From an uncultured Psychrobacter sp. (lineage in GTDB: Bacteria > Pseudomonadota > Gammaproteobacteria > Pseudomonadales > Moraxellaceae), in NCBI RefSeq assembly GCF_947500265.1, contig NZ_CANMRN010000003.1, forward strand, positions 248,001 through 312,000: DNA of 64,000 bases. The letters run 5' to 3'. Both the position numbers and the translations under genes were made by a program. The notes beneath the pieces are model-generated. The model saw only the letters and a program-made list of their open reading frames with translations, had not been told where the DNA came from and searched no databases. Shown here one piece after another: positions 1 to 64,000 of the stretch (positions within the stretch are counted from its first letter, which is position 1; each line of letters begins with the position of its first letter).

Positions 1-1
1 A

Positions 2-562
2 CTTAACCACTATCGCCGTGAATGGTCGGATGTCGAGCTAGACTTTGCAACAGGGTTTGAGCCTGAGCCGCATCATCTATTGATGGAAGGTGATATTGAT
101 CTGCTTATCACTACCAGTGATTTACCGCTCGACGGTATCAGCTATCAGCCATTGTTTGAGTACGAGAGTCGTTTGGTGCTCTCCCCAACGCATGATTTAG
201 CGGCTCAAAAATTTATTGAACCAGATGATTTGGTTAATGAGACATTGATTGCCTATCCCGTAGAAGCCAAACGCCTCGATATCATTGCTAATTTTATGAC
301 GCCAGCACAAGTAAGCTTTGAGAGTGTTCGTACGACAGAGCTGACCGCGATGCTGATTCAGTTGGTTGCTAGTGAACGCGGCGTAGCAGCATTGCCTGAT
401 TGGGTGGTTGCTGAATACGAGAAAAAAGGTTGGGTCGTCTCGCGGCCACTAGGAGAAGGTGTGCATTGTCAGCTGTACGCAGCGACGCGTACCTCAAGTA
501 AAGATACGGCGTATATGCAGGGATTTGCGAGCTTATTGGAAGGGATAGTGAAGCCGTTGTAG
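2..562 (+). CDS. metR: MetR-type LysR-family regulator, C-terminal part
   Basis: The reading frame is open from base 2, so the N-terminal helix-turn-helix lies outside the window and only the effector-binding domain is visible. The segment around VASERGVAALPDWVVAEY, followed by a VxRPLGEG stretch, is characteristic of MetR, the homocysteine-responsive activator of methionine biosynthesis genes. LysR regulators bind DNA as tetramers in the cytoplasm and respond to a ligand through this domain. The stop codon TAG is at 560-562. The family assignment is firm; the MetR subfamily rests on recognition of the C-terminal motifs, and the usual partner metE would lie outside the window. Confidence 0.85.
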   Translation, partial: LNHYRREWSDVELDFATGFEPEPHHLLMEGDIDLLITTSDLPLDGISYQPLFEYESRLVLSPTHDLAAQKFIEPDDLVNETLIAYPVEAKRLDIIANFMTPAQVSFESVRTTELTAMLIQLVASERGVAALPDWVVAEYEKKGWVVSRPLGEGVHCQLYAATRTSSKDTAYMQGFASLLEGIVKPL

Positions 563-808
563 TTTCATTACTAATCACTTTTTTATAGTGATGAAATATT
601 ATTCACCTTTTCATATCGTAATGAATATTATGGTAAATAATGGTTCCCTAGTGAGGACTTGAATCTTTGGCTATAGACCACTGGAATCAACGTTTTAAAT
701 CAATGAAATAGTTACAGTGTACTTCATGGTGTACAGAACCTTAGTTTTTCAAGCTCAAGAAACCTTTGATAGAACTATTGCTGAAGTTTTAAGTGCCACT
801 ATAGGGAG

Positions 809-1087
809 TTATTTTACCAACTGATAAAAATCCTTCTTTAAAGTTTCCTCAAAATCCCAACATGGTGATGATTTACTATATTCTATAATTGTAGAAATAT
901 ATCTTTCACTCTCTGTAGCTTTCAACCTATATTTGTCTTTACAAAAAAAGTATAACCCCTTCTCCTGATAATCTTTTTTGTATTGTATCCAACCATCGGC
1001 TTTGATTTTACTTATATTATCGTCAGTTATACCACTACTATCTTCAAACGTTATTCCGTAACGTAACGAGCTACTACCTCTGCTCAT
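809..1087 (-). CDS. hypothetical protein, 92 aa
   Basis: A short, AT-rich, lysine- and tyrosine-rich ORF (92 aa) with no signal peptide or membrane segment. I recognise no family. A GAAGGT sequence just upstream of the ATG is a plausible ribosome binding site. It lies 38 bp after a 58-residue ORF on the same strand with a predicted membrane segment, so the two may be co-transcribed. Its AT content is higher than that of the flanking core genes. It could be cargo of a decayed mobile element or a spurious ORF. Confidence 0.4.
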   Translation of the reverse strand: MSRGSSSLRYGITFEDSSGITDDNISKIKADGWIQYKKDYQEKGLYFFCKDKYRLKATESERYISTIIEYSKSSPCWDFEETLKKDFYQLVK

Positions 1088-1125
1088 TCGACCTTCAGAT
1101 ATTGAATTGCTCTTAAAAACCTCCT

Positions 1126-1302
1126 TTAAAGGGGGGCAAGCTGCTCTCGAGCAATAGCTTCACTTTTTTTAACGTTTTCAAGATAATTTTCAGGCGTTTC
1201 TAACTTTTCTTTAAGTAACATAGCCATAATGAAAACAAATACTCCAGAGAAAAATATATTAAATGTGCGCTGACTAAAAAAACCTTTATTATCTTCTTTC
1301 AT
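1126..1302 (-). CDS. small single-pass membrane protein, 58 aa
   Basis: Translating the minus strand from the ATG at 1302 gives 58 residues: a short polar N-terminus, one hydrophobic stretch (about residues 13-30, NIFFSGVFVFIMAMLL) and a charged C-terminal tail. A purine-rich GAGAGAAAGG lies just before the ATG and is a good ribosome binding site. The stop is at 1126-1128, followed by the unrecognised 92-aa gene on the same strand. No family is recognised. The clear binding site and membrane segment favour a real gene. Confidence 0.45.
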   Translation of the reverse strand: MKEDNKGFFSQRTFNIFFSGVFVFIMAMLLKEKLETPENYLENVKKSEAIAREQLAPL

Positions 1303-1433
1303 GCCTTTCTCTCGTTAGCGGTAAGGCTTTTTAATATATAACTGGTAGTTCGATGCGCTATACAGGAATCGAACTCTAAACTGTACACTCACTATTTTTG
1401 ATAACTTAACAACTGATTTAAGAGAACTATAAT

Positions 1434-1737
1434 ATGGATGAAGACGATCTGAGTCTTAAATTTGAGATGCTTATAGATCATATTATAGCTAAAAAAAGTT
1501 CTCAGCCTATTCTTAGGGATATTTTTGGTCACTCTAGTGGTGATTGGGTGAATTGCAGAAATTATATAGATGAAAATGCATATACTGAAGAATATGAGGG
1601 CTTGGATGTATATGTGTTGGCTAAATGAGATTAATTCAACTAATGACCAAGGTAGGTTAGTTGCTTTCTTCGAAAATAATCAATTGTATTCTCAAATATT
1701 AATATTCAATATGAATACGCTTAAGCTTAAAGCTTAA
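1434..1737 (+). pseudogene. possible frameshifted small gene
   Basis: A 64-aa ORF (1434-1628) is followed by an overlapping reading frame shifted by one base (ATG at 1606, stop at 1735-1737). The second frame continues with protein-like sequence (WLNEINSTNDQGRLVAFFEN). Joining the two near 1605-1625 would give one protein of roughly 100 residues rich in acidic and aromatic residues. This looks like one gene broken by a single-base indel. The family is not recognised; the size and acidity recall small immunity-type proteins, but that is only an impression. No strong ribosome binding site precedes 1434. Confidence 0.35.
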
Positions 1738-1878
1738 TGAAATTAGGCAGTTTTTAAAGGCATACTCCAACGGAACCAGCTATTTCACTCTTCAAACGTA
1801 TTAATAGATCACTTAAAACAGACTGCTATCATGGAACCACTTCTAACAGACTCTTAAAAGATTAATATTTATCAACGG

Positions 1879-2250
1879 CTACAAAATTAGCTTAAAGAAA
1901 TAAAAGCCAAGCGCGGTTGCCAGTAACGTTAGCCCAACGTGTAAGCCGATGAGCGCTAAACCTGCTAGCAGCCGCCCGTCATGGATAAAGCCAAATACCT
2001 CTGCACTAAACGTACTAAAGGTAGTCAGCCCACCTAAAAAACCCGTAATGACAAACACGCGTACATGATCGGACAAATTGCTTCCCATACGCTCAAACCA
2101 CACTAGCGCCAGCCCTATCAGCAGTCCACCCAAGATATTGGCGCTCAGAGTACCGAGCGGCACCCAACCGTGCAAGGCATTAAAACGCGATAACCAAGCT
2201 CGCAGACAAGCACCGAATGCTGCGCCCAAACCGATAGCAAGCCACTGCAT
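1879..2250 (-). CDS. crcB: fluoride exporter CrcB/FluC
   Basis: The 123-aa protein has four hydrophobic segments and the family signature [15 protein letters not shown] in its middle, which lines the fluoride pore and Na+ site in FluC channels. These proteins form antiparallel dimers in the inner membrane and export fluoride passively. Length is normal for the family. It lies 44 bp after tsaD on the same strand, so read-through from tsaD is possible. The short upstream gap leaves no room for a fluoride riboswitch. Confidence 0.93.
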
Positions 2251-2294
2251 AAACTATCCTTAATTCATATAAACGTGTTGGACCAAATGCTCAT

Positions 2295-3353
2295 TTATAC
2301 GGCTGGCAATTCTGTCATCGGCCAACGCGGAATACAGCTAACAGCCAAATCATCAGACTGTCCAGCTTGCAAGCGCTCAAAACCTGCATAAGCAATCATC
2401 GCGCCATTATCCGTACATAGCGCAGGCGGTGCATAATGAACCGTCGCATTGATCTTAGCCAGTTCAGCTTCTAACGTCTCGCGCAGATGCGTATTGGCAC
2501 TGACCCCGCCCGCAATTACTAAGCGGCTCATATCTGCTTGCTTAAGTGCTTTGACGCACTTCTTCACTAGCGTGTCGACCACTGCATGCTGAAAACTGGC
2601 GGCAATATCAGCACGAATCTGTGGATCACTATCAGCGCTATTGCCCGACCCTCCTGAATGTGGTGTATCTTTAATAAGATTATGCACGGCTGTTTTCATG
2701 CCACTAAACGAAAAGTCTAGACCCCGATGTAGCATTGGTCTTGGGAGTGCGTAAGCGTCAGGATTACCAGTTTCTGCTAGTTCGGCAATATTAGGGCCGC
2801 CAGGATAAGGCAGGCCTAGCATTTTAGCCGCCTTATCAAAGCACTCACCCGCCGCATCATCTATCGACTCGCCCAATATCTCATATTGTCCAACACCGTG
2901 AGCAGCAATGAGCAACGTATGCCCACCAGACACCAATAGCGAGACAAAAGGAAACGCCGGAGGGTTTGCACCCATAAGCGGCGCCAAAAGATGCCCCTCC
3001 ATGTGATGAATACCAATCGCTGGAATATCCAAACCATATGCCAAGCTACGACCAAATAGTGCGCCTGTCATCAATGCACCAATAAGACCAGGCCCTTTGG
3101 TATAAGCAATCGCATCAATCTCGCTTTTTTTCATATTGCATTGTTCGAGTAGCTCATTAAGTAATGGCACTAGCTTACGAATATGATCGCGGCTAGCAAG
3201 CTCAGGCACAACGCCGCCATAAAGGGCATGCAGCTCAATCTGAGAGTACAGTACTTGCCCGACCAAACCTTGGTTGTCGCTATTTATTTGCTCACTATCA
3301 AAAATCGCTAGCCCCGTCTCATCACAAGAGGTCTCTAAGCCCAATACTCTCAT
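2295..3353 (-). CDS. tsaD: tRNA N6-adenosine threonylcarbamoyltransferase TsaD
   Basis: TsaD transfers the threonylcarbamoyl group from threonylcarbamoyl-AMP to A37 of ANN-decoding tRNAs, acting with TsaB and TsaE in the cytoplasm. The 352-aa protein begins [14 protein letters not shown], the ASKHA-fold phosphate-binding start. The metal-binding HHMEGH motif is at about residues 116-121, and VSGGHT and a C-terminal TDNGAMIAY motif are present. Length is typical. In many gammaproteobacteria tsaD lies divergently beside rpsU. Here about 2 kb with two lipoprotein genes and a MITE-like element separates them. Confidence 0.97.
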
Positions 3354-3514
3354 ACTTTTGCCTTTATACTTTCGTTTTCGTGCTATTTTTGTCGCACTTT
3401 TATCTTACATCATTCTGGGAAATTGGATAACGAATACAGCCAGTCACACACTATCTCAAATTAGCTTAGTAAAGCTGTATATTGTTGAGACTGGCATGAC
3501 AAAAAATATGCATG

Positions 3515-3545
3515 AAAAAACCGTCATTGTCAGTCACAATGACGG
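3515..3545 (-). terminator. rho-independent terminator
   Basis: On the minus strand a 10-bp stem (CCGTCATTGT pairing with ACAATGACGG, 3521-3545) is followed by six T residues (3515-3520). It sits 47 bp after the cytochrome c stop codon and ends that transcript. Confidence 0.85.
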
Positions 3546-3591
3546 CCAGTTTAGCAAATTTCAATAGCTTACATACTCTATATATACCGTA

Positions 3592-4128
3592 TCAGCTTAC
3601 CGACGCTAGCATATAATCAACAGCTGCTTTAACTTGTGCTTCGGTCACACCATTTACCGCTTGTGCTGGCATTTTATTAAAGCCTTTAGCCGAGTGCATA
3701 TATAGCGTCTCTTTGTCTTTGGTCAAACGAGCTGTCCAAGCCGCTGTATCACCATACTTTGGCGCATCGAGCAAACCTGCAGCATGACAAACCTGACAAT
3801 TTGATTCATACAGTTTAGCACCTGCATCTGCTGCCAACACTTCAGGCTCAGAATCAGTTTCAGGTGTGGCCACTGCCTCATCTACTATGTCAGCAGACTC
3901 TATTGCTGCTTTTGATTCTGTATCTGCTTTTGGATCAACCATAGACTCAGGCGTCGTGCCTTCGGTTTCTGCTACAGCTGTTTCTTCTACAGCGGTCGCT
4001 GGTTCATTGGCTGCTGTCGACTCTTCCGTAGCTGTGTTATCACCGCTACAAGCACTCACTGCAAATACCACACTCATACCGATCACAGACAATTTCAGCT
4101 TGTTCATATACGGTTGTATATCAATCAT
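3592..4128 (-). CDS. cytochrome c5-type lipoprotein with acidic linker
   Basis: The 178-aa protein has a lipoprotein signal peptide ending in the lipobox VSAC. A linker of about 70 residues rich in Ala, Glu, Thr and Asp follows, then a C-terminal class I cytochrome c domain. That domain holds one haem motif, CQVCH, and a distal Met ligand in FNKMPAQ. It is probably a membrane-anchored periplasmic electron carrier. The ATG at 4128 has AAGGG about 8 bases upstream; a later ATG at 4107 gives a tighter signal peptide but has no clear binding site. The neighbouring gene encodes a second acidic lipoprotein with a similar linker. Its redox partner is unknown. Confidence 0.85.
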   Translation of the reverse strand: MIDIQPYMNKLKLSVIGMSVVFAVSACSGDNTATEESTAANEPATAVEETAVAETEGTTPESMVDPKADTESKAAIESADIVDEAVATPETDSEPEVLAADAGAKLYESNCQVCHAAGLLDAPKYGDTAAWTARLTKDKETLYMHSAKGFNKMPAQAVNGVTEAQVKAAVDYMLASVS

Positions 4129-4253
4129 GGTTTTACCCTTACTTAGTCAGTCTGCAATCAATTAGTGATGCGTTATATCAGCTTAAAGTACTTACATATA
4201 CGACTAATAACTGTTTAATATTCAGTTGAGCTAATAGTCAATTGACCAATAAA

Positions 4254-4625
4254 TTACTCAGCAGTGGCTGCAGCTGTATCTTCAGTAGCCGCCATATCAG
4301 CGCTGTCAGTAGGAGCAGCGGCTGTATCCGTACTATCGGTAGCTGCTGCTTCTGCAGTATCAGCGTCAGCCGTTCCTGCTTCAGCAGTAGCTGTACCGTC
4401 AGCTTCTGTACCCGCTGCATCAGCCGCTGGCATTGGTGCTGTCTCTGGGAATTCCATTTCTTCTGCTTCAGGCGCGTTTTCGCGTGCCAACTCAGCCGCT
4501 TCATCCACCATATCGATAGCCAGCACTTCTTCATGCTCTTCGCCGCCACTACAAGCGCTCACGTTCACACCTAAAGCTACGATAAGTGCCATGCTTAATG
4601 CCGTGTTAAATACTGTTTTTTTCAT
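4254..4625 (-). CDS. alanine-rich acidic lipoprotein, unknown function
   Basis: The start at 4625 gives MKKTVFNTALSMALIVALG and a lipobox VSAC, preceded by GAGG. The mature part (about 90 residues) is almost entirely Ala, Thr, Asp, Glu and Ser with no recognisable domain. It looks disordered and strongly acidic. Lipobox context and linker composition resemble the adjacent cytochrome c lipoprotein, so the two may share ancestry for their N-terminal halves, with this one lacking the haem domain. The gap to the cytochrome gene is about 125 bp on the same strand. Function is unknown; the low complexity could make database matches misleading. Confidence 0.7.
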   Translation of the reverse strand: MKKTVFNTALSMALIVALGVNVSACSGGEEHEEVLAIDMVDEAAELARENAPEAEEMEFPETAPMPAADAAGTEADGTATAEAGTADADTAEAAATDSTDTAAAPTDSADMAATEDTAAATAE

Positions 4626-4671
4626 TCCAACATCCTCAATAAAATACACACAAAACGGTTCATAGGCTTAC

Positions 4672-5000
4672 TAGGGTCTATTGAACATTCAAATGTGGTG
4701 CTGGCAGTCACTATTTTTTAGACAATATGCAGTGAAATTGTTGAAGCCTAGTCATTCTAGGTTAAACCATTTCGCCATATATTGATAAAAAAGAGTACTG
4801 CCCTCCACTCGAGCACAGCTCTTGCCTTGCGAACGGGCAAAGCAGTGCTTTGCTCGATCCGTTCTCAAGGCTGATGCTAAAATTACCCCAACCGTTGTTG
4901 AAAACCTAGCTAAGGTCTCGACATTATCGTCGGTTTTCGCCTAGTTTGGGGTAACTTTAGCCATCAGCAGCCCTAATATTTGAATGTTCAATAGACCCTA
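4672..5000. mobile_element. MITE-like element, 22-bp perfect terminal inverted repeats
   Basis: The segment starting GGGTCTATTGAACATTC (4674) is repeated as an exact inverted copy ending at 4998. The perfect arms are 4673-4694 and 4978-4999, and both ends are flanked by TA, as expected for elements that duplicate a TA target. Inside is a second inverted pair (4870-4891 with 4946-4968) built on TTACCCCAA, plus smaller hairpins at 4830-4868. No ORF fits inside, so it would need a transposase from elsewhere. IS630/Tc1-type ancestry is suggested by the TA flanks but not proven. Confidence 0.7.
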
Positions 5001-5162
5001 TAATATGGGAATTATCATAGCATAAACTCCAATCAAACCGTTATAGACGGTAGGGGTTTTTTATTGATAAAGCGTTGTATATATGTCGAATTCATAGTTT
5101 GAGAGCCAAATTCAAATAGCTATCTAATTGAACACCTTATCAGCAATAAATGCTTAAAATCA

Positions 5163-5191
5163 TTGACTTTGTTGGTATTTTTTATTAAAAT
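5163..5191 (+). promoter_or_regulatory. sigma-70 type promoter of rpsU
   Basis: TTGACT (5163-5168) and TAAAAT (5186-5191) are separated by 17 bp, close to the sigma-70 consensus, about 130 bp upstream of rpsU. The leader of over 100 nt leaves room for translational control. Confidence 0.65.
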
Positions 5192-5323
5192 ACCTGCCCT
5201 TGCGCTAATGCGTGAGAATTGTCCTAGTTTGAGCTGATGCCTGTAATCTTGAGATATTACGGCTAAATACTAATACACAGCCAAACTAATGCCCTTATAT
5301 CTCATCCTAATCGAGGAGTCTTC

Positions 5324-5539
5324 ATGCCTGCAGTTAAGGTTAAAGAAAACGAACCAGTTGATATCGCTATCCGTCGTTTCAAACGTGCTTGTGAAAAAGC
5401 TGGTGTATTATCAGACGTACGTAAGCGTGAGTTTTATGAAAAACCAACGCAAGTACGTAAGCGTAAAAAAGCTGCTGCCGTAAAGCGTTATAAGAAGAAG
5501 TTACAACGCGAAACTATTCGTACCACTCGTATGTACTAA
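5324..5539 (+). CDS. rpsU: 30S ribosomal protein bS21
   Basis: A 71-aa, very basic protein starting [20 protein letters not shown] and ending in a Lys/Arg-rich tail, which is the bS21 signature. It binds the 30S platform near the anti-Shine-Dalgarno end of 16S rRNA and helps initiation. The ATG follows GAGGAG. A near-consensus promoter lies upstream and a strong terminator follows, so it is probably monocistronic. It is unlinked from dnaG-rpoD, its usual downstream genes in enterics. Confidence 0.98.
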
Positions 5540-5575
5540 TCAGTAATCTGATTAGCTAAGTACAAGCGCTACACT

Positions 5576-5612
5576 AACGCCACTGTTATCAATCGATATC
5601 AGTGGCGTTTTT
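5576..5612 (+). terminator. rho-independent terminator of rpsU
   Basis: Stem AACGCCACTG / CAGTGGCGTT (5576-5585 with 5600-5609), then a T run, 37 bp after the rpsU stop. Confidence 0.88.
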
Positions 5613-5741
5613 TATGCTACAATTTTTGTTATTACTGCTGACATAACTTTTTATTAAAACCACAATCAGCAGGTTTTGTTCTAAAATTTAACAAACAACC
5701 TCTAACGAATAGCATTTAACAGAGCGATAAGGATAATAGCA

Positions 5742-6191
5742 GTGAGCCAACTTAAACAGACGTTATCAGACAATATCAAAGTTTCAATGAAAGCTCGTGA
5801 GCTTGAGCGCGTCAAAGTACTGCGCAATGTACAGTCAGTAGTGAAACAAATCGAAATTGACCGTCAGACAGAACTTGATGATGCGCAAGTATTAGAAGTT
5901 TTGCAAAAGCAGCTAAAGCAGCGTCAAGAATCACTAACTATCTTTACAGAAAATGGCCGTGATGACTTGGCTACAAAAGAGCAGTTTGAGATTGATATCA
6001 TCAACGAGTTTATGCCACAGCAAATGAATCAAGACGAGATCATGGCATTGGTAAATGCTGAAATCGCTGAGCAAGGTGCTACGTCTATGCGTGATATGGG
6101 TAGCGTCATGGGTGTTTTGAAGAATAAAACAGCTGGCCGTGCTGATCCTGCTTTGATTTCTAAAATGGTTAAAGACGCGCTACAAGGCTAG
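5742..6191 (+). CDS. GatB/YqeY domain protein
   Basis: A 149-aa protein of the YqeY family, related to the tail domain of GatB amidotransferase subunits that contacts tRNA. The MxVLRNVQS-like start, the QLKQRQES region and the GSVMGVLKNKTAGRAD C-terminal motif are characteristic. Free-standing YqeY proteins have no settled biochemical role. The start is a GTG at 5742 supported by AAGGA eight bases upstream. It is convergent with the BepA-like protease gene, only 42 bp away. In many proteobacteria it sits between rpsU and dnaG, which agrees with its place after rpsU. Confidence 0.93.
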   Translation: MSQLKQTLSDNIKVSMKARELERVKVLRNVQSVVKQIEIDRQTELDDAQVLEVLQKQLKQRQESLTIFTENGRDDLATKEQFEIDIINEFMPQQMNQDEIMALVNAEIAEQGATSMRDMGSVMGVLKNKTAGRADPALISKMVKDALQG

Positions 6192-6233
6192 CACTTGCTA
6201 TTGATTGGCAGGCTAATCTGTACAAATAACCGT

Positions 6234-7922
6234 CTAAGGCTTAAAGTCTTTGGCGGTTTTTATTGCTTTGAGTTCTACGTTAATATTAGCCAATAACGGA
6301 CGCGCACTATTGGCTTGTTCCGTGGTTTGTAGGTTCTCCGTCAACTGTTTGGCTTGTGTCAAAGAGGTCAGCGCATTCTCATAGCGTCCATTCCATAGCT
6401 GATCATAACTGCGATAGCGCAATGCATTAATCGTCGCGATATTGGCTAACTGTGGTGAAGTGGTGGTCTTAGCAAGTTTTTCATTGGCAAGTTGCAAGCT
6501 TTGCCATGCATAACGATCGCTTGGCTGCTGTTCTGTTAGTGGCTTCAACAGCGCTTGAGCTTTTATCGGTTGATTACTGTTAGTCAGCGCTTCGGCTAGA
6601 TAAAGGCGTAAGTCACGGCGCTCAGGATATAGGCGCTGTTGGCTCTCTAAGACATCTACAGTTTGTTGCCATTTTCCTTGTTCACTCAATAATTGACTAT
6701 GGGTAATCGACAATAGAGGCTCTAAATTTTGACGCTGCGTATTTGATAACCCATTTATCTCAGCCAATACCTTATTAGCATCTGTAAAACGCTGCTGCTC
6801 TCCATACCAATGCATTAGCGCAAGTTTGGCTCCAAGACTGTTTTTGGCGGCCGTTGTCAGTGTGACTTCGGATGCATGTTTACCAGTCACTTGCACACGC
6901 CAATACAGTAAATCAAACAGTGCTTGATGGCGCTGCTGTTGGCTCAATGAGAGCGCTGGATACTGTTGGGCGCGACTCTGTGACTCGCTCAACCGCTCAT
7001 TACTCAGAGGATGTGAGCGTACAAAGCTCGGTAAAAATTGATTCTCAACTTGGTTTAACTGACTCTGCTGATTCATCGTGGCAAAGAACCGCGGCATCGC
7101 CCGAGGATCATAACCCGCTTGGGTCATAATCTGCATCCCTACTCGGTCAGCCTCGCGTTCATTACTACGGCTAAACGCCATACTGCTATTCATAGAGGCT
7201 GTCTGACTGCCCATCATCACAGCCGCAGCGGCATCACCATCGACAGCTGAGGCAGCAATCGCAGCTAGCATACCGCCTAGCTGCATCAGCAAAGCTTTTT
7301 TACGTTCGTCAGCGCCGCTTTCGTAGTGCCGTTGACTGATATGCGCAACTTCATGCGCGACGACGCTTGCCAGCTCATCCATGCTACTAGCTGACAGTAT
7401 CGTCCCAGTATTGATACCGATTACGCCACCAGGCGCTGCAAAGGCATTAATACTAGGATTATCAATGATAACGACGCCAAGTGGTGCTTGCTGACGAGCT
7501 TGGGCATTGAGACGCCACGTCATGTCTTTTATCGTTTCCTGTACCCAAGGATCATGTTCCATTCTGACGCGGCCATTGATATTCTGTAATGACCATTCAC
7601 CAAGCATTTTGTTTTGATATTGCTCAGCAAAGCTCAATCCTTGCCCGCGCAGGTTTGGTAGATCTAGCGTTTGCGGATCTGTTACTTGCCACGAGCTATC
7701 AGCAAATGGCAGCGTTTGACTCTCACGACTATGCGCACCGCTGGCTATGGCTAGTAACATCATTGACAACCCTACCTTGATACCACTTGGCAAAGCTACA
7801 CTCATAAAATGACGTTTACCTTTTTGCTTAGATAACATAAATGGCAAGCCTATAGAGTTTTTGGCTACTAAAGAGTTGTTGCTGTCGGGTCGCTTCGTTC
7901 TATTAGCCTGGTACAAGTGCAT
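6234..7922 (-). CDS. bepA: M48-family periplasmic metalloprotease, BepA-like
   Basis: The maximal ORF encodes 562 aa. A zinc-binding HEVAH motif lies at about residues 190-194, with a downstream NEREADRVG motif supplying the third zinc ligand. The C-terminal half (about residues 330-550) is TPR-like alpha-helical repeat. This is the architecture of BepA (YfgC), which degrades or helps assemble stalled LptD and other outer-membrane proteins at the BAM complex. The true start is uncertain. The ORF opens at 7922, but a normal signal peptide begins at the ATG at 7805 (MSVALPSGIKVGLSMMLLAIASG), and an ATG at 7838 is also possible. The protein is periplasmic; BepA is inferred from domain order. Confidence 0.88.
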   Translation of the reverse strand: MHLYQANRTKRPDSNNSLVAKNSIGLPFMLSKQKGKRHFMSVALPSGIKVGLSMMLLAIASGAHSRESQTLPFADSSWQVTDPQTLDLPNLRGQGLSFAEQYQNKMLGEWSLQNINGRVRMEHDPWVQETIKDMTWRLNAQARQQAPLGVVIIDNPSINAFAAPGGVIGINTGTILSASSMDELASVVAHEVAHISQRHYESGADERKKALLMQLGGMLAAIAASAVDGDAAAAVMMGSQTASMNSSMAFSRSNEREADRVGMQIMTQAGYDPRAMPRFFATMNQQSQLNQVENQFLPSFVRSHPLSNERLSESQSRAQQYPALSLSQQQRHQALFDLLYWRVQVTGKHASEVTLTTAAKNSLGAKLALMHWYGEQQRFTDANKVLAEINGLSNTQRQNLEPLLSITHSQLLSEQGKWQQTVDVLESQQRLYPERRDLRLYLAEALTNSNQPIKAQALLKPLTEQQPSDRYAWQSLQLANEKLAKTTTSPQLANIATINALRYRSYDQLWNGRYENALTSLTQAKQLTENLQTTEQANSARPLLANINVELKAIKTAKDFKP

Positions 7923-8343
7923 ATCCTATAAGATAATTGACGACATCTTTTCGACTATACGAGCTTGTCTATATAAGGTCAATTCTACAATGAACTTAAC
8001 TACCAATAACTTAGCCACCCGTCACGATTGCGCAACATAACTGTGTAATTATTCATTGGGCTATTATTTATGCAGTAAATCTCAAACGTATAACTATTAG
8101 TCGGGCAATTGCTAATCGTGCAACTCTTGGTTATATGATTCTAGTGAACCGAACACAGCGTTGATTATATTCAACTGCAACTATACATTGTCTATTTGGT
8201 ATAATAAGCAACAATGATAGTAGGTTTAGGTGACTGTGATGACGACCTCATAATTTATAATTTCTGAATTATGTTCGTACTCAATATCAGAGCCTCTCGC
8301 TAATAAAACAAATTAAAATATAGATATCTACAAGGTTTAAGTT
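7923..8343. other. 421-bp intergenic region with divergent promoters
   Basis: No ORF is supported. The region separates the minus-strand protease gene from the plus-strand TusA-family gene. A 7-bp inverted repeat CATAATT / AATTATG lies near 8249-8273. An extended -10 is described separately. Confidence 0.5.
8197..8205 (+). promoter_or_regulatory. extended -10 promoter element
   Basis: TGGTATAAT at 8197-8205 combines a consensus TATAAT with the TGn extension. No good -35 is present at the expected distance, which extended -10 promoters tolerate. It would drive the TusA-family gene and possibly rpoH. Confidence 0.5.
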
Positions 8344-8799
8344 ATGCCCGCTGCTAGTGAATTAGTCATCGAACGTGTGTCGCACTTTATACAGTTATCA
8401 GAGAATTTGACTGATGCACAGCAGAACGACATTGCGAGTTTACTAGAGCTGCTACCGACTGAAAGTCATAATTCAGATGATGTAGCTACAGCGCAATCTG
8501 AACTAAATATAAAAGGTTTCGTTGATGGACGCGGTCTTGCATGTCCGATGCCATTGTTAAAAACTAAGGTCGCATTACGTGACGTAACAGTTGGCGAATC
8601 ACTATATGTGGTTGCAACCGACCCTAACTCGCAAGCTGATATCACAGCGTTTTGTAGACAAAGTCAGCAATCACAGTCGGCAGATTATTTGGAACTAGTG
8701 GTCAATGAAGTTACTGACCACTCGTCAGTTGATGGCACATCATTACAGCGTTTCGCTACAATATATCACTTCATCATTACCAAAACTGATAGCAACTAA
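8344..8799 (+). CDS. TusA-family sulfurtransferase-like protein
   Basis: A 151-aa protein. Residues about 57-130 match the SirA/TusA/YedF fold, with the family motif GRGLACPMPLLKTK, whose cysteine carries persulfide sulfur in TusA. The first 55 residues are an extra acidic N-terminal extension not seen in ordinary 80-aa TusA proteins. TusA relays sulfur in tRNA 2-thiouridine and molybdopterin synthesis; whether this longer protein does so is not known. It lies 78 bp upstream of rpoH on the same strand and could be co-transcribed with it. Confidence 0.85.
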   Translation: MPAASELVIERVSHFIQLSENLTDAQQNDIASLLELLPTESHNSDDVATAQSELNIKGFVDGRGLACPMPLLKTKVALRDVTVGESLYVVATDPNSQADITAFCRQSQQSQSADYLELVVNEVTDHSSVDGTSLQRFATIYHFIITKTDSN

Positions 8800-8877
8800 G
8801 CGCTGCTATCCTTTACAATTAAATCATAAAGATTTTTATCTGACTATTTGCTTAACTATTTAACCAAGGTCAAGAAT

Positions 8878-9903
8878 ATGGCTAATACTTCTACTGATGC
8901 TGTAAATACAAATAAAAAAGATGGCTCAGCTCCTATAAAAAACGATGCACGCGATGCTGCATTAAAGGCCGCTGCTCAGCGACCACCTTATGACGCGAGT
9001 ACATTAGGCAATACCAGTACGCGTGACTTAGTACCAGCTATGCCAACTCACCTGTCAGCGCCAGGGGTCAACTTGGGTGCATATATCAATACTGTCCATC
9101 AAATCCCTATTTTGACGCCAGTACAAGAGCAAGAGCTGGCACATCGCTATTATGATGAAGGTGATGTTGAAGCTGCTCGTCTACTGGTAATGTCGCATCT
9201 ACGCTTTGTAATTCATATCGCACGTAGCTACTCGGGTTACGGCTTGCCGCAAGCAGATTTAATCCAAGAAGGTAACTTAGGTTTGATGAAAGCAGTCAAA
9301 CGTTTTGACCCGAATAAAGGCGTACGTTTGGTATCCTTTGCTGTACATTGGATCAAAGCTGAAATTCATGAGTTTGTGATTCGCAACTGGCGTATTGTGA
9401 AAGTTGCGACTACCAAGGCTCATCGTAAACTGTTCTTTAACTTGCGCAGCCTTAAGAAAACCAACAATCAGCTGACCTTAGAGGAAGCGGACGCTATTGC
9501 TAATGACTTGAATGTTACGCGCAAGCAAGTGTTAGAGATGGAATCACGTCTAACCTCTTATGATGCTTCGTTTGAGGCACAGTCAAGCGACGATGATGAT
9601 GGTCGCTACGCCCCTCAGCTATTTTTGGAAGATGGTATCGATCCAGCTGAGCAGTTAGAAGAAGCGGATTGGGAAGAAAATAACTCATCAGCACTCATCG
9701 CTGCTATGGGTACTTTAGATGATCGTTCACGCGATATTGTCGAGCAGCGTTGGTTGTCTGAGCAAAAATCCACCTTGCATGAGTTAGCTGCGGTTTACTC
9801 TATCTCAGCTGAGCGAGTCCGTCAGATTGAGAAAAATGCCATGGACAAGATTCGTGATGCGATGACCATTGATAGTGTGATTTTGCCAGATGATATTCAG
9901 TAG
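8878..9903 (+). CDS. rpoH: RNA polymerase sigma-32 factor RpoH
   Basis: Heat-shock sigma factor of 341 aa from the ATG at 8878, which has AAGG eight bases upstream; an in-frame TTG at 8848 is less likely. Region 2 contains QEGNLGLMKAVKRFDPNKGVR and the RpoH-typical FAVHWIKAEIHEFVIRNWRIVK box. Region 4.2 near the C-terminus carries the helix-turn-helix AVYSISAERVRQIEKNAMDK. It directs transcription of chaperone and protease genes. Between regions 2 and 4 is an acidic patch (SSDDDDGRY). The 78-nt leader could hold a thermosensor, but I did not identify one. Confidence 0.97.
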   Translation: MANTSTDAVNTNKKDGSAPIKNDARDAALKAAAQRPPYDASTLGNTSTRDLVPAMPTHLSAPGVNLGAYINTVHQIPILTPVQEQELAHRYYDEGDVEAARLLVMSHLRFVIHIARSYSGYGLPQADLIQEGNLGLMKAVKRFDPNKGVRLVSFAVHWIKAEIHEFVIRNWRIVKVATTKAHRKLFFNLRSLKKTNNQLTLEEADAIANDLNVTRKQVLEMESRLTSYDASFEAQSSDDDDGRYAPQLFLEDGIDPAEQLEEADWEENNSSALIAAMGTLDDRSRDIVEQRWLSEQKSTLHELAAVYSISAERVRQIEKNAMDKIRDAMTIDSVILPDDIQ

Positions 9904-9927
9904 CCCTAAGATGATACGAGTTGTTCA

Positions 9928-10302
9928 ATGTTAAATTGGATCGGTATTGCAGCAATTAATATGGCTATCGCCGTGGCCTTAGGTGCATTTGGTGCGCATA
10001 GTTTAGAAGGTCGTGTCAGCATTCAACAGCTTGAATGGTGGCATACGGCAACGCTGTATTTGTTCGTACATGCGCTAGGATTATTGCTTGTTGGCTTACT
10101 GATTCGTTTGAAATATATTGCTCAGTCGACCGCTTGGTTACTACAAATTGGTATTATCATTTTTGCTGGTAGCTTATATGCAATGACGCTTGGTGCACCT
10201 CGCTGGTTCGGTGCGATTACGCCTATTGGCGGCGTTCTTATGATTGCAGGTTGGCTATGGTTGGCCGTTTCCGCCTTTCGATTGAAGGACTCAATTAGCT
10301 GA
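9928..10302 (+). CDS. DUF423-family inner-membrane protein
   Basis: A 124-aa protein with four hydrophobic segments. It opens with the DUF423 hallmark LGAFGAHSLEGR and has the WWHTATLYLFVHALGLLL helix; E. coli YgdD is the family type. Function is unknown. The ATG is 24 bp after the rpoH stop, so it is probably co-transcribed with rpoH. The C-terminal region TPIGGVLMIAGWLWLA also fits the family. Confidence 0.9.
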   Translation: MLNWIGIAAINMAIAVALGAFGAHSLEGRVSIQQLEWWHTATLYLFVHALGLLLVGLLIRLKYIAQSTAWLLQIGIIIFAGSLYAMTLGAPRWFGAITPIGGVLMIAGWLWLAVSAFRLKDSIS

Positions 10303-10429
10303 GCTATTTAATAGTTATTGTAATTTTTAGCTCTTTGCATTAGCTGCGACAAACTATCAGTAACAAAACAAAAGATACGTAGTAAATAGCGGATACATAG
10401 GAATTTTAAAATATTAAGGAGTATTTATT

Positions 10430-10630
10430 ATGAGCACCATTAGTGTCAATGGTAAAAGCTTGCAAACCACTCATCAGACTGTACAACTGGTTATCAATGA
10501 GCTTGGTCTTAGTCAGGGTCGTTACGCTGTGGAAGTCGACGGCGAGCTGACGCCAAAGAGCGAGCTTGCTCAACTACGTGTTGTAGAAGGCATGAATATC
10601 GAAGTAGTACAAGCCGTCGGCGGTGGTTAA
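10430..10630 (+). CDS. thiS: sulfur carrier protein ThiS
   Basis: A 66-aa ubiquitin-like beta-grasp protein ending in the essential diglycine (VQAVGGG). The ThiF adenylyltransferase activates this tail to carry sulfur for the thiazole ring of thiamine. The start is well supported by AAGGAG nine bases upstream. ThiG, normally encoded next to thiS, is absent; a tandem repeat and a terminator follow at once, so the gene appears monocistronic. No TPP riboswitch is visible upstream. Confidence 0.9.
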   Translation: MSTISVNGKSLQTTHQTVQLVINELGLSQGRYAVEVDGELTPKSELAQLRVVEGMNIEVVQAVGGG

Positions 10631-10683
10631 TAATGTTTAGACAGGTAAGCTTGAGCTGATAGCTAGTTCATTTTCGTTCTAAA

Positions 10684-10730
10684 TTTACTAACTAAGTTTA
10701 CTAACTAAGTTTACTAACTAAGTTTACTAA
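10684..10730. repeat. 13-bp tandem repeat, about 3.5 copies
   Basis: The unit TTTACTAACTAAG is repeated head to tail at 10684, 10697 and 10710, with a partial fourth copy, immediately before the thiS terminator. It is too short and has no spacers, so it is not a CRISPR array. Slippage is the likely origin, and copy number may vary between strains. Confidence 0.9.
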
Positions 10731-10734
10731 TGCT

Positions 10735-10775
10735 AAAAAAGACCTCGACGTATTACACGTTAGAGGTCTTTTTTT
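10735..10775. terminator. bidirectional rho-independent terminator
   Basis: Stem GACCTC / GAGGTC (10741-10768) is flanked by A6 on the left and T7 on the right, so it can end thiS on the plus strand and also work for minus-strand transcripts (hpf). Confidence 0.85.
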
Positions 10776-10877
10776 ATGTCAATTACAAACTAATGCAGCA
10801 GCTACTTATAAATTTTTTATACTCTTAGTCTACTTTCACTAGCTTGTAACGATAGTGTTCAAAGTTTTAAACTCGAA

Positions 10878-11258
10878 CTATGCTGCTGGTACTGCTTCTG
10901 CAGGGGTTAGATCCTGATAGCGACTATCGCGTCCTGCACCCTGAGTCTTTTTGCGCTCTTGACGGGTTTTATACTTACGTACTTGTCTATCTAGCTTGTC
11001 TGCCATCTCGTTAATGGCTTTATACATATCATCTTCATACGCTTGGACAAACATTTCTTGACCCGAGACACGCATAATTGCTTCAGCTTTATGGCTCTTT
11101 TTACCGCCGTCGCTAGCACCGCTATTGTCTAACGATAAAATCACTTGAATACTTTGTATCTGATCGAAGTGACGCTCTACTTTTTCAAGCTTCTCGCGTA
11201 CTGCTGTGTCCATAGCTTCGGTAACGCTGATATGATGACCACTGATAGAAACATTCAT
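10878..11258 (-). CDS. hpf: ribosome hibernation-promoting factor HPF
   Basis: A 126-aa protein opening MNVSISGHHISVTEAM, with a basic helix (NEMADKLDRQVRKYKTRQ) that lies in the mRNA channel of the 30S subunit in HPF/YfiA proteins. These proteins stabilise inactive 70S or 100S ribosomes in stationary phase. The length places it with short HPFs carrying a small extra tail. It lies downstream of rpoN on the same strand, the conserved arrangement in gammaproteobacteria, but with a 359-bp gap that suggests its own promoter. Confidence 0.95.
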   Translation of the reverse strand: MNVSISGHHISVTEAMDTAVREKLEKVERHFDQIQSIQVILSLDNSGASDGGKKSHKAEAIMRVSGQEMFVQAYEDDMYKAINEMADKLDRQVRKYKTRQERKKTQGAGRDSRYQDLTPAEAVPAA

Positions 11259-11617
11259 ATTGTTGTCCTTTTATTTGTAACTTACAATCAACAGATGAGG
11301 TAGCATTCTTGCTCTTATCATCCTGCCTTACCACTAACTATCCCAATGCCTCTAGTAATGTGTCGACGTATCCTTTTATCGTCTCCTTTATTAGTTGTAA
11401 ATAAATACTATAAACCGGCACTTGGTTTTCGTTGTTGGTATGACTCTAATTTGTCATGAAAATCGCCCAGTAGCAAGCCATTAAATTGTAATTAAGTGTA
11501 ACAATACCTATTATTTCTACTTGGTTTCTATATAATCAAAAAATTTTATTTTTTATATCTCGATTACACCGTACAGACAGGTAACCATTAACCTTATAGA
11601 AAGATGAGCTTAGATAA
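11259..11617. other. 359-bp intergenic region between rpoN and hpf
   Basis: AT-rich with no supported ORF. A minus-strand TATAGT near 11408 could be a -10 for hpf. I saw no sigma-54 (TGGCAC-N5-TTGC) site. Confidence 0.4.
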
Positions 11618-13276
11618 TTAGTATTTCTGTTTGCGCTGAGTAGACGAGCCAATATTCATTGCTTCACGATATTTGGCGACGGTTCTTCTGGCTATATCGA
11701 TACCATCTGCTAACAGCTCATCCTTGATACGACTGTCTGATAATGGTTTTTTGGGATCTTCGTCAGCGATGAGCTTTTTAATCATGGCACTGATAGCGGT
11801 CGATGAGATATCTCCATCAGCACTACTTACGTGAGAGGAGAAGAAGTGTTTCAAAGAAAACAATCCTTGCGGCGTCAAGATGGTTTTACTGGTGGTAAGG
11901 CGTGAGACTGTCGACTCATGCAAGTCAACTTCTTCAGCAATTGCCTTTAATATCAAGGGTTGCATGGCAGTTGCACCATGCTGCAGGAACTCTTGTTGAT
12001 AGCGTACAATGCTGGTCGCTACTTTGAGTAGATTTTGATTGCGCTCTTCGATACTACGAATAAACAGTCGAGCATCGGTAAGGTTTTCGCGCAGATATTG
12101 ATTGTCAGGACTATCATCGCCACGCTTGACCAAATTGGCATATTCTTGGTTTACGCGTAGTTTTGGTAAGGTGTCTGGATTGAGACGTACATACCAGCCA
12201 TCCTCTTCTACTTCAGAGTTACTTGTCGCCTTATTGTTTCTAACAGGTGTGACCAACACATCTGGAATATCGTAGCTCTCAGGCGGTTGGGCATAGTCGG
12301 GCTGGCTAGACTGAAACAGTAGACCTGGTGAAGCGTTTAAGGTACGTAGTAGCGTAAGCGCAGGTGTGATGTATTCTGGTGCAAGCCCTGTACGTTCTGT
12401 TAGTGCTTTAATATTATTACTGACTAAATGCTCGCTCGCTGATAGTAGCGCTTGGGCTTCTTGTAGGTATTCGGTGTGAACATCTAGTTTGGATAGCTGA
12501 ATCGATAAGCACTCGCTTAAATGGCGTGCCCCTACGCCAACTGGATCACAGGACTGGATAATACGTAATACCGTCAAGACCTCTTCTTTTTCAACGCGCT
12601 CATCCCATTGATAGAAACTTGCCATCGTATCAAAGCTCTGTAGCAGCTCATCTATATCAATTCGAATAAAGCCCATATCATCCATAGAGTCTATTAAATA
12701 TTCTGCAATCAGCGTATCGGACTCTGATAGACGCTTAAAATTCAGCTGCCAGCGCACATGATCTTGAATGGTAGACGAAGTACCGCCTTGGTACCTATCA
12801 AAATCTTCATCACCCCTACTATTGCCAGCGCCTGTTGCGGTAGAGGCATAGTTACCCGTGTCAAAGCTACCTATATCAAAGCTATCGGCATCAGAACTGC
12901 TGTAGCTATCTACATCTATTGCACTATCATCGATATTAGGCTGTTGTAATTTGTCCAAACTATCACTGAAGCTATCGCTACTATCGCCGCTGTACTCTGT
13001 ACCGCTAGTAGGTACTGAGTCGAATGAGTCACTGCTACTTTGATTCCAGCTATCAAGCGTCAACGGCTCGCTCCACTCCTCTATTTCATCGTCACCACTG
13101 TCGTATTCGTCATCGTTTTCGATACGTTCAAGTAATGGATTACTATCTAGCTTTGCCTGAACCTCTTGTGCGAGCTCAAGACTAGAGAGCTGCAGCAATT
13201 TTATAGCTTGCTGCATTTGCGGGGTTAGCTTTTGTGAGTTGCTCAGCGTGGTCGCCAATCCGAACGACATACTCAT
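11618..13276 (-). CDS. rpoN: RNA polymerase sigma-54 factor RpoN
   Basis: Sigma-54 directs transcription that needs ATP-dependent enhancer-binding activators. From the ATG at 13276 the protein has 552 aa. It starts MSMSFGLATTLSNSQKLTPQ (region I, contacting the activator). A long acidic Ser/Asp-rich linker (about residues 53-165) follows, then the core-binding domain and a helix-turn-helix. The RpoN box ARRTVAKYRE lies near the C-terminus. The ORF is open further upstream, but those 35 residues do not resemble the family. The linker is longer and more serine-rich than usual. hpf follows on the same strand. Confidence 0.96.
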   Translation of the reverse strand: MSMSFGLATTLSNSQKLTPQMQQAIKLLQLSSLELAQEVQAKLDSNPLLERIENDDEYDSGDDEIEEWSEPLTLDSWNQSSSDSFDSVPTSGTEYSGDSSDSFSDSLDKLQQPNIDDSAIDVDSYSSSDADSFDIGSFDTGNYASTATGAGNSRGDEDFDRYQGGTSSTIQDHVRWQLNFKRLSESDTLIAEYLIDSMDDMGFIRIDIDELLQSFDTMASFYQWDERVEKEEVLTVLRIIQSCDPVGVGARHLSECLSIQLSKLDVHTEYLQEAQALLSASEHLVSNNIKALTERTGLAPEYITPALTLLRTLNASPGLLFQSSQPDYAQPPESYDIPDVLVTPVRNNKATSNSEVEEDGWYVRLNPDTLPKLRVNQEYANLVKRGDDSPDNQYLRENLTDARLFIRSIEERNQNLLKVATSIVRYQQEFLQHGATAMQPLILKAIAEEVDLHESTVSRLTTSKTILTPQGLFSLKHFFSSHVSSADGDISSTAISAMIKKLIADEDPKKPLSDSRIKDELLADGIDIARRTVAKYREAMNIGSSTQRKQKY

Positions 13277-13563
13277 GGGCGGCTTATTGCACTCCGATCT
13301 TAGTGATATTGTGTTTATTCTGTCAGTAAAGGTAACGACATAAATCTTATCAGGACATGACGATAGCATTTTTTGCCACAATTTTGCTATGATAATTTAT
13401 GTTTTGTCCGGATACGTTTGGTTTGCTATCGATAGCAGACTACCATCTTGGCAAGGATGAGCAATCCATAAATACGAGCAGTCTGCTCATTACCGCGAAA
13501 ATATTATAATAAATAAATTACGGTAAATGACCAATACAGCTCACACCCAATAGGAATATTGTC

Positions 13564-14433
13564 ATGAATTCAAGTAACCATCAACTTAACGTCGCTGCTA
13601 TTCAAATGAACAGTCAGCAGAATGTTGAGGATAATCTAGCAGATATCAAAGCCGCTATCACAGACGCACAAGCTCAAGGTGCTGAGCTTGTTGTATTGCC
13701 TGAGAACTGCTGTAGTATGGGACAGCAATCTGCTACTGCTGAGCGTTTTGACGACTTATCAGCGACGATAGCAGACTACGCCCGCACCGCTGGTATCCAT
13801 GTACTAGCAGGCTCGTTACCCTGCCATTATCGCCCTGATGGTACTGTCGTTCCTGATGGTAGATTGCGCCAAGTGAGCCAGCTGTTTGCACCAGATGGCA
13901 CCCGCGTCGCACGCTACGACAAGATTCATCTGTTTACCGCAACTGTGGCCGATAAGCATGGCAGCTATAACGAAGCGGCGACCTTTGAGCCGGGTACGCA
14001 GACCGTAATTGCGCCACTAGCAGTAGGCAATACAGTCTATCAACTCGGCATGATGGTATGTTTTGATTTGCGCTTCCCAGCATTGGCGCAGCGTCTGCGA
14101 CAAGCAGGTGCTGAACTGTTGAGTGCACCTTCTGCCTTTACGTACTTGACTGGGCAAGCGCACTGGTCGCTGCTGTTACGAGCGCGTGCTCTAGACAGTC
14201 AATGTATGGTCATCGGCGCAGCGCAAGGTGGCGATCATCTTTACAAAGATGGTAGTACGCGCCAGACATGGGGACATGCAGCCATTACAGCGTTTGATAG
14301 TAGTGTTATCGCAAGCTATGACGATAGCGAACTGGATAAACGGTATGCCATCGTCATGGCGTCATTAGACAAGCAAGCACAAGAGCAAGGCCGTCAGAAG
14401 CTGCCTATCTTTGATTGCCATCGTTTGGCGTAG
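13564..14433 (+). CDS. carbon-nitrogen hydrolase (nitrilase superfamily, Nit-type amidase)
   Basis: A 289-aa cytoplasmic hydrolase with the complete nitrilase triad: Glu in LVVLPENCC, Lys in YDKIHLF and Cys in MMVCFDLRFP. The arrangement matches branch-10 Nit proteins, which hydrolyse deaminated glutathione or omega-amides. Substrate is therefore a metabolite-repair amide by family inference. The gene is divergent from rpoN and convergent with xerC, with only 33 bp separating it from the xerC stop. No terminator is obvious between them. Confidence 0.9.
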   Translation: MNSSNHQLNVAAIQMNSQQNVEDNLADIKAAITDAQAQGAELVVLPENCCSMGQQSATAERFDDLSATIADYARTAGIHVLAGSLPCHYRPDGTVVPDGRLRQVSQLFAPDGTRVARYDKIHLFTATVADKHGSYNEAATFEPGTQTVIAPLAVGNTVYQLGMMVCFDLRFPALAQRLRQAGAELLSAPSAFTYLTGQAHWSLLLRARALDSQCMVIGAAQGGDHLYKDGSTRQTWGHAAITAFDSSVIASYDDSELDKRYAIVMASLDKQAQEQGRQKLPIFDCHRLA

Positions 14434-14466
14434 ATTGTGGAATACAGTGGATTTCGTGCCTAATTG

Positions 14467-15489
14467 CTAAGGCAACTCTTCATTTTGAGCATGAGTTGCT
14501 CGTGGATGGGCGCGATCATAAACTTGCGTTAATTTTGCAAAATCAACGTGGGTATAAATTTGCGTGGTGCTAATATCACTATGCCCGAGCATCTCTTGTA
14601 CGGCGCGCAAGTCGCCACTGCCTGACAGCATATGTGATGCAAAACAATGACGCAATAGATGGGGATACATGTTTTGGGCAATACCTGCGCGGGTGGCAGC
14701 GACTTTTAAACGCTGCTGCACTGCCCGTGTTGATAATCTGGTGCCGAGCTTTTCACTGATGAATAATGCGTTATCCATCTGCTCTACCCACAGGTTACGA
14801 TGCGGTAGGTAGCGACTAATCGCTTCTGCTGCCTTTATCCCTAATGGCACTAGGCGTGTTTTATTACCCTTACCCGTGACTCGTACCCGTAACTCAGACA
14901 GGTCTACATCTGTCATATCGAGTGCAACCAATTCGCCAACACGCAAGCCACTACTATAGAGCAGTTCAAACATGGCCTTGTCACGTAACCATAAGCGCGC
15001 TTGCTCTGGCGTATCAGGCATCTCTTGATCGAGTAGCTGAGTCAGCAAATCGACATCAGCGATAGAAGGCAGCGGTCTAGGACTGCGCTTCAGCTGATAG
15101 CCAGTGGTTGGGTTGATACGTGCTAGCTCTTCTTCAATCATCCAACCATAAAAATGCCGAATCGCAGACAACTCTTGCTGAACACTGGCAAGCGCCAACT
15201 TATCTTCATCAAGACGTTGACTGATGTGCTGGGCAAGTTGCCGTTTATCACAGCGTGTCCACGTTAGACGCTTACCACGCAAAAATAACGCCAGTTGATT
15301 CAAACCAGCAAAATAAGCAGTCAGAGTATGCGGCGAATGGTTGCGCACAGACAACGTATTGAGCCAACGATGCACAGGTGTGAGTAGCTCTCGTAACGCA
15401 GCGTCTGACTCTATAGTGGCGGCCAGCTCAGTAGATAGCCAAGGTGATGAGCTCGCCGCTTGAGTGTCTTTATTTGTAGACATAACCAT
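14467..15489 (-). CDS. xerC: tyrosine recombinase XerC
   Basis: A 340-aa recombinase that with XerD resolves chromosome dimers at dif. The N-terminal SAM-like domain contains NHSPHTLTAYFAGLNQLALF. Catalytic residues are visible: Arg in YSSGLRVGELVALD, Lys in VTGKGNKTR, the HLLRHCFASHML motif and the nucleophile Tyr in TTQIYTHVDF. A Shine-Dalgarno AAGGA lies ten bases before 15489, with a second ATG two codons in. It follows dapF by 46 bp, the classical dapF-xerC order, but the DUF484 gene found between them in pseudomonads is missing. Confidence 0.95.
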   Translation of the reverse strand: MVMSTNKDTQAASSSPWLSTELAATIESDAALRELLTPVHRWLNTLSVRNHSPHTLTAYFAGLNQLALFLRGKRLTWTRCDKRQLAQHISQRLDEDKLALASVQQELSAIRHFYGWMIEEELARINPTTGYQLKRSPRPLPSIADVDLLTQLLDQEMPDTPEQARLWLRDKAMFELLYSSGLRVGELVALDMTDVDLSELRVRVTGKGNKTRLVPLGIKAAEAISRYLPHRNLWVEQMDNALFISEKLGTRLSTRAVQQRLKVAATRAGIAQNMYPHLLRHCFASHMLSGSGDLRAVQEMLGHSDISTTQIYTHVDFAKLTQVYDRAHPRATHAQNEELP

Positions 15490-15535
15490 ATTAGAACCAT
15501 CCTTGGCATTTATACGATCGGCCTAACAACAGTTA

Positions 15536-16423
15536 TTAGCCTTCAGCATTGGGTTTAAGACCTGCTTGTGCCATCAGGCCATCTGGACTAAATACACCTT
15601 CATAAACGAAAGCGGTCGGACCCGTCATCGTAACTGAATAACCTGGCTGCCATTTGATAATCATGCTGCCACCGTAGAGCTGCGCGCGAACTTCCTCACC
15701 CTCATCGAGCCAACCCTCACGTATACCAACAGCTACTGCTGCACACGCGCCCGTACCACAAGCTTGGGTCTCACCCACACCGCGCTCGTACACACGTAGA
15801 CGAATGTGGCGCTGATTCATCACTTGCATAAAGCCCACATTGACGCGGTCTGGGAACGCAGGATGCGATTCAATTGCTTTGCCTAAAGTCTCAACCTCAG
15901 CATCGAGTACGTCATCGACTTTTATCACAGCGTGCGGGTTGCCCATATTGGCAACGTACAACTGTACAGGCGTACCATTTACATCAAGATGATAGGTGTT
16001 TTGAATTTTGGTCGTCGCTCTTGGGCTAAACGGAATCTCATCTGGCTCAAACTTAGGCTTGCCCATATCTACATCTACCCAACCGTAACGATCAGTAGTC
16101 AGGGAAATAATACCACTGGCCGTCTCAACGCGTAGACGCTGCTTAAATGACAGTTTACGTGCCTGTACAAAACGCGCAAAACAACGCGCGCCATTGCCGC
16201 ACTGTTCGACTTCGGTGCCATCAGTATTAAAGATACGATAACTGAAATCGACATCAGGGCGCATGGGTGGCTCGACTACGAGCAGCTGATCAAAACCAAT
16301 GCCTAGATGACGATCGCCCAATAACTGCACCAAATCCTTGGTCAAATCTAAGCGCTGGGTCACTAAATCAATGACCATGAAATCATTACCCAACCCATGC
16401 ATTTTAGTAAACTCTATTAGCAT
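15536..16423 (-). CDS. dapF: diaminopimelate epimerase DapF
   Basis: DapF interconverts LL- and meso-diaminopimelate for peptidoglycan and lysine. The 295-aa protein starts with the family signature FTKMHGLGNDFMVID. Both catalytic cysteines are visible, one in EQCGNGARCF and one in QACGTGACAAVAVG. It precedes xerC on the same strand and follows lysA after a terminator, so dapF-xerC may form a separate transcript. Length is slightly above the usual 275 aa. Confidence 0.97.
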   Translation of the reverse strand: MLIEFTKMHGLGNDFMVIDLVTQRLDLTKDLVQLLGDRHLGIGFDQLLVVEPPMRPDVDFSYRIFNTDGTEVEQCGNGARCFARFVQARKLSFKQRLRVETASGIISLTTDRYGWVDVDMGKPKFEPDEIPFSPRATTKIQNTYHLDVNGTPVQLYVANMGNPHAVIKVDDVLDAEVETLGKAIESHPAFPDRVNVGFMQVMNQRHIRLRVYERGVGETQACGTGACAAVAVGIREGWLDEGEEVRAQLYGGSMIIKWQPGYSVTMTGPTAFVYEGVFSPDGLMAQAGLKPNAEG

Positions 16424-16752
16424 ATCTTTGATGTCCTATCCTATTTTTATGTATGCCTTATCTTAGCACGCTGTCAGATACAATCATAATAATACCAATC
16501 CCAAAAAATACGATTAGCGGTGTCAAACTTGTTTAGTCTACAGTGAGTAGTACTTGCACTTGTTTTCTTTGCTATTCTAATTTTTGTGAATGGTGTTGCC
16601 TTCAACTAAAGGCATGCCTTCAGTTAAGAATCAGCTTTAATTAAAAAACATTTTCCTCAAAATCCAGTCATAAAAAAACCCATTGTCATTATCACAATGG
16701 GTTCTCTTCAACCATCAAATACGGCGATAGTTTTGGCTTGTCTTTAATCGCC
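16424..16752. other. 329-bp gap between lysA and dapF
   Basis: Holds the lysA terminator and then about 220 bp of AT-rich sequence upstream of dapF with no ORF. A dapF promoter is expected here, but no consensus was clear enough to mark. Confidence 0.4.
16672..16702 (-). terminator. rho-independent terminator of lysA
   Basis: On the minus strand the stem AACCCATTGT / ACAATGGGTT (16677-16702) is followed by T7 (16672-16678). It lies 51 bp after the lysA stop and separates lysA from dapF. Confidence 0.88.
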
Positions 16753-18129
16753 TTACTGCGCCTGCCACAGCGCTTCATCTGCATATAACGCTTCAATCGT
16801 TTCGCGCTTGCGGATTAGCTGATGACTATCGCCAGAAACCATCACTTCGTTAGCACGCGGGCGTGAGTTATAGTTACTACTCATGGTAAAGCCGTAAGCA
16901 CCTGCACCTGTAATGGTAAGTACATCGCCTGTGGCCAATGACAGTAGGCGGTCTTTTGCCAAGAAATCACCCGTCTCACAAATCGCGCCAACGATATCCC
17001 ACGGCTGCGTACCATCTGTATCGATACCAGCACTAGGTAACACACTTGGAATCACCGCCATCTCAGCTTGATATAAAGCAGGACGAATCAAGTCATTCAT
17101 AGCGGCATCAACGATCGCAAAATTCTTATGCTCAGTTGGCTTGAGTACGTCAACTTGAGTCAATAGCACGCCAGCATTGGCAACGATACTACGACCTGGC
17201 TCAAAGAACACAGTCAAAGCAAGCTCGCTAAGCTTCGGTAATAAAGCTTGAGCAAACTCATCGATAGAAACAGGCGTCTCATCAATATAGCGCACCCCTA
17301 AACCACCGCCCAAATCGATATGCTGCAACTCAATACCAGCATCACGCAGGCTATGTATCAGCTCAATCACTTTATCTAACGCTGCAACAAATGGCTCTAC
17401 TTCAGTCAACTGCGAGCCAATATGACAGTCAATACCAACGATGTCGATATGTGATAAATCGGCCGCTTGCTGATAGACCGCTAATGCGTCTTCGTGAGTG
17501 ATACCGAACTTATTGTCTTTAAGACCTGTTGAGATATACGGATGGGTTTTGGCATCGACGTTAGGGTTGACGCGTAACGAGATTGGCGCAGGCTTATCAA
17601 GTGACTTTGCCACTTCATTGATTAAAGTCAGCTCGCTGATAGACTCAACATTAAAACAGCCAATACCTTGAGTCAGCGCGTATTCGATATCACTGTACGT
17701 TTTGCCCACACCTGAGAATACCACACGTGATGCTGCACCACCTGCCGCCAACACACGCATAAGTTCACCGCGAGAGACAATATCAAACCCAGCGCCTGCC
17801 TGTGACAAGACACCAAGCACGGCAAGGTTAGAGTTTGCTTTTACGGCATAGCATACTTGATGATTCAGACTGCCAAAGCTATCGGTATAAGCTTGATAAA
17901 CGTCCAATATTGCTTGCTTTGAATACACGTAGCAAGGTGTACCATATTCTTTTGCCAACTCATCGATACTGACCTGCTCCATATACAATGCATCGCCGCG
18001 ATAGCTTAGCGCTGGCAAGTGAGCACTCAACGCTTTCGGGTCAACATATAGCCCTTGCTCAGTTTGGATAGTAACGGATTCGCCAGTAGCAGAATCGGTT
18101 AAGTCAGCAGGTAGTTCAGAATGACTCAT
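16753..18129 (-). CDS. lysA: diaminopimelate decarboxylase LysA
   Basis: PLP-dependent decarboxylation of meso-diaminopimelate to lysine. The 458-aa protein has the alanine-racemase-fold barrel, with the PLP lysine in VCYAVKANSN, the glycine-rich HIDLGGGLGVRY phosphate loop and FFEPGRSIV. The C-terminal domain has the catalytic CETGDFLAKDR motif. It is about 40 residues longer at the N-terminus than common LysA proteins. The lptM lipoprotein gene lies upstream on the same strand and dapF downstream, the conserved lysine cluster order. Confidence 0.96.
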   Translation of the reverse strand: MSHSELPADLTDSATGESVTIQTEQGLYVDPKALSAHLPALSYRGDALYMEQVSIDELAKEYGTPCYVYSKQAILDVYQAYTDSFGSLNHQVCYAVKANSNLAVLGVLSQAGAGFDIVSRGELMRVLAAGGAASRVVFSGVGKTYSDIEYALTQGIGCFNVESISELTLINEVAKSLDKPAPISLRVNPNVDAKTHPYISTGLKDNKFGITHEDALAVYQQAADLSHIDIVGIDCHIGSQLTEVEPFVAALDKVIELIHSLRDAGIELQHIDLGGGLGVRYIDETPVSIDEFAQALLPKLSELALTVFFEPGRSIVANAGVLLTQVDVLKPTEHKNFAIVDAAMNDLIRPALYQAEMAVIPSVLPSAGIDTDGTQPWDIVGAICETGDFLAKDRLLSLATGDVLTITGAGAYGFTMSSNYNSRPRANEVMVSGDSHQLIRKRETIEALYADEALWQAQ

Positions 18130-18298
18130 ATAAACATCTCTAATATAATCAGATTATCAAGGGTGAAAATTAAATTTAGGTAGCAAAGCTATTTAGTCAA
18201 TCAGGCAGTGAAGAATCGACAGTTAGTTAAACTGTTAATTAAAAAGCACCTAATCGCTATCTACTGGCTCAGCTTAGCAATTATTAGCTTGGCAGTTA

Positions 18299-18613
18299 TT
18301 AATAGTCGTTGGGATTAGTACTAGGCTCAGGTAGCACCATTTGCTCTTCTAGGTAGCGGTTTTTTTGATAGTTATCATCGTCGATACCCGCAAAGGCTGC
18401 GTCTTGTGGATGACTAGTACTATCCAGTACAGACGCACTGCCCTCTATCGTTTGACTACTAGAGTCTGCCAGATATAGATCGCCTTTTTGCCCGCAGCCT
18501 GACAATCCTACCATAACCGCACTGCCAATAAATAAAGTGGCGACAGCCTGACGACTGGTACGAGCGAACGAGCTAGCATGCTTGGCTGCTGAAGGGCTGT
18601 GTATAGTAGACAT
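18299..18613 (-). CDS. lptM: LptM (YifL)-like lipoprotein
   Basis: From the ATG at 18613 the product has 104 aa. An N-terminal basic, serine-rich segment leads to a lipobox and the diagnostic LSGCGQKGDLYL motif of LptM, a lipoprotein that helps oxidative maturation of the LPS translocon LptD. The tail is acidic and disordered. An upstream in-frame extension to 18733 exists but would bury the lipobox about 80 residues in. It precedes lysA on the same strand, as in E. coli and Pseudomonas relatives where this small gene neighbours the lysA-dapF cluster. Confidence 0.82.
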   Translation of the reverse strand: MSTIHSPSAAKHASSFARTSRQAVATLFIGSAVMVGLSGCGQKGDLYLADSSSQTIEGSASVLDSTSHPQDAAFAGIDDDNYQKNRYLEEQMVLPEPSTNPNDY

Positions 18614-19422
18614 ATAATAGATAACCTGTGAACTTACGACGGCATAATGGCGATAGTAAATCGTGATAAATAAAAAATAAGTGGACAGCCAAACCGACAG
18701 CGAAAGCACTGTCGTTATGACCATTTTAATCATAGCATTATTACATAAAGCTGTACGGATACTGAATATGATTGGTGAATAAATTTGCGTGATGTTGAAT
18801 ATTTTCTAAAACATTAGTCGAATTTTTATAGTAATATCGTCTGCGAGCTTAGATATGAGTGTATGACATATGGGTGTCTCGACAATATTTCTTACAATTT
18901 CGTGAGCAATAGCCCTGTTATGCCGCCCATAAAAGTTATCCATTTATAGTTCTATAACTCACTGAATATAATTGATTTATTTCATATTTAGCCATTTATT
19001 AATCACACATTTTAAACCTTGCCCCTGTCGTGGTGTAGAAACAAAAATGTGTTACATTATATTCCCAGTTTGCGGCGGCAATAGGATGCTAGCCTGAGAT
19101 GCAGACGCATTACCTCATAAGCATGGATGCATAGCACTGTCAGAAATAGTAGCCCAAGTATAAAAAAAATCGCCAATATGCTTGCTTGATATGATCAGCA
19201 TAGATATGGCTGATGTTTATTTACTCGGCAGTTATCAACTTCATCAATTCCATATAATAATGACATCACATCTCAGTGACCTTTACTACAGCAGTTGAGA
19301 TATCAGCGATGTGGCATTTGATGATAATAAAACAGGACGTGGCAATAGACGTCTTTTTCGTATCGAACGAACAAACGATATAATTGATTTGCCCTTTATA
19401 AAAACCAATCTAAGGATAGAGT
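18614..19422. other. 809-bp intergenic region between lptM and ackA
   Basis: No ORF, tRNA or clear repeat is supported. It holds divergent regulatory sequence for lptM (minus) and ackA (plus). A short inverted repeat ATCAGC / GCTGAT lies near 19194. A consensus -10 TATAAT for ackA is at 19379-19384. The cyaY gene often found opposite lptM in other genomes is absent. Confidence 0.5.
19379..19384 (+). promoter_or_regulatory. candidate -10 element of ackA
   Basis: TATAAT, 38 bp before the ackA ATG. The expected -35 position is poor (TTTCGT), so an activator or a different start is possible. Confidence 0.35.
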
Positions 19423-20655
19423 ATGAGCGCCAACCTAAGTACCACTTTTGATGATAAGAATAGCGAAACATCAACCCTAACCAGCCCCACTTTAGTCCTC
19501 AACTGCGGTTCGTCTTCTATCAAATACGCGTTGATTAGCGATGACAATTCTACTCGTATCACCGGTCTTGCCGAAAACTTAGGTCTCGATACAGCCCGTA
19601 TCAAACACACCACGCTAAATGGCGATAAGTTAGAGATTTCTATTCCTGGTGGTAGTCACAAACTCGCCCTACAAAAAATTCTAGAGCTACTAGAGCAATA
19701 TCACTTTATCGCAGTCGGTCACCGCGTGGTACATGGCGGCCGTGAATACTCTCAAGCTGTTCGTGTTGATCAGCACGCGTTGGAAGAAGTAAAACGCTTA
19801 AAGATATTGGCTCCACTACATAACCCTGCAAATGCTTTGGGTATTGAAGCGGTTCAAGCTATCTACCCTGATATTCCACAAGTTGTGGTATTTGATACCG
19901 CCTTTCACCAAACCATGCCACCGGTCGCCTTCCGCTATGCATTACCAAAATACCTATACGAAGAGCACAAAATTCGTCGTTACGGCTTCCATGGTACGTC
20001 TCATGCCTATGTCTCAGAACGTGCTAGCCAAGTCACTGAAGCAAAAGGTTCTCATGGCTGGATAACCGCGCATCTAGGCAATGGTTGCTCAGCAACCGCC
20101 GTATATGATGGCAAAAGTCTTGATACCAGCATGGGTCTGACCCCACTTGAGGGACTGATGATGGGCACACGTAGCGGCGATGTCGACCCAAGCTTACATA
20201 TGCATCTGAAACGTCAGCTCGGTATTAGTCTAGAAGAAACGGATAAGATGCTAAATAGCGAAAGCGGTCTGCTTGGTATCTCTGGTCTATCAAATGATTT
20301 GCGTACTATTGAACAAGCTGCGAGCGAAGGCCATAAAGATGCGCAGCTCGCCATCGAGATGTTCTGCTACCGCGCTGGTAAATACCTCGCTAGCTTAAGC
20401 TGTGCACTGCCTGAATTTACCGGTATTGTATTCACTGGTGGTATCGGCGAAAACTCTGTCACCACGCGCGCAAGTATTTTAGCCGTCATGCGTCATTTCG
20501 GTATCAAGATGGACGCTGAAAAGAACGCTGGATTGTACGGTGGCCAAGAAGGCAGCTTCCAAGCAGAAGGTAGCAGTGTCGAGCTGTGGGTTATACCAAC
20601 AGACGAAGAATACCGCATCGCTCAAGAGACTCGTCAAGCATTAAAATTAGTATAA
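19423..20655 (+). CDS. ackA: acetate kinase AckA
   Basis: Interconverts acetate plus ATP with acetyl phosphate plus ADP in the cytoplasm. The 410-aa protein has the ASKHA phosphate loop LVLNCGSSSIKYALI near the start, HRVVHGG, the HGTSHAYVSERA motif and GFHG, plus FTGGIGENSV near the C-terminus. A ribosome binding site AAGGATAG precedes the ATG. pta follows 153 bp downstream, with a strong hairpin between them. Together they form the reversible acetate overflow and uptake route, complementing acs elsewhere in the window. Confidence 0.97.
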   Translation: MSANLSTTFDDKNSETSTLTSPTLVLNCGSSSIKYALISDDNSTRITGLAENLGLDTARIKHTTLNGDKLEISIPGGSHKLALQKILELLEQYHFIAVGHRVVHGGREYSQAVRVDQHALEEVKRLKILAPLHNPANALGIEAVQAIYPDIPQVVVFDTAFHQTMPPVAFRYALPKYLYEEHKIRRYGFHGTSHAYVSERASQVTEAKGSHGWITAHLGNGCSATAVYDGKSLDTSMGLTPLEGLMMGTRSGDVDPSLHMHLKRQLGISLEETDKMLNSESGLLGISGLSNDLRTIEQAASEGHKDAQLAIEMFCYRAGKYLASLSCALPEFTGIVFTGGIGENSVTTRASILAVMRHFGIKMDAEKNAGLYGGQEGSFQAEGSSVELWVIPTDEEYRIAQETRQALKLV

Positions 20656-20672
20656 GCCTATTGATTATAATG

Positions 20673-20741
20673 CCTAGCGCTTATCTTGCGAAACGCTTAT
20701 AAAAAGCTGAGAACGAATAAGATAAAGCGCTTGGTGTTTTT
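20673..20741 (+). terminator. long hairpin with T run between ackA and pta
   Basis: AGCGCTTATCTT (20676-20687) pairs with AAGATAAAGCGCT (20719-20731), with one bulge, and is followed by TTTTT at 20737-20741. It could terminate or attenuate ackA transcripts before pta. Confidence 0.55.
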
Positions 20742-20808
20742 ATGCTGCACTGCTTATGCTGCTCAAAATGACTCGACGTCTAAAATAAAATAAATTGTAG
20801 GACACATT

Positions 20809-22956
20809 ATGCAAACCATTTTACTTGTTCCCATTAGTCGCGGTATCGGTGTGACATCAGCCGCGCTAGGGCTAATCCGTGCCTTTGATTATAACGGTAT
20901 CAAAGCGGGCTTTATGAAGCCGTTTTTGCAAGATGACACGCTAGACAAACAGCACAGCTTAGACAGCTCAAGCGCATTGACCATGCACGCATTTGGCCTA
21001 AATCCACCTGACTCTATCAGTCGTCAACACGTCGAGCGTATGCTAGGCGATGACAATCTTGATGACTTGATGGAAGAAGTGATTGCCAATTTTCATACGA
21101 TCGATGATGGTCATGACGTGATTATCTGTGAAGGTCTGGTGCCAACCACTGAGACCTCTTATGCTTCACAAATCAACCGTGCACTTGCTCACGCGCTAGA
21201 CGCCAAAATTATATTTGTCAGTACCGCTGATATCAGTAAACCTGCTTATTTAGCGGATAAACTGGATGTCCATGCCCGTGAGTTTGGCGGTGTCATCGAT
21301 TCACGAACGCTCGGTGTGATATTGATGCGTGTACAAGACGTGCCGAACACCTTTGACAATCAACCTGTCGCGCCGGGTGAGGCCGTTGTCAGCTTAGATC
21401 CTAACTTCCTACAAGAGGTTCAGCGTCTATCGCCTTCGTTCAATACCGAAGTATTCCGCCTTATCGGGGTGGTGCCTTTTAGTGACTCCCTATCTGTGCC
21501 ACGCACATGGGATATCGCAACAGAGCTTGATGCGACTTGGCTAAATGTTGGCGAAGCAAAGACACGTCGTATCAATCGTATCAGCCTAACCGCTCGTTCA
21601 GTGGCGCGCGTCAATGAAGTATTTAAGCGTGGTACGTTAATGGTCGTGCCTGGCGACCGTGATGACTTGCTATTGGCTGCTGGATTGGCCTGTATCAATG
21701 GAATTCCGTTGGCAGGTCTGGTGTTAACAGGTGGCATCACTCCAAGCGATACAGTTGCTGAGCTTTGGCAATCAGCGCTCAAAACTGGCATACCCGTCAT
21801 GAGTGTCGAAAGCGACAGCTACGAGACGGTACAGAGCCTGATGCATATGAGTTCTGAGATTCCAAGTGATGATACAGAACGTGCTGATGAAGTGGCTCGT
21901 TATGTGGCAGCGCATTTGGATCTAAGTTGGATTAAAGAATACTTCAGCCGCAATCATGAACCGCGTCTGTCACCATCAGCATTTCGCCATCAATTGGTCA
22001 AAAAATCACAACACGCCAAAAAACGCATTGTACTGCCAGAAGGCGCGGAGCCACGTACGGTTGAAGCTGCCTGTATCTGTCAGAGTCGCGGTATCGCCAA
22101 TTGCGTGTTACTTGCTAAACGTAGTGACGTTGAGCAAGTGGCTAAAAACCGTGATTTGACGCTGCCTGAAGGGCTAGAGATCATCGATCCTGACAACCTC
22201 GATATGAGCAAATATATCGCCGCTGTCGTAGAGCGCCGTAAAGGTAAAACCACTGCGGAAGTTGCTGCTGAATATCTAAAAGACACGGTCTATCTAGGTA
22301 CTATCATGCTCCAACTAGACGAAGTCGATGGTCTGGTCTCAGGTGCGATTCATACCACTGCCAATACAGTACGCCCAGCATTCCAGCTAATCAAAACCGC
22401 GCCGCAATATTCGCTCGTGTCGTCAGTATTCTTTATGCTGTTGCCTGAGCAAGTGGTCGTCTATGGTGACTGTGCAATCAACCCTGATCCTAACGCTGAA
22501 GAGCTGGCTGAGATTGCCATTCAATCAGCACAGTCTGCTGCTGCCTTTGGTATCGACCCAAAAGTTGCAATGATCAGCTACTCTACTGGCTCATCAGGCG
22601 CAGGCGCGGATGTCGAAAAAGTCGCCCGTGCAACCCAAATCGTTCGTGAGCGCGCACCAGACCTCAAAGTAGACGGCCCGCTACAGTATGATGCGGCGTC
22701 TGTCATGAGCGTCGGTAAGCAAAAAGCGCCTGACTCACCTGTCGCTGGACAAGCTAATGTCTTTATCTTCCCTGACCTCAACACTGGTAACACCACATAT
22801 AAAGCAGTACAGCGTAGTGCCAACGTCGTCAGTGTTGGCCCTATGCTACAGGGCTTGAATAAACCCGTGAATGATTTATCACGTGGTGCCTTGGTCGACG
22901 ATATCGTCTATACCATCGCGTTAACCGCTATCCAAGCGTATAGCGATTTGATTTAA
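20809..22956 (+). CDS. pta: phosphate acetyltransferase Pta
   Basis: Converts acetyl-CoA and phosphate to acetyl phosphate and CoA. This is the long form (715 aa). An N-terminal BioD-like P-loop-fold domain starts MQTILLVPISRGIGVTSAAL, a DRTGG domain lies at about residues 225-330, and the catalytic PTA_PTB domain at about 385-710. The catalytic part shows KKRIVLPEGAEPR, DGLVSGAIHTTANTVRPA and YSTGSSGAG. Long-form Pta proteins are allosterically controlled through the N-terminal domains. It follows ackA in the usual order. Confidence 0.97.
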   Translation: MQTILLVPISRGIGVTSAALGLIRAFDYNGIKAGFMKPFLQDDTLDKQHSLDSSSALTMHAFGLNPPDSISRQHVERMLGDDNLDDLMEEVIANFHTIDDGHDVIICEGLVPTTETSYASQINRALAHALDAKIIFVSTADISKPAYLADKLDVHAREFGGVIDSRTLGVILMRVQDVPNTFDNQPVAPGEAVVSLDPNFLQEVQRLSPSFNTEVFRLIGVVPFSDSLSVPRTWDIATELDATWLNVGEAKTRRINRISLTARSVARVNEVFKRGTLMVVPGDRDDLLLAAGLACINGIPLAGLVLTGGITPSDTVAELWQSALKTGIPVMSVESDSYETVQSLMHMSSEIPSDDTERADEVARYVAAHLDLSWIKEYFSRNHEPRLSPSAFRHQLVKKSQHAKKRIVLPEGAEPRTVEAACICQSRGIANCVLLAKRSDVEQVAKNRDLTLPEGLEIIDPDNLDMSKYIAAVVERRKGKTTAEVAAEYLKDTVYLGTIMLQLDEVDGLVSGAIHTTANTVRPAFQLIKTAPQYSLVSSVFFMLLPEQVVVYGDCAINPDPNAEELAEIAIQSAQSAAAFGIDPKVAMISYSTGSSGAGADVEKVARATQIVRERAPDLKVDGPLQYDAASVMSVGKQKAPDSPVAGQANVFIFPDLNTGNTTYKAVQRSANVVSVGPMLQGLNKPVNDLSRGALVDDIVYTIALTAIQAYSDLI

Positions 22957-22990
22957 TCGCTGTAAGACTTATCCGTCAAATTCCTATACA

Positions 22991-23022
22991 AAGCCGACTA
23001 TCTTTATGATGGTCGGTTTTTT
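22991..23022 (+). terminator. rho-independent terminator of pta
   Basis: Stem CCGACTATC / GATGGTCGG with one mismatch (22993-23016), then T6, 35 bp after the pta stop. Confidence 0.75.
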
Positions 23023-23174
23023 ATTGGTGCTCTGTGACAGCCAGTGGTGACAGATGCTCGTCTGCCCTCTACAATAGCGCTATCATCAAATTATTTACCC
23101 TAAAAGGTCAGCCAGTAAAAGAGTAAGGTGCATCAACGACTACGTGCGCCCTATCTACTTTTATACATTTATTT

Positions 23175-24137
23175 ATGCCAAATACGAGCAACACCCCTCA
23201 AGAGAAAACACCTGCACCTGCCATTCGTGCCTATCTTGGTGGCTCATTCGATCCCGTACATAATGGTCATCTAGAAGTAGCGATGTCTGTCTATCAGCAC
23301 CTACTACCAATCGCCAAGCAGCTACAGCGCACACTGCACGTGTCCTTATTACCCAATGCGCGCTCACCATTTAAGACGCAAAGTACAGACCCTAACCATC
23401 GTTTAGCGATGTTAAAGCTGGCGACGGAGAATACGCCGATACAGATCAATGAGCTGGAGCTATGGCAAGCGCCGCCTGTCTATACGATCGACAGCGTACG
23501 CACATTAAGAAAGCAATATCCTGATGACAGTTTGATATTTATTATGGGTATGGACAGCGCCCATAGTTTAGATAAATGGAAAGATGGCTTGCGTCTCACT
23601 GACCATGTCAATCTATGGGTTTTTAATCGTCAGAGCAGTAACGATGTGAGCGATGATGTTAGCGAAAAATTTTCTGACAGTATTATATCTTCTGAAAACC
23701 ATACAACGTCCTTACAAGATATTGCTTTTTTAAAAACGCAATTGCCGTTGTCATTACAAGCACATATAACAGACTCACCTATCGAGCTATTAACTCCAAC
23801 CATTCAGCGCTCGTCAGATAGCTCAAGCTCAAATAGCACTAATCCAAATAACACTGACCCTAAAAGCACTGACTTGAAAAACGCCAATCAAGGACGCATT
23901 TATATAGATTCTCGGCCCATTACTGCAGTATCAAGCACACAAATACGTGAACAACTACAGAAACTAGACGATCAAACAAATAAAATGCCAGTCGCTCAAC
24001 GGCAAATCGCATCTATAGCATCAATAAATGATATCATTAGCAATACTGAATCTAATCCATTAGCTAAATGGCTAAATCCTGCTGTTTATCAATATATTAT
24101 CGTCCATCAGCTATATTCTGCTGCTCAATTCCGTTAA
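23175..24137 (+). CDS. nadD: nicotinate-nucleotide adenylyltransferase NadD
   Basis: Transfers AMP from ATP to nicotinate mononucleotide in NAD synthesis. The nucleotidylyltransferase signature GSFDPVHNGH is at residues 23-32 and SSTQIR at 253-258. Usual NadD proteins have about 210-220 aa, but this one has 320. The excess lies mostly between residues about 152 and 240, a Ser/Asn/Asp-rich low-complexity insertion just before the conserved C-terminal motif. rsfS follows 131 bp downstream, matching the common nadD-rsfS pairing. The core motifs are intact, so activity is expected. Confidence 0.93.
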   Translation: MPNTSNTPQEKTPAPAIRAYLGGSFDPVHNGHLEVAMSVYQHLLPIAKQLQRTLHVSLLPNARSPFKTQSTDPNHRLAMLKLATENTPIQINELELWQAPPVYTIDSVRTLRKQYPDDSLIFIMGMDSAHSLDKWKDGLRLTDHVNLWVFNRQSSNDVSDDVSEKFSDSIISSENHTTSLQDIAFLKTQLPLSLQAHITDSPIELLTPTIQRSSDSSSSNSTNPNNTDPKSTDLKNANQGRIYIDSRPITAVSSTQIREQLQKLDDQTNKMPVAQRQIASIASINDIISNTESNPLAKWLNPAVYQYIIVHQLYSAAQFR

Positions 24138-24268
24138 AATCGCCTTATCTATGTCATTTTTCCTATCCTGTCTCTATGCGTGACTGACAACATATGATCA
24201 GTCGGATAAGACAAATTGACGTTTTACCCCTTTATTTTACATATTTACGATTCAAGAGATTAAAATTT

Positions 24269-24682
24269 ATGACCAACACCATGACTGCAGAACGCCTAAC
24301 AGAATGCTTGACCCTAGTACAAAGCGCTCTAGATGATATGAAAGCAAAGAACATCACTGTAATGAATGTAGAAGAGTTGACTGACGTAACAGAGCGCATC
24401 ATCATCGCTGATGGTACCTCAAAGCGTCATGTACGTGCGATGGCTGATAGCGTCGGCGCTGAAGCTAAGCAAGCTGGTTTTATGCCACTTGGTCGTGAAG
24501 GCGGCATCGACTCTGATTGGACGTTGATCGATTTGGGCGCAGTTGTCGTCCACATGATGACGCCGCAAGCACGTGAGTTTTATGACCTAGAAGGCCTATG
24601 GTCATCACCTGAGCAGTTGGCTGAGCTAGTTGCTACGCCTCGCGAAAAGAAAACTGCGGGCCGTCGTAACAAAAACAAATAA
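24269..24682 (+). CDS. rsfS: ribosome silencing factor RsfS
   Basis: The ATG at 24269 gives 137 aa; the ORF extends upstream but those residues do not resemble the family. The core has VEELTDVTERIIIADGTSKRH and EGGIDSDWTLIDLGAVVVHMM, typical of RsfS/DUF143. It binds uL14 on the 50S subunit and blocks subunit joining during starvation. A lysine/arginine-rich tail ends the protein. rlmH, often next in this cluster, does not follow; a terminator does. Confidence 0.95.
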   Translation: MTNTMTAERLTECLTLVQSALDDMKAKNITVMNVEELTDVTERIIIADGTSKRHVRAMADSVGAEAKQAGFMPLGREGGIDSDWTLIDLGAVVVHMMTPQAREFYDLEGLWSSPEQLAELVATPREKKTAGRRNKNK

Positions 24683-24727
24683 GCTTGTCAGTGACGATAT
24701 TCGTTCAAAATTAAGAAACGCTCCACC

Positions 24728-24761
24728 AAAAAGACCAGAATACTTATTCTGGTCTTTTTTT
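24728..24761 (+). terminator. rho-independent terminator of rsfS
   Basis: AGACCAGAATA (24732-24742) pairs with TATTCTGGTCT (24745-24755), followed by T7; A5 precedes the stem. Confidence 0.87.
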
Positions 24762-24912
24762 ATGTAAATTTTATGGTGATGAACCAGTATAATCAGATAC
24801 ATATCATTGAGTACAGATAAGCTCATTTCATATTAGTATTTATTAGCCGCTAAAATTAAACCGCCAAAGTTAAGCCGCCTTCGCCTATTCATTCTACTTA
24901 TTAGGAAACCAT

Positions 24913-25692
24913 ATGAGCGCAGAATCGAACACGTCATCACCTGAGCAAACCTTAACAGACTTTAACCAAGACTTGCCCCTACATATCGCTACCCTCACTT
25001 GTGTTCGCGCTGGTAAGTCTATGCCATTTGCTCGTGAAGAAATGAGCGCCATTGATAAAGCACCTATCAAATCTCCTGTCGCCGTCAACTTTATGGGATT
25101 AACCTCTGATGAACAGGCTGACCGCAAACATCATGGTGGCCCATTAAAAGCCGTGCATCAGCTAGCGCCTGCGACATATGGAAAAATCAATGCAGAATTC
25201 AGTTTAAAGGTTCGTGTCGGTACATTGGGTGAAAACCTGACGACTGAAACTGTCGATGGTTTGCCTGAAATGACCGAATCTACGGTTTGTATTGGCGATG
25301 TTTTTCAATATGGTGGACATTTTGAAAACGGTCAAGACACTAGTAATGATGATACTAGCGTTCAACTACGTATCGTCCAACCACGCCGTCCTTGCTACAA
25401 AATCAATGATCAAATTGGCCAATTTACCAAAGTACCAAATATCGCGGCATGGGTCAGCAAGCAAGGTATCTCTGGTTGGTACTTCCAAGTCGTTCGTGAT
25501 GGCATTATAGACGCTGATTTACCTGTATATTTGGTCGAGCGCCCTTATCCGTTTGCAACATTAGAGACGCTATGGCAACTGGCAAACTCAAAAGAAAAGT
25601 TTGATACTAATGTGATTGAACCGTGGCTCGCGATTGACTGTTTAGAGGACAGTTGGAAAAAGGTTCTGGCTAAGAAAATCCAACAGGATTGA
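24913..25692 (+). CDS. MOSC-domain protein, YiiM-like
   Basis: A 259-aa protein of the MOSC family, relatives of the molybdenum cofactor sulfurase C-terminus. YiiM-type proteins help reduce N-hydroxylated compounds. Visible motifs are DRKHHGGPLKAVHQ, GTLGENLTTE and RRPCYKIN, the last containing the conserved MOSC cysteine. A C-terminal 3-alpha helical region follows. It stands alone after the rsfS terminator. Substrate is not predictable from sequence. Confidence 0.88.
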   Translation: MSAESNTSSPEQTLTDFNQDLPLHIATLTCVRAGKSMPFAREEMSAIDKAPIKSPVAVNFMGLTSDEQADRKHHGGPLKAVHQLAPATYGKINAEFSLKVRVGTLGENLTTETVDGLPEMTESTVCIGDVFQYGGHFENGQDTSNDDTSVQLRIVQPRRPCYKINDQIGQFTKVPNIAAWVSKQGISGWYFQVVRDGIIDADLPVYLVERPYPFATLETLWQLANSKEKFDTNVIEPWLAIDCLEDSWKKVLAKKIQQD

Positions 25693-25849
25693 AAAGGTAA
25701 CACTCAACAAAAACCTTTAATATGACTTTTCTATTTATAAAAGATAGCCAGCACCCTGCGTAATGGCGTCACAAGGTTTTTCATGTTCTATATCAGCTCC
25801 ATAATAAACACTCTCTCCTTCTCTATGTTTAATCGCGAAGGAGCACTCT

Positions 25850-27202
25850 ATGAGTGAAAAGACAGAAAGTATCAGCTACCTACAAGCGATAGCGATTAGC
25901 GTTGGCGCGATTATTGGCTGGGGCGCTTATGTCATGCCAGGCGATTTGTTTTTGCCGCAGTCACAGCTATTAGGCTCTTCTGTTGCTATTATTATCGGTA
26001 CTTTAGCCATCTATATGGTTGCGCGTGCCTATATTAATTTGCTGACCCAAACGCCAGAGAACGAGTCAGGCGGTATCTATTGGATTGAAAAATACATCAA
26101 TCGCAAGCATGCCTATATTTATGGTTGGGGCGTCACGATAGGCTATATCTCTATTATCGCACTCAATATATCAGCCGTCGCTTTGCTACTGCGCTATCTG
26201 TTACCTAGTGGCTTACAATTAGGCTATCTGTATACGATTGCTGGTTGGGAAGTCTACGCCAGTGAAGTGTTCTTGTGCAGCGCGGCTATTATTTTATTCA
26301 GTTATATCAATCTAAAGGGCGTACGAGTCGGCGCAAAAATCCAACTCTATATCGCCCTCTTTATGATTCTATCAGTCACCGCGCTGTTTTTTGCCTCACT
26401 TTGGATGACACCAACGAGCCAAGCATTTTTGCCAACTGATATGTATAGCAGTTCTATTACCAGTCTGGCATGGTTACCTATCTTGGCCGTTATGCCGTGG
26501 GCGTATGTTGGTTTTGAGACCACACCGCAGATTTCAAAAGCCATCAGTGATTCAAAAACCAAGACCAAAAGTATTATCCTAATTTCACTCATAGCTGGCG
26601 TGTTGTTTTACTTTTTGATCAACTACTTTACCGCGCTAAACATGAGCTTTGACTATCAAGCGATCAAAGACAGCCACTGGGCAACAGGTGAAGGCATAGA
26701 CAATCGGATTGGTAGCATCGGCATTTGGCTGCTATCGATCGCTATGATTGGCTCGATAATGAGCGGTATCAACGGCTTTATATTGTCATCGGTCAAGCTC
26801 TTAGAATCTATGGGCGACACGTCGTTATTGCCTAGCATATTTACGGATAAACACAACCAATTTAGTAAGCAAAAGACCGTTATATTGATATGTTTGGTGT
26901 GCCTACTCTCTCCTTGGCTAGGTAGAAACTACCTACTCGATATCGTGACGATGGCGTCCTTGGGTATAACGGTTGGCTTCGCTTATGTCACGACCGCTGA
27001 CCTCATCAATGAGCGAAAAAAGAAACAGGCAGGTTTGCTAAATTATCTCTCTGTATTAATTAGTGTGGTCTTTATATCGCTATTGCTACTACCATTTTCA
27101 CCAGCGGCGCTGTCATTCAATGCTTATGTCTTGCTGGGATTCTTTATTCTGCTCGGGGCAATTGGCTATAAAAAAATCGCAGTCAATCCTAACGTTAATT
27201 AA
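25850..27202 (+). CDS. APC-family amino acid permease
   Basis: A 450-aa inner-membrane protein with about 12 hydrophobic segments. It starts with the APC motif ISVGAIIGWGAYVMPGD in helix 1, where small residues line the substrate site, and contains NESGGIYWIEKYI, typical of amino acid permeases. It likely imports or exchanges an amino acid; specificity cannot be read from sequence. The ATG follows AAGGAG. The amidase lipoprotein gene starts 28 bp downstream, so the two are probably co-transcribed. Confidence 0.88.
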   Translation: MSEKTESISYLQAIAISVGAIIGWGAYVMPGDLFLPQSQLLGSSVAIIIGTLAIYMVARAYINLLTQTPENESGGIYWIEKYINRKHAYIYGWGVTIGYISIIALNISAVALLLRYLLPSGLQLGYLYTIAGWEVYASEVFLCSAAIILFSYINLKGVRVGAKIQLYIALFMILSVTALFFASLWMTPTSQAFLPTDMYSSSITSLAWLPILAVMPWAYVGFETTPQISKAISDSKTKTKSIILISLIAGVLFYFLINYFTALNMSFDYQAIKDSHWATGEGIDNRIGSIGIWLLSIAMIGSIMSGINGFILSSVKLLESMGDTSLLPSIFTDKHNQFSKQKTVILICLVCLLSPWLGRNYLLDIVTMASLGITVGFAYVTTADLINERKKKQAGLLNYLSVLISVVFISLLLLPFSPAALSFNAYVLLGFFILLGAIGYKKIAVNPNVN

Positions 27203-27230
27203 CCGCAACCATTCCCACACAGAGCATTTC

Positions 27231-28112
27231 ATGGCAAAAAATATTTCCTCGACTGCATTGGCTTCAGTATTAATATCATCCTCTATGCTATTGCTCGTTG
27301 GCTGCGTATCAACGACAGCACCGCGTTATGTCATCGACAGCAAAACCTATCAAGCCACTGGCAAAAGCGAACGTATCAAAACCATTGTGCTGCACTATAC
27401 GGTTTCAGACAATGACCGATCTATCAAAACACTGACCACGGGCAATGTGAGCGCGCACTATTTAGTATTGGACAATGATGACGATAAAATCTACAACCTT
27501 GTACCAGAGAGCGAGCGCGCATGGCATGCAGGTGATGGCGGCTTTGCAGGACGGACGATATTAAATGATACCTCTATCGGTATCGAGATCGTCAATAACG
27601 GTATCAAGCCTGAATATCGAGACGCACTAAAAAATGGCACGCTCGACTATCACCCTTATGAGCACTATGTGGCATTTGATGAGTTGCAGATTAAAAAAGT
27701 CGCACAACTGGTGCAAGATATCGCCACGCGCTATGACATCTCACCAAAGAATATCATCGGTCACTCCGATATGGCACCCTCGCGCAAGATAGACCCTGGT
27801 GCCAAATTCCCATGGGAGCGACTGTATTTCGATTACGGTATCGGCGCTTGGTATGATGAATTTGATAAGCAATTTTTTATGAATCAAGATGGATTTGCGT
27901 CGGCCACGATACCTGAGATCAAGCAAGCGTTTCGCAAGTATGGCTATCAAATCAATGACACTGATATATGGGACAAAGCCAGTCGCGATGTCGTCTATGC
28001 GTTTCAGCTACACTTCAGAGCGCAGCAGCCAACGGGTAATATGGATAGCGAGACCTATGCGATATTGCAGGCACTAAATAAAAAGTATGCTAGTCGGGAT
28101 GATTTTTATTAA
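27231..28112 (+). CDS. amiD: N-acetylmuramoyl-L-alanine amidase lipoprotein, AmiD-like
   Basis: From the ATG at 27231 the protein has 293 aa; the longer frame overlaps the permease gene and is not supported. A lipoprotein signal ends in LLVGC. An Amidase_2 zinc domain follows, with VLHYTVSDNDRS, AWHAGDGGF and IGHSDMAPSRKIDPG. A peptidoglycan-binding helical domain lies at the C-terminus (FRKYGYQ..YAFQLHFR). This matches AmiD, an outer-membrane lipoprotein that cleaves the amide between muramic acid and the stem peptide during wall recycling. The permease just upstream may import a product, which is inference. Confidence 0.9.
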   Translation: MAKNISSTALASVLISSSMLLLVGCVSTTAPRYVIDSKTYQATGKSERIKTIVLHYTVSDNDRSIKTLTTGNVSAHYLVLDNDDDKIYNLVPESERAWHAGDGGFAGRTILNDTSIGIEIVNNGIKPEYRDALKNGTLDYHPYEHYVAFDELQIKKVAQLVQDIATRYDISPKNIIGHSDMAPSRKIDPGAKFPWERLYFDYGIGAWYDEFDKQFFMNQDGFASATIPEIKQAFRKYGYQINDTDIWDKASRDVVYAFQLHFRAQQPTGNMDSETYAILQALNKKYASRDDFY

Positions 28113-28141
28113 AGAATACAGACTATCAGGAGACATAAGCC

Positions 28142-28324
28142 ATGAATAACTCTCAACAAGATGATTTGCAAAAGTATCTAGAAGAAAAAGCCAAGCAGGA
28201 GCAGGAAAAGAAAGAGGAGCAAGAACCTGAGCTGCTTTCTGCCTATGATGCTTGTGTGCTAAAGGAAAGTGCGAAGATTCATGAGTTGATCGCTGAGGCT
28301 CAGAAGCGCCCCAAAGATGACTAA
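28142..28324 (+). CDS. small charged protein, 60 aa
   Basis: A 60-aa soluble protein with a Gln/Glu/Lys-rich helix in the first half and a conserved-looking tail, LLSAYDACVLKESAKIHELI. The ATG is preceded by AGGAG. It lies 29 bp after the amidase gene and is probably in its operon. I do not recognise the family. A degraded relative of its C-terminal half lies at 31273-31389, after tdh, which shows that the sequence is a real evolving gene. Confidence 0.65.
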   Translation: MNNSQQDDLQKYLEEKAKQEQEKKEEQEPELLSAYDACVLKESAKIHELIAEAQKRPKDD

Positions 28325-28711
28325 CTGGATAGACAGTACTTATCAATACTTACCACTCAAGATTATAAAAATGCGCAAGTTAATGTCTTATGTTTTGAGA
28401 CATAGCTAAGCCGCTATGAGACCAATATCACAACTAAACAATGCTATATCACTTTATAAAAGAAGGCCTATCTACCAACTATTTAGGCTATTTATTGCGA
28501 TAGGCTAATGATAAAATCACCGCTCACAGGGTTATAGACAGTATCACTGCTCGCACCATCTCATTGGCTTCCCGCATTGTTGGTTTTATCATTGGTTTTA
28601 ACGATGGCTAGAATGATGTGCAGATTTTATAGCTTGGCTTTGATAGCTTAATTCTATTACCAATATCTCTATTATCAAACGAACACCAATAATACTAAAA
28701 AAGGAATATTT
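28325..28711. other. 387-bp leader region upstream of kbl
   Basis: No ORF is supported. A 7-bp inverted repeat GCCTATC / GATAGGC spans 28466-28505. A purine-rich AAAAAAGGAA precedes kbl. A threonine- or leucine-responsive site (Lrp regulates this operon in E. coli) might be here, but I cannot show one. Confidence 0.4.
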
Positions 28712-29902
28712 ATGTATCAAGCCTTTCAAAAACACCTACAACAAGAAATCAGTGATATACGCGAGGCAGGGCTGTATAAAAACGAGCGCGTTATCACCTC
28801 TCCGCAGGATGCACTCATCAAGATTGCCGATGGCCGTGAGATGCTTAACTTCTGTGCCAATAATTACCTTGGATTGTCTGACCATCCTGAGATTAAAAAG
28901 GCGGCGATCAAAGCCATTGAAGACTCAGGTTACGGCATGTCATCGGTGCGTTTTATTTGTGGTACGCAAGATTTGCATAAGCAATTAGAGGCAGCAATTT
29001 CTAAGTTTTTTAATACTGAAGATACGATTCTTTATGCGGCCTGTTTCGATGCCAATGGTGGTGCCTTTGAGCCACTGCTGACCAGCGAAGATGCCATTAT
29101 TTCTGATTCGTTAAATCATGCTTCAATCATTGATGGTGTGCGCCTGTGTAAAGCCGCGCGTTATCGCTACGCCAATGCGGATATGCAAGATTTAGAGACT
29201 CAATTACAAGCGGCGCAAGCACAGCGTTTTCGTTTGATTGTCACCGATGGTGTGTTTTCAATGGACGGTAACGTAGCGCCAATGGATGAGATCTATGCGG
29301 TGGCACAAAAATATGATGCCATGGTGATGATTGACGAATCGCATTCAGCAGGCGTGGTCGGTCGCACTGGTGGTGGCGTGACTGAATTGTTTGATCTACG
29401 TGGTGACATTGAGCTGATCACGGGTACTTTAGGCAAGGCGTTTGGCGGTGCTATTGGCGGCTTTACGACAGGTAAAAAAGAAATCATAGAGATGCTGCGT
29501 CAACGCTCACGCCCGTATCTGTTTTCCAACTCTATTCCTCCTATGGTGGCTGCCGCTGGGGTAAAAGCGTTTGAGATGCTGTCGCAAGACAATACCTTAC
29601 AAGACCAATTGCATGAAAATACCGCCTATTTTGTGAAGAAAATGCAAGATGCAGGCTTCGATATCAAGCCTACCGAATCGGCCATTTGTGCAGTGATGCT
29701 CTATGACGCCAATGTCTCGCAGCAAATGGCAGACGCACTGCTTGAAGAAGGCATTTATGTGATTGGTTTCTTCTATCCTGTCGTGCCCAAAAATGAGGCT
29801 CGCATTCGTGTGCAGCTCTCTGCTGCCCATACTCGCGAGCAGCTCGACCAGTGTATCGCCGCCTTTATCAAAGTCGCCAAGCAAATGAAGGTGATTGATT
29901 AA
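28712..29902 (+). CDS. kbl: glycine C-acetyltransferase (2-amino-3-ketobutyrate CoA ligase)
   Basis: PLP enzyme that splits 2-amino-3-ketobutyrate with CoA into glycine and acetyl-CoA, the second step of threonine breakdown. The 396-aa protein shows the alpha-oxoamine synthase motifs NFCANNYLGLSDHPE, DSLNHASIIDG, MIDESHSAGVVG and the PLP lysine in TGTLGKAFGG. The C-terminal FFYPVVPKNEARIRVQLSA is specific to Kbl. tdh follows on the same strand but is separated by a MITE-like element. Confidence 0.97.
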   Translation: MYQAFQKHLQQEISDIREAGLYKNERVITSPQDALIKIADGREMLNFCANNYLGLSDHPEIKKAAIKAIEDSGYGMSSVRFICGTQDLHKQLEAAISKFFNTEDTILYAACFDANGGAFEPLLTSEDAIISDSLNHASIIDGVRLCKAARYRYANADMQDLETQLQAAQAQRFRLIVTDGVFSMDGNVAPMDEIYAVAQKYDAMVMIDESHSAGVVGRTGGGVTELFDLRGDIELITGTLGKAFGGAIGGFTTGKKEIIEMLRQRSRPYLFSNSIPPMVAAAGVKAFEMLSQDNTLQDQLHENTAYFVKKMQDAGFDIKPTESAICAVMLYDANVSQQMADALLEEGIYVIGFFYPVVPKNEARIRVQLSAAHTREQLDQCIAAFIKVAKQMKVID

Positions 29903-29920
29903 GCGTCGTTCGGTATTTAT

Positions 29921-30096
29921 CTAGGGCGTGTCCTCAATTCAAACGAGTGTTCTCTAAATGGGCTAAAAATAGCTAAATTTTGCCAAACATCGTCAAATAG
30001 TTGGTCAATATCTCGATATTATCTGCACTATTTTCCTCGTTTGACGGCAATTTATCTCATTTTTATCACCATTTTTAAAATGAGGACACACCCTAG
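29921..30096. mobile_element. MITE-like element between kbl and tdh
   Basis: The 176-bp segment starts CTAGGGCGTGTCCTCA and ends with the inverse of CTAGGGTGTGTCCTCA, giving 16-bp terminal inverted repeats with one mismatch. TA is present at both boundaries, as for TA-target elements. There is no ORF inside. The interior is AT-rich. The terminal repeats differ in sequence from those of the element at 4672-5000, so they are two families. Confidence 0.7.
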
Positions 30097-30132
30097 ATTC
30101 AATAATTAAATACAGTTAAATAAGAGAAAACT

Positions 30133-31158
30133 ATGAAAGCACTGGTTAAAGCTCATGCCAAAAAAGGCATCTGGATGCAAGACATGCCAGAACCTACGGT
30201 CGGCATCAATGACGTTAAAATTAAAATTAAAAAAACTGCCATCTGTGGCACAGACTTGCACATTTATAAGTGGGATGAGTGGTCACAAAAGACCATAAAA
30301 ACGCCAATGATTATCGGACACGAATACGTCGGTGTCATTAGTGAAATGGGCGATGGCGTCAAGCATCTTGAAATAGGTGACCGAGTCACAGGCGAAGGCC
30401 ATATCGCTTGCGGGCATTGCCGTAACTGCCGCCGAGGTAAGCTCCATGTGTGCGAAAACACCATCGGCGTGGGCGTTGACCGCGATGGCGCGTTTGCCGA
30501 ATATTTGGTGATACCTGCCGATAATGTCATCAGACTCGATGAGCGTATCAGCGATGAGATGGCGGCCATTATGGACCCCTTTGGCAACGCTACTCATACC
30601 GCATTGTCTTTCCCTGTCCTTGGTGAAGATGTGCTAATCACGGGTGCAGGATTGATTGGTTCGATGGCAACAGCGATTTGCCGATTCGCAGGGGCGCGTA
30701 ATATTGTGGTCAGCGATATCAGCGATTATCGCCTAGAGCTTGCCAAAAAAATGGGCGCGACGATGACCATTAACCCAGCCAAAGGGGAGACCATCGAAGG
30801 CGCCATTGCTGAGTTAAAAATGCACGGCTTTGATATTGGGCTTGAAATGTCAGGCTCGCCTCAGGCATTTGATTCGATGATTAGTAACATGTATAACGGC
30901 TCTAAAATTGCGCTCTTGGGCATTTTGCCTAACACTACCACGGTGGATTGGAGCAAGATTATTTTTAAGGCGTTAACCCTAAAAGGCATCTATGGCCGTG
31001 AGATGTGGGAGACGTGGTATCAGATGGAGCAAATGCTGATCAGCGGTATTGATTTGACGCCAATCATCACCCATCGCATGCACATCGATGACTTCCAAGA
31101 AGGCTTTGATATCATGGAAAGTGGACAATGCGGTAAAGTGATTTTAAGCTGGGATTAA
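30133..31158 (+). CDS. tdh: L-threonine 3-dehydrogenase
   Basis: NAD-dependent oxidation of threonine to 2-amino-3-ketobutyrate. The 341-aa medium-chain dehydrogenase has the catalytic zinc Cys in [15 protein letters not shown], the structural zinc lobe [15 protein letters not shown], a Rossmann loop [11 protein letters not shown] and the TDH-specific [13 protein letters not shown] segment. It follows kbl, so the pair converts threonine to glycine and acetyl-CoA. A short ribosome binding site AGAGAA precedes the ATG. Confidence 0.97.
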
Positions 31159-31217
31159 TTTTGGCGATTCAGCACTTGATGAGCCATAGTTAGCTTTTAA
31201 ATTGTCACGACTTATAA

Positions 31218-31246
31218 AACGGCACCGATTTCAGTGCCGTTTTTTT
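31218..31246 (+). terminator. rho-independent terminator of tdh
   Basis: ACGGCAC (31219-31225) pairs with GTGCCGT (31234-31240), then T6. Confidence 0.87.
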
Positions 31247-31272
31247 GGACTTTAAAGAGTGATAAGAAATAG

Positions 31273-31389
31273 AAGCCCGACTCTGATCCGCTTTCTACTT
31301 ATGACGCCTGTGTAATAAGAGAGAGTGATAAGGTACGTGAGTTGATTGCTGGGGCTAAGAAAAAGTGTAAAGAGCGGTCAAAGGATTAA
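31273..31389 (+). pseudogene. degraded copy of the 60-aa gene's C-terminus
   Basis: The frame after an in-frame TAG (31270-31272) encodes LSTYDACVIRESDKVRELI and a basic tail, ending at TAA 31387-31389. It aligns with LSAYDACVLKESAKIHELI of the protein encoded at 28142-28324. There is no start codon and no N-terminal half. It lies downstream of the tdh terminator, so it is a remnant of a duplicated gene. Confidence 0.6.
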
Positions 31390-31404
31390 TAATTATATAA
31401 CATT

Positions 31405-31435
31405 ATGCTTTAAGTCAAAACTCTGCTTAAAGCAT
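31405..31435. other. 10-bp perfect stem-loop
   Basis: ATGCTTTAAG pairs with CTTAAAGCAT with an 11-nt loop. It lies in the 153-bp gap between the gene remnant and the minus-strand NDT/TIR-like gene. It lacks a T run, so it is a doubtful terminator. Confidence 0.5.
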
Positions 31436-31542
31436 ATTTAGTCAACATGAATAAATTCTTCTTTAGCCCCATAAAAACCTATTATAGTTAATAAATTGTA
31501 CGATTAACCGTCTGTTCGAGCTTTTTTAGAATCACTTATTTC

Positions 31543-32505
31543 TCAAAAGTCTTCATGCAATCTATAGTAGTACTGGTCAAACTCTTCTATAGTATAGCCT
31601 AATTCTGCTATAGAAGAGACTACCTCTTCAACTACATCAAAACTAGGATTACCTACAGTAACCGTAATATAAATTTTTCCTGAATCAAAATTTATACTTT
31701 TTATGAACGGGCTAATTGGTTCTAAAGCTTCATGCACATTCACATATAGCTCATCTTTGTCCCTTATTCTATCGAGATAAAACTCTAAAGTACGAGGCTC
31801 TCCATAAACACTATAAGCTGAACTGTGTACAGATTTATTTCTCATCATTTGGTTTCTATTGCTTCCACTCATAGAGTTAGAAAGACGACTTACAGATACT
31901 TGAAGATCTTTAAGAGTATCTAACACATATCTATCAACAGAAACCGTCTCTTCAGTAATTAAGGGAGCTTTAAAACCACCATAGTTTTTTAAGAAAGTGG
32001 AATAATTTTCAGGGTCATTTTCATATGCTTTATAAGTCTTTTTTATTCTATCTTTTAAATTTTCTTTGAAAACTTCAATGTCATGGTATCTTAAGTCTTT
32101 TGGATAACTTAGGTGTTCAATTACGGAGGTATCAAAAGAATAAGGTGTTATCTCATCTTTTATAATGATTGTTGGTTTATCGAAAGCTAGACGTAATCCT
32201 AGCTCAAACATGACATTTGGATTTCTACCGCTTATATCGCAAACTATCATCGGATTATCATATAAGTTCTGAACAATACGTTTGTGAATAACGCCTATAT
32301 CATCCGCATCACTCACTAATCTAGCTTCAAAATTAGCTTCTTTAATCGCAGATTCTATTATCCTTTTGACATCTTTCCAATGAGATTCAGGATAACCATC
32401 CATACTTGCGATAGGCATTACGATGCCACATTTTTTCGGTGAATTATCGTCTGATTTTTCGTGTGGCTTGTTTTCGATTTGATTCGGTTCAGATTTATTG
32501 TCCAT
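31543..32505 (-). CDS. NDT/TIR-like (DrHyd-fold) protein, possible NAD or nucleotide effector
   Basis: The ATG at 32505, with GGAG seven bases upstream, gives 320 aa. After a polar N-terminus, residues about 25-120 read as a nucleoside deoxyribosyltransferase/TIR-like fold. A glycine-poor CGIVMPIASMDGYPESHW strand-loop is followed by CDISGRNPNVMFELGLRLA, where Glu101 sits at the place of the catalytic glutamate of this superfamily. The rest (about 130-320) is helical, then a beta-rich C-terminus I cannot name. Such domains hydrolyse nucleotides or NAD in several defence and signalling proteins. It stands alone on the minus strand, is AT-rich, and sits beside a palindromic repeat and an insertion-prone region. 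The role is inferred. Confidence 0.6.
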   Translation of the reverse strand: MDNKSEPNQIENKPHEKSDDNSPKKCGIVMPIASMDGYPESHWKDVKRIIESAIKEANFEARLVSDADDIGVIHKRIVQNLYDNPMIVCDISGRNPNVMFELGLRLAFDKPTIIIKDEITPYSFDTSVIEHLSYPKDLRYHDIEVFKENLKDRIKKTYKAYENDPENYSTFLKNYGGFKAPLITEETVSVDRYVLDTLKDLQVSVSRLSNSMSGSNRNQMMRNKSVHSSAYSVYGEPRTLEFYLDRIRDKDELYVNVHEALEPISPFIKSINFDSGKIYITVTVGNPSFDVVEEVVSSIAELGYTIEEFDQYYYRLHEDF

Positions 32506-32610
32506 TCTAATCTCCAAAGAAAACAATGAGTTCGTAGGGTGCGTCCAGCGCATCAATAACACTAAAATTAAAGTTTAGACTAATTTATCACAAAATTGTC
32601 ATTCAGAAGC

Positions 32611-32761
32611 GCTGTTTAGCCCCGACTGTAGCGGTATCCTGCTAATTTGGGTGAGTTGTGATGGCTAGGTTTTGGGGTGGCGACGCGAAGCAAGCGACGA
32701 CCCAAACCGTAGCCAGCGCCGCGCCCAGACTGGGAGATACAAGCGGAAGGCGGGAAATAGC
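32611..32761. repeat. 150-bp GC-rich imperfect palindrome
   Basis: The outer arms (from GCTGTTTAGCCC at 32611 to CGGGAAATAGC at 32761) pair with interruptions. A central long hairpin (32662-32715) pairs TGGCTAGGTTTTGGGG with the inverse of CCCAAACCGTAGCCA around a GAAGCAA loop. It is more GC-rich than its surroundings and has no coding frame. It looks like a dispersed intergenic repeat or a structured RNA; without other copies I cannot decide. Confidence 0.6.
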
Positions 32762-32781
32762 TCAATTATTTATAAAAAACG

Positions 32782-33180
32782 TTATATCTTACTCAGCTCT
32801 TTTAACGCAGATAGCGCCTGCTCCGCCTTATCATTCGACACAAATATATGGTCATGATAGTAGGCAGCGATCACATTGGCACTGATGCCTTTTGAGGTCA
32901 GTTTGGTTGCTATTGCTGCGGTTAGACCTACCGCTTCTAAACTTGAATGCACCGTCAGAGTGATTTGGCGAAACACGCCTTCATAATGCAAACCCGCTTC
33001 ATCAGCTTTGTCTTTTGTTAACACCAGAGTCAGCCCTTCTGACTCTACAAACGTCGCTATTGGCGCTAGGTTTACGTATTCAGCCAGTTGACCTTTTGCA
33101 GTACAAAACACAAATAACTCATCAACCAGTGCTGGCTGCATCGAACTCAATAGCTCATTGATATCTGTAATTCCTGACAT
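32782..33180 (-). CDS. ACT-domain protein (DUF2241-type)
   Basis: A 132-aa protein with two ACT-like segments. The first is around FVFCTAKGQ...LVLTKDKADEAGL, the second around ITLTVHSSLEAVGLTAAIATKLTSKGISANVIAAYYHDHIFV. ACT domains bind amino acids and usually regulate metabolic enzymes. This free-standing type has no proven function. It lies between the palindromic repeat and purL on the minus strand, and the purL terminator separates it from purL. Confidence 0.85.
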   Translation of the reverse strand: MSGITDINELLSSMQPALVDELFVFCTAKGQLAEYVNLAPIATFVESEGLTLVLTKDKADEAGLHYEGVFRQITLTVHSSLEAVGLTAAIATKLTSKGISANVIAAYYHDHIFVSNDKAEQALSALKELSKI

Positions 33181-33311
33181 TTTATTCTTCCTTATTTTGC
33201 CTGATTTTAATCTTTGTTCACCACAATTTTAGCATGGGTGTTCTTACCTATATCCGTGAAAACACGATATAAACACCAACCTTTATTTCCAAACACTCAA
33301 CTATTAAGCAC

Positions 33312-33337
33312 AAAAAAGGTGAGCCTAAGCCCACCTT
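33312..33337 (-). terminator. rho-independent terminator of purL
   Basis: On the minus strand AAGGTGGGC pairs imperfectly with GCTCACCTT, followed by T6. It is 60 bp after the purL stop. Confidence 0.7.
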
Positions 33338-33396
33338 CTTATTTTAAAAAACAGCTGTCTAAAACTACAAGCAATTGCTAGAGGCCTGAGTAACGA

Positions 33397-36300
33397 CTAG
33401 CGCAACCAAGCTCGGGCGTTACGGAACATACGCATCCATGCGCCGTCCTCGTCCCACTCTTCTGGTTTCCAGCTGTGGTTGTAGGCTTTTAGGTTACGCT
33501 CAGGATGCGGCATCATGATAGTGACGCGACCATCAGTGCTACATAGACCCGTGACACCGCCGAGCGAACCGTTTGGATTGAGCGGATAGGTCTCGGTTGG
33601 ATGACCTTGGCTATCGACATAACGCATCGCAAGCTGACCGTGTTTTGCCATACCGTCGATTTCAGTATTGTCGAGCGTGGCATAGCCTTCACCATGCGCC
33701 ACAGCGATTGGCAAGATGCTGTCTTGCATGCCTTTGAACAGGATAGACTTGGTACGCTCAATTTTTACGTTGACCGTACGCGCTTCAAAACGAGCCGATT
33801 TGTTCGCGATGAAGCGTGGGAAGTTTTCTGCACCTGGAATGAGGTCTTTTAACTGAGCCATCATCTGACAACCGTTACAGACACCTAGTGAGAAGGTATC
33901 AGGACGGGCAAAGAAGCGGACAAACTGCATGCGTAGCTCGTCATGGAACAAGATAGAGTTCGCCCAACCAGAGCCTGCGCCGAGTACATCACCATAACTA
34001 AAGCCACCACAAGCGACCAGTCCGTCGAAGTCACGTAGGTTGATACGGCCACTGAGTAGATCACTCATGTGTACATCGACCGCTTCAAAGCCCGCTTGGG
34101 TAAAGCCTGCTGCCATTTCTGTCTGACCGTTTACGCCTTGCTCACGCAAGATAGCAACTCTTGGTTTATTCTCACGGCTATTTAGATATGGTTCTTCTAC
34201 TTTTTGATTGAGATCAAAGTTTGGCGCAGCGATCAGACCTTGATGGCTCGCATCAGCGATTAAGTCATACTCTTGCTGTACGCACGCTGGGTTATCACGG
34301 CGACGAGCGATTTGATAGCTGACCTGAGTCCACGCTTGCTGCAATTCAGTACGGCTAAAGCGTAAAGTGTCATCACCCATGAGTGTTGGCGTTTGGATAA
34401 GTAAGCTGTCTTCTTCCGAGCTTTGACCCACGAGGCTCAGCATGTCAGCAACGTTCAACTCTTCTGCCAATTGCATTAAAGCCGCGACGTTTTCTGGCAA
34501 TACTTGGATGACTGCACCCAGCTCTTCACTGAACAATTGACCGAGTAAGTTATCATCATTTAATGACAGCTTGATACCCTGACGGCTGGTGAACTGCATT
34601 TCTGCGATAGTTGCCAACAGACCGCCATCACCGATATCGTGATAAGCGCTGATGACGCCTTGCGCGTTACCCGCTTGGATAAAGTTAAAGAAGTCGACCA
34701 AATCACTTGGCTGCGCTAAATCTGGGCAGTCGTTGCCTAGTTGGCTAAGCGTTTGCGCAAGGATTGAGCCGCCTAGACGCAATTTACCTTTTGACAAGTC
34801 AATACGATAGAACGCGCTGTCGCCATTGATTAGCTCAGGGGTTAGCGTTTTTGCGACGTCAACAACAGGGGCAAACGCAGTCACGACCAAGCTCATTGGT
34901 GATACAACTGACTTATCTTGATTGTCGCCATTCTCGTTATCTGTCCAGTTAGCACGCATCGATAGCGAGTCTTTACCAACTGGGATAGCGATACCGAGTG
35001 CTGGGCATAGCTCTTCACCAACAGCATGGACAGCGTCGAACAATGCAGCATCTTCTACGTCATCACCACACGCGGCCATCCAGTTCGCTGACATCGTGAT
35101 ATCAGACAACTGAGCGATACGCGCACCAGCGATGTTGGTAATCGCTTCACCGACTGCGAGTCGTGCTGAGGCTTTTGGACTGATAAGTGCAACAGGCGTA
35201 CGCTCACCGACACTCATGGCTTCGCCAGTCATTGGCTGACCATCTAGCGCCACCAAGCCAGAAGCGGTCACCGCGCAATCTGATACAGGCACCTGATAGC
35301 GACCCACATACTGATCACGCACGACCATACCTGTGATAGAACGGTCACCAATGCTAATCAAAAATGATTTGCTCGCCACGGTTGGGTGACGCAGTACATC
35401 GGTGATTGATTCAGCTAGATTCACATCACCAAGCTCTAATGCTGGTAACGTGCTCTCAGTACGCTCAAAGCTACGCTGCATTTTTGGTGTACCGCCGAGC
35501 AGTACTTGCATCGGCATATCGACTGGTTGCTCAGTTAATAGCTCATCATCAACGATTAGCTGACGGATATCCGTCGCCTCACCTAAGATGGCATATGGGC
35601 AGCGCTCACGGGCACAGATGGCATCAAACTGATCTTTGCTCTCTGGGCGAATCGCTAGCACATAACGCTCTTGCGCTTCGTTTGACCAGATGGCCATTGG
35701 CGACATGCCAGCTTCTAACGATGGAATCTTACGCAAGTTCAGATGCGCGCCCATTTCATGGTCATTGACCAGTTCTGGCATCGCATTAGACAGACCACCT
35801 GCCCCTACATCATGTAATGAAACAATTGGGTTGCCGTCTTTACTATTATTGCTTACATCGACATCATCACCAGCGAGTGCCCAGCAGCGATCAAGGACTT
35901 CTTGGCAACGACGCTCCATTTCAGCGTTATCGCGCTGAACTGAGGCAAAGTCTAAACCTTCATCAAGGTCACCACTATCGACTGACGATGCGGCACCGCC
36001 GCCCAGACCGATTTGCATCGCAGGGCCACCAAGGACGATTAGCAAATCGCCTTTTTTGATGGCATTTTTTTCAATCAGATTGCGTTTGATATTGCCGTAA
36101 CCACCTGCCAACATGATTGGCTTATGATAGCCGCGCATCTCGCTACCGTCTTTTGCCGTAGAGGTATCTAGCTGAAAACTACGGAAGTAACCGCATAGAT
36201 TTGGACGACCAAATTCGTTTGAGAAGTTGGCACTGCCTAGTGGCGCTTCGGTCATGATCTCAAGGCTGGTTGCCATACGATCTGGCGTACCATAATCCTG

Positions 36301-37395
36301 CGTGCTCAATTGACCTGACTGCTCCCACTTTTCGCTAAGCTCTGGGATATGCAAATGTGACACATGGAACCCTGTTAGACCTGCTTTTGGCTTACCGCCG
36401 CGACCAGTCGCGCCTTCGTCACGAATCTCACCGCCAGCACCTGTTGCCGCACCCGAATAAGGGGCAATCGCTGTTGGGTGATTGTGCGTCTCAACCTTCA
36501 TTAAGATATCGATGTTTTCTTGATAAAAGTCGTAAGGGTGGATTGAGTTGGCATCCATCGCGTCAGTTGGAATAGGATAAAAACGCATTCCATCAGACCC
36601 TGCCATCACCGCAGCATTGTCTTTGTACGCTGACAAGATACCTTGCGGATTAGACTGGTAAGTGTTTTTAATCATTTGGAACAATGATTTTGGCTGCACT
36701 TCACCATCGACTGTCCACTGAGCGTTGAAAATCTTGTGACGGCAATGCTCTGAGTTTGCCTGTGCAAACATCATCAGCTCAACGTCAGTTGGGTTGCGTT
36801 TCAACTCATTGACATAGGCATTAATCAGATAGTCGATATCTTCACTCGATAAAGCAAAGCCGAACTCTGTATTGGCAGACTCTAGCGCTGCCTGACCTTG
36901 TCCGATCACGTCGATATGATTCAATGATGCTGGCGCTTGATCGTCAAACAATTTGCTCACATCGCTCAAGTCATAAACCAAGCTCTGCGTCATACGGTCA
37001 AACAACAATTGCTCAGCGTCTACTGGTAGTTTTTCGCCTGCGTCACCCTCAATCGTTAACGTATAAACAACCACACGCTCAACACGATTGATTTCGATTT
37101 CACAGTTATTAAAGATATCTGTCGCTTTACTTGCCCATGGCGATATCGTACCAAAACGTGGCCCAACGATGACTTGTAATTGGTTGTCTTGCGGCGCATT
37201 TAGCGTTGCTGACTGGTCAACTGCCAGTAAATCTAGCGCTTTTTTATGTTCATCACCAGATAACTCTCGTGATAGCACATATACTTGCTGTGTACTTATT
37301 TGACTGACATTTAGCTCGGTTTTTTGCTGAAACTGACTGATGAGTTGCTGCGTCTGAAAATCGGTAAGAAACGGTTGTCCGGCGATGGTCATCAT
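33397..37395 (-). CDS. purL: phosphoribosylformylglycinamidine synthase PurL
   Basis: Converts FGAR, glutamine and ATP to FGAM in purine synthesis. This is the large single-chain form (1332 aa) of gammaproteobacteria. An N-terminal domain and linker are followed by two AIRS-like ATP-grasp-related halves containing MFAQANSEHCRHKIFN, KVETHNHPTAIAPYSGAATG and HDVGAGGLSNAMPEL. A class I glutamine amidotransferase domain occupies about residues 1060-1330, with the nucleophile in FSLGVCNGCQMM and the His-Glu pair in MMPHPERN. Two consecutive ATGs open the gene, without a strong ribosome binding site. Confidence 0.98.
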   Translation of the reverse strand: MMTIAGQPFLTDFQTQQLISQFQQKTELNVSQISTQQVYVLSRELSGDEHKKALDLLAVDQSATLNAPQDNQLQVIVGPRFGTISPWASKATDIFNNCEIEINRVERVVVYTLTIEGDAGEKLPVDAEQLLFDRMTQSLVYDLSDVSKLFDDQAPASLNHIDVIGQGQAALESANTEFGFALSSEDIDYLINAYVNELKRNPTDVELMMFAQANSEHCRHKIFNAQWTVDGEVQPKSLFQMIKNTYQSNPQGILSAYKDNAAVMAGSDGMRFYPIPTDAMDANSIHPYDFYQENIDILMKVETHNHPTAIAPYSGAATGAGGEIRDEGATGRGGKPKAGLTGFHVSHLHIPELSEKWEQSGQLSTQDYGTPDRMATSLEIMTEAPLGSANFSNEFGRPNLCGYFRSFQLDTSTAKDGSEMRGYHKPIMLAGGYGNIKRNLIEKNAIKKGDLLIVLGGPAMQIGLGGGAASSVDSGDLDEGLDFASVQRDNAEMERRCQEVLDRCWALAGDDVDVSNNSKDGNPIVSLHDVGAGGLSNAMPELVNDHEMGAHLNLRKIPSLEAGMSPMAIWSNEAQERYVLAIRPESKDQFDAICARERCPYAILGEATDIRQLIVDDELLTEQPVDMPMQVLLGGTPKMQRSFERTESTLPALELGDVNLAESITDVLRHPTVASKSFLISIGDRSITGMVVRDQYVGRYQVPVSDCAVTASGLVALDGQPMTGEAMSVGERTPVALISPKASARLAVGEAITNIAGARIAQLSDITMSANWMAACGDDVEDAALFDAVHAVGEELCPALGIAIPVGKDSLSMRANWTDNENGDNQDKSVVSPMSLVVTAFAPVVDVAKTLTPELINGDSAFYRIDLSKGKLRLGGSILAQTLSQLGNDCPDLAQPSDLVDFFNFIQAGNAQGVISAYHDIGDGGLLATIAEMQFTSRQGIKLSLNDDNLLGQLFSEELGAVIQVLPENVAALMQLAEELNVADMLSLVGQSSEEDSLLIQTPTLMGDDTLRFSRTELQQAWTQVSYQIARRRDNPACVQQEYDLIADASHQGLIAAPNFDLNQKVEEPYLNSRENKPRVAILREQGVNGQTEMAAGFTQAGFEAVDVHMSDLLSGRINLRDFDGLVACGGFSYGDVLGAGSGWANSILFHDELRMQFVRFFARPDTFSLGVCNGCQMMAQLKDLIPGAENFPRFIANKSARFEARTVNVKIERTKSILFKGMQDSILPIAVAHGEGYATLDNTEIDGMAKHGQLAMRYVDSQGHPTETYPLNPNGSLGGVTGLCSTDGRVTIMMPHPERNLKAYNHSWKPEEWDEDGAWMRMFRNARAWLR

Positions 37396-37893
37396 AAAGG
37401 CATAATCCGTAAGATCAAGGCATCTCTGCCATGCTAAGTAAATGGTCTGGGTATTATAACAAGAAGACCTGTAATAAGCAGGTCTAAACCAAGATAAATT
37501 GCCGATAAGTTGCGTTCTATCGCGACTTACTATTTGCGAATCGATAATTCAAAAAAGTATCTTTTTAAATCGTTTTTGAATAATTCATCGAAAAATAGAA
37601 CACTCAAATCATAGAACACTCAAATCTACGCTGTCACAATTTTTACCTAACCTTCATATTCCTTACAAACACTCACATCGCATTACTGGGAACCTATATA
37701 AATGTAGGGTGACAAGTCGGTATTCTAGTTTCAGTTGTTAAGGCGACGATGACGTTTAACTTTTATATATATTTAAGGGTTAAATATATCTAGCCTAAAG
37801 AAAAATTACTATAAATAATCAACTGTTCAATTCGGCTAATTAAAACAACGCTATATAAGCCCAACTAAAACATCATAAAAAAGGAAATTTATT
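37396..37893. other. 498-bp region between purL and the stress flavoprotein gene
   Basis: No ORF is supported. It contains a long imperfect inverted repeat (ATTCAAAAA at 37547 with TTTTTGAAT at 37573) and, next to it, a perfect 16-bp tandem duplication of ATAGAACACTCAAATC (37595-37626). Divergent promoters are expected. A TATTATAAC motif near 37453 may serve purL on the minus strand. Confidence 0.5.
37595..37626. repeat. 16-bp perfect tandem duplication
   Basis: ATAGAACACTCAAATC occurs at 37595-37610 and again at 37611-37626, directly after an inverted repeat upstream of the stress flavoprotein gene. It could be a slippage product or paired operator sites. Confidence 0.8.
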
Positions 37894-38388
37894 ATGAGTA
37901 GACAAGACCATATCGATAAAGTACAAGAACTGGTAAAAGAAGTGAAATTTGCCATGATGACCACTCGTACTCATGAAGGCCATCTACACGCCTGCCCAAT
38001 GACTACTAGCGAGACAAGCATTGGGGCAAAAGAGATTTGGTTCATTGGTGATAAAACTACTGAAACCATTAAAGATATTGAAAAAGACCCACAAGTGAAC
38101 TTGGCCTATGTCAGTCAAGATTCAAAAGATTATGTCTCGATCAACGGTAAAGCAGAACTGGTTGAAGACCAAGAGAAGTTAGATGAGCTATGGTCACCAA
38201 TTTATAATGCGTTTTATGAGCAAGGTAAAGAAGATCCAAACGTTCAGTTAATTAAAGTCGTCCCACATGGTGCCGAGTACTGGTTAAGCGGTAGCTCAGT
38301 AGTTAATATGTTTAAGATGACTACTGCTACAGTAATGGACGGCAAAAAAGCGACCAACTTAGGCGAAAACAACTCAGTGACGCTATAA
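37894..38388 (+). CDS. pyridoxamine 5'-phosphate oxidase-like general stress protein
   Basis: A 164-aa split-barrel flavin-binding protein of the general stress protein 26 type. Visible features are HLHACPMTTSET, EIWFIGDKTTETIKDIEKDPQVNLAYVS and YWLSGSSVVNMFK. These proteins bind FMN or FAD; their reaction is usually unknown. The ATG is preceded by AAAGGAAA. It is monocistronic between a repeat-rich leader and a bidirectional terminator. Stress induction is family-based inference. Confidence 0.9.
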   Translation: MSRQDHIDKVQELVKEVKFAMMTTRTHEGHLHACPMTTSETSIGAKEIWFIGDKTTETIKDIEKDPQVNLAYVSQDSKDYVSINGKAELVEDQEKLDELWSPIYNAFYEQGKEDPNVQLIKVVPHGAEYWLSGSSVVNMFKMTTATVMDGKKATNLGENNSVTL

Positions 38389-38414
38389 TTTATCTGCATT
38401 TAAGCAGTAAAAAC

Positions 38415-38449
38415 AAAAACGCCAGTGGCTAATGCGACTGGCGTTTTTT
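38415..38449. terminator. bidirectional rho-independent terminator
   Basis: AACGCCAGT (38418-38426) pairs with ACTGGCGTT (38437-38445), with A4 before and T6 after. It lies between the convergent stress flavoprotein gene and pgsA. Confidence 0.85.
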
Positions 38450-38489
38450 ATCGTCTAAGTTTTGAGCTGATTACTTTTGTCTGATGAAA

Positions 38490-39173
38490 CTACCCGCTTT
38501 GCTTTAAATAAGGCCAAGCGGCTTTTAGATAAATCATCATCGACCATAGGGTAAGTATCACAGCGGCAACCATTAATACATAACCGATGGTTTCAAGCGA
38601 CTGCCAGTTAAGCAGTAGTACGGTAATTGCTACCATCTGGAACGTGGTTTTTAATTTGCCAACATAAGATACGGCGACGCTAGTGCTCTTACCTAACTCT
38701 GCCATCCATTCGCGTAATGCTGATACTGCGATTTCGCGTGAAATAATGACGATAGCCGCTATCGCCATAATGATATTGGGGTGCCACTGTACAAGAACGA
38801 TGAGCGCTACAGCTACCATTAACTTATCAGCAACAGGGTCCAAAAATCGACCAAAGGCTGACATGACATTAAGTTTACGAGCAAAATATCCATCAAGCCA
38901 ATCGGTAATTGCGGCAATAATAAAGACGCCGGTCAATAATAAATGGCGCAACAAACTATCGCTAAACTCGCTCATCCCAACGCGCGCAATGACATTGTCT
39001 GAAATCGCAGGCATACCAATACCCATGGCTGGCGGCCAATAAGCAATCGCGACAAATAGCGGAATCATCAAGATACGCGCAATCGTAAGGTTGTTAGGCA
39101 AGTTAAAAATACTCTTGGTATTTTGCGAACTTGGCGGTTCTTCCTGCGTATGCAAATGCGTGCTGTCAGTCAT
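38490..39173 (-). CDS. pgsA: CDP-diacylglycerol-glycerol-3-phosphate 3-phosphatidyltransferase PgsA
   Basis: Makes phosphatidylglycerophosphate, the committed step to phosphatidylglycerol and cardiolipin, at the inner membrane. The 227-aa protein has the CDP-alcohol phosphotransferase motif DWLDGYFARKLNVMSAFGRF followed by LDPVADK, with the metal-binding aspartates intact. About five hydrophobic segments are present. The N-terminus carries an extra polar stretch of about 25 residues before the first NNLTIARILMIPLF helix. The neighbours give no operon. Confidence 0.95.
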   Translation of the reverse strand: MTDSTHLHTQEEPPSSQNTKSIFNLPNNLTIARILMIPLFVAIAYWPPAMGIGMPAISDNVIARVGMSEFSDSLLRHLLLTGVFIIAAITDWLDGYFARKLNVMSAFGRFLDPVADKLMVAVALIVLVQWHPNIIMAIAAIVIISREIAVSALREWMAELGKSTSVAVSYVGKLKTTFQMVAITVLLLNWQSLETIGYVLMVAAVILTLWSMMIYLKAAWPYLKQSG

Positions 39174-39538
39174 GGCAAACCCAGTTTAATATGAACATAA
39201 TAATGGCAGATAGCTTAGCATTTTTCGGACAAGGCGTCATGCCATCTCTGCAGCGATTAAGTTATCAAAGGTATCAAGATCGACTAGATGCCCTCCTATC
39301 GACATAAGGTATTGAAATTATTGGAAGCCTTTATCAATGATTGCATCATAAAGCTCCGCTACTTACTCTAAATATCAGTGCTTCATACAAGTCTTGGCGT
39401 CTTTTGGATTTTTACAACGTAATATACTGTAACCAAAATCGCCAGACAGCACTCAATTGCGCTATCATAGCGACTGTACCAGAACACTTGTACACTTAAA
39501 TCAGTAAATATTAATAGCTAAGTAAATATCTCCACCTA

Positions 39539-39567
39539 TTGTATTGATAATTATTACCCTTATAAAT
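39539..39567 (+). promoter_or_regulatory. candidate promoter of an intergenic RNA
   Basis: TTGTAT (39539-39544) and TATAAAT (39561-39567) are separated by 16 bp. Downstream is an orphan terminator with no ORF between, which suggests a short transcript. Confidence 0.45.
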
Positions 39568-39572
39568 AACAG

Positions 39573-39675
39573 TAGAGAGCACCAATAATTACAACAACTC
39601 TTGACCACGGCCTGTGTAGCTAATACATGACCCGTTTTCCTCAGCCCACAGTACCTCCTCTGTGGGCCTTTTTTT
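39573..39675 (+). ncRNA. candidate small RNA with anti-SD terminator loop
   Basis: About 100 nt between a plausible promoter and a strong terminator, in a 616-bp gap with no ORF between pgsA and the renalase-like gene. The terminator stem GCCCACAG / CTGTGGGC has the loop TACCTCCT, which holds the CCTCC core complementary to Shine-Dalgarno sequences. A small stem (TGTA..TACA near 39615-39627) precedes it. Known sRNAs carry such C-rich loops to block ribosome binding, so a trans-acting regulator is possible. It does not match 4.5S, 6S or tmRNA. Confidence 0.4.
39644..39675 (+). terminator. orphan rho-independent terminator
   Basis: Eight perfect base pairs (39644-39651 with 39660-39667), an 8-nt loop, then T7 at 39669-39675. 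It faces the end of a minus-strand gene and follows no plus-strand ORF. Confidence 0.85.
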
Positions 39676-39789
39676 GCCTACGTTTTGCTAAATGTCGAGT
39701 TTTTATACTTTCCAAATATCGCTTAAACACTAGCTTTAAAATAAGCCTCAGTTCTAAACAATGCAAAATAATGAGCATGGATATTACGC

Positions 39790-41007
39790 TTACTGAGTTT
39801 GCATGATTGCTTTAACAGTTTGCTGCGCCATTCGATAGCAGCTTTCAATATTACCTTTTGCACACCAGTCACCACTGACGATCCACTGCTTAGTTGCATC
39901 GATTAAGATGCCCAACTCTTCAGTATCCTTATTTACAATAGTAGCTGCATAGCGCCAACGATGACAATCTGTTTGGCTAGGTGCGCTGTCTTCATTCCAG
40001 TTCAATGCTTGTTTTGCCGCCTGTAATAACTGTTCTTTTACCAACTCAATATCATCATCGACGTGGGATTCTGACCAGTCATTACGTGCATGAATGGTGA
40101 CACTTGGTAGTAGTTCACCATGAGCAGGCTTTTTATGCTCAATGAATATCCTATCAAGAATAGCGCTATTTAAATAAGCGACATCCCATTGCGGTGCTAG
40201 TTGGCCATTTAATGTTTCAGGTAGCTTTTGCACATCATCCCAACCAAGCATCAGCGTATAGCAGGCTTGCATTTGCGGTTTAGTAATTTTGTCTTGTTGA
40301 GCAAAACCGCTATCTGCCATTAGCTCTAATGCCTGACCATTTGGCGCTGTGTAAATAACCCAATCAAACCAACCCAGACTGGCTCCAGTTTCGTCAAATA
40401 GCTCAGTTTGCTTACTGTTTTGATTAAAAGTTTGATTATGAGTCTGGTTCTGGATCTGATGCTGAGACTGCTGCTGGTTTTGAGACTGCAAATACTGAGC
40501 AAGCGGTGCGACACGAGTCTTAAATACTATGGTCGTATGCTTGAGCGCAGCGGCTAATTCACGGCCCCAACTGGTCATTTTCGGTGTGCTAATATAGCGT
40601 GCATGCACCGCGTCCCATTGTTCTTTGCTTTGGATATTAGGCGACTGCTCATTGTCACTTTCTGGCGTTAACTCAACCACTTCGGCACACCACGGCTGTA
40701 GCAACCCTGTATCTAACCAAGGCGTGATAAATTGTTGAAAGTCAGCAGTTTTCGCAGTAAAAAACTGCGCACCGAATGACCATTGCCAGTTTTTATCAGT
40801 TTTACTATCGCTGCGATAGCGGGTCGCTAAACGGCCTACACTACGTGATTTTTCAAAGATAGTGATTTGCGGGGTGTTAGATGACGAGCCTGTCTGGTTT
40901 GGCGTGCGCTCTAATAGTGTTGCGGTAAGCAATCCCGTTAGGCCTCCACCGATTATGGCGATTTTTGGGTCAGATAGAACAGTTGAGCACAAAGCATGAT
41001 CAGTCAT
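39790..41007 (-). CDS. renalase-like FAD-dependent oxidoreductase
   Basis: A 405-aa flavoprotein with an N-terminal FAD loop IAIIGGGLTGLLTATLLER and a second motif SVGRLATRYRS, in the order seen in bacterial renalases. Those oxidise isomeric dihydropyridine forms of NAD(P)H. The C-terminus has RWRYA and IVSGDWCAKGNIESCY, typical of the family. A Gln/Asn-rich insertion (about residues 168-195: QSQNQQQSQHQ and beyond) interrupts the substrate domain. It is a single gene on the minus strand. The precise substrate is unproven. Confidence 0.85.
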   Translation of the reverse strand: MTDHALCSTVLSDPKIAIIGGGLTGLLTATLLERTPNQTGSSSNTPQITIFEKSRSVGRLATRYRSDSKTDKNWQWSFGAQFFTAKTADFQQFITPWLDTGLLQPWCAEVVELTPESDNEQSPNIQSKEQWDAVHARYISTPKMTSWGRELAAALKHTTIVFKTRVAPLAQYLQSQNQQQSQHQIQNQTHNQTFNQNSKQTELFDETGASLGWFDWVIYTAPNGQALELMADSGFAQQDKITKPQMQACYTLMLGWDDVQKLPETLNGQLAPQWDVAYLNSAILDRIFIEHKKPAHGELLPSVTIHARNDWSESHVDDDIELVKEQLLQAAKQALNWNEDSAPSQTDCHRWRYAATIVNKDTEELGILIDATKQWIVSGDWCAKGNIESCYRMAQQTVKAIMQTQ

Positions 41008-41174
41008 GATGGCAGTAGACCTTATAAAGTATTTATGAGTCGCTACTATATTAATTAGTTAGCCTAGTAAGTACCGAGTGGCTCGTCAATTAATCCTCAA
41101 TTAAAATGGTAGCGATGTTGTCTTGTTAGCATTATTGAACCTTTTAAATGCGCTAATATCAATATCGTCTACGT

Positions 41175-41207
41175 AAAAAAGCCATGCTATTCTCGATAAC
41201 ATGGCTC
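41175..41207 (-). terminator. rho-independent terminator of acs
   Basis: On the minus strand AGCCATG pairs with CATGGCT across a 12-nt loop, followed by T6. It is about 80 bp after the acs stop. Confidence 0.75.
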
Positions 41208-41288
41208 TTATTTAACTTTGGTATGCAAATATTAATGGCTAGTATTGAATAACTATCCTTGATACTACAGGTTCGTTATCAGGCTGAC

Positions 41289-43250
41289 TTACTCTCCACG
41301 GCCCGCTTTAACTTCTTCGACTAAGTCATTAATTACCGAGCTATCGGCAAGCGTAGATAGATCGCCCAGTCCCACATATTGTCCCGCTGCAAGGTTACGC
41401 AAGATACGGCGCATGATTTTTCCTGAGCGCGTTTTTGGTAGTGCATCAACCATATAAATGGCATCTAAAGTCGCAATTGGCCCGATCTCAGCACGCACAT
41501 GACGTTTTAGTTCTGCTTTTAGATCGTCGGTCTTTTCTTCACCTGACTTTAGAATGATAAATGCACAGATACCTGTACCGCGTATCTCATGCGGCATACC
41601 GACAATCGCAGCTTCAGCAGTTGCAGGATGCGCAACCACGGCGCTTTCAATCTCTGCTGTGCCCAAGCGATGCCCTGCCACGTTGAGTACATCGTCGACA
41701 CGACCAGTAATCCAGTAATGCCCATCTTCGTCACGCTGAGCGCCATCACCTGTAAAATAATGACCCGGATAATCGCTAAAGTAAGTCTTTAAGAAACGTG
41801 GATGGTCATTGTAGATAGTACGCATCTGTCCTGGCCAACCGCTACTGATTACCAAGTTGCCTTCTGCAGGGCCTTCTAAAATCGCACCATCACTATCGAC
41901 GACTTCTGGTTTTACCCCATATAGCGGTGTCATTGCCGCGCCCGGTTTGAGGTCGACCGTACCTGGTATTGGCGCCATCAAGATACCACCAGTCTCGGTC
42001 TGCCACCATGTATCGACGATAGGACATTTACCATCACCGACGACATTGTAGTACCAGTCCCACGCTTCTGGGTTGATCGGCTCACCTACCGACCCTAGCA
42101 GACGCAAACTAGAACGATCCGACTCTCGAACGAAGGCGTCGCCCTCTTTCATCATCGCACGAATGGCTGTTGGTGCAGTGTATAAAATAGTCACGTCATG
42201 CTTATCGATAATATGACCGATACGTGCCCATGTTGGGTGCTCTGGTACACCTTCGAACATTACCGTTGTCGTGCCATTGGCCAATGGTGCATAGGTTGAA
42301 TACGTGTGACCAGTAATCCAGCCCACATCTGCTGTACACCAATAGACGTCATCTTCTTTGATATCAAAAACATCACGGAACGTTGAGATAGCATAGGTAA
42401 TATAGCCACCTGTAGTATGCACTACACCTTTTGGCTTACCAGTAGAGCCAGACGTATATAACAAGAATAGCGGGTCTTCGGCGTTCATGACTTCAGGCTC
42501 GCAGATCTCTGATTGACCATCGACCAAATTGTGATACCACACATCACGGCGGCCACTCATCGGTATAGAGTTACCCGTACGATGAACGACGATGACTTTT
42601 TCGACGCTCTCAGTACCATCCATGTCGAGTGCGTGATCGACATTGGCTTTAAGCGGTGTGTGCTTGCCGCCGCGTAAACCCTCATCAGCTGTGATAACAA
42701 CTTTTGAGCGACTGTCTATCAAGCGATTGCCCAGACTCTCGGCAGAAAAACCACCAAACACCACTGAATGCACCGCACCGATACGCGCACATGCCAGCAT
42801 CGCTACCATGGCTTCCGGTATCATTGGCATATATAGTGTTACGCGATCACCTTTTACAACGCCAAGCTTGCGCAATGAATTACCCAAACGGCAGACAGCT
42901 TCATGTAACTCTTTAAAAGAAATGATTTTGTGCAGTGAAGGGTGATCACCCTCCCAGATGATAGCAGGCTTATATGGGTTTTCTTCGAGGTGACGGTCGA
43001 GACAATTGACTGAGATATTTAGCTCACCATCTTCAAACCATTTGATGCGAAAATCATCTAAGTCATAATTGACGTTACTGACCTTAGTTGGTTTTTTTAT
43101 CCAATCGATTAGCTCAGCACGCTTCGCCCAAAAAGCATCAATTGCTTCGGCTGATTCGATAGATTGCTGGTAGTCTGTAACGTACTTATCAGGTGTGGTA
43201 TTGGCAGCAGCCATAAACTCGGCTGAGATAGGAAATGATTTCTGAGTCAT
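41289..43250 (-). CDS. acs: acetyl-CoA synthetase Acs
   Basis: Activates acetate with ATP and CoA through acetyl-AMP, for growth on acetate. The 653-aa protein has the P-loop [19 protein letters not shown], the [10 protein letters not shown] motif, the hinge [21 protein letters not shown] and the regulatory acetylation site [11 protein letters not shown] near the C-terminus. Length is typical. It is transcribed alone, with its terminator, next to the ABC transporter/acyl-CoA synthetase operon on the same strand. acs and ackA-pta give the cell both high- and low-affinity acetate routes. Confidence 0.97.
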
Positions 43251-43661
43251 AGTGTTGGGTCCCTTTTAATTATTATGACCTACACGGATAAACGTCTATG
43301 ACGCGCCCCATGTAAGCGATAAGAGTCATCTTCCATAATGTGTGACACTCATCGTTAGTTTGACAAATAAGCGTGACGGTTGCAAGACATCAAAAGCCAA
43401 ACATAACAATTTCACTGTACATCTGTATGTTTAGGCACAAATAATCTAGTCGCTATAAGGAAGTTGACTCATCACTCTAGTCAATTTCTATTGTTTGTAG
43501 CTCATGGCTTACTTTGTATTGAGAAGGGTTTTGGACTTATAAATAACCGTAAACTAGTTAAAATATAAAATTATTACCAAGCCCAAAGCGTATAAACGAT
43601 ACAAGCCATACTTGTGTATGGCTTGCTGCTATTGAAACTTCACTGTACGCCTAGGACGTAT
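43251..43661. other. 411-bp region upstream of acs
   Basis: No ORF. It carries the acs promoter region on the minus strand and, at 43602-43625, the hairpin that follows the substrate-binding protein gene. No clear CRP site was found. Confidence 0.4.
43602..43625 (-). terminator. hairpin after the ABC transporter operon
   Basis: CAAGCCATAC pairs perfectly with GTATGGCTTG around a 4-nt loop. There is no clear T run, so it is a terminator-like or 3'-protective stem. Confidence 0.5.
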
Positions 43662-44900
43662 CTATTTAAGCTGTGTTACTGTTTTCCACTGACCATTTTG
43701 TACTTGTGACAAGTAGATATCATTAATCGCGACATGGCTCTCAGGCGTGATGGCAACTGTAGATCCTGTAACCCCATCGACAAAACTGACAGTCTCAAGA
43801 CCCTTATTGAAAGTGTCAGCATTTAGGTCAGGACCTGCTGCGGTTAGACCATCAACGGTCACTTTAGCGGCAAGATAACCAAGAATAGCACCTGCTGATA
43901 CTTCCTCTCCTGTGGCTTTTTCGAACTTTTCAACCCAAGCTTTAGTCTCAGGTTCATTGGCTCTTAGTGCCAAATCATTATAGTAAGACACAGAGTATAG
44001 GCCTTCACTTGCGCCGCCTGGTGCCGCTGCAACCGCAGGATGAAAACCTGTTACAGGAGCAATAAATTTCACATCACTCCAGCCCATAGCGTTTGCTGTA
44101 CCGACTGCCGTGATAGCACCACGGATGGTTAGAGATAAGGCAATAAGCTCACATTTAGCGTCTTTTAACTTGGCCATTGCCCCAGCAAAGTCTGTTTCAT
44201 CAGGACGGTGGGAGCTGGACTGAACTAACGTGACGTTAGGATTGTTATCGCTGATATCCTTAGCCGCCTCATTGGTCTCTTCACCATAGTCTGATGGGAT
44301 ATACATGACACATAAATTGCTAACTTTGTTCTCGGCAATAAGGTACTCCATACCTAGCTTTATTGAATCATAATAGGTACTACCAGCGGTATAGCGACGA
44401 TTGAAATCCCCTTCTTCTTGCATAGCCCGAGCAAAAGTGAGTGGCATGATACTAGGAACATTGGCGCGATCCATAATGGGAAAGCTCGCTAAGTTGTGCG
44501 GTGTGCCAAGTGACATCAGCATGGCAAACACTTTATCGCGGCTGACCAGTTTATTCGCAGACTGTACGGCCTTTGGTACTTGATAAGAATGGTCCTCGAC
44601 GATATAGCGAATCTTTCGACCATTGACCCCGCCTGCCGCATTCACCTCATCAAAATACATATTGGCTGCGGCGACTGCAGGATTACCAAATCCAGCAAAC
44701 GGACCTGATAAATCATTTGCGCCGCCTAAGATAATCTCAGTATCGGTCACACCTTGTACTGGCATATCGCTTGTAGAAGTAGATGTAGCAGCCTCAGTAT
44801 CAGTGCCCGTCGCTGCGGTCGTTTCTGGATCACTACACCCTACTAGACCCATCGTACCGACTGTGAGTGCTAGTAGCGTGGTCTTGAATGTCCATTTCAT
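43662..44900 (-). CDS. branched-chain amino acid-type ABC transporter substrate-binding lipoprotein
   Basis: A 412-aa periplasmic binding protein. The lipoprotein signal MKWTFKTTLLALTVGTMGLV ends in a lipobox before GCSDPET, then a Thr/Ser-rich linker. The Leu/Ile/Val-binding fold (Peripla_BP_6) starts at TEIILGGANDLSGPFAGFG. Proteins of this class capture branched-chain amino acids but also amides and aromatic or short-chain carboxylates. It is the last gene of the livH-livM-livG-livF-acyl-CoA synthetase operon, 120 bp after the synthetase. The synthetase neighbour argues for a carboxylic acid ligand. Confidence 0.88.
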   Translation of the reverse strand: MKWTFKTTLLALTVGTMGLVGCSDPETTAATGTDTEAATSTSTSDMPVQGVTDTEIILGGANDLSGPFAGFGNPAVAAANMYFDEVNAAGGVNGRKIRYIVEDHSYQVPKAVQSANKLVSRDKVFAMLMSLGTPHNLASFPIMDRANVPSIMPLTFARAMQEEGDFNRRYTAGSTYYDSIKLGMEYLIAENKVSNLCVMYIPSDYGEETNEAAKDISDNNPNVTLVQSSSHRPDETDFAGAMAKLKDAKCELIALSLTIRGAITAVGTANAMGWSDVKFIAPVTGFHPAVAAAPGGASEGLYSVSYYNDLALRANEPETKAWVEKFEKATGEEVSAGAILGYLAAKVTVDGLTAAGPDLNADTFNKGLETVSFVDGVTGSTVAITPESHVAINDIYLSQVQNGQWKTVTQLK

Positions 44901-45020
44901 TGCCTTTCTCCTTGCGACTCAGTCGCTGTTAGTTTAATGCTCTTGAGATTAATACTTTCGAGGTTGAGACGACTTCAAAAAGCTGAACAGTGCTAAGCTG
45001 AACTGTATTAACGGGCTAGA

Positions 45021-46997
45021 TCAGTACATAGAGTCGATGAGAGCATGATGCTTTTTCTCAACCAAGTTTCTTTTCAATTTCATCGTCGCGGTCAATTCGT
45101 CATCTTCAGGACTGAGCAGCACATCTATAAGCCTGAATTGCTTTATGGTTTCTACTTGGGCTAGGGTCTCATTAGCAGACTGTACAACGTCATCTATCAA
45201 GGCGATGACTTCTGGCGCGTGACACAACGAGCGAAAATCAGAAAACATCACTTGATTGTCTTGCGCATATTTTTCGACGTTTTCTTGATCTATCATGATC
45301 AGACAAGTCAAACACTTTCGCTTATCGCCAATGACGACCGCATCTGAGATATAAGGTGAAAATTTAAGTTTGCTTTCAATTGCAGCTGGTGTGACGTTTT
45401 TGCCGCCTGCGGTGATAATAATGTCCTTGATACGACCCGTGATAAATATATAACCGTCTCTTATCTCGCCGACATCACCCGTATGTAGCCAGCCATCACG
45501 TAAATCCTTAGCGGTTTTTTCTGGTTTATTCCAGTAGCCTGCAAACACGTTAGCCCCTCTTACTAGTATCTCCCCATTGTCGGCGATACGGACTTCAGAA
45601 TCAGGTAATGCCTTACCTACGCTACCGGCCATCTGTGCTTCAGGGGTATTAACCGATATCACGCCCGCACTTTCGGTCATGCCATAGCCTTCATAGATAG
45701 GCACCCCTATCGCATGAAACCAGCGGATAATATCTAGCGAGATGGGCGCGGCACCCGTAGTGGCACGGCGAATATTACTCATGCCTATCAGGTCACGAAT
45801 TTTGTATAGCACCAGTCGATTCCAAAACTCGTAACGCAGTCGTTGACCTGTCGTAGGAGTATTGCCTGCCATCACGATATCAGCATAGTCATGACCTGCT
45901 TTGATGGCTTGATCAAATGCCCAGCCATTGAGTGCACTGGCGTCGCTACGCATGTTACTGATGGAGGCGTACATTTTTTCCCATAGTCTGGGTACAGCGG
46001 TAAAGGTATCAGGTGAGACTTCTTTCATATTCTCAAATACCGTTTCTGTGCTCTCAGCAAAATTGACGATACAACCTCGATGGATAGGCAGATCTACTGA
46101 CGTTAAACGTTCGAGTACATGACATAAGGGCAGAAAGCAGAGCTGCTCATCAGTAGGCAATATAGGAAGAATATCAATGCTTGTTTTTAGCTCAAAGAGG
46201 ACATTGGCATGCGTTAAAATAGCGCCTTTTGGATTGCCTGTCGTACCAGAGGTATAGATTAAAGTGCGTATGTCATTAGGTGTGCCTTGATCGATATAAT
46301 CACTAAAACGCTCTCTTGCGTTATCAACACTTCGACCAATCGTATATAGCTCATCAAGGAAAACAACCTGAGCATCCTCTAGGCCACGCAAACCTTTACG
46401 GTTAAGGACAATGACTTTTTTGACACGTGGCGTCTGCTCACGAATCTCTAAAAACTTATGCAATTGCTCATCGTTTTCTACAATCAGAAACTTTGAGTGG
46501 CTGTCATTTAGTATATAAGCAAGCTGATCAGGACTGTCTGTCGTATAGACACCGTTGGGTATCCCGCCTACGCCGCAGACGCCCATATCAAAATAAAGCC
46601 ATTCTTTATTATCTTCACTCAAAATAGAAACAGTCTGGCCTTTGCTCAGACCAAGCTCGACGAGTGCCATGCCGATATCGCAGCTATGATGATAATAGTC
46701 TAGCCAACTATAACTCTGCCAAATACCAAAGCTCTTTTCTCGATGCGCAATCCTATCACCTCGGCTCAAGCAAACCTGTCGCCAAAGTTTGCTCAACGTA
46801 TCGCACCCTTCTAGAATTTGAGGTGCATGATCGAAAGGCGCATTGTGGATCTTTCGACCCGTATCGTAATCATGACTTTCAGAGCGATCGTGAGACGATA
46901 CTGGTGCGGCAGATGTTACTTTCGTGACCGTAGCATCCGCGGGAGAAAGTGAAGTATTGTTTTTAGTATTAACATCAATATCAATGGAGGTCGTCAT
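45021..46997 (-). CDS. long-chain acyl-CoA synthetase (AMP-binding)
   Basis: From the ATG at 46997 the protein has 658 aa. The P-loop YTSGTTGNPKGAILTHANV, the GYGMTESAGVISVN motif and TGDVGEIRDGYIFITGRIKD mark a FAA1/FadD15-type synthetase that activates a fatty or other carboxylic acid with ATP and CoA. The longer frame starts with GTG at 47030 and overlaps livF. The ATG lies just after the livF stop, suggesting translational coupling. Its place inside an ABC importer operon implies that the imported acid is activated on entry. Confidence 0.92.
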   Translation of the reverse strand: MTTSIDIDVNTKNNTSLSPADATVTKVTSAAPVSSHDRSESHDYDTGRKIHNAPFDHAPQILEGCDTLSKLWRQVCLSRGDRIAHREKSFGIWQSYSWLDYYHHSCDIGMALVELGLSKGQTVSILSEDNKEWLYFDMGVCGVGGIPNGVYTTDSPDQLAYILNDSHSKFLIVENDEQLHKFLEIREQTPRVKKVIVLNRKGLRGLEDAQVVFLDELYTIGRSVDNARERFSDYIDQGTPNDIRTLIYTSGTTGNPKGAILTHANVLFELKTSIDILPILPTDEQLCFLPLCHVLERLTSVDLPIHRGCIVNFAESTETVFENMKEVSPDTFTAVPRLWEKMYASISNMRSDASALNGWAFDQAIKAGHDYADIVMAGNTPTTGQRLRYEFWNRLVLYKIRDLIGMSNIRRATTGAAPISLDIIRWFHAIGVPIYEGYGMTESAGVISVNTPEAQMAGSVGKALPDSEVRIADNGEILVRGANVFAGYWNKPEKTAKDLRDGWLHTGDVGEIRDGYIFITGRIKDIIITAGGKNVTPAAIESKLKFSPYISDAVVIGDKRKCLTCLIMIDQENVEKYAQDNQVMFSDFRSLCHAPEVIALIDDVVQSANETLAQVETIKQFRLIDVLLSPEDDELTATMKLKRNLVEKKHHALIDSMY

Positions 46998-47002
46998 GAT
47001 TA

Positions 47003-47845
47003 TTATCGCCAAGTCTTTTTGCGTTTCCACCGAGTGGCTTCCGCAGTGTTATCTTTGGTTTGTCCCAAATAGAACTCTTTAATATCATCAGAGTGCATGA
47101 GTTTGTCCGCTGAGCCTGCCATGACAATACGCCCTGTTTCTAACACATAACCGTAATCCGCTGCTGACAAGGCAACTCTGGCGTTTTGTTCAACCAGTAG
47201 AATCGTGACGCCTTGTTCTTTATTTAATCGTCGAATAATGGCAAATATCTCTTGTACTAATAGTGGAGACAGTCCAAGAGACGGCTCATCGAGTAGCATA
47301 AGAGAGGGTCGTGACATTAGCCCTCGACCGATAGCGAGCATCTGCTGCTGACCACCAGACATCGTGCCCGCTGCTTGTGTACGGCGATCTTTTAGAATAG
47401 GAAAGTACTCATATATCATCTCAACATCACGCTGTATCTCAGACTTGTCACGCCGAGTATAAGCGCCCATCGCTAAGTTTTCGGCGACATTCAAAAAAGG
47501 AAATACCTCGCGTCCCTCGGGTACATGCGACAGTCCTTTTTTGACCAAGCGATCAGGCTCAGTACCATCGATACGCTCTCCGTGGAACCATACTGCGCCC
47601 TTGCGAGGATTGATGACACCCGAGATGGTCTTCATTAGCGTCGTCTTACCTGCACCATTCGCGCCCAAAATCGTGACCACTTTGCCTTCGGGAACCTCTA
47701 GACTCACGCCTCTCAATGCCATCACTGGACCATAAGCGGATTCTAGATTTCGCACCTCTAGCACGTTATTCTTTACTTCAGAGTCGACCAAATTCATTTC
47801 AGTAGCTGGCGCGGCAGAGGATAGTGATTTTTTGATAGATGACAT
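47003..47845 (-). CDS. livF: ABC transporter ATP-binding protein LivF-type
   Basis: A 280-aa ATPase with Walker A GANGAGKTTL, signature SGGQQQMLAIGRGLM and Walker B LMLLDEPSLGLSP, plus the LivF-type leader LEVRNLESAYGPVMALRGVS. A 28-residue polar N-terminal extension precedes it. The ATG overlaps the livG stop by one base (TAATG). It pairs with LivG to power the importer on the cytoplasmic face. Confidence 0.93.
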   Translation of the reverse strand: MSSIKKSLSSAAPATEMNLVDSEVKNNVLEVRNLESAYGPVMALRGVSLEVPEGKVVTILGANGAGKTTLMKTISGVINPRKGAVWFHGERIDGTEPDRLVKKGLSHVPEGREVFPFLNVAENLAMGAYTRRDKSEIQRDVEMIYEYFPILKDRRTQAAGTMSGGQQQMLAIGRGLMSRPSLMLLDEPSLGLSPLLVQEIFAIIRRLNKEQGVTILLVEQNARVALSAADYGYVLETGRIVMAGSADKLMHSDDIKEFYLGQTKDNTAEATRWKRKKTWR

Positions 47846-48612
47846 TACACACTCTCCTGTCCAAGATAGGCTTCAATAACCTGTGGATTGGCTTGCACCT
47901 CAGCTGCCGTGCCCTGAGCCAAAAACTTACCTTCAGCGACGGCCAATACTCGATCTGATACGCGATTCACAAGACTCATGTCATGCTCTACCATCAAGAT
48001 AGTCAAGCCAAGATCCTTTTGCATATCTTCAATCCACCACGCCATCTCGGATGTTTCCTCCACGCTAAGACCAGAGGCAGGCTCATCGAGCAAAATAAGC
48101 TTTGGATTAGCGGCTAATGCGCGAGCAATCTCGACCACTTTTCTAATACCATAAGGCAGACCTGCAATGAGTTTATCTCGATAAGGCGCTAACTCTAAAA
48201 AATCGATAATTTTCTCAACTTGCAAACGATGCTCGCGCTCGCTACGGCGCACCTTTGGTAAAAACAGCAAGTCCTGTATCCATGACGTATTGCGCTGCGA
48301 ATGGCGACCGATAAGTAGATTTTGAAGCACGCTTGAGTGATCAAACAACTCGATGTTTTGAAACGTACGGGCAATACCCAGTTTTGCGATATCATGAGCA
48401 GGTAGCTTGGTAATATCAGTGTCATCAAAGGTAATACGACCACTAAGCGGCTCGTACAAGCGACTGATTAAGTTAAAAATCGTGGATTTACCAGCCCCAT
48501 TAGGTCCTACGATAGTAAATACCTCGCCCTCGTTTACCTCAAAGCTAATATTATCAACGGCTTTTACACCACCGAACGCGATAGATAAGGAGTCAACTTT
48601 TAATAAGCTCAT
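47845..48612 (-). CDS. livG: ABC transporter ATP-binding protein LivG-type
   Basis: A 255-aa ATPase with Walker A GPNGAGKSTIFNLISRLY, the LivG-type RTFQNIELFDHSSVLQNLL, and Walker B LILLDEPASGLS. The typical signature is partly changed to GLPYGIRKVVEIARALA, normal for LivG. It overlaps livM by four bases (ATGA-type) upstream and livF downstream, so it is translationally coupled to both. Confidence 0.93.
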   Translation of the reverse strand: MSLLKVDSLSIAFGGVKAVDNISFEVNEGEVFTIVGPNGAGKSTIFNLISRLYEPLSGRITFDDTDITKLPAHDIAKLGIARTFQNIELFDHSSVLQNLLIGRHSQRNTSWIQDLLFLPKVRRSEREHRLQVEKIIDFLELAPYRDKLIAGLPYGIRKVVEIARALAANPKLILLDEPASGLSVEETSEMAWWIEDMQKDLGLTILMVEHDMSLVNRVSDRVLAVAEGKFLAQGTAAEVQANPQVIEAYLGQESV

Positions 48613-49706
48613 CGCATACGCTCCGTTTTAAGATAAGTTTTAGAACGGCGAAACAGTCCTTTTCGATATAACGGAAACATCTGAAACCAAGTCCGTATCT
48701 TTATCCAAATGCCGTATATACCGCGTGGCTCATAGATGATCATGATGACAATGACTAAGGCAAACAGCGCCGTATCAATACCAGGAATACTGGTGATACT
48801 AGAGCCCGCACCTTGACCAACCATATCGCCTAAGATAGCAATCACTTGTGGCAATAAGACAACGACGACAGCACCAAAAAACGCACCATGTATGGAGCCC
48901 AAACCGCCGATGACAATTTGCAGTAGGATGGTGATAGAGATGATAACGGTGAAGCTCTCATAATTGACCGCTTGCACAAAATGCCCATACATAGCGCCGC
49001 CCACGGCGGTAATTGCACAAGATATGCTGAACGCTAGTGTTTTGGCTTGCGGTACATTGACGCCAAGCGCACGGGCGGATACTTCACTGTCTCTGATGGC
49101 TAAGAACGATCGTCCAGTGCCGCTTCTGAGTAAGTTGATATACCCTAAGGTAACCAACACCACGAGTGCGAGGCATAAGTAATAAAAGGCCTTTGGCGTG
49201 ATGTAGCGATCGATGGTGTAGCCAAACAGATTGATAGGAGAGGCAAAGGTGCCAGAGATTCCGCCCGTAATAGGCTCAGCCACGATAGCGATGTCCTCAA
49301 CGATAATACTAAGTGCTAAGGTTGCGATGGCTAAATAGATACCGCTAGTTCGTAGGATAGGTCTGGCAATAATCGCACCGATAACCCCAGTGATCAGTGC
49401 ACAGGCAATCAAAGCAGGGAAAAAATTCCACCCTCGAGCCATCAGTGCCATATGGCTAAATGCCCCTATTGCCATAAAGGCGGCATGCCCTAAGCTGACC
49501 TGTCCGGTATGCCCCGTCAAGAGCATCAGACCGAGTCCAGAGATAGACCAAATCAATATAGCGCTAAGCTCACTGATGTAATAGTTGCTCAACAACCAAG
49601 GCGCCATCAGTAATAGCAAGAGAAGCACGCCATATTTTATAAGTTGGCTTTTGTCATCGAAGATATTGATATCTTGATCATAGTTGTGTTTAAACTGAGC
49701 TTTCAT
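48609..49706 (-). CDS. livM: ABC transporter permease LivM-type
   Basis: A 365-aa inner-membrane permease with about eight to nine hydrophobic segments. It shows the LivM motifs GLGLMLLTGHTGQVSLGHAAFMAIGAF and SFLAIRDSEVSARALGVN, the EAA-like cytoplasmic loop that contacts the ATPases. The N-terminal 25 residues are polar. It starts 76 bp after livH and overlaps livG. Confidence 0.93.
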   Translation of the reverse strand: MKAQFKHNYDQDINIFDDKSQLIKYGVLLLLLLMAPWLLSNYYISELSAILIWSISGLGLMLLTGHTGQVSLGHAAFMAIGAFSHMALMARGWNFFPALIACALITGVIGAIIARPILRTSGIYLAIATLALSIIVEDIAIVAEPITGGISGTFASPINLFGYTIDRYITPKAFYYLCLALVVLVTLGYINLLRSGTGRSFLAIRDSEVSARALGVNVPQAKTLAFSISCAITAVGGAMYGHFVQAVNYESFTVIISITILLQIVIGGLGSIHGAFFGAVVVVLLPQVIAILGDMVGQGAGSSITSIPGIDTALFALVIVIMIIYEPRGIYGIWIKIRTWFQMFPLYRKGLFRRSKTYLKTERMR

Positions 49707-49782
49707 GGGCAGTACTCATCCTTGAAAAGATTTGGAGGCCGCTTTGTCATCCTTGAATCAAAGCTGCCTTGGATCAAAGCTT

Positions 49783-50661
49783 CTATACTTTTTTCTGTTT
49801 GACCTGAGAAAAAATACCGCCCGGACGTACGATTAGTACGATCAACATAACCACATAAGGCGCAATTTGACTAAGACCTAGCGGTAGATAACGCCCAGCA
49901 AAAGGCTCTATCACCCCTACTAGCAATCCGCCTGCCAGCGCACCAGGCAAGGAGCCTAATCCACCGATTACCGCAGCGGCAAAGGCCTTGATACCGAATA
50001 GTAATCCGACAGAGGGTTCAATCGCGCCTTTGGCCGCAAATAGTATGCCGGCAAGTGCGGCAACCACCCCTGACAATGCCCAAACGATACCATTGACCCG
50101 CTTGACGGGAATACCCATATAGTAGGCTGCCATTTGGTTTTGACTGCTGGCTTGCATCGCAATACCAAGCCGCGTGTGGGCAAAAAAGAAGTACAAAATA
50201 GAGGTTAATGCGATAGTAGATATGATGATAATGATGTCAACATAAGCGATACTGAGTGAGCCTAATGCCAACATCTTGCCTGAAAACGGTGTCTGTAGTG
50301 AGACTGGGCTATGTCCCCAGATGACACCAGCGACAAAGCGCATCAAGAAACCAAGCGAGATGGTAAGGATGACCATCGCAAATTGCGGCTGACCAAAAAT
50401 ACCACGTAGGATAAAGCGATCGAGTAAGTAGCCGAATGCACCCATGATGACAGCAGCAAAGGTGATGCCTAATAAGAAGGGAAGGTTTGCCTGATCGGCA
50501 TTGATGAAAGATATGCCTAAAAAGGCACCGAGCATAAGCATGTCGCCTTGGGCGAAGTTTACCGCTTCTGAGGCTTTGTAAATGAGTACAAAACCCAGCG
50601 CTAACAGCCCATATATACAACCATTAGCAATCCCGCTAATGAGCAGTTGTAGGATATCCAT
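49783..50661 (-). CDS. livH: ABC transporter permease LivH-type
   Basis: A 292-aa inner-membrane permease, about eight membrane segments, with the LivH start GIANGCIYGLLALGFVLIYKA, then NFAQGDMLMLGAFLG, and the loop MQASSQNQMAAYYMGIPVKRVN that binds the ATPases. First gene of the operon, with a 346-bp upstream region divergent from the BaiN-type gene. The substrate is set by the distal binding lipoprotein. Confidence 0.93.
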   Translation of the reverse strand: MDILQLLISGIANGCIYGLLALGFVLIYKASEAVNFAQGDMLMLGAFLGISFINADQANLPFLLGITFAAVIMGAFGYLLDRFILRGIFGQPQFAMVILTISLGFLMRFVAGVIWGHSPVSLQTPFSGKMLALGSLSIAYVDIIIIISTIALTSILYFFFAHTRLGIAMQASSQNQMAAYYMGIPVKRVNGIVWALSGVVAALAGILFAAKGAIEPSVGLLFGIKAFAAAVIGGLGSLPGALAGGLLVGVIEPFAGRYLPLGLSQIAPYVVMLIVLIVRPGGIFSQVKQKKV

Positions 50662-51008
50662 AAAGTCCCTTTTGTCTTAACATTATCATCCGTGACAATG
50701 TTTGAATAAGCGGTTCAATCGACTGACTTTTTCATCAACTACTTGTAAAGAAATTCATTTTCTTTGTATCAAAACGACTAGCGTTTTAGGAAGTAATCAA
50801 TATGGCAGCAGTAGTAGCGAATAATATTCATATATTCACATTATACCAACTACGAATTATTGTCTATAGAAAAATCAAAGTTATTCAATGATTTATAGCA
50901 AGCTGCAAAAGCTATTTATATTACTCACCTAAAAACACCGCCATTATTGCCATGGTATAATTAGCTACTTTATATCGTCTATCCAAACCTATTCTATAAG
51001 TCATCATC
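50662..51008. other. 347-bp divergent regulatory region
   Basis: AT-rich, with no ORF. It must carry the promoter of the ABC transporter operon (minus) and that of the BaiN-family gene (plus); a TATAAT-like TATAAG near 50995 is too weak to mark. Confidence 0.4.
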
Positions 51009-52349
51009 ATGAGTCAAATGCCAAAACAAGCAAAGCCAGTTAAGCCAAGCAATTCGTCAGTCGGCAATCCGTCGTCAGCTAAAAAATCTACTGATAACCA
51101 CTATGACGTCATCATCATCGGTGCTGGTGCTTCAGGATTGTATTGCGCACTGACTGCTGGTCGCCGCGGCCGCCGCGTATTGGTGTTAGATCATGCCAAT
51201 AAAGCTGGCAAAAAGATTTTGATGTCGGGTGGTGGTCGCTGCAACTTCACCAATTACTTTGTAGAGCCTGAGCATTTTATTGGTGCCAATCCCCACTTCT
51301 GCAAATCAGCACTGAGTCGTTACCCGAGTTGGGAGTTTATCGGCATGGTAGAGTCGCATAAGATTGCCTACCATGAGCGCGACCATGGTCAGCTGTTCTG
51401 CGACGACTCAGCACAAGATATCCTGTCTATGCTGCTAGATGAATGTATGGCTGTAGGCGTACAAGTAAAGCTTAATGCTCAAATTGATCATGTCAAAACT
51501 ACCGCTCATGATAATGGCGAACGCTTTTATCTAACGACGAGCAAAAAGCTTGGTAAAAAAGATATCGCGAGCGGCACTCAGTCCGCGCAGACACGCTATA
51601 GCTGTGAATCTTTAGTTGTCGCTACTGGTGGCCTGTCTATCCCGACCATGGGAGCAAGTGGTATCGGCTATGAGTTGGCACAGCAGTTCGGGCATACGCT
51701 CGTGCCTACTGACGCTAGTCTTGTGCCGTTTACTTTCACTGACAAAACAGGCGAGCTTATCCGTGCCTTGGCTGGTATCAGTCTGCCAGTTATTGCCAGT
51801 AACGAGCGTATCTCTTTTAAATTACCTGTCCTATTTACCCATCGCGGTCTCTCTGGCCCTGCCATGCTACAGCTATCCAACTATTGGCAGACTGGCGAAA
51901 CCATCAGTATCAATCTGTTGCCTGAGATAGATGTCACTGAACTCTTACTTGCTCGCAAAAAATCACATCCGCGCCAACTGATTCGTACCGTATTGGCAGA
52001 AAATACAGATAACGCATTACCCAAGAAGCTATTGGCAGCGTTACAGACGCATCTGTGGGAAGACATCAAAGATACAGAACTTGCCAATATCAAAGACGAG
52101 CGACTCACAGAACTTGGTACTACGCTCAATGGCTGGCAGCTCAAGCCCTCTGGTACGGAAGGCTATCGCACTGCTGAGGTCACACGCGGCGGCGTCACCA
52201 CTGACGAGGTATCTTCCAAAACAATGCAAAGCAACTTGCAAGATAACTTGTACTTTATCGGTGAGGTGCTCGACGTGACAGGCTGGCTTGGCGGCTATAA
52301 TTTTCAATGGGCTTGGGCCAGTGGTTTTGTCAGTGGTGAAGTCGTTTAA
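51009..52349 (+). CDS. HI0933/BaiN-family flavoprotein
   Basis: A 446-aa FAD enzyme with the N-terminal dinucleotide loop DVIIIGAGASGLYCALTAGR and a second family motif KAGKKILMSGGGRCNFTN. At the C-terminus is the signature GEVLDVTGWLGGYNFQWAWA. This family includes BaiN and YhiN; most members have no assigned substrate. A polar extension of about 30 residues precedes the FAD domain. Single gene on the plus strand. Confidence 0.9.
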   Translation: MSQMPKQAKPVKPSNSSVGNPSSAKKSTDNHYDVIIIGAGASGLYCALTAGRRGRRVLVLDHANKAGKKILMSGGGRCNFTNYFVEPEHFIGANPHFCKSALSRYPSWEFIGMVESHKIAYHERDHGQLFCDDSAQDILSMLLDECMAVGVQVKLNAQIDHVKTTAHDNGERFYLTTSKKLGKKDIASGTQSAQTRYSCESLVVATGGLSIPTMGASGIGYELAQQFGHTLVPTDASLVPFTFTDKTGELIRALAGISLPVIASNERISFKLPVLFTHRGLSGPAMLQLSNYWQTGETISINLLPEIDVTELLLARKKSHPRQLIRTVLAENTDNALPKKLLAALQTHLWEDIKDTELANIKDERLTELGTTLNGWQLKPSGTEGYRTAEVTRGGVTTDEVSSKTMQSNLQDNLYFIGEVLDVTGWLGGYNFQWAWASGFVSGEVV

Positions 52350-52590
52350 TCACTTCAATGGCCTCCCTATTTATAGCGACAATAGTGGCTTTAGTGTCTG
52401 TCAGCATTTGAATAATTGAGCAGTATTCAGATGATTGCTGACATTATGTTTGATGATAGTTGAATGGTTTTAGACAGTAATCTTAGAGAACGATGAGAAT
52501 AAACACAACATAAGTCTATTTTCATAGTAGAATTAACGTAAGGCATTCATCCTATTGATAGCAATGCCACTTAGACTTATGAGGTAATCC

Positions 52591-53556
52591 ATGCGTCCAA
52601 TCAAGCATATTCATGGTGATAAAAAGCCGCATTGGGTAGGTGATGGTTTTTTTGTGAAAACCCTAATCAATCATCTCGATAATAATCCTGATTTTAACTA
52701 TAGCCATACCGATCCTTTTTTATTATTTGACTACGGTAAGCCTACGACTTTTTCACCCAATCCTGATTATAAGCTGCAACCACATGGTGTTGGACTGCAC
52801 CCACACAAGGGTTTTGAGACCGTAACTATCGCCTATTCAGGTGAGATTAGCCATGCAGACTCGACAGGTGGGCGCGGCGATATTTTAGAAGGTGATGTAC
52901 AGTGGATGACTGCTGGTCGCGGTATTCTGCATGAAGAGTTCCACTCTGAAGCATTCGGCCAGCGTGGCGGCGTCTTTAGTATGGTGCAGTTATGGGTTAA
53001 CCTGCCAAGCGCCCATAAACTGACTGACCCCAAATACCAATCTATCAAACGTGCTAATATGCCTATCGTTGATCTGATAGGCAATAGCGACGAGCAAACT
53101 GTCATCGGTCAAGCTGCCATTATTGCCGGTGACTGGCATGGGATAACAGGAGCAGCAACGACCTTTACGCCAGTCAATATGTGGGATATCGAGCTACATA
53201 CAGCAGGTACAACCTCGCTACAAGTACCGAAAACGCACAATACCCTACTGCTGGTACAAGAAGGTCAAGTATTGGTCAACGATACAGCCGTCAGTGCAGG
53301 TAGCCTAATTGAGTTTTCAGCGCCTATTCGAAATCATGTAGGCACTCAATCTGAACATTCATCATTACCTGCTACTGATACTATCGAATTGACCTACCCT
53401 GCAACTACCGATGAAGACACACCTATCAAATTGCTACTGCTAAGCGGCGAGCCAATCGGTGAACCGGTCGCAGGTCACGGTCCTTTTGTCATGAATACCC
53501 AAGAAGAACTACGTCAAACCTTCCGTGATTATCAAATAGGCATTTTTGGCAAATAA
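52591..53556 (+). CDS. pirin-family protein
   Basis: A 321-aa bicupin. The N-terminal cupin has the metal ligands in LHPHKGFETVTIAYSGEISHADS and the HEEF motif (GRGILHEEFHSE); the C-terminal cupin follows TPIKLLLLSGEPIGEP. Some bacterial pirins oxidise quercetin or bind enzymes of central metabolism, so the role cannot be fixed. The ATG follows GAGGTAA. It is convergent with the old yellow enzyme gene across a bidirectional terminator. Confidence 0.92.
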   Translation: MRPIKHIHGDKKPHWVGDGFFVKTLINHLDNNPDFNYSHTDPFLLFDYGKPTTFSPNPDYKLQPHGVGLHPHKGFETVTIAYSGEISHADSTGGRGDILEGDVQWMTAGRGILHEEFHSEAFGQRGGVFSMVQLWVNLPSAHKLTDPKYQSIKRANMPIVDLIGNSDEQTVIGQAAIIAGDWHGITGAATTFTPVNMWDIELHTAGTTSLQVPKTHNTLLLVQEGQVLVNDTAVSAGSLIEFSAPIRNHVGTQSEHSSLPATDTIELTYPATTDEDTPIKLLLLSGEPIGEPVAGHGPFVMNTQEELRQTFRDYQIGIFGK

Positions 53557-53577
53557 CAAAAATCTAGGCTTAAAAAA

Positions 53578-53612
53578 AAGCCGCTCAACTATTGATAGTT
53601 AAGCGGCTTTTT
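53578..53612. terminator. bidirectional rho-independent terminator
   Basis: AGCCGCT..AACTAT pairs with ATAGTT..AGCGGCT with a single mismatch; A8 before and T6 after. Confidence 0.88.
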
Positions 53613-53644
53613 TATGTTGCGTTATTTAGTTAAAAATCTAACTA

Positions 53645-54748
53645 TTACGCTTGGTCTAAAAATGGATAGTCGGTATAACCTTCAGCACCGCCACCATAGA
53701 AAGAATCTGGATGTTGCTCATTAAGCGGCGCGCCTTTTTGAATGCGCTCAGCCAAGTCAGGGTTGGCGATATAGTCACGGCCAAAGGCGACTGCATCGAT
53801 ATAACCTGCTTTTACATTTTGCTCTGCTTTTTCGGCAGTATAGCCACCAGCTGCGATAATCATTTGATCAAAAGCAGCACGTACACGCTTACGGAAGTCT
53901 TCGCTATAAGGTGTACCACCTGCCCAATCTGGCTCTGACAGATGCAGATACATGATTCCTCGTTTGTTAATCTGCTCAATCATCCAGATATTTTCGTCTT
54001 CATTATATCCAGCTTCTACGTTGTTGAACGTACCAAGTGGTGAAATACGAATACCAACATGATCTGCATCCCAAGCATCTACGCATGCATCGATAACGTC
54101 AAGCGTCAAGCGCGCACGGTTTTCGCGGCTACCGCCGTATTCATCATCGCGTTGGTTGGTTTGCTCAACCCAGAACTGATGCAATAGGTAACCATGAGCA
54201 CCATGAATCTCTACCCCATCAAAACCCGCTTCTTTGGCGTTCTTAGTTGCTTGACCAAAGTCAGCGATAACTTGCTTGATTTCTTCAAGTGTGGCTGGAC
54301 GCGGCGGCGTTGCATCTACACGAATGGCTTGGTTGTCGCTGTCACGTAGTGAGGTACGTACACCAACATCAACGTTAGAAGCAGAGATGGGCGCTTTGCC
54401 GTCTGGCTGTACACTCTCGTGAGAAACTAAGCCCGTGTGCCATAGCTGTACGACGATTTTGCCACCTTTAGCATGGACGTTATCTACGATGGTTTTCCAT
54501 GCAGTGATTTGGTCTTTGGTATGAACGCCTGGCGCGCCAGCATAGCCTTTCGCTTGGAAAGATACTTGCGTCGCCTCAGTGATTACCAAGCCAGAACCTG
54601 CACGCTGTGAATAATATTCGCTTGCCAATGCTGTTGGTACATCGCTTGGCTCAACCGAACGCAGACGCGTCAACGGTGCCATAATGATGCGGTTTTTTAG
54701 GGTTTGGGTACCCATTTTGACGGTTTCAAATAAATTATCGTGTGCCAT
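53645..54748 (-). CDS. old yellow enzyme-family alkene reductase
   Basis: A 367-aa FMN-dependent TIM-barrel enzyme close to NemA/N-ethylmaleimide reductase. The motifs [43 protein letters not shown] (with the His pair that binds the substrate oxygen) and [17 protein letters not shown] are visible. It reduces activated alkenes and electrophilic toxins with NADPH. An upstream 240-bp gap holds its promoter. No regulator gene adjoins it. Confidence 0.92.
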
Positions 54749-54992
54749 AAAAAGCCCTGTTTATTGTTTTAAACCTTAGTATCAGGTTTACTATTATTGG
54801 TAATAAATAGCACTTATATTAGTAGGTAGCACTTAGCTATCGTTCTATAATTTGCGAAGTACGCTACTCATAAGCCGAGTTCTTTATAGGGGGCAAATGC
54901 AATTATTCCAAGCAATATTTACAAACAGAAACACCAATATTTAGATATTCGAATCTTTATAATTAAAGGCTACGAAGACAGTTTACTGTAGC

Positions 54993-55922
54993 TTAAACTC
55001 TCGTCGTCCGCGTGGAATTCTTTGGTTGTAGCATTTTTTTGACAGACAGCTCAAGTGACAAATACGTGCCAAACAATATCACCACTGAACCGATGATGGC
55101 TTGGATATTTAGGGCTTCACCAAGTAGCAAATACCCTAAAATAATGGCAAAAATTGGAATGACTAAAGTAATACTGGTGGCACGCGTCGGGCCAATATTT
55201 TTAATCAGCTGATTCATAAAAATAAGGGCGATGGCGGTCGAAAATACACCTATACAGATCACTGATACCCACGCCTTTATGCTGATATCTTTGCCATAAG
55301 GGAACTCATTAAAAGCCACAGGCAGCATAATGATACTACCGATAATGAGCGAGCCTGCGGTGATAGCGACTGGCGATACCTCATACAGATAGTTTTTGGT
55401 GATGTTGGCCCCAAGCGCATAACCTACACAGGCCAGTAGCGCGTAGCCCATTGGGAGTAGCCCTTCGACCAGGCCTTTGCCTGGCTCACCGCCACCAAAT
55501 AAGCTTTCGCTCATCAGTATGATTACCCCAATCACCCCAATGACTAAACCAAGTGCTTGTTTTTTTGACAACCTATCTTTAAAGAAGACTCTAGCGATAA
55601 AACCACTCATCATCGGTACAGAGGCATTTAGTACGGCTAGCACGCCTGCGTTCACTGATTGCGCGGAAAATGAGAACAACACAAAAGGCAGCGCTGCTGA
55701 AAACAAGCCAACGAGCGCCAGCATTTTCCAATGCTCCTTGATGCCGACTCTGTTTTTCTTATTTAATAATACAAAGACCAACATGACCAATCCGGCGAAT
55801 ATCACACGCAAACTGGCAAATGCCAATGAGCCAAACTCAGGCACACCAATACGATAAAAAACGAAGGAGAGTGACCACATAAAAGAGAGCGTCACAAAGA
55901 TGATGAGGTCACGGTTGGTCAT
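54993..55922 (-). CDS. EamA/DMT-family transporter
   Basis: A 309-aa membrane protein with ten hydrophobic segments in two EamA repeats (starting SFMWSLSFVFYRIGVPEFG and GYALGANITKNY). These are drug/metabolite exporters, often of amino acids or related compounds; specificity is not visible. The C-terminal tail is basic. Monocistronic on the minus strand with a long AT-rich upstream region. Confidence 0.87.
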   Translation of the reverse strand: MTNRDLIIFVTLSFMWSLSFVFYRIGVPEFGSLAFASLRVIFAGLVMLVFVLLNKKNRVGIKEHWKMLALVGLFSAALPFVLFSFSAQSVNAGVLAVLNASVPMMSGFIARVFFKDRLSKKQALGLVIGVIGVIILMSESLFGGGEPGKGLVEGLLPMGYALLACVGYALGANITKNYLYEVSPVAITAGSLIIGSIIMLPVAFNEFPYGKDISIKAWVSVICIGVFSTAIALIFMNQLIKNIGPTRATSITLVIPIFAIILGYLLLGEALNIQAIIGSVVILFGTYLSLELSVKKMLQPKNSTRTTRV

Positions 55923-56528
55923 TGGGTAATCCTATTAAGCGCTTAGACTGCGTTTGCCAACTCGTGTCGGTCATAAGCGTCTGATGCGTTGTAAAAATTA
56001 TCATGTGATTAAAAACTCATGATGATAACTTTTTAATTGTTTGATGGGTAATTTTTTATAAAATTTATAGTGAGTTTTTATCCATTCATTAATTTTTTTA
56101 GCACAGTTTTAAGGTTTTCACCTTTTTAATAATCTGTAAATTTGGACAAATCCCTTTTATTGAGCACCATACAGTAAGCAGCGCCTATCCTATATTTCTT
56201 ATACTTTAGCTTATTCCAGCGCTTTTCTATTCACATACTAAAGAACTCGAAAGTCACCCTTAAGTAAGTCATCCGTTAAATACCTATAAAAACAGATTCA
56301 CGGTCATAGTAAATTCTTCTTATAACCCTGTTCTATAACAGCTACTCTTAATAATACTGATGTTAAGGATAGCTTTAATACATCAGTTCAAGATTTTCTT
56401 AAAATATATTAGTTGATATTTGTTCACTAATTTTCTACTATCTACAAGGTATTGGTTAGTATTTGGCAATACAAAAAATAGATGGCAAACATCATTAATA
56501 ATGATTAATAAATTATTGAGGAATGATT
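55923..56528. other. 606-bp AT-rich intergenic region
   Basis: No ORF, repeat or RNA gene is supported. The left part is the promoter region of the EamA gene (minus), the right part that of the small periplasmic protein gene (plus). Confidence 0.5.
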
Positions 56529-56942
56529 ATGAAAAGGATAGCGTTATTTATCAGTATGATGTCAGTTGCAACGGCAGGTTTTTGCGGGGTTGGTCAGTTC
56601 TCAGATGAGACCACTTGCTATGTTTATAAACAAGATAAACTGCAAAAAAAGCTAAACTGTCAGTATGAGGGCGCTGAGGGTGCAGCGATGAGTTATAGTT
56701 TTAGGCAGGTCTCCTATAACCTGCCAGGATTTGGCAAAATGGCAACCTCTACCAGTGCAAACTATAATGACCGTAATGAAGTGACTGGATGGACGACGAC
56801 CGTCAATGACGAGCCCGCGATCATCAGATATCGTCTGCCGACTAATCAGCGTATCGTCAGTGATGCCTATGCGCAGTCTGGTAAAGCAGTTATGCAATGT
56901 TATCTTAGTACAAAATCGCAGTGGGAGATTTGTGCTAAATAG
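56529..56942 (+). CDS. small secreted protein, unknown function
   Basis: The ATG at 56529, with GAGG seven bases upstream, gives 137 aa; another ATG two codons earlier is also possible. A Sec signal peptide (MKRIALFISMMSVATAGF) is followed by a soluble domain with four cysteines (CYVYKQ, LNCQYEG, MQCYLS and EICAK), which probably form disulfides in the periplasm. No family is recognised. A hairpin terminator follows. Confidence 0.75.
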   Translation: MKRIALFISMMSVATAGFCGVGQFSDETTCYVYKQDKLQKKLNCQYEGAEGAAMSYSFRQVSYNLPGFGKMATSTSANYNDRNEVTGWTTTVNDEPAIIRYRLPTNQRIVSDAYAQSGKAVMQCYLSTKSQWEICAK

Positions 56943-56973
56943 AACAAAGTACTCTGACAACTTATAGTGCAAT

Positions 56974-56998
56974 AAAGCTGAGCGTTTTGCTCAGCTTT
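56974..56998 (+). terminator. hairpin terminator
   Basis: AAAGCTGAGC pairs perfectly with GCTCAGCTTT around GTTTT. The stem ends in its own T residues; the T run is short. Confidence 0.65.
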
Positions 56999-57022
56999 AC
57001 GTTTGGGGAAGTACCTAGCTAA

Positions 57023-58717
57023 TCATAATTTTTTATCTGCTCTAATTTTTTCTTTAAGCTTCTCAATTAATTTAGCGCCTTTAGCGACCTTATTTGTACC
57101 TCCAAGCTCACTGTACAAATCATATGTTGTGGCTAAAGCATAATCAAACATACCATCACTTAAGTCATCAGGTTGTAACTTGGATAATTGATTGCTTTTT
57201 GGATAAAGACTTCGAGCCATTAAACAGGTCACAGTGTATAAAATATAAAACTTTATATCTGCAATTTCAGTTGTTGTATATTTTCTATCTTTCTTTAATT
57301 TCTCTTCAATACTTCGCCCTAACTTGGCAACTAAATAGTATGACTGTAAGTCATTATTTTTATGAAATAGTTTAGAGTATGACTCATCGTCTTCTAGTAA
57401 CGTTGATGGTCTGGCTCTTGCAAAGTTTGGCTTTTGCATTAGCACTGAGATCAAACATTGAGACATAAATGGAACACTAATTATTTCTTTAGGTTTTTTA
57501 CCTTCATTTTTATAGAAATTCTTCCTTCTATCATAAAAAAGACCTCTAGATTTAAGAAAATCTTCTATTTGCCTATGCACTTGATCCGTTGCTCTTAATG
57601 ATGATTTAGGAATTGGCGTTTGACTATTTGTAGCACGAATGATTCGATCTCGTGTTTCCTCACTTTCAGGAACAATTATTCTAACGAGTACATCTCGGTT
57701 TTCATCTACTAACCTAGCTTGGTTCAAATTATAAAAACGATGTATTTCTGAAGAAGTTTGTAGTCCATTTACAATTTCAGGATTATGAACGACTAACTCT
57801 TTTCCTCCAGGTGCGGCAACTTCGCTTGCTAAAATAGTAACACCGTTGTTCAACCACCAAAATTCTTCATTTCCAGGATTTTCAAGAGTATCTTGTATTT
57901 CATTATTTACATTTGTTTTACCCTGATAGTCTCTAACATTTGATTCAAATATGTGTCTAATAAGCTTTCCATCATCATCCGTAATGAAATTATAATAATC
58001 TGCTAAATTAGTCAAAGCTATGAAGACTTGACCTGAAGTTGATAGTGGAGTTTCTGATATTTTCAAGCGGAATACATCGTTTGGTCTTTCTTGCGTCATT
58101 TTAACTAGCTTTTCAGCCCCGAGAAAATAAACATTGGTATCGGCGGTAGGTAGTTTACTCTTTATATCATTCTCTAAATCAGCTGCCTGTTTTTCTACAT
58201 TTGGATGTAAATCAACTCCTTTAGAAACGTAATAAATACTAACTTTTAACTTTGGTTTTTTAGTTATTAGACCAACATAAGTATTTTTAAACAATTCGAA
58301 TGCTGCTAGCACTTTTTCATTGTATCTTCCACTATAGTCATTAGGATTAAAATCTAAATCGAAAAGATTTCTACATAATCTAGATATCTTCAAAAGAGGT
58401 TCTTCTGAAAAAGAATTTTCATATTTCGACTGTATTAAAACAAACTCAATATCAACATTTTTCTTATACTTTCCAATCAGACTTTCATCCTCTTTTATTA
58501 GTTCACCATTCACAAAAAGATAGATAGAATCTGCACCACCGTCATGGCTTTCACCCGCAATACCTGCATTTATTTCATCATAGCTTAACTCACTTTCCTT
58601 CAACACTTGAAGTGCCGAATAAAATTCAAAAAATTCACTTAAAGATATATCCTCTCCTAAGTCTTTCATTTCCTGCTTAATTATTGCATCAAGCAATATT
58701 TGATTATTTTTAGACAT
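57023..58717 (-). CDS. AIPR-family protein with nuclease-like N-terminus
   Basis: A 564-aa soluble protein. Residues about 258-360 match the AIPR (abortive infection phage resistance) domain: SNVRDYQGKTNVNNEIQDTL, then EEFWWLNNGVTILASEV and NPEIVNGLQTSSEIHRFY. The N-terminal part has DGGAD (59-63) and IQSK (95-98), spaced like the Asp and Gln-x-Lys residues of Mrr-type PD-(D/E)XK restriction nucleases. The DNA is markedly AT-rich compared with flanking genes. It is not next to any methylase or toxin gene. A role in phage defence is family inference; nuclease activity is suggested only by the spacing. Confidence 0.82.
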   Translation of the reverse strand: MSKNNQILLDAIIKQEMKDLGEDISLSEFFEFYSALQVLKESELSYDEINAGIAGESHDGGADSIYLFVNGELIKEDESLIGKYKKNVDIEFVLIQSKYENSFSEEPLLKISRLCRNLFDLDFNPNDYSGRYNEKVLAAFELFKNTYVGLITKKPKLKVSIYYVSKGVDLHPNVEKQAADLENDIKSKLPTADTNVYFLGAEKLVKMTQERPNDVFRLKISETPLSTSGQVFIALTNLADYYNFITDDDGKLIRHIFESNVRDYQGKTNVNNEIQDTLENPGNEEFWWLNNGVTILASEVAAPGGKELVVHNPEIVNGLQTSSEIHRFYNLNQARLVDENRDVLVRIIVPESEETRDRIIRATNSQTPIPKSSLRATDQVHRQIEDFLKSRGLFYDRRKNFYKNEGKKPKEIISVPFMSQCLISVLMQKPNFARARPSTLLEDDESYSKLFHKNNDLQSYYLVAKLGRSIEEKLKKDRKYTTTEIADIKFYILYTVTCLMARSLYPKSNQLSKLQPDDLSDGMFDYALATTYDLYSELGGTNKVAKGAKLIEKLKEKIRADKKL

Positions 58718-58921
58718 CGATTTTCCTTAATTCGATAATGCTTTGTTTAATTATTCAAAATTATAGCAGAAGGATGTATAGTGATTTGCTTTTCTCAAAC
58801 CTTTAATACTCGACCTTTTGTATATGAGACAGCCATTGAATTACAAACCTGCATCGGTAAGAATGATGCTACCTATTTATAAAACCTACTCACCAACCCA
58901 GTTTACTAAAGAGTCAAATAC

Positions 58922-59926
58922 ATGAAACTGCGCATCCTAAAGTCTGCTGTGACCAATCCTTGGTTTAATCTTGCTACCGAGGATTGGATATTTAATACGC
59001 TCAATCCCGACTCGCATACCCTATTTTTATGGCGTAACTCTGAGACCGTGGTTATTGGACGCTCGCAAAATCCATGGGTAGAGTGCAAAACCGATAAGAT
59101 GGAAGCAGACGATGTATTTTTAGCACGGCGTCAGAGCGGCGGCGGCGCTGTGTTTCACGATTTAGGTAATACCAACTTTACCTTTTTATCGCCCAGTGAT
59201 GCTTACGACCAAGAAGCAAACTTCATCGTCATCATCAATGCGCTTAAAAAACTCGGCATAGACGCCACGCTGTCTGGTCGTAACGATATGCAGGTCGGCG
59301 ACCGCAAAATATCGGGCAGCGCATTTAGACATGCCGCCGATCGCAGCTTTCATCATGGCACATTGCTGGTCAATGCCAACATGCAAAAGCTTGGCGACTA
59401 TCTAAACCCGCATCCATTAAAGCTTAAAGCGAAAGGCATCAAATCTGTGCGCGCGCGCGTGGCAAACTTGGTAGATTTCAATGAGGCTATCAATCACGAG
59501 ACCCTGTCTGATGCGATTATCGAAGCGTTCTGTGAATATCATGGAGAGACTGCACAGATTGAGCAGTTAGATGAAGCCAGCCTTGCCAAGCAGCCGACGC
59601 TAAACGCTTACTATCAGCAAATGGCAGATTGGGATTGGCGCTTTGGTAAAACACCTGAGTTTACTCATCATATCGAGACGCGCTTTGATTGGGGCATGAT
59701 GGATGTGCATATGGATGTGAAGCAGGCAATGATTACCGAAGTTGTCATCTTCTCTGACGCGCTAAATGTTGAGCTTATTGATCTGCTTAAAAAGACATTG
59801 ACTGGCGTTAAATATAATAAGAAAGAGATTCAAGATAAACTCAATGACCTAGCAAAAGCGCAACCTGAGTTGGCAGCGCAAATTAGTGATTTTGAGCAGT
59901 GGTTAGTTGGCGAGATGGAAGGTTAG
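58922..59926 (+). CDS. lplA: lipoate-protein ligase A
   Basis: Attaches free lipoate, via lipoyl-AMP, to the E2 and H proteins of dehydrogenases. The 334-aa protein has the family motifs FLWRNSETVVIGRSQNPW, RRQSGGGAVFHDLGNTNFTF and RKISGSAFR with the lysine region downstream, plus the small C-terminal accessory domain (about 250-334) typical of E. coli LplA. It lies divergently beside the AIPR gene and stands alone. Confidence 0.95.
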   Translation: MKLRILKSAVTNPWFNLATEDWIFNTLNPDSHTLFLWRNSETVVIGRSQNPWVECKTDKMEADDVFLARRQSGGGAVFHDLGNTNFTFLSPSDAYDQEANFIVIINALKKLGIDATLSGRNDMQVGDRKISGSAFRHAADRSFHHGTLLVNANMQKLGDYLNPHPLKLKAKGIKSVRARVANLVDFNEAINHETLSDAIIEAFCEYHGETAQIEQLDEASLAKQPTLNAYYQQMADWDWRFGKTPEFTHHIETRFDWGMMDVHMDVKQAMITEVVIFSDALNVELIDLLKKTLTGVKYNKKEIQDKLNDLAKAQPELAAQISDFEQWLVGEMEG

Positions 59927-60135
59927 ATTTTGCGACGTCAGATTTAATCTAGCAAGTATTGCAGAGTGTGCCGCTTGCACTGCTTGATAAAAAGTTACTG
60001 ACATAAATGCGCTGTATATAGTTAATGGTATTGAAATCGTACATACGCCATTTGAGATTTTATATATTAACGATGCATAAAAAGCACCCTGCCATTACTC
60101 CATTTTTTATGAATAATCAATATTAAGGTATTTTC

Positions 60136-60552
60136 ATGAAGTACTTACATGCAATGATTAGAACCAACAAACTAGAAGAAACGTTATTTTTCTATTGTGA
60201 CCTTATGGGCTTACAACTGCTAAGAAAGAGAGACTCTGAATCAGGTAGATTCAGCTTATATTTTTTAGCAACGCATGAGGGTGCGCCAGAGATTGAGGTG
60301 ACACACAACTGGGATGAAAGAGAATATACCAATGGCGATAATTTTGGGCACTTTGCCTTTAGAGTCGACAACATATACGCACAGTGCGACACCTTTATAC
60401 AGGCAGGGATCGAGATATTAAGACCGCCTAGAGATGGCCATATGGCTTTTGTTAAAGACCCTAATAATATCTCAATTGAGCTGCTACAAAATGGCGAAGA
60501 CTTAGAACCTATTGAGCCTTGGATTTCGATGGAAAATATTGGCAGTTGGTAA
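60136..60552 (+). CDS. VOC-family protein, glyoxalase I-like
   Basis: A 138-aa vicinal oxygen chelate fold protein. MIRTNKLEETLFFYCDLMGL and the C-terminal FVKDPNNISIELLQNGE, with a metal-ligand Glu and an earlier HFAFRV, match lactoylglutathione lyase (GloA). It would then detoxify methylglyoxal with glutathione. Length and motifs fit, but other VOC enzymes are close enough that GloA is only likely. Single gene. Confidence 0.8.
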   Translation: MKYLHAMIRTNKLEETLFFYCDLMGLQLLRKRDSESGRFSLYFLATHEGAPEIEVTHNWDEREYTNGDNFGHFAFRVDNIYAQCDTFIQAGIEILRPPRDGHMAFVKDPNNISIELLQNGEDLEPIEPWISMENIGSW

Positions 60553-60680
60553 ATGAGTGAGGCTGGTTAGTTGGGCTAGGATGGATGGACTGATTCGTTT
60601 TTTGCAGATAGTGATGATGACACGTATATCACAGTTATAGCTTTCTTAAAATACAATCAAGATCTAAAAATGAGGGTAAT

Positions 60681-61454
60681 ATGAAAAGGTTATGCATCAC
60701 TACAATCGGTATTTTAGGCACTTGCCTACTTTCCACTTATGCAAATTCAGCAAGTTTTGATTGCAATAAGGCTGCTACGTGGGTAGAAAAAACAGTTTGC
60801 GACAGTCCTGAGCTTTCTAAGCTTGATAACGTAATGGCAAAGAAGTATAGGACTAATCTCAATAATGTAGCTAACGAAGAAGACAGCAAAAGCTATAAAA
60901 ACAATGTGATTATAGATCAAAAATTATGGCTGAATTTTCAACGGAATACCTGTAAAAGTGAAGAATGTCTGATACGTGAGTATAAAGAGTATATCGAAGA
61001 GCAAACCAATTACGGTGTGGCTTGGAATTTTTCAGATGAGTTAAGTCCTTCTGATTTACCGAGTAAAAGTGCCTTTGGTAAGTTTTCTCAAACCTCTCAA
61101 ATCTCACTATACAATTCAGATACTCAGCGCTGGGAAGATACGGGAGAGGCAAAAAACACGGTATCGATTCATAGTGTCGCTAATAAACCTTATCTTTCTA
61201 TTATCGATGGCGTTTTGATTTTTACCAATGCTCATACCTGCGATTTGGGAGAGAGTAAAGCCATATGGTCACAGAATCACTGGGTCGTCAACGATGATCA
61301 GCCAGATAAAAACGTTGAGCTGCGTTTATATCCAGCAACTTATAAAGGCCAGACTCAATTATTATTAAGAGATATGGATGATCACTATAGAAGACTGCAT
61401 TGTGGTATGCGAGGGTATTTTGACGGTATTGTATTAGAGCGTGAGGTCGATTAG
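60681..61454 (+). CDS. LprI/DUF1311-like secreted protein
   Basis: A 257-aa protein with a Sec signal peptide ending near STYANSASF. The N-terminal domain (about residues 24-115) has the DUF1311 pattern FDCNKAATWVEKTVCDSPEL and LDNVMAKKY, then LWLNFQRNTCKSEECL, as in the lysozyme inhibitor LprI. The C-terminal 140 residues contain a further disulfide pair but match nothing I know. Periplasmic or surface role is likely; inhibition of lysozyme is inference. Confidence 0.75.
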   Translation: MKRLCITTIGILGTCLLSTYANSASFDCNKAATWVEKTVCDSPELSKLDNVMAKKYRTNLNNVANEEDSKSYKNNVIIDQKLWLNFQRNTCKSEECLIREYKEYIEEQTNYGVAWNFSDELSPSDLPSKSAFGKFSQTSQISLYNSDTQRWEDTGEAKNTVSIHSVANKPYLSIIDGVLIFTNAHTCDLGESKAIWSQNHWVVNDDQPDKNVELRLYPATYKGQTQLLLRDMDDHYRRLHCGMRGYFDGIVLEREVD

Positions 61455-61536
61455 TGTTTCGAACTTTCAAAGCAATGATAGGTTATATCTTATCTCCATT
61501 AAAATTGAAACCTTGAACTAAATTTATATTCCAACC

Positions 61537-61568
61537 AAAAAAAACGGCAGGAAATAATATTCCTGCCG
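61537..61568 (-). terminator. rho-independent terminator of fadH
   Basis: On the minus strand CGGCAGGA pairs with TCCTGCCG (61545-61568), followed by T8. Confidence 0.87.
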
Positions 61569-61594
61569 CCCCATAAATACTTTATGTTTGACTA

Positions 61595-63751
<2,157 letters not shown>

Positions 63752-64000
63752 TTATGAGGCTACTTCTTAAAAACGGCTTTTTAGAATTAGTGGGTCTAAG
63801 GGGTTTAGCATCTTCGATATCGTAACACACCGCGATTATTGTCAGCTATGCAGACAAGCGACTGATGAGTGAGCACTATATTAATTGCTATAACGAGCGG
63901 GACGGTGTAACAGGCTGCACTGTGGCAGATGGTTAAGCAAACACCACAAAACCTAGCCAACTTTTGAGGTAGATTATATACCGTTAGCTTAATATCACTT

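Follow-up and report, generated by a model that had tools for sequence, protein, structure and literature searches.

The element described here lies within a 64,000 nucleotide stretch (the window) of the genome of an uncultured Psychrobacter sp., designated G000, between two genes that diverge from one another. On its right is rpsU, which encodes ribosomal protein S21 (5324..5539, + strand; from the ORF list and Pfam). A promoter-like site before rpsU, TTGACT-17-TAAAAT (5163..5191, + strand), was found by consensus scan and assigned by position; two such sites were found in the region and 2.4 are expected from shuffles, so their number is not above chance. On the left is an ORF on the - strand (4254..4649; from the ORF list), with an internal ATG as its likely start and a lipoprotein-like beginning as judged by eye (MKKTVFNTALSMALIVALGVNVSACSG). 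A scan of 4257-4628 found no Pfam family for it. The block from 5001 to about 5065, immediately right of the element, is kept in aligned relatives. It holds the stem ACCGTTATAGACGGT and a T run, and may serve the divergent gene as promoter or terminator.

The element itself occupies positions 4672-5000 and has the layout TA, 325 bp, TA. Its inverted ends (4672-4694 and 4978-5000) match at 23 of 23 positions, being 23 nt long and 100% complementary with the outer TA of each side counted in. Each end comprises one copy of a duplicated TA target (4672..4673 and 4999..5000), recognised from relatives that have one TA at empty sites and two at filled sites, and a terminal inverted repeat, GGGTCTATTGAACATTCAAAT on the left (4674..4694, + strand; from end comparison and copies across the genus) and its counterpart on the right (4978..4998, - strand; from end comparison). 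Within the window the 21-nt end is present twice; 100 shuffles gave none. Between the ends are, in order, hairpin A (4703..4802, + strand, the left limit being approximate; RNA fold z = -6.0), a central 63 bp (4805..4867) and hairpin B (4870..4968, + strand; RNA fold z = -5.6). Folded as DNA, the whole strand reaches -82.9 kcal/mol (z = -11.3), with none of 100 shuffles as low. A search of Rfam with 4600-5350 gave three matches up to E 10, which were sub-threshold microRNA matches far below the gathering scores.

An earlier sequence-only reading had described perfect inverted ends of 22 bp flanked by TA, the absence of an ORF, and a second inverted pair nested inside at 4870-4891 and 4946-4968. 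The ends are indeed perfect and TA-flanked, at 23 nt rather than 22, and no ORF of at least 60 aa lies within the element according to the ORF list of the window. The nested pair exists in an imperfect form (4876-4891 and 4946-4961, 16 nt at 94%). It is part of hairpin B, and the MITE body that includes it is sequence common to the aligned full-length copies; the nested unit that is mobile is instead the central 63 bp. Neither this module nor the first long hairpin featured in that reading.

The rpsU gene was matched in all 60 of the genus genomes, and the DNA of the 30 best was compared, with G000 among them. The site is filled in 8, empty in 19 and not called in 3 (G013, G018 and G025), where it is too changed; a site was called empty where no more than 7 bases separate the flanks. 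The 329-bp form is present at the TA in G000, G003 and G029, and a 269-bp form at the same TA in G009, G032, G061, G069 and G068. Eighteen of the 30 genomes (8 filled and 10 empty) were aligned. The nearest empty sites (G024, G027, G010 and G072) read CTTAC-TA-TAATATG and the filled sites read CTTAC-TA-GGG...CCC-TA-TAATATG. Since the nearest empty sites hold one TA, the TA was duplicated on insertion. These orthologous sites show the 329-bp stretch to be a MITE whose insertion at a TA next to rpsU led to duplication of that TA. A single-TA site in a relative had been put forward as the proof of transposition, and it has been found; together with copies elsewhere and an IS with similar ends, both described below, it upholds the identification as a MITE made from the window alone.

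The strong hairpins could also be read as a fixed regulatory structure of rpsU or of the divergent gene's leader that is not mobile at all. A terminator-like stem within the element points towards the divergent ORF (4799..4815, - strand; found by consensus scan only, with 2 such sites in the region and 0.4 expected), as such a structure might. The orthologous single-TA empty sites in close relatives and the many copies elsewhere refute this as the origin of the element, and it is scarcely conceivable.

It had been suggested that the element, being upstream of the rpsU promoter, may affect it. It is upstream, at a distance of 162 bp from the promoter-like site with the conserved block between, and that site is not disturbed. 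The leader of the divergent gene is the likelier to be affected by the element, as the element's end is 46 bp upstream of the likely ATG. Because the block at 5001-5065 is kept in aligned relatives, the element has probably parted it from the divergent gene.

A second full copy of the MITE is present in G000 (C1:106786). This copy is 269 bp and is without the central 63 bp, so that both sizes of the MITE, 269 or 329 bp including both TAs, are found in this genome. Ends with 2 or fewer mismatches were identified in 39 of the 60 genus genomes, with 97 in the richest, and the reversed end pattern, used as a control, was found in none of the 60. A DNA search with the whole element gave matches in 36 of 57 genomes (its own counted) and in 2 of 22 genera, counts that take in genomes matching the module alone. 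Four plasmid records were matched, each solely in or adjoining the module part. Further copies, which the sequence-only reading had looked to, are therefore present both in its own genome and across the genus. At one locus (L117, about 709-908; G073:C6 from 93208), eight direct MITE ends are spaced at 25 bp, with one inverted end about 250 bp further on.

The MITE is most likely moved in trans, because there is no ORF of at least 60 aa in it. Starting from a solitary MITE-like end, an IS of about 860 bp was identified in G012, the ends of which, TAGGGTCTGTTGAACATTCATAA and TAGGGCGTGTTGAACATTGG, flank a transposase ORF with matches to Pfam DDE_Tnp_1 and DUF4096. We call this IS a member of the IS5 family; it may belong to the IS427 subgroup. 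At E 1e-40, 30 of 60 genomes have relatives of the transposase, and G000 itself has an open copy of 262 aa (C5:229449-230198). The IS ends were examined at 21 of 30 fetched loci, comprising 19 close relatives and 2 more distant ones. The end TAGGG[TC][CG]TGTTGAACATT, with 2 or fewer mismatches, is on both sides in 15 of the 19 close relatives, 13 of them without mismatch; the other 4 have it on one side, and the 2 distant loci have different ends.

The sequence-only reading had also pointed to an IS with matching ends. An IS with similar ends and a TA target exists, yet the match is not exact. Compared with the MITE ends in the window, the IS ends of G000 have 3 mismatches over the first 18 positions; compared with the commoner MITE end they have 2. 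At locus L126 one end is the commoner MITE end over 16 bases and the other differs at 2-3 positions, as do the IS ends in G000. A MITE-type end on both sides was found at none of the 21 IS loci examined. From the ends and the target, the IS5-like element with the open 262-aa transposase in G000 is the likely driver of the MITE, which such an element with similar ends would move in trans. Single MITE-like ends in C2 of G000 (L019 and L020) were considered as ends of an IS and rejected, there being no transposase among the ORFs of at least 70 aa there.

Within the Moraxellaceae, MITEAba12 is reported to be 111-114 bp with ends GGCTTTGTTGCACAAA and a 9-bp duplication (PMC6382973). Both it and the present MITE are short, lack a transposase, have ends like those of a resident IS and duplicate their target. 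The present MITE differs in being 269 or 329 bp, with ends GGGTCTATTGAACATTCAAAT and a TA duplication. MITEAba12 was rejected as the same family.

The central 63 bp (4805-4867) is an imperfect palindrome that reads TGAGAACGG...GAGTGG on the - strand, where it was annotated on the basis of presence or absence in orthologues, its contexts and RNA folds (z = -2.7 and -3.2). Where it is present, 2-3 bp found at the centre of the empty MITE are missing. Among the 8 filled orthologues at the rpsU site, 3 have the module and 5 do not. The MITE body of G003, with the module, is identical over 266 columns to those of G009 and G032, without it. Of 40 aligned MITE bodies, 35 went into a tree after removal of a duplicate and of four partial rows; the copies were not randomly drawn. 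The state of the module changes 7 times on this tree, with at least 5 changes forced by well-supported branches. Its distribution is nonetheless clustered: shuffling gives 11.8 changes rather than 7, and 1 shuffle in 500 is as low. The ages of module and body are often at odds, the bodies of G000 and G031d being 31% apart and their modules 3% apart; in other pairs the two are in step, G026C61 and G001C110 being 9% apart in body and 8% in module.

One explanation is that the MITE originally included the central 63 bp and some copies lost it, so that there is no second mobile unit. Both forms do occur at one locus, and the module is present in each of the 9 G002/G031 subfamily copies aligned, although these were fetched by their module match. 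Loss would need to restore 2-3 bp, and it would have to accommodate the bodies of G000 and G031d, so much further apart than their modules. The module also lies without the MITE in IS3, IS630, IS256 and TnpB genes. The copies in transposase genes refute this as a complete explanation, which is very improbable. These comparisons indicate that the central 63 bp is a separate mobile palindrome within the MITE.

Matches to the module were identified in 45 of 60 genus genomes, with at most 15 per genome. An exact-pattern scan found at least 117 stretches, of which 80 loci were analysed. The named records with such matches are from Psychrobacter, Moraxella, Acinetobacter, Alkanindiges and Fluviicoccus, those of the last three genera having lower scores and remaining unsorted as to context. 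Further exact-pattern matches are in MAGs of Moraxellaceae and gammaproteobacteria, and in contigs filed under Streptomyces cinereus. All 10 of the MITE-sorted contexts among the 80 loci are in Psychrobacter records, which would place the window in this genus. In the Streptomyces cinereus JCM 3040 records (L243, L284, L289 and L290) the module is in IS3-like genes, which may be due to assembly contamination or transfer.

The contexts were merged to 167, made up of 86 from the genus genomes and three plasmid loci and 81 from named genomes. Among the 86, 74 were sorted, with 38 in IS3, 18 in IS630, 3 in IS256, 3 in TnpB and 12 in the MITE; at least three of the 12 unsorted are IS3-like by eye. 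Of the further 81, 37 were sorted (17 IS3, 10 TnpB, 8 MITE, 1 IS630 and 1 IS256) and 44 were not. In two of the 4 IS256 cases, the module has a different position and strand and may simply lie next to the gene. This sample is not random, as the copies come from a similarity list and the proteins used for sorting come partly from the same loci. The identity of the hosts is backed by Pfam for one representative each of IS630, IS256 and TnpB, and for two of IS3.

Within IS630 there are two sites. At the D site the module is directly after the second catalytic D (VMD^NARFHK), and at the E site it is directly before the catalytic E (NP^IEKKW). The E-site copies have an empty D site, and most D-site copies have an empty E site. 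In the TnpB of Moraxella atlantae, the module has one site ahead of the first cysteine pair and another ahead of the second, with exact empty copies, one for each site, at L219 and L224. The D and E residues have a catalytic role and the cysteines a zinc-binding one. In IS3 the module is found at the end of OrfA (two subgroups), close to where OrfB ends, and at GN^ before DNA, where its orientation is reversed. The IS256 site and a third TnpB site each come from one kind of copy, without an exact empty partner in this set. Nine comparisons of filled and empty sites, six by script and three by eye, have 2-3 bp lost and 62-64 gained, a net gain of 59 to 61. On this evidence, the same palindrome is recurrent at set positions in the transposase genes of unrelated IS families. 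Seen after the fact, these positions would appear to be conserved motifs.

Two further kinds of rearrangement were seen. In the IS630 copies L176 (721-782) and L171 (781-813), one module connects the left flank of the D site with sequence from around the E site, an arrangement that recombination between two modules, with loss of the intervening DNA, would produce. At the IS3 GN site, L181 and L048 have insertions at GN^FDNAPIE with module-like ends and a different inner hairpin, which are in frame in L181 and bring a stop in L048.

The age of the module was compared with that of its hosts at the IS630 D site, using L042, L043, L089, L158 and L167 (10 pairs); L166 was left out because of its high divergence. 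Synonymous distances between these hosts, measured across the 80 codons preceding the module, are 0.48-0.76, or 48-76% of sites, and the modules of the same pairs differ at 2-8 of 66 bases (3-12%). On this divergence the module is younger than its hosts at this one site. The dN/dS upstream of the site is 0.02-0.10 (10 pairs, without L166), which may mostly reflect time before the insertion and for that reason was not taken to prove the interrupted gene functional. For 12 IS3 OrfA-end copies, the median synonymous distance is 0.75 against a median module distance of 0.08, with hosts compared without gaps so that some pairs may be misaligned. L048 and L226 have a synonymous distance of 0.69 and modules that are identical over 60 bases. 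Module distances of 0.65-0.68 involve L103 and probably reflect a one-base length difference. The modules look recent, or replaced by conversion. Being younger than most of its hosts, the module would have reached the same place more than once.

The effect on the reading frame depends upon the site, with about 20 codons added in frame at some and stops or a shifted frame at others. Three of the six IS630 D-site copies (L042, L043 and L089) are open in frame through the module to the usual end. In L158 and L167 stops fall within the module, and in L166 soon after it. Stops or a shift of frame are also seen in the copies at the IS630 E site and in TnpB, and in the IS3 hosts OrfB is open in some and broken in others.

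Repeated arrival at the same positions would be due either to insertion that selects the site or to gene conversion among members of one family. It is possible, and we propose it tentatively, that the module is a homing-like parasite with a sequence preference for a few transposase-motif positions and for the hairpin junction of the MITE, exchanging 2-3 bp for about 63. The motif positions concerned are the D and E sites of IS630, those before the cysteine pairs of TnpB, and the OrfA end of the two IS3 subgroups. Homing introns and inteins occupy the same positions in homologous genes recurrently, and the reoccupation of set positions by the module is alike. Unlike them, the module at 63 bp is too short for such a ribozyme, intein or endonuclease, replaces 2-3 bp and often leaves stops. 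No guide-like pairing of the module with its target was found by eye. The exchange of 2-3 bp for about 63 would then follow a mechanism that matches no class known to us and that, to our knowledge, is undescribed.

The module might instead be a REP sequence, with a REP-associated tyrosine transposase (RAYT) as its mobiliser. It is palindromic, usually begins TGAG, and in one case is directly after a RAYT gene (L163 932-1486, also L333; NF047646, E 2.6e-53). Across 30 fetched RAYT loci, with flanks of 1.5 kb or less, the module was found at this 1, with one 10-bit partial match and none at 28. Of 60 genomes, 24 have a RAYT match and 45 a module match, and no RAYT was found at E 1e-20 in G002, G026, G004 or G062, which have 15, 10, 6 and 6 module matches. 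Promising at L163, RAYT as the mobiliser failed across the 30 loci and is not supported; we regard it as quite improbable. REP and the GTAG- and CGTC-tagged palindromes are reported to be 20-40 bp, high in copy number and mostly intergenic (PMC3733652). They resemble the module in being short and tagged, sometimes inside ORFs, and linked to a transposase, and differ from it in that the module has at most 15 matches per genome, is mostly in mobile genes and is absent at 28 of 30 RAYT loci.

Recurrence at the same site could also be explained by a single rare insertion at each site, followed by gene conversion among multicopy MITEs or between members of one IS family. The hosts are often multicopy and their flanks within a family offer homology, so conversion between MITE copies or within an IS family could move the module in and out. 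This sits poorly with the OrfA-end site being shared by two IS3 subgroups, in which about 80% of OrfA residues differ (over 45 ungapped codons, and possibly inflated by indels). Strong synonymous divergence across the 80 codons preceding the module likewise separates the IS630 D-site hosts from one another. Gene conversion as the source of the recurrence is rather unlikely.

A likeness in coding sequence is to the Rickettsia palindromic elements, described as about 150 bp and as in-frame insertions in unrelated metabolic genes (PMC10969869). The module, too, is a small palindrome within protein genes, in frame in some copies. It differs in that it is 63 bp, most of its sorted copies are in transposase genes or the MITE, and not all are in frame. 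Searches of open-access literature pointed to neither this MITE nor this module, nor to a described MITE family in Psychrobacter.

The MITE is well supported by the filled and empty sites, and the module would seem to resemble the palindromes of protein-coding genes, lying among its sorted copies mostly in the genes of mobile elements. As a whole, the account, comparative throughout, of a TA-inserted MITE with a likely IS5-like driver and a second mobile 63-bp palindrome that recurs in transposase genes is highly probable. One locus records the insertion of the MITE cleanly, in empty, filled and filled-plus-module states, with a candidate driver in the same genome. If the module does home to transposase motifs, its exchange of 2-3 bp for about 63 would need a new insertion mechanism. 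It would then be a very small parasite living on other mobile elements, and may switch these hosts off or alter them.
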